A stretch of DNA of 5,614 nucleotides, taken from contig CADBNG010000190.1 of NCBI GenBank assembly GCA_902795985.1, forward strand, positions 1 to 5,614, written 5' to 3'. The DNA comes from an uncultured Lachnospiraceae bacterium (GTDB lineage Bacteria > Bacillota_A > Clostridia > Lachnospirales > Lachnospiraceae). Numbering within the stretch: the first letter of the stretch is position 1; every line of letters starts with the position of its first letter. Below are positions 1 through 5,614 of this stretch, in pieces. Below the pieces are notes generated by a model. It saw nothing but the letters and a program-made list of their open reading frames with translations, did not search any database and was not told the DNA's origin. A program made the translations under genes and the position numbers.

Positions 1-862
1 TCATCTTGGAATGCACAACCGTTGTACGGAAATGGCCGATCAGGCAGACCGCCTCCGCCGCGGCCGCATCGGTCAGCGCCCGGCACTCTTCCGGATGCGC
101 GGCTATATCGCTGGTCACAAGCCGGCGGTAGACCGCGTGGAAAACGCATCCGTCGGAAGGATCCACCAGATGCTTTCCGTCAAATTTCAGCCTGCGGATG
201 TCCACAAAGCGGGCGGGAATGCCCTTCTTTTCAAAGGCCGCAAGGAAACGGGGAATATCGCTCTTTGTCACCGCTTCTTCAAAATCGGTAATCAGAACAG
301 TGGGATTCTCCACGGCATTTTTATCGGAATGATAAGTCTTCATCATTTCGTCGACCCAGGTCTCGTACAGCTCAAACCGGGAAACTTTATGCCGCTCCGC
401 GAAGATTTTATAGCTTTCGGAACGCATCACCGCTTCACAGCCCAGGTCCGTCCGGGACATGGCTGCGGTACCGTCGGTATTGAATTCACAGAACTTAAAG
501 CTCCGGTCCGCTTCGTCCAGGAAGAAATCAAACCGGGCCATCGGAAGCAGCTCCTCATATCCGCAGGGAAGAAGGATCAGCCGCTCCACCTCCGGCGGAA
601 AGCAGAAAAGCTTCCGGTATTCCGGACATTCGATATAATGGGCGATCAGCTTGCACAGGATATCATGGGTCCTGGTACAGACCGTTTTGAAAAAGTCCAG
701 TTCTTCCGCCGTATAAAAAGCCGGAACAAAGGAGATCGGCGCCATAATGCCGTAGCAGTGGCCGTCGGAGTGATCGATATAGTCTTTTGCCCTGGCTTTC
801 CCTTCGGGATCCCCTCCAAGGGAACGGATAATCTGAAGGTATTCATCCCGTTCTTTTTTCAT
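1..862 (-). CDS. Circularly permuted ATP-grasp / glutathionylspermidine-synthase-like protein, N-terminal part (3' end beyond the window)
   Basis: The frame starts at ATG 862-860 and stays open for 287 codons to the window edge, so the C-terminal part is missing. The start is supported by AAGGAG six bases upstream, overlapping the TAA of the preceding prsW-like gene; the intergenic gap is 9 bases, indicating translational linkage. Visible landmarks are 'ARFDFFLD' (residues 109-116), then 'FKFCEFNTDGTAAM' (122-135), and further on 'FHAVYRRLVTSD' (241-252) and 'FRTTVVHSKM' (278-287). This order resembles the pre-ATP-grasp region of glutathionylspermidine-synthase-like and DUF404/407-type enzymes: an Arg-x-Asp strand, an 'E-[YF]-N-x-D' substrate loop, a 'R-R' strand, and an 'S-[NK]-K' turn entering the nucleotide site. 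Known members ligate a carboxylate to an amine with ATP. The Mg/ATP-binding residues expected downstream are outside the window, so activity and substrate cannot be judged. No signal peptide or membrane segment is seen, so it is probably cytosolic. The family call rests on remembered motifs and is moderate. Confidence 0.65.
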   Translation of the reverse strand, partial: MKKERDEYLQIIRSLGGDPEGKARAKDYIDHSDGHCYGIMAPISFVPAFYTAEELDFFKTVCTRTHDILCKLIAHYIECPEYRKLFCFPPEVERLILLPCGYEELLPMARFDFFLDEADRSFKFCEFNTDGTAAMSRTDLGCEAVMRSESYKIFAERHKVSRFELYETWVDEMMKTYHSDKNAVENPTVLITDFEEAVTKSDIPRFLAAFEKKGIPARFVDIRRLKFDGKHLVDPSDGCVFHAVYRRLVTSDIAAHPEECRALTDAAAAEAVCLIGHFRTTVVHSKM

Positions 863-871
863 TGTCTCTCC

Positions 872-1564
872 TTAACGGATCCGGTGGTCCGTCGCCGACG
901 CTTTCCGGATCATCACAAATACCGCGACATACATGGCAACGATAAACAGCAGGAACAGAAGCAGGAACATCGTGCTTCCGAAGCTCAGGCAGCTGTCGTA
1001 GAAGCCGTGAAGGACCGACGCCAGAACCACCGACAGCACCAGGACGCCCGTGGATTTGGAACGTTCTCCCCGGTTTGCCAGCTCCCGGGCCCTGGAATAC
1101 AGCAGTCCGGAAAAGACCGCAAAGCCGAAATGCCCCGGTATAAAAGTGATTGCCCGGACCAGGCCGGTTGCCAGGCCGCTTTCGAAAATATACATGATAT
1201 CTTCCAGTACGGAAAACCCGATGGCGACACAGATGGCATACAGCATGCCGTCGAACATGTAGTCAAAAGCCGGATGCTTCCAGCTGATCAGCTTCAGCGC
1301 GAGGAACTTGGACACTTCCTCCGCAACCGCCACGACGGCAAACATTTCCAGAAGAATATAGGAGGCCGGCTTAAGGCCCGATATGCTGTCCAGGATTGCC
1401 CCGCCGATCAGTTCCAGAACAATGGCGAGAAGGACGGAGACGGCTCCGCCGAGCACCAGCTTCCACAGGAGGCCCGACGGCTCCTTCTCGATCGTATCTT
1501 TTTTGTAGACATACAGAAACATCAGGATCGCCGGTCCCGCCGCGATCAGAAAAACAAGACCCAT
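872..1564 (-). CDS. PrsW-family intramembrane glutamic protease
   Basis: A 230-residue, strongly hydrophobic protein with roughly seven membrane segments (about 2-20, 33-60, 68-92, 105-125, 133-157, 172-190 and 197-219). It opens with 'P-A-I-L' followed by 'KKDTIEKEP' (21-29), a typical PrsW N-terminal signature. The putative active site is spread over the membrane helices: 'EEVSK' (82-86), 'FDG' (104-106), 'GFSVLED' (116-122), 'GHFGFAVFSG' (144-153) and 'HGFYD' (186-190). These match the EExxK, FxxG..E, H and HxxxD motifs of PrsW within the CAAX-protease/APH-1-like superfamily. B. subtilis PrsW makes the site-1 cut in anti-sigma factor RsiW. No sigma or anti-sigma gene is visible here, so the substrate is unknown. 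The start at 1564 has GGAGAAG just upstream and lies 14 bases after the stop of the acyl-CoA synthetase gene, so the two are co-transcribed. The family call is secure; assigning the symbol prsW would overstate functional equivalence. Confidence 0.9.
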   Translation of the reverse strand: MGLVFLIAAGPAILMFLYVYKKDTIEKEPSGLLWKLVLGGAVSVLLAIVLELIGGAILDSISGLKPASYILLEMFAVVAVAEEVSKFLALKLISWKHPAFDYMFDGMLYAICVAIGFSVLEDIMYIFESGLATGLVRAITFIPGHFGFAVFSGLLYSRARELANRGERSKSTGVLVLSVVLASVLHGFYDSCLSFGSTMFLLLFLLFIVAMYVAVFVMIRKASATDHRIR

Positions 1565-1578
1565 TCTCTTCTCCGGTT

Positions 1579-3849
1579 TTACAGCTTATTGCGCATGATT
1601 TTGCCGCTGATCGTCTTGGGAAGCTCGTCCCGGAACACCACGATCCTCGGATATTTATAGGGAGCGGTGTGCTCTTTCACGTAGTTCTGAACCTCTTTCT
1701 TGAGTTCCTCCGTACCTTCCTTGCCGTCCACCAGCACGATGCTGGCCTTGACAACCTGGCCCCGGACCTCATCCGGTTCGGCTGACACGCCGCATTCCAG
1801 AACGTACGGCAGCTCCATGATCACATTCTCGATTTCCGCAGGTCCGATCCGGTAGCCCGAGGATTTGATCACGTCGTCCGCCCGTCCGACATACCAATAA
1901 TAACCGTCTTCGTCTCTCCACGCAAGATCACCGGTGTGATAAAGGCCGTCATGCCAGCTTTCTTTTGTCTTTTCCTCGTCCTTGTAGTAACCCAGGAACA
2001 GTCCGCAGCGGCGGTTCTCTTCCGTGGCATGGATCACGACCTCACCGTTTTCGCCGTCCGGAACGGTGTTTCCGTTCTCGTCCACCAGGTCAATGCCGTA
2101 ATCCGGCACGGGTTTGCCCATGGAACCCGGTTTGATCAGATCGCCCAGCAGGTTGCCCAGGCCCAGGGTCATCTCCGTCTGGCCGAAGCCTTCGGCGATC
2201 TTCAGGCCGGTGATCCTCTCGAACTGGTAGAACACCTCCGGGTTCAGCGCCTCACCGGCTGTAGTGGCATGCTTGATGGACGAAAGGTCATACTGGGAGA
2301 TATCCTTTTTGATCAGCATCCGGTACATTGTCGGCGGCGCGCAGAAGGTGGTGATGTTGTATTTCGCGAACATCGGCAGGATCTTCTCCGCGTCGAAACG
2401 GGTAAAGTCATAGGTGAAGACGGCGCCTTCGCAGAGCCACTGTCCGTACAGTTTTCCCCAGAGGGCTTTTCCCCATCCCGTTTCGGAGATGGTGAAGTGC
2501 AGGCCTTCCCGGTCCACCCAGTGCCAGTATTTTGCCGTAACATAATGTCCCAGCGCGTATTTGTAGCTGTGAGCGGCGATTTTCGGATATCCGGTGGTCC
2601 CGGAAGTGAAGAACATCAGCATCGGATCATCTCCGCCCGGTGTCTCCGCGGTCCGCTCGTAGATATTGCTGTAGCGGGGGAATTCTTCATCATACGGATG
2701 CCAGCCTTCCCGTTTTCCGTTGACGATCACCTTGATCAGTTCTTTTCCGGTCACTTCTTCGGCCAGATCTGCCTGGTGAGCGGTATCGCCGTCCGCCGTG
2801 CAGAGGATGGCTTTTACTTCTCCTGCCTGGTAGCGGTAAGTGAAGTCATGCTCCAGCAGCTGGTTTGTAGCCGGGATCGCAACCGCGCCGATCTTATGCA
2901 GCGCAAGGATGCAGAACCAGAACTGATAATGCCGTTTCAGGACGATCATGACCTTATCGCCTTTTCGGATGCCCAGATCCGTCAGGTAATTCGCCGTCCG
3001 CGCGGAAGCATCCATCATATCCCGGAAGGTAAACCGGCGCTCGGTCATATCATCGGAAATATGCAGCATGGCCAACTTGTCCGGATAGGCTTTGGCGATC
3101 TCGTCCACGATATCGAAAGCAAAATTGAAGTGCTCGGTATTGGTAAAATGAATATGCTGAAGCTCCCCGCGCTCATTTTCTTCCGTCTGAACGAACTTGT
3201 CGCTGATGAGCGGGTAAGACTTGATATGTCCGGCCTGGGCTTCGGCTCCCGTATGCTGTTCCTGTACCGAACTGGCCATGATCATGGAAAGGAACACGCA
3301 GTCCCTGCCATTGATCGCGATCATGCCGTGGGGGGTGGAACTCTTGTAGAAAATGCTGTCGCCTTCCTCCAGTACTTCCTCATGCTCCCCGACACGAACC
3401 CGCATCGAACCGCTGATGACCAGGTCAAATTCCTGTCCTGCATGGGTTGTCGTATGGATCGGCTGATCCTGCAGTTTTTCATCATACTGATAAGTAACCC
3501 AGTACGGTGTCGCAAGACGGTTGCGGAACATGGCGGCCATGTTCTGGATGGTGATGCCTTCTTCCTTTGCCGTCACCGGCCCTCTTCCCTTCCGGGTAAC
3601 CGTGTAACCGGAAAGCTTTGCCGTATGGCCTTCCAGAAGGGCATTCAGGTCCACGCCGAAAACGATGCTGCACTTATGCAGAAACGTAAACGGCAGATCC
3701 GTCTTTCCTTTCTCATACTCCAGGTACTGCTCTTCACTGACCTCCGTCATTTCCGCCATACGGGCGGTGCTGTAACCGATGATCTCTCTCATGTTGCGGA
3801 TACGTTCCGCGATTTCCAAGAGTTTTCCGGCAGTGTTGGTGGTTTCCAT
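1579..3849 (-). CDS. XRE-HTH / cupin / medium-chain-type acyl-CoA synthetase fusion protein
   Basis: A 756-residue, three-module protein. Residues about 12-73 form an XRE-like helix-turn-helix ('YSTARMAEMTEVS', 'YLEYEKGKTDLP'). Residues about 112-195 are a cupin: H132, H136, E140 and G147 fit motif 1, and 'EEGDSIFYKSSTPHG' (161-175), with H174, fits motif 2, so metal or ligand binding is plausible. Residues about 238-756 are a complete AMP-forming acyl-CoA synthetase of the ANL superfamily: P-loop 'FFTSGTTGYPK' (413-423), 'SETGWGKALWGKLYGQW' (455-471), 'TTFCAPPTMYR' (500-510), 'EGFGQTE' (553-559), 'YHTGD' (637-641), hinge region 'GRADDVIKSSGYRIGPAEIE' (655-674) and 'PKTISGKIMRNKL' (744-756) with catalytic K750. 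The style is that of ACSM/MACS enzymes, which make acyl-CoA, AMP and PPi from short, medium or branched carboxylates. All catalytic motifs are present. The start at 3849 follows a perfect AGGAGG; a longer in-frame ATG at 3924 lies inside the leader terminator and is rejected. It is the first gene of the operon, behind an isoleucine T-box. The exact substrate is unknown. Confidence 0.95.
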   Translation of the reverse strand: METTNTAGKLLEIAERIRNMREIIGYSTARMAEMTEVSEEQYLEYEKGKTDLPFTFLHKCSIVFGVDLNALLEGHTAKLSGYTVTRKGRGPVTAKEEGITIQNMAAMFRNRLATPYWVTYQYDEKLQDQPIHTTTHAGQEFDLVISGSMRVRVGEHEEVLEEGDSIFYKSSTPHGMIAINGRDCVFLSMIMASSVQEQHTGAEAQAGHIKSYPLISDKFVQTEENERGELQHIHFTNTEHFNFAFDIVDEIAKAYPDKLAMLHISDDMTERRFTFRDMMDASARTANYLTDLGIRKGDKVMIVLKRHYQFWFCILALHKIGAVAIPATNQLLEHDFTYRYQAGEVKAILCTADGDTAHQADLAEEVTGKELIKVIVNGKREGWHPYDEEFPRYSNIYERTAETPGGDDPMLMFFTSGTTGYPKIAAHSYKYALGHYVTAKYWHWVDREGLHFTISETGWGKALWGKLYGQWLCEGAVFTYDFTRFDAEKILPMFAKYNITTFCAPPTMYRMLIKKDISQYDLSSIKHATTAGEALNPEVFYQFERITGLKIAEGFGQTEMTLGLGNLLGDLIKPGSMGKPVPDYGIDLVDENGNTVPDGENGEVVIHATEENRRCGLFLGYYKDEEKTKESWHDGLYHTGDLAWRDEDGYYWYVGRADDVIKSSGYRIGPAEIENVIMELPYVLECGVSAEPDEVRGQVVKASIVLVDGKEGTEELKKEVQNYVKEHTAPYKYPRIVVFRDELPKTISGKIMRNKL

Positions 3850-3856
3850 GATTTTT

Positions 3857-3862
3857 CCTCCT
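3857..3862 (-). promoter_or_regulatory. Ribosome binding site of the acyl-CoA synthetase fusion gene
   Basis: AGGAGG on the minus strand, seven bases before ATG 3849-3847. It is a full Shine-Dalgarno match and decides the start codon against the ATG at 3924, which would place 25 unlikely residues through the terminator-distal leader. It lies downstream of the T-box terminator, so it is only transcribed when the antiterminator wins. Confidence 0.9.
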
Positions 3863-3908
3863 GTTTTCCTGTTTCTGTCCGGTGAGGAAGCTGAGTCTGT
3901 ACATATAG

Positions 3909-3940
3909 AAAAAGCCCGTCTCAACTACATTGAGACGAGC
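3909..3940 (-). terminator. T-box-controlled intrinsic terminator
   Basis: On the minus strand, GCTCGTCTCAA (3940-3930) pairs with TTGAGACGGGC (3924-3914), giving 11 pairs including one G-U, around a five-base loop (TGTAG), followed by TTTTT (3913-3909). Its 5' arm is also the 3' arm of the antiterminator, so the two structures cannot coexist. This is the regulatory decision point of the leader. Confidence 0.95.
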
Positions 3941-4174
3941 CATAATAAACCCGCGGTACCACTCAATTTGCGGCCTGCGCCGCCACTCATCGAACTCCAT
4001 CAAGTCCTGTCCATTAACGCAGGCTCACGGGAAGCATCTACTTGCTTTCGCTTTCTTGCTTCCGGCTCAGAAGTGATGGGCACTTGAAGTTCCTGCTTCC
4101 GGTTCACACCAACCACCGTATCTCTCAAACGCATTTCCTTCGGCCGTCTTCGTCAACGCCTTTCTTTTTCAATT
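3909..4174 (-). promoter_or_regulatory. T-box riboswitch leader, predicted isoleucine-specific (AUC specifier, tRNA-Ile)
   Basis: This leader RNA senses uncharged tRNA. In Stem I, CGUUUGAG (4131-4124) pairs fully with UUCAAGUG (4088-4081). Above it sits the conserved distal hairpin GGUUGGUGUGAACC (4114-4101). Below it, GAAG (4141-4138) pairs with CUUC (4073-4070), leaving a specifier loop whose 3' side is CCCAUCA (4080-4074). The triplet immediately before the conserved A (A4074) is AUC (4077-4075), an Ile codon. Stem II is GGAAGC (4063-4058) with GCUUCC (4035-4030) and carries the S-turn-like AGUAGA (4042-4037). A further helix, GCCUGCG (4024-4018) with CGCAGGC (3979-3973), precedes the antiterminator. 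In the antiterminator, AUUGAG (3967-3962) pairs with CUCAAU (3934-3929) and GCGGG (3954-3950) with CUCGU (3939-3935), bulging UGGUACC (3961-3955). The bulge UGGU expects a tRNA 3' end ACCA, matching the A discriminator of tRNA-Ile. Class is certain; amino-acid specificity is a reading of the loop by eye. Confidence 0.95.
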
Positions 4175-4180
4175 ACGGCA

Positions 4181-4209
4181 ATGTTACCACTTTCCCCCGG
4201 GACTGTCAA
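4181..4209 (-). promoter_or_regulatory. Sigma-A-type promoter of the T-box operon
   Basis: On the minus strand the -35 box TTGACA (4209-4204) is a perfect consensus. A 17-base spacer separates it from TAACAT (4186-4181), a 4/6 match to the -10 consensus, which is preceded by TG one base upstream (TGG-TAACAT), making an extended -10. The predicted transcript starts near A4174, just before the first T-box helices, which independently supports the position. Copies of TCCCGG flank the -35 box (see findings). Confidence 0.85.
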
Positions 4210-4218
4210 CCGGGATTT

Positions 4219-4252
4219 TCAAAGGAAAGGGGACCGGTTAAAACCAGTCCCC
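4219..4252 (-). terminator. Intrinsic terminator after the lipase-like gene
   Basis: GGGGACTGGT (4252-4243) pairs with ACCGGTCCCC (4238-4229) across a four-base loop, one G-U pair included, followed by an interrupted T-run TTTCCTTT (4228-4221). It begins 21 bases after the lipase stop and ends about 10 bases before the -35 box of the next promoter, so it insulates the two units. The broken T-tract means some read-through is possible. Confidence 0.8.
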
Positions 4253-4273
4253 GAACAAAAAGCCGCTCTCCGT

Positions 4274-5614
4274 TCACTCCTGTCCGGGGATGCCTTCCGT
4301 ATAATAACTGTCAAGAGACTCAACCCAGGCCAGGTTTATTTCGGGATAATGGGCCTGTATGATCTGGTCCATGTTCAATACAAGGGTCAGGATATGATAG
4401 CCCTGATAACGGGTGATGTCATCCTCTATCAGCTGATCCATGAAAAGGAGCAGAGGACCGACCGCATTGGAAAGGTTCTCATATTCCTGTTCGGTCAGAC
4501 CGATTTTTTTCTTTCGCATCTGCTCGATAAAACTGGAAGCCAGCACCTCGCCGGATGCCTGCAGCGCGGCGTGATAGGTCTCATCATTACGCAGTTCGGA
4601 AGGAAGGGTATTATTTAAGGAAATCGTGACGGCAATCGCGGAAATGGCGACGTAGAACTGCCAGTCCTTTACCATATCCCCGCAGGCTTCGATCATCTCA
4701 TCGGCCTGGGCGTATGTGCTGCCAAGGATAATCCGGGCAACGGTGGAAAAGGCTTCCTGGTAATGCTCCGCGTAGCTGGCCCTGTCCGAATCCGGCAGAT
4801 TGCTGTTGACCCATTCCGTCAGTTCCCCGACAAATTCCCCCTGGCTGATCTTCTCCGGCTCTTTGAACTGCACCTGTTCGAACGCGCTGGCCGGATCCGT
4901 GTACCGATAGGCGGTAAAATCATCCAGAATATACTCGATCGACGGATCAATCTCCGCAAGTCTTTCCAGCATCACCGTTTTGCGCTCTTCATAGCCGTCA
5001 TCGCCGGGCACCGGCAGGAGCAGATCATCCCGGGTATAGTTTTTCAGACGGTCCGGCTGCTCATAGCCGGCGCGGTCGAACCCCCAGATGGACAACGGAA
5101 TCATGGGAACAACGTCCGCGGGGGAGACGGTATTGTGAATATAGGGTTCATGGCCGGTTTCGTCATGAAGGACTCCCTGGGGCGCTTCAAACGTATAGCA
5201 GTAAATATCCTTAAGGGTCGTTCCGTACAGTTCCGGATTCTCCCCGATCTCCGCAGCGGCCATATTGGAAAGGGCTCCGGCCCTGGAATAACCGGCAAGC
5301 CAGATTTTCACATGATCTTTCAGGCCGTATTTCTTCTCATATTCCCGGATGAATTCCAGAACCTGCTCTTTTGCCGCGGAAAAGCCCTTGGATTCTCCTT
5401 CGGTTCCGACACGGACGTTATTGGCCCACTCCGCCTCATAGGAGGCTCCACGGATTCCGACAGCTAAAATGGTATAGAAATGCCGGTTTGAAAAGATCAT
5501 CCGGCTGCCGATGGCCACACCGACCGAATCCTCCGTCGGCTTCACGTCATAGGCTTCATTATGAACCAGCCGGGAAAAACCGATCTCTTCCATCAGCGCT
5601 TCATAATTCTCGCA
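4274..5614 (-). CDS. Lipase-like alpha/beta-hydrolase, 5' end beyond the window
   Basis: 446 residues are visible and the frame is open to the window edge. A Met at 5593 lies seven codons in but is internal: no ribosome binding site precedes it and conserved-looking sequence continues upstream. From the first visible residue, 'SVGVAIGSRMI' and 'TILAVGIRGA' (30-56) form core beta strands, and 'WLAGYSRAGALSN' (105-117) is the nucleophile elbow with candidate catalytic S110. 'YCYTFEAPQGV' (138-148) and 'HNTVSPADVVPMIP' (160-173) give candidate Asp D167. Near the C-terminus, 'AHYPEINLAWVESLD' (421-435) offers candidate His H422. This order fits class-3-type lipase-like proteins common in clostridia. 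About 250 mostly helical residues lie between the Asp and His motifs and could form a lid. The elbow reads G-Y-S-R-A, with Ala in the last position of GxSxG. Whether a signal peptide exists cannot be seen. It has its own terminator and is not part of the T-box operon. Substrate unknown. Confidence 0.8.
   Translation of the reverse strand, partial: CENYEALMEEIGFSRLVHNEAYDVKPTEDSVGVAIGSRMIFSNRHFYTILAVGIRGASYEAEWANNVRVGTEGESKGFSAAKEQVLEFIREYEKKYGLKDHVKIWLAGYSRAGALSNMAAAEIGENPELYGTTLKDIYCYTFEAPQGVLHDETGHEPYIHNTVSPADVVPMIPLSIWGFDRAGYEQPDRLKNYTRDDLLLPVPGDDGYEERKTVMLERLAEIDPSIEYILDDFTAYRYTDPASAFEQVQFKEPEKISQGEFVGELTEWVNSNLPDSDRASYAEHYQEAFSTVARIILGSTYAQADEMIEACGDMVKDWQFYVAISAIAVTISLNNTLPSELRNDETYHAALQASGEVLASSFIEQMRKKKIGLTEQEYENLSNAVGPLLLFMDQLIEDDITRYQGYHILTLVLNMDQIIQAHYPEINLAWVESLDSYYTEGIPGQE

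Follow-up and report, generated by a model that had tools for sequence, protein, structure and literature searches.

The DNA analysed here, in the following called the window, is the whole stretch of 5,614 nucleotides from an uncultured Lachnospiraceae bacterium (contig CADBNG010000190.1), and all features given with coordinates lie on its minus strand. The central gene, ACS1 (3849-1579), encodes a protein of 756 aa in which an XRE-type HTH domain and a cupin domain are joined to an acyl-CoA synthetase (Pfam PF12844, PF07883, PF00501 and PF13193), and it is preceded by a ribosome site of the AGGAGG type. Upstream of it, with no other gene assigned in between, there is a full-length T-box leader (4165-3928) that matches positions 1-219 of the 219 positions of the Rfam model RF00230 with 87 bits and an E-value of 1.5e-18. 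This is below the curated gathering score of 93, which is the curator's cut-off and not a structural feature, and which is reached by the ACS1 T-box in 4 of the 12 loci that match best in a family sample. Stem I is also detected by model R1 at 4154-4048 with 84.1 bits, the window being among the 48 sequences from which R1 was built. The specifier codon is AUC for isoleucine (4077-4075), and the T-box core UGGUACC (3961-3955, by sequence and Rfam alignment) contains the UGGU bulge (3961-3958), which in T-boxes pairs with the 3' end of the uncharged tRNA. An intrinsic terminator with a stem of 13 pairs and a following U-run (3941-3913) was found by scanning and folding, and as the 3' arm of the antiterminator is the 5' arm of the terminator in the Rfam alignment, the two structures are mutually exclusive. 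The initial annotation had described exactly such a complete T-box with Stem I, AUC, UGGU and a competing terminator, placed directly ahead of an XRE-cupin-acyl-CoA synthetase gene, and the search with the Rfam model that it had suggested, together with the Pfam matches, bears out both points. Also the extent of 1579-4209 that it had given is correct; it takes in ACS1, the T-box and a promoter-like site.

This putative promoter (4209-4181; TTGACA, 17 nt, TAACAT, with a TG before the -10 element) comes from a consensus scan of the sequence and agrees with the consensus in 10 of 12 positions; in the scan of 3840-4300, one such site was found versus 0.2 expected in shuffled sequences. Further upstream, the same kind of scan indicates a terminator-like site (4252-4229) behind a lipase-like gene, and this site would insulate the T-box unit from that gene. 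On the other side, a PrsW-family intramembrane protease (1564-872; Pfam PF13367) starts 14 nt after the ACS1 stop codon and is possibly co-transcribed with ACS1 because of this short gap. It is followed, 9 nt after its own stop codon, by a gene without assigned family (862-2) that runs off the window and has no match in Pfam or NCBIfam.

The specifier of a leader of the RF00230 type sits in an internal loop that is bounded by a conserved helix, and the column of the AUC codon in the window was set by this adjoining helix. Across 47 aligned T-boxes from three gene classes the helix covaries, and 99.5% of its cells are paired; the row of the window was cut off ahead of this helix. When the whole T-box structure is slid by 1-3 columns, pairing drops from 96.6% to 51.5% or less. 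Together with the covarying helix, this fixes the codon register.

The match of specifier and gene is conserved. A readable Stem I precedes ACS1 in 76 of 80 homologous loci, and AUC is the specifier in all 77 readable ACS1 T-boxes, the window included. Stem I of ACS1 is unreadable in 4 of the 80 loci, three of which are short of upstream sequence, and in locus L038 no ACS1 Stem I is found despite 700 nt of upstream sequence; there, ACS1 starts about 60 nt behind a pair of a LeuA gene and a synthetase gene. In 12 further loci, the best-matching ones of a later sample of 200 genomes of the family (four of the 12 genomes being already among the first 80), all 18 T-boxes fit the gene class, with AUC at ACS1 in 12 of 12, five valine specifiers and one leucine specifier. 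A third class of T-boxes, ahead of a LeuA-like gene, has a leucine specifier in 30 of 30 cases. Random specifiers at homologous loci would, by its own terms, have spoken against the initial annotation; instead, the specifiers track the gene class, with isoleucine at ACS1, valine at ACS2 and leucine at the LeuA-like gene, which speaks in its favour.

ACS2 is a paralogue of ACS1 that is found in 59 of the 80 homologous loci. In 40 of these it has its own T-box, which always has a valine specifier (33 GUA, 7 GUC). In locus L077, the valine T-box is a copy of the isoleucine T-box, identical in 249 of 314 columns, in which GUC has taken the place of AUC. The other 19 of the 59 loci gave no readable valine T-box ahead of ACS2. 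In part of them, the distance from ACS1 to the ACS2 start is about 50-165 nt (e.g. L006, L007, L022), and ACS2 would, judging from this arrangement, be read from the isoleucine T-box; the matching of amino acid and synthetase is therefore not universal. In a quick tree, from which five short ACS2 fragments were left out (L010, L025, L037, L057, L075), 81 ACS1 and 54 ACS2 sequences are split by a single branch with full support. Residue 460 (codon 2472-2470 in the window) is glycine in 81 of 81 ACS1 and alanine in 54 of 54 ACS2 proteins, and no other position in the synthetase part distinguishes the two without exception. It aligns with the valine of the GWVTG motif of an acetyl-CoA synthetase and with a glycine of PDB entry 3etc.

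3etc is also the nearest PDB chain to ACS1, with 596 bits versus 334 bits for the next one; the alignment covers ACS1 residues 231-753, with the GWGK and APYKYPR stretches retained. The enzyme, MacsMa of Methanosarcina acetivorans, is described as favouring 2-methylbutyrate (PMC10455477). The synthetase halves of MacsMa and ACS1 are alike, whereas the XRE-cupin half and the T-box control are additions of ACS1. From this homology and from residue 460, activity of ACS1 on 2-methylbutyrate is predicted. The best NCBIfam match is MbcS (NF047394), but the 438.6 bits do not reach the cut-off of 850, and ACS1 is not assigned to MbcS. MbcS of Staphylococcus aureus is reported to supply fatty acid synthesis by activating both 2-methylbutyrate and isobutyrate (PMC10026030). 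There, one enzyme serves both acids in a lipid role, whereas many relatives of the window have two enzymes, and in 40 loci also separate isoleucine and valine switches.

In relatives, the synthetase genes are often followed by genes for a ferredoxin oxidoreductase of the 2-ketoisovalerate type (VOR) and a branched-chain aminotransferase (BCAT). VOR alpha genes are present in 62 and BCAT genes in 43 of the 80 loci, and in L035 both VorB and BCAT score above the NCBIfam cut-offs. In the window, VOR and BCAT genes are not beside ACS1, PrsW standing there instead, and the window's own genome would be expected to carry the rest of the pathway.

Genes of the ordinary route to branched-chain amino acids are frequently not found in the host genomes. 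KARI (IlvC) was detected in 11 of 80 genomes and not in the other 69, versus 14 of 14 controls; as most of these genomes are MAGs, such absences are soft. ACS2 is missing in 9 of the 11 KARI-positive versus 5 of the 69 KARI-negative genomes (Fisher 4e-7). In the 200-genome sample, KARI occurs in 1 of 32 genomes with two XRE-cupin-acyl-CoA synthetases versus 83 of 135 with none; a single such synthetase is not linked to KARI loss (16 of 33 versus 83 of 135, p 0.24). Citramalate synthase over the cut-off was found in 0 of 50 genomes versus 5 of 14 controls. For LeuB (TIGR00169), 3 of 50 genomes exceed the cut-off; its loss is only suggested, as scores of 257-272 bits are reached in four more and just 9 of 14 controls pass. 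Matches to PF00920 at 360-366 bits in four genomes were judged not to be IlvD; eight KARI genomes score at least 450 bits. Threonine dehydratase (TIGR01127) is not found over the cut-off in 7 of the 11 KARI-positive genomes, all of which have ACS1 and none ACS2. Two of the remaining genomes have KARI and threonine dehydratase together with both synthetases (G032, G076), and two have them together with ACS1 (G045, G048), so that the proposed ACS1 route and de novo synthesis need not exclude each other.

It is thus very likely that the window contains an isoleucine T-box ahead of a 2-methylbutyryl-CoA synthetase which opens a route from the acid to isoleucine, and that ACS2 of the relatives correspondingly leads from isobutyrate to valine. 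When isoleucine is short, uncharged tRNA-Ile with the anticodon GAU would pair at both the specifier AUC and the bulge UGGU, which would let the antiterminator form and ACS1 be transcribed. ACS1 would then convert 2-methylbutyrate derived from the gut to 2-methylbutyryl-CoA, which the VOR-type enzyme, working in the carboxylating direction, would turn into 2-keto-3-methylvalerate, and the aminotransferase would produce isoleucine from it. In relatives, ACS2, often under a valine T-box, would start the way from isobutyrate to valine by the same chemistry. The XRE-cupin half probably serves as a second, metabolite-sensing input. The initial annotation had linked the enzyme to isoleucine supply, which is strengthened by the VOR and BCAT neighbours in relatives and by the ilv genes that are not found there. 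It had also set the enzyme apart from biosynthetic targets, and this contrast probably fails, since the synthetase is most plausibly the start of an alternative isoleucine biosynthesis; a non-biosynthetic target was therefore rejected.

The short gaps of 14 and 9 nt behind ACS1 suggest a single transcript, and the T-box might then serve PrsW and the gene at 862-2, with ACS1 as a passenger. This is hardly credible, as neither gene turned up in any of the 80 + 12 homologous loci (for PrsW, no tblastn match at 1e-5), whereas T-box and ACS1 stand together in 76 of the 80. VOR enzymes can run in both directions and often act in catabolism, and the locus could in principle degrade isoleucine, the synthetase being part of that pathway. 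However, a T-box turns genes on at amino acid shortage, which is the opposite of a catabolic need, AMP-forming synthetases activate acids, and no more than 11 of 80 genomes yielded KARI, so that a degradative role is just as implausible.

Somewhat less remote, but still very improbable, is that ACS1 activates propionate, and that propionyl-CoA is carboxylated to 2-ketobutyrate, from which the ordinary IlvBCDE route leads to isoleucine. In this way, too, isoleucine would be tied to an acyl-CoA synthetase as well as an oxidoreductase, and the route is feasible in the seven KARI-positive genomes without a threonine dehydratase match over the cut-off, but it could not be completed in the 69 of 80 genomes in which KARI was not found, and the nearest solved enzyme is described as favouring 2-methylbutyrate (PMC10455477). 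That ACS1 makes the branched acyl-CoA from which membrane fatty acids are primed, with the isoleucine T-box signalling the loss of primers that normally derive from isoleucine, is the least improbable of these alternatives, but nevertheless unlikely. MbcS, which reportedly feeds fatty acid synthesis from 2-methylbutyrate and isobutyrate (PMC10026030), is after all the best NCBIfam match, yet its cut-off is not reached, VOR and BCAT are the neighbours in relatives, and the presence of the valine paralogue follows the absence of KARI, which a lipid role does not predict. Both roles could draw on one acyl-CoA pool.

A synthesis of isoleucine from 2-methylbutyric acid is reportedly named in the title of a 1969 paper by Robinson and Allison, and branched volatile fatty acids have a long record as growth factors for rumen bacteria, with a title on Ruminococci dating from 1962. 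For the isoleucine route known by the 1969 title, the loci described here supply candidate genes. Isoleucine formation from 2-methylbutyrate via carboxylation is described for rumen anaerobes and Methanobrevibacter (PMC2812497). In a 2020 paper on Prevotella bryantii, the reverse conversion of branched short-chain acids to amino acids is still regarded as unproven (PMC7709123). The proposed ACS1 route shares the end product and the carboxylation step with the work on rumen anaerobes and Methanobrevibacter; unlike there, particular genes are put forward together with the way they would be regulated, and this for Bacillota. The T-box itself is ordinary, having Stem I, AUC, the UGGN bulge and the antiterminator/terminator switch in common with the isoleucine class of RF00230, and AUC accounts for a fraction of 0.99 of the isoleucine T-boxes in TBDB (PMC7778990). 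New is its amino-acid-matched use on acid-activating enzymes. As given in a 2008 survey, most T-box targets are tRNA ligases, transport (12%) and biosynthesis (18%) genes, and 8% are unknown or without apparent amino-acid link (PMC2494555); an acyl-CoA synthetase is unlike most of these targets, and fatty-acid activation would join the processes known to be under T-box control. The specifier codons assign a predicted substrate to each synthetase, which can be checked with purified enzymes and labelled acids, and such an assignment would allow genome-based prediction of auxotrophy, of feed acid supplementation and of cross-feeding.

A wider scheme can be put forward only tentatively and with somewhat less than even confidence. 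Bacillota of gut and rumen may have a regulon with three arms, in which T-boxes for isoleucine, valine and leucine each control a dedicated acyl-CoA synthetase, for 2-methylbutyrate, isobutyrate and isovalerate, respectively, all of which would feed one carboxylating oxidoreductase and one aminotransferase; the ligand sensed by the XRE-cupin half might differ between the paralogues, and a LeuA that would have lost its RDGxQ motif might be a leucine sensor. Viral contigs scanned for the ACS1 protein contained no relative, and plasmid records contain weaker homologues; in eight records, at least 80% of the query is covered by one place. In the homologue on a Parabacteroides plasmid, cupin and synthetase are separate genes, and these lie beside proline genes.

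The T-box leader in front of the XRE-cupin-acyl-CoA synthetase gene of the window (ACS1) lies on the minus strand at 4165-3928, and the initial annotation, which had placed a complete element there, was right: the Rfam T-box model matches from end to end with 87 bits (E 1.5e-18), below its gathering score of 93, and the specifier codon AUC (4077-4075), the UGGU bulge (3961-3958) and the terminator (3941-3913) could be located on the same strand. As an RNA it is an ordinary T-box. A promoter-like site at 4209-4181 (minus strand) and a terminator-like site 3' of the upstream gene at 4252-4229 make this leader the probable start of an independent unit. Its first gene is ACS1 (3849-1579, minus strand), which encodes 756 residues with XRE-type HTH, cupin and acyl-CoA synthetase domains. 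It is followed after 14 nt by the gene of a PrsW protease (872-1564, minus strand) and this after 9 nt by a gene without assigned family (2-862, minus strand); both may be controlled by the isoleucine T-box too, and the 80 + 12 homologous loci described below gave no match to either.

A genome collection was scanned with an alignment of eight sequences, those of the window and seven homologues, which gave at least 80 homologous loci; the best 80, 64-73% identical, were used, and 77 of them have a T-box core in the 700 nt before the gene. In a Stem I alignment of 48 sequences (19 ACS1 loci, 14 loci of the paralogue ACS2, 14 of a third, LeuA-like gene class, and the window), the four-pair helix adjoining the specifier is paired in 99.5% of the cells, the window's row being without the 5' strand here, and two of the pairs beside the specifier stay paired despite changes on both sides. 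The whole Stem I structure is paired to 96.6%; if one strand is shifted against the other by 1-3 columns, this falls to at most 51.5%. With a covariance model built from this alignment, 149 Stem I elements were detected across the 80 loci and the window. Because some of these sequences had gone into the model, its scores do not count as independent evidence; the specifier content does. When the specifier column was read and each Stem I assigned to the next homologue downstream, the isoleucine codon AUC, proposed initially for the window, proved to be that of all 77 readable ACS1 T-boxes (76 loci and the window). ACS2 has GUA (33) or GUC (7) in its 40 elements, the LeuA-like genes have CUG (15), CUC (14) or CUU (1) in 30, and two further elements, both CUC, have no assigned gene. 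This association of T-box, codon and gene is directly observed. A readable ACS1 Stem I was not found in four of the 80 loci: L055 begins within the T-box, L063 and L071 have only 273 and 33 nt of upstream sequence, and in L038 no such element was found in the 700 nt present upstream, ACS1 lying there about 60 nt behind a LeuA-like/synthetase pair. In a 200-genome sample of one family, the best 12 loci, four of which lie in genomes that are also among the first 80 (G051, G053, G011, G020), gave AUC for ACS1 in all 12, valine codons for ACS2 in five and a leucine codon for LeuA in one.

ACS2 is present in 59 of the 80 loci and is preceded by a valine T-box in 40 of these; no valine T-box was read before it in the other 19. 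In part of the 19 (for example L006, L007, L022), ACS2 follows ACS1 at a distance of about 50-165 nt and would share the isoleucine T-box of ACS1. In a tree made by a quick method, one branch with full SH-aLRT support separates ACS1 (81 sequences) from ACS2 (54). In the locus L077 (T-box pair at 70-330 and 2748-3010), the valine T-box of ACS2 copies the isoleucine T-box of ACS1, with 249 of 314 columns identical and AUC changed to GUC, a natural specifier switch.

Among PDB chains, the synthetase half of ACS1 is closest to 3etc (596 bits, second chain 334), and 3etc is MacsMa, for which a passage of PMC10455477 names 2-methylbutyrate as the preferred acyl substrate. The top NCBIfam match of ACS1, under the cut-off, is MbcS of Staphylococcus aureus, which according to a passage of PMC10026030 activates both 2-methylbutyrate and isobutyrate. 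ACS1 and ACS2 are set apart by 28 of the 747 positions compared, 24 of them in the XRE-cupin part and four (460, 463, 563, 747) in the synthetase part. Residue 460 is Gly in all 81 ACS1 and Ala in all 54 ACS2 sequences; its counterpart is Gly in MacsMa and, in an acetyl-CoA synthetase, the Val of a GWVTG stretch, which we take to be part of the acetate pocket wall in the Salmonella enzyme. Having Ala at 460 and, in 45 of 54 sequences, Ile at 563, ACS2 would have a smaller pocket, which would fit isobutyrate.

In the locus L035, the order is T-box(Ile)-ACS1-T-box(Val)-ACS2-small P-loop ATPase, followed by the alpha, beta and gamma genes of a 2-ketoisovalerate-type ferredoxin oxidoreductase (VOR) and a branched-chain aminotransferase (BCAT), with scores of 541 for VOR alpha (VorB cut-off 399) and 479 for BCAT (cut-off 307). 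VOR alpha is found in 62 of the 80 loci (on the opposite strand in L081) and BCAT in 43, and many loci without these genes end early; as in the window, ACS1 stands apart from VOR in L046 and L048 too, with about 8 kb downstream. The small P-loop protein (L035:12928-13590, 221 aa), encoded between the synthetase and oxidoreductase genes, reaches 25.2 bits with CbiA, just below the cut-off of 25.4, and has a homologue in 64 of the 80 loci. Isoleucine synthesis from 2-methylbutyric acid was reportedly described by Robinson and Allison in 1969. Here, uncharged tRNA-Ile would stabilise the antiterminator so that ACS1 is made, ACS1 would activate 2-methylbutyrate to the CoA ester, the ferredoxin oxidoreductase would carboxylate the ester, and BCAT would aminate the product; the substrate of ACS1, the direction of the flux and the induction are what we infer. 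Of this route, the window itself shows the T-box and ACS1.

The ketol-acid enzyme KARI (IlvC) was detected in 11 of the 80 host genomes (8/50 + 3/30) and in 14/14 controls, and an IlvD-type dehydratase with at least 450 bits in the same 8 of 50, four others scoring 360-366; most of the genomes are metagenome assemblies, and divergent enzymes can escape the cut-offs. ACS2 is absent from 9 of 11 KARI-positive versus 5 of 69 KARI-negative genomes (Fisher 4e-7), in a tally made by hand with ACS2 fragments at contig ends scored as present. In the 200 genomes of one family, where copy numbers were classed by hand from at most five candidates per genome, KARI is found in 1/32 with two XRE-cupin-synthetases, 16/33 with one and 83/135 with none. 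As two copies differ from none (p 2.5e-10) and one does not (p 0.24), the lack of KARI is associated with the second paralogue and not with a single copy; because related genomes are not independent, all these p-values overstate. Threonine dehydratase TIGR01127 scored over the cut-off in 4/11 KARI-positive and 0/7 KARI-negative genomes (controls 5/14), and citramalate synthase in 0/50 genomes (controls 5/14). The seven KARI-positive genomes without a TIGR01127 match over the cut-off all have ACS1 and no ACS2; they could make valine de novo, and the usual 2-ketobutyrate sources for isoleucine seem to be missing, the citramalate synthase search having covered five of them, all but G061 and G079.

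According to passages of two surveys (PMC2494555, PMC3766115), the chief T-box targets are tRNA ligases, biosynthesis and transport. By word count of the main texts, 'acyl-CoA' is absent from PMC2494555, PMC3766115, PMC7778990 and PMC7583486, and 'AMP-binding' from PMC2494555 and PMC7778990. In the open-licence literature, no description of a T-box on such a synthetase was found at title or abstract level among the matches listed, and such leaders may stand uncommented in T-box databases. What is new is the matched control of acid-activating enzymes by isoleucine and valine, a variant use of the T-box.

This matched control perhaps extends to leucine. The LeuA-like proteins (L067:3667-5094 and relatives) are encoded mostly behind leucine T-boxes. 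The RDGxQ motif, presumably the LeuA motif, was not found in the first 60 residues of any of 34 sequences, and the LeuA dimerisation domain is present in the L067 protein; these proteins are perhaps leucine sensors and not enzymes. The gene that comes directly after that of the L067 protein, also under the leucine T-box (L067:5094-7571), encodes 826 residues in which a xylose-isomerase-like TIM barrel is fused to an acyl-CoA synthetase, a candidate isovalerate activator; homologues of both genes occur in 30 of the 80 loci.

The ACS1 T-box of L014 (about 7606-7920) has an insertion-like stretch between specifier and core, which are 234 nt apart versus the usual 110-130 nt or so. In Parabacteroides distasonis (L001:4992-7214), the cupin and AMP-binding homologues are encoded by separate adjacent genes, next to proline biosynthesis genes.
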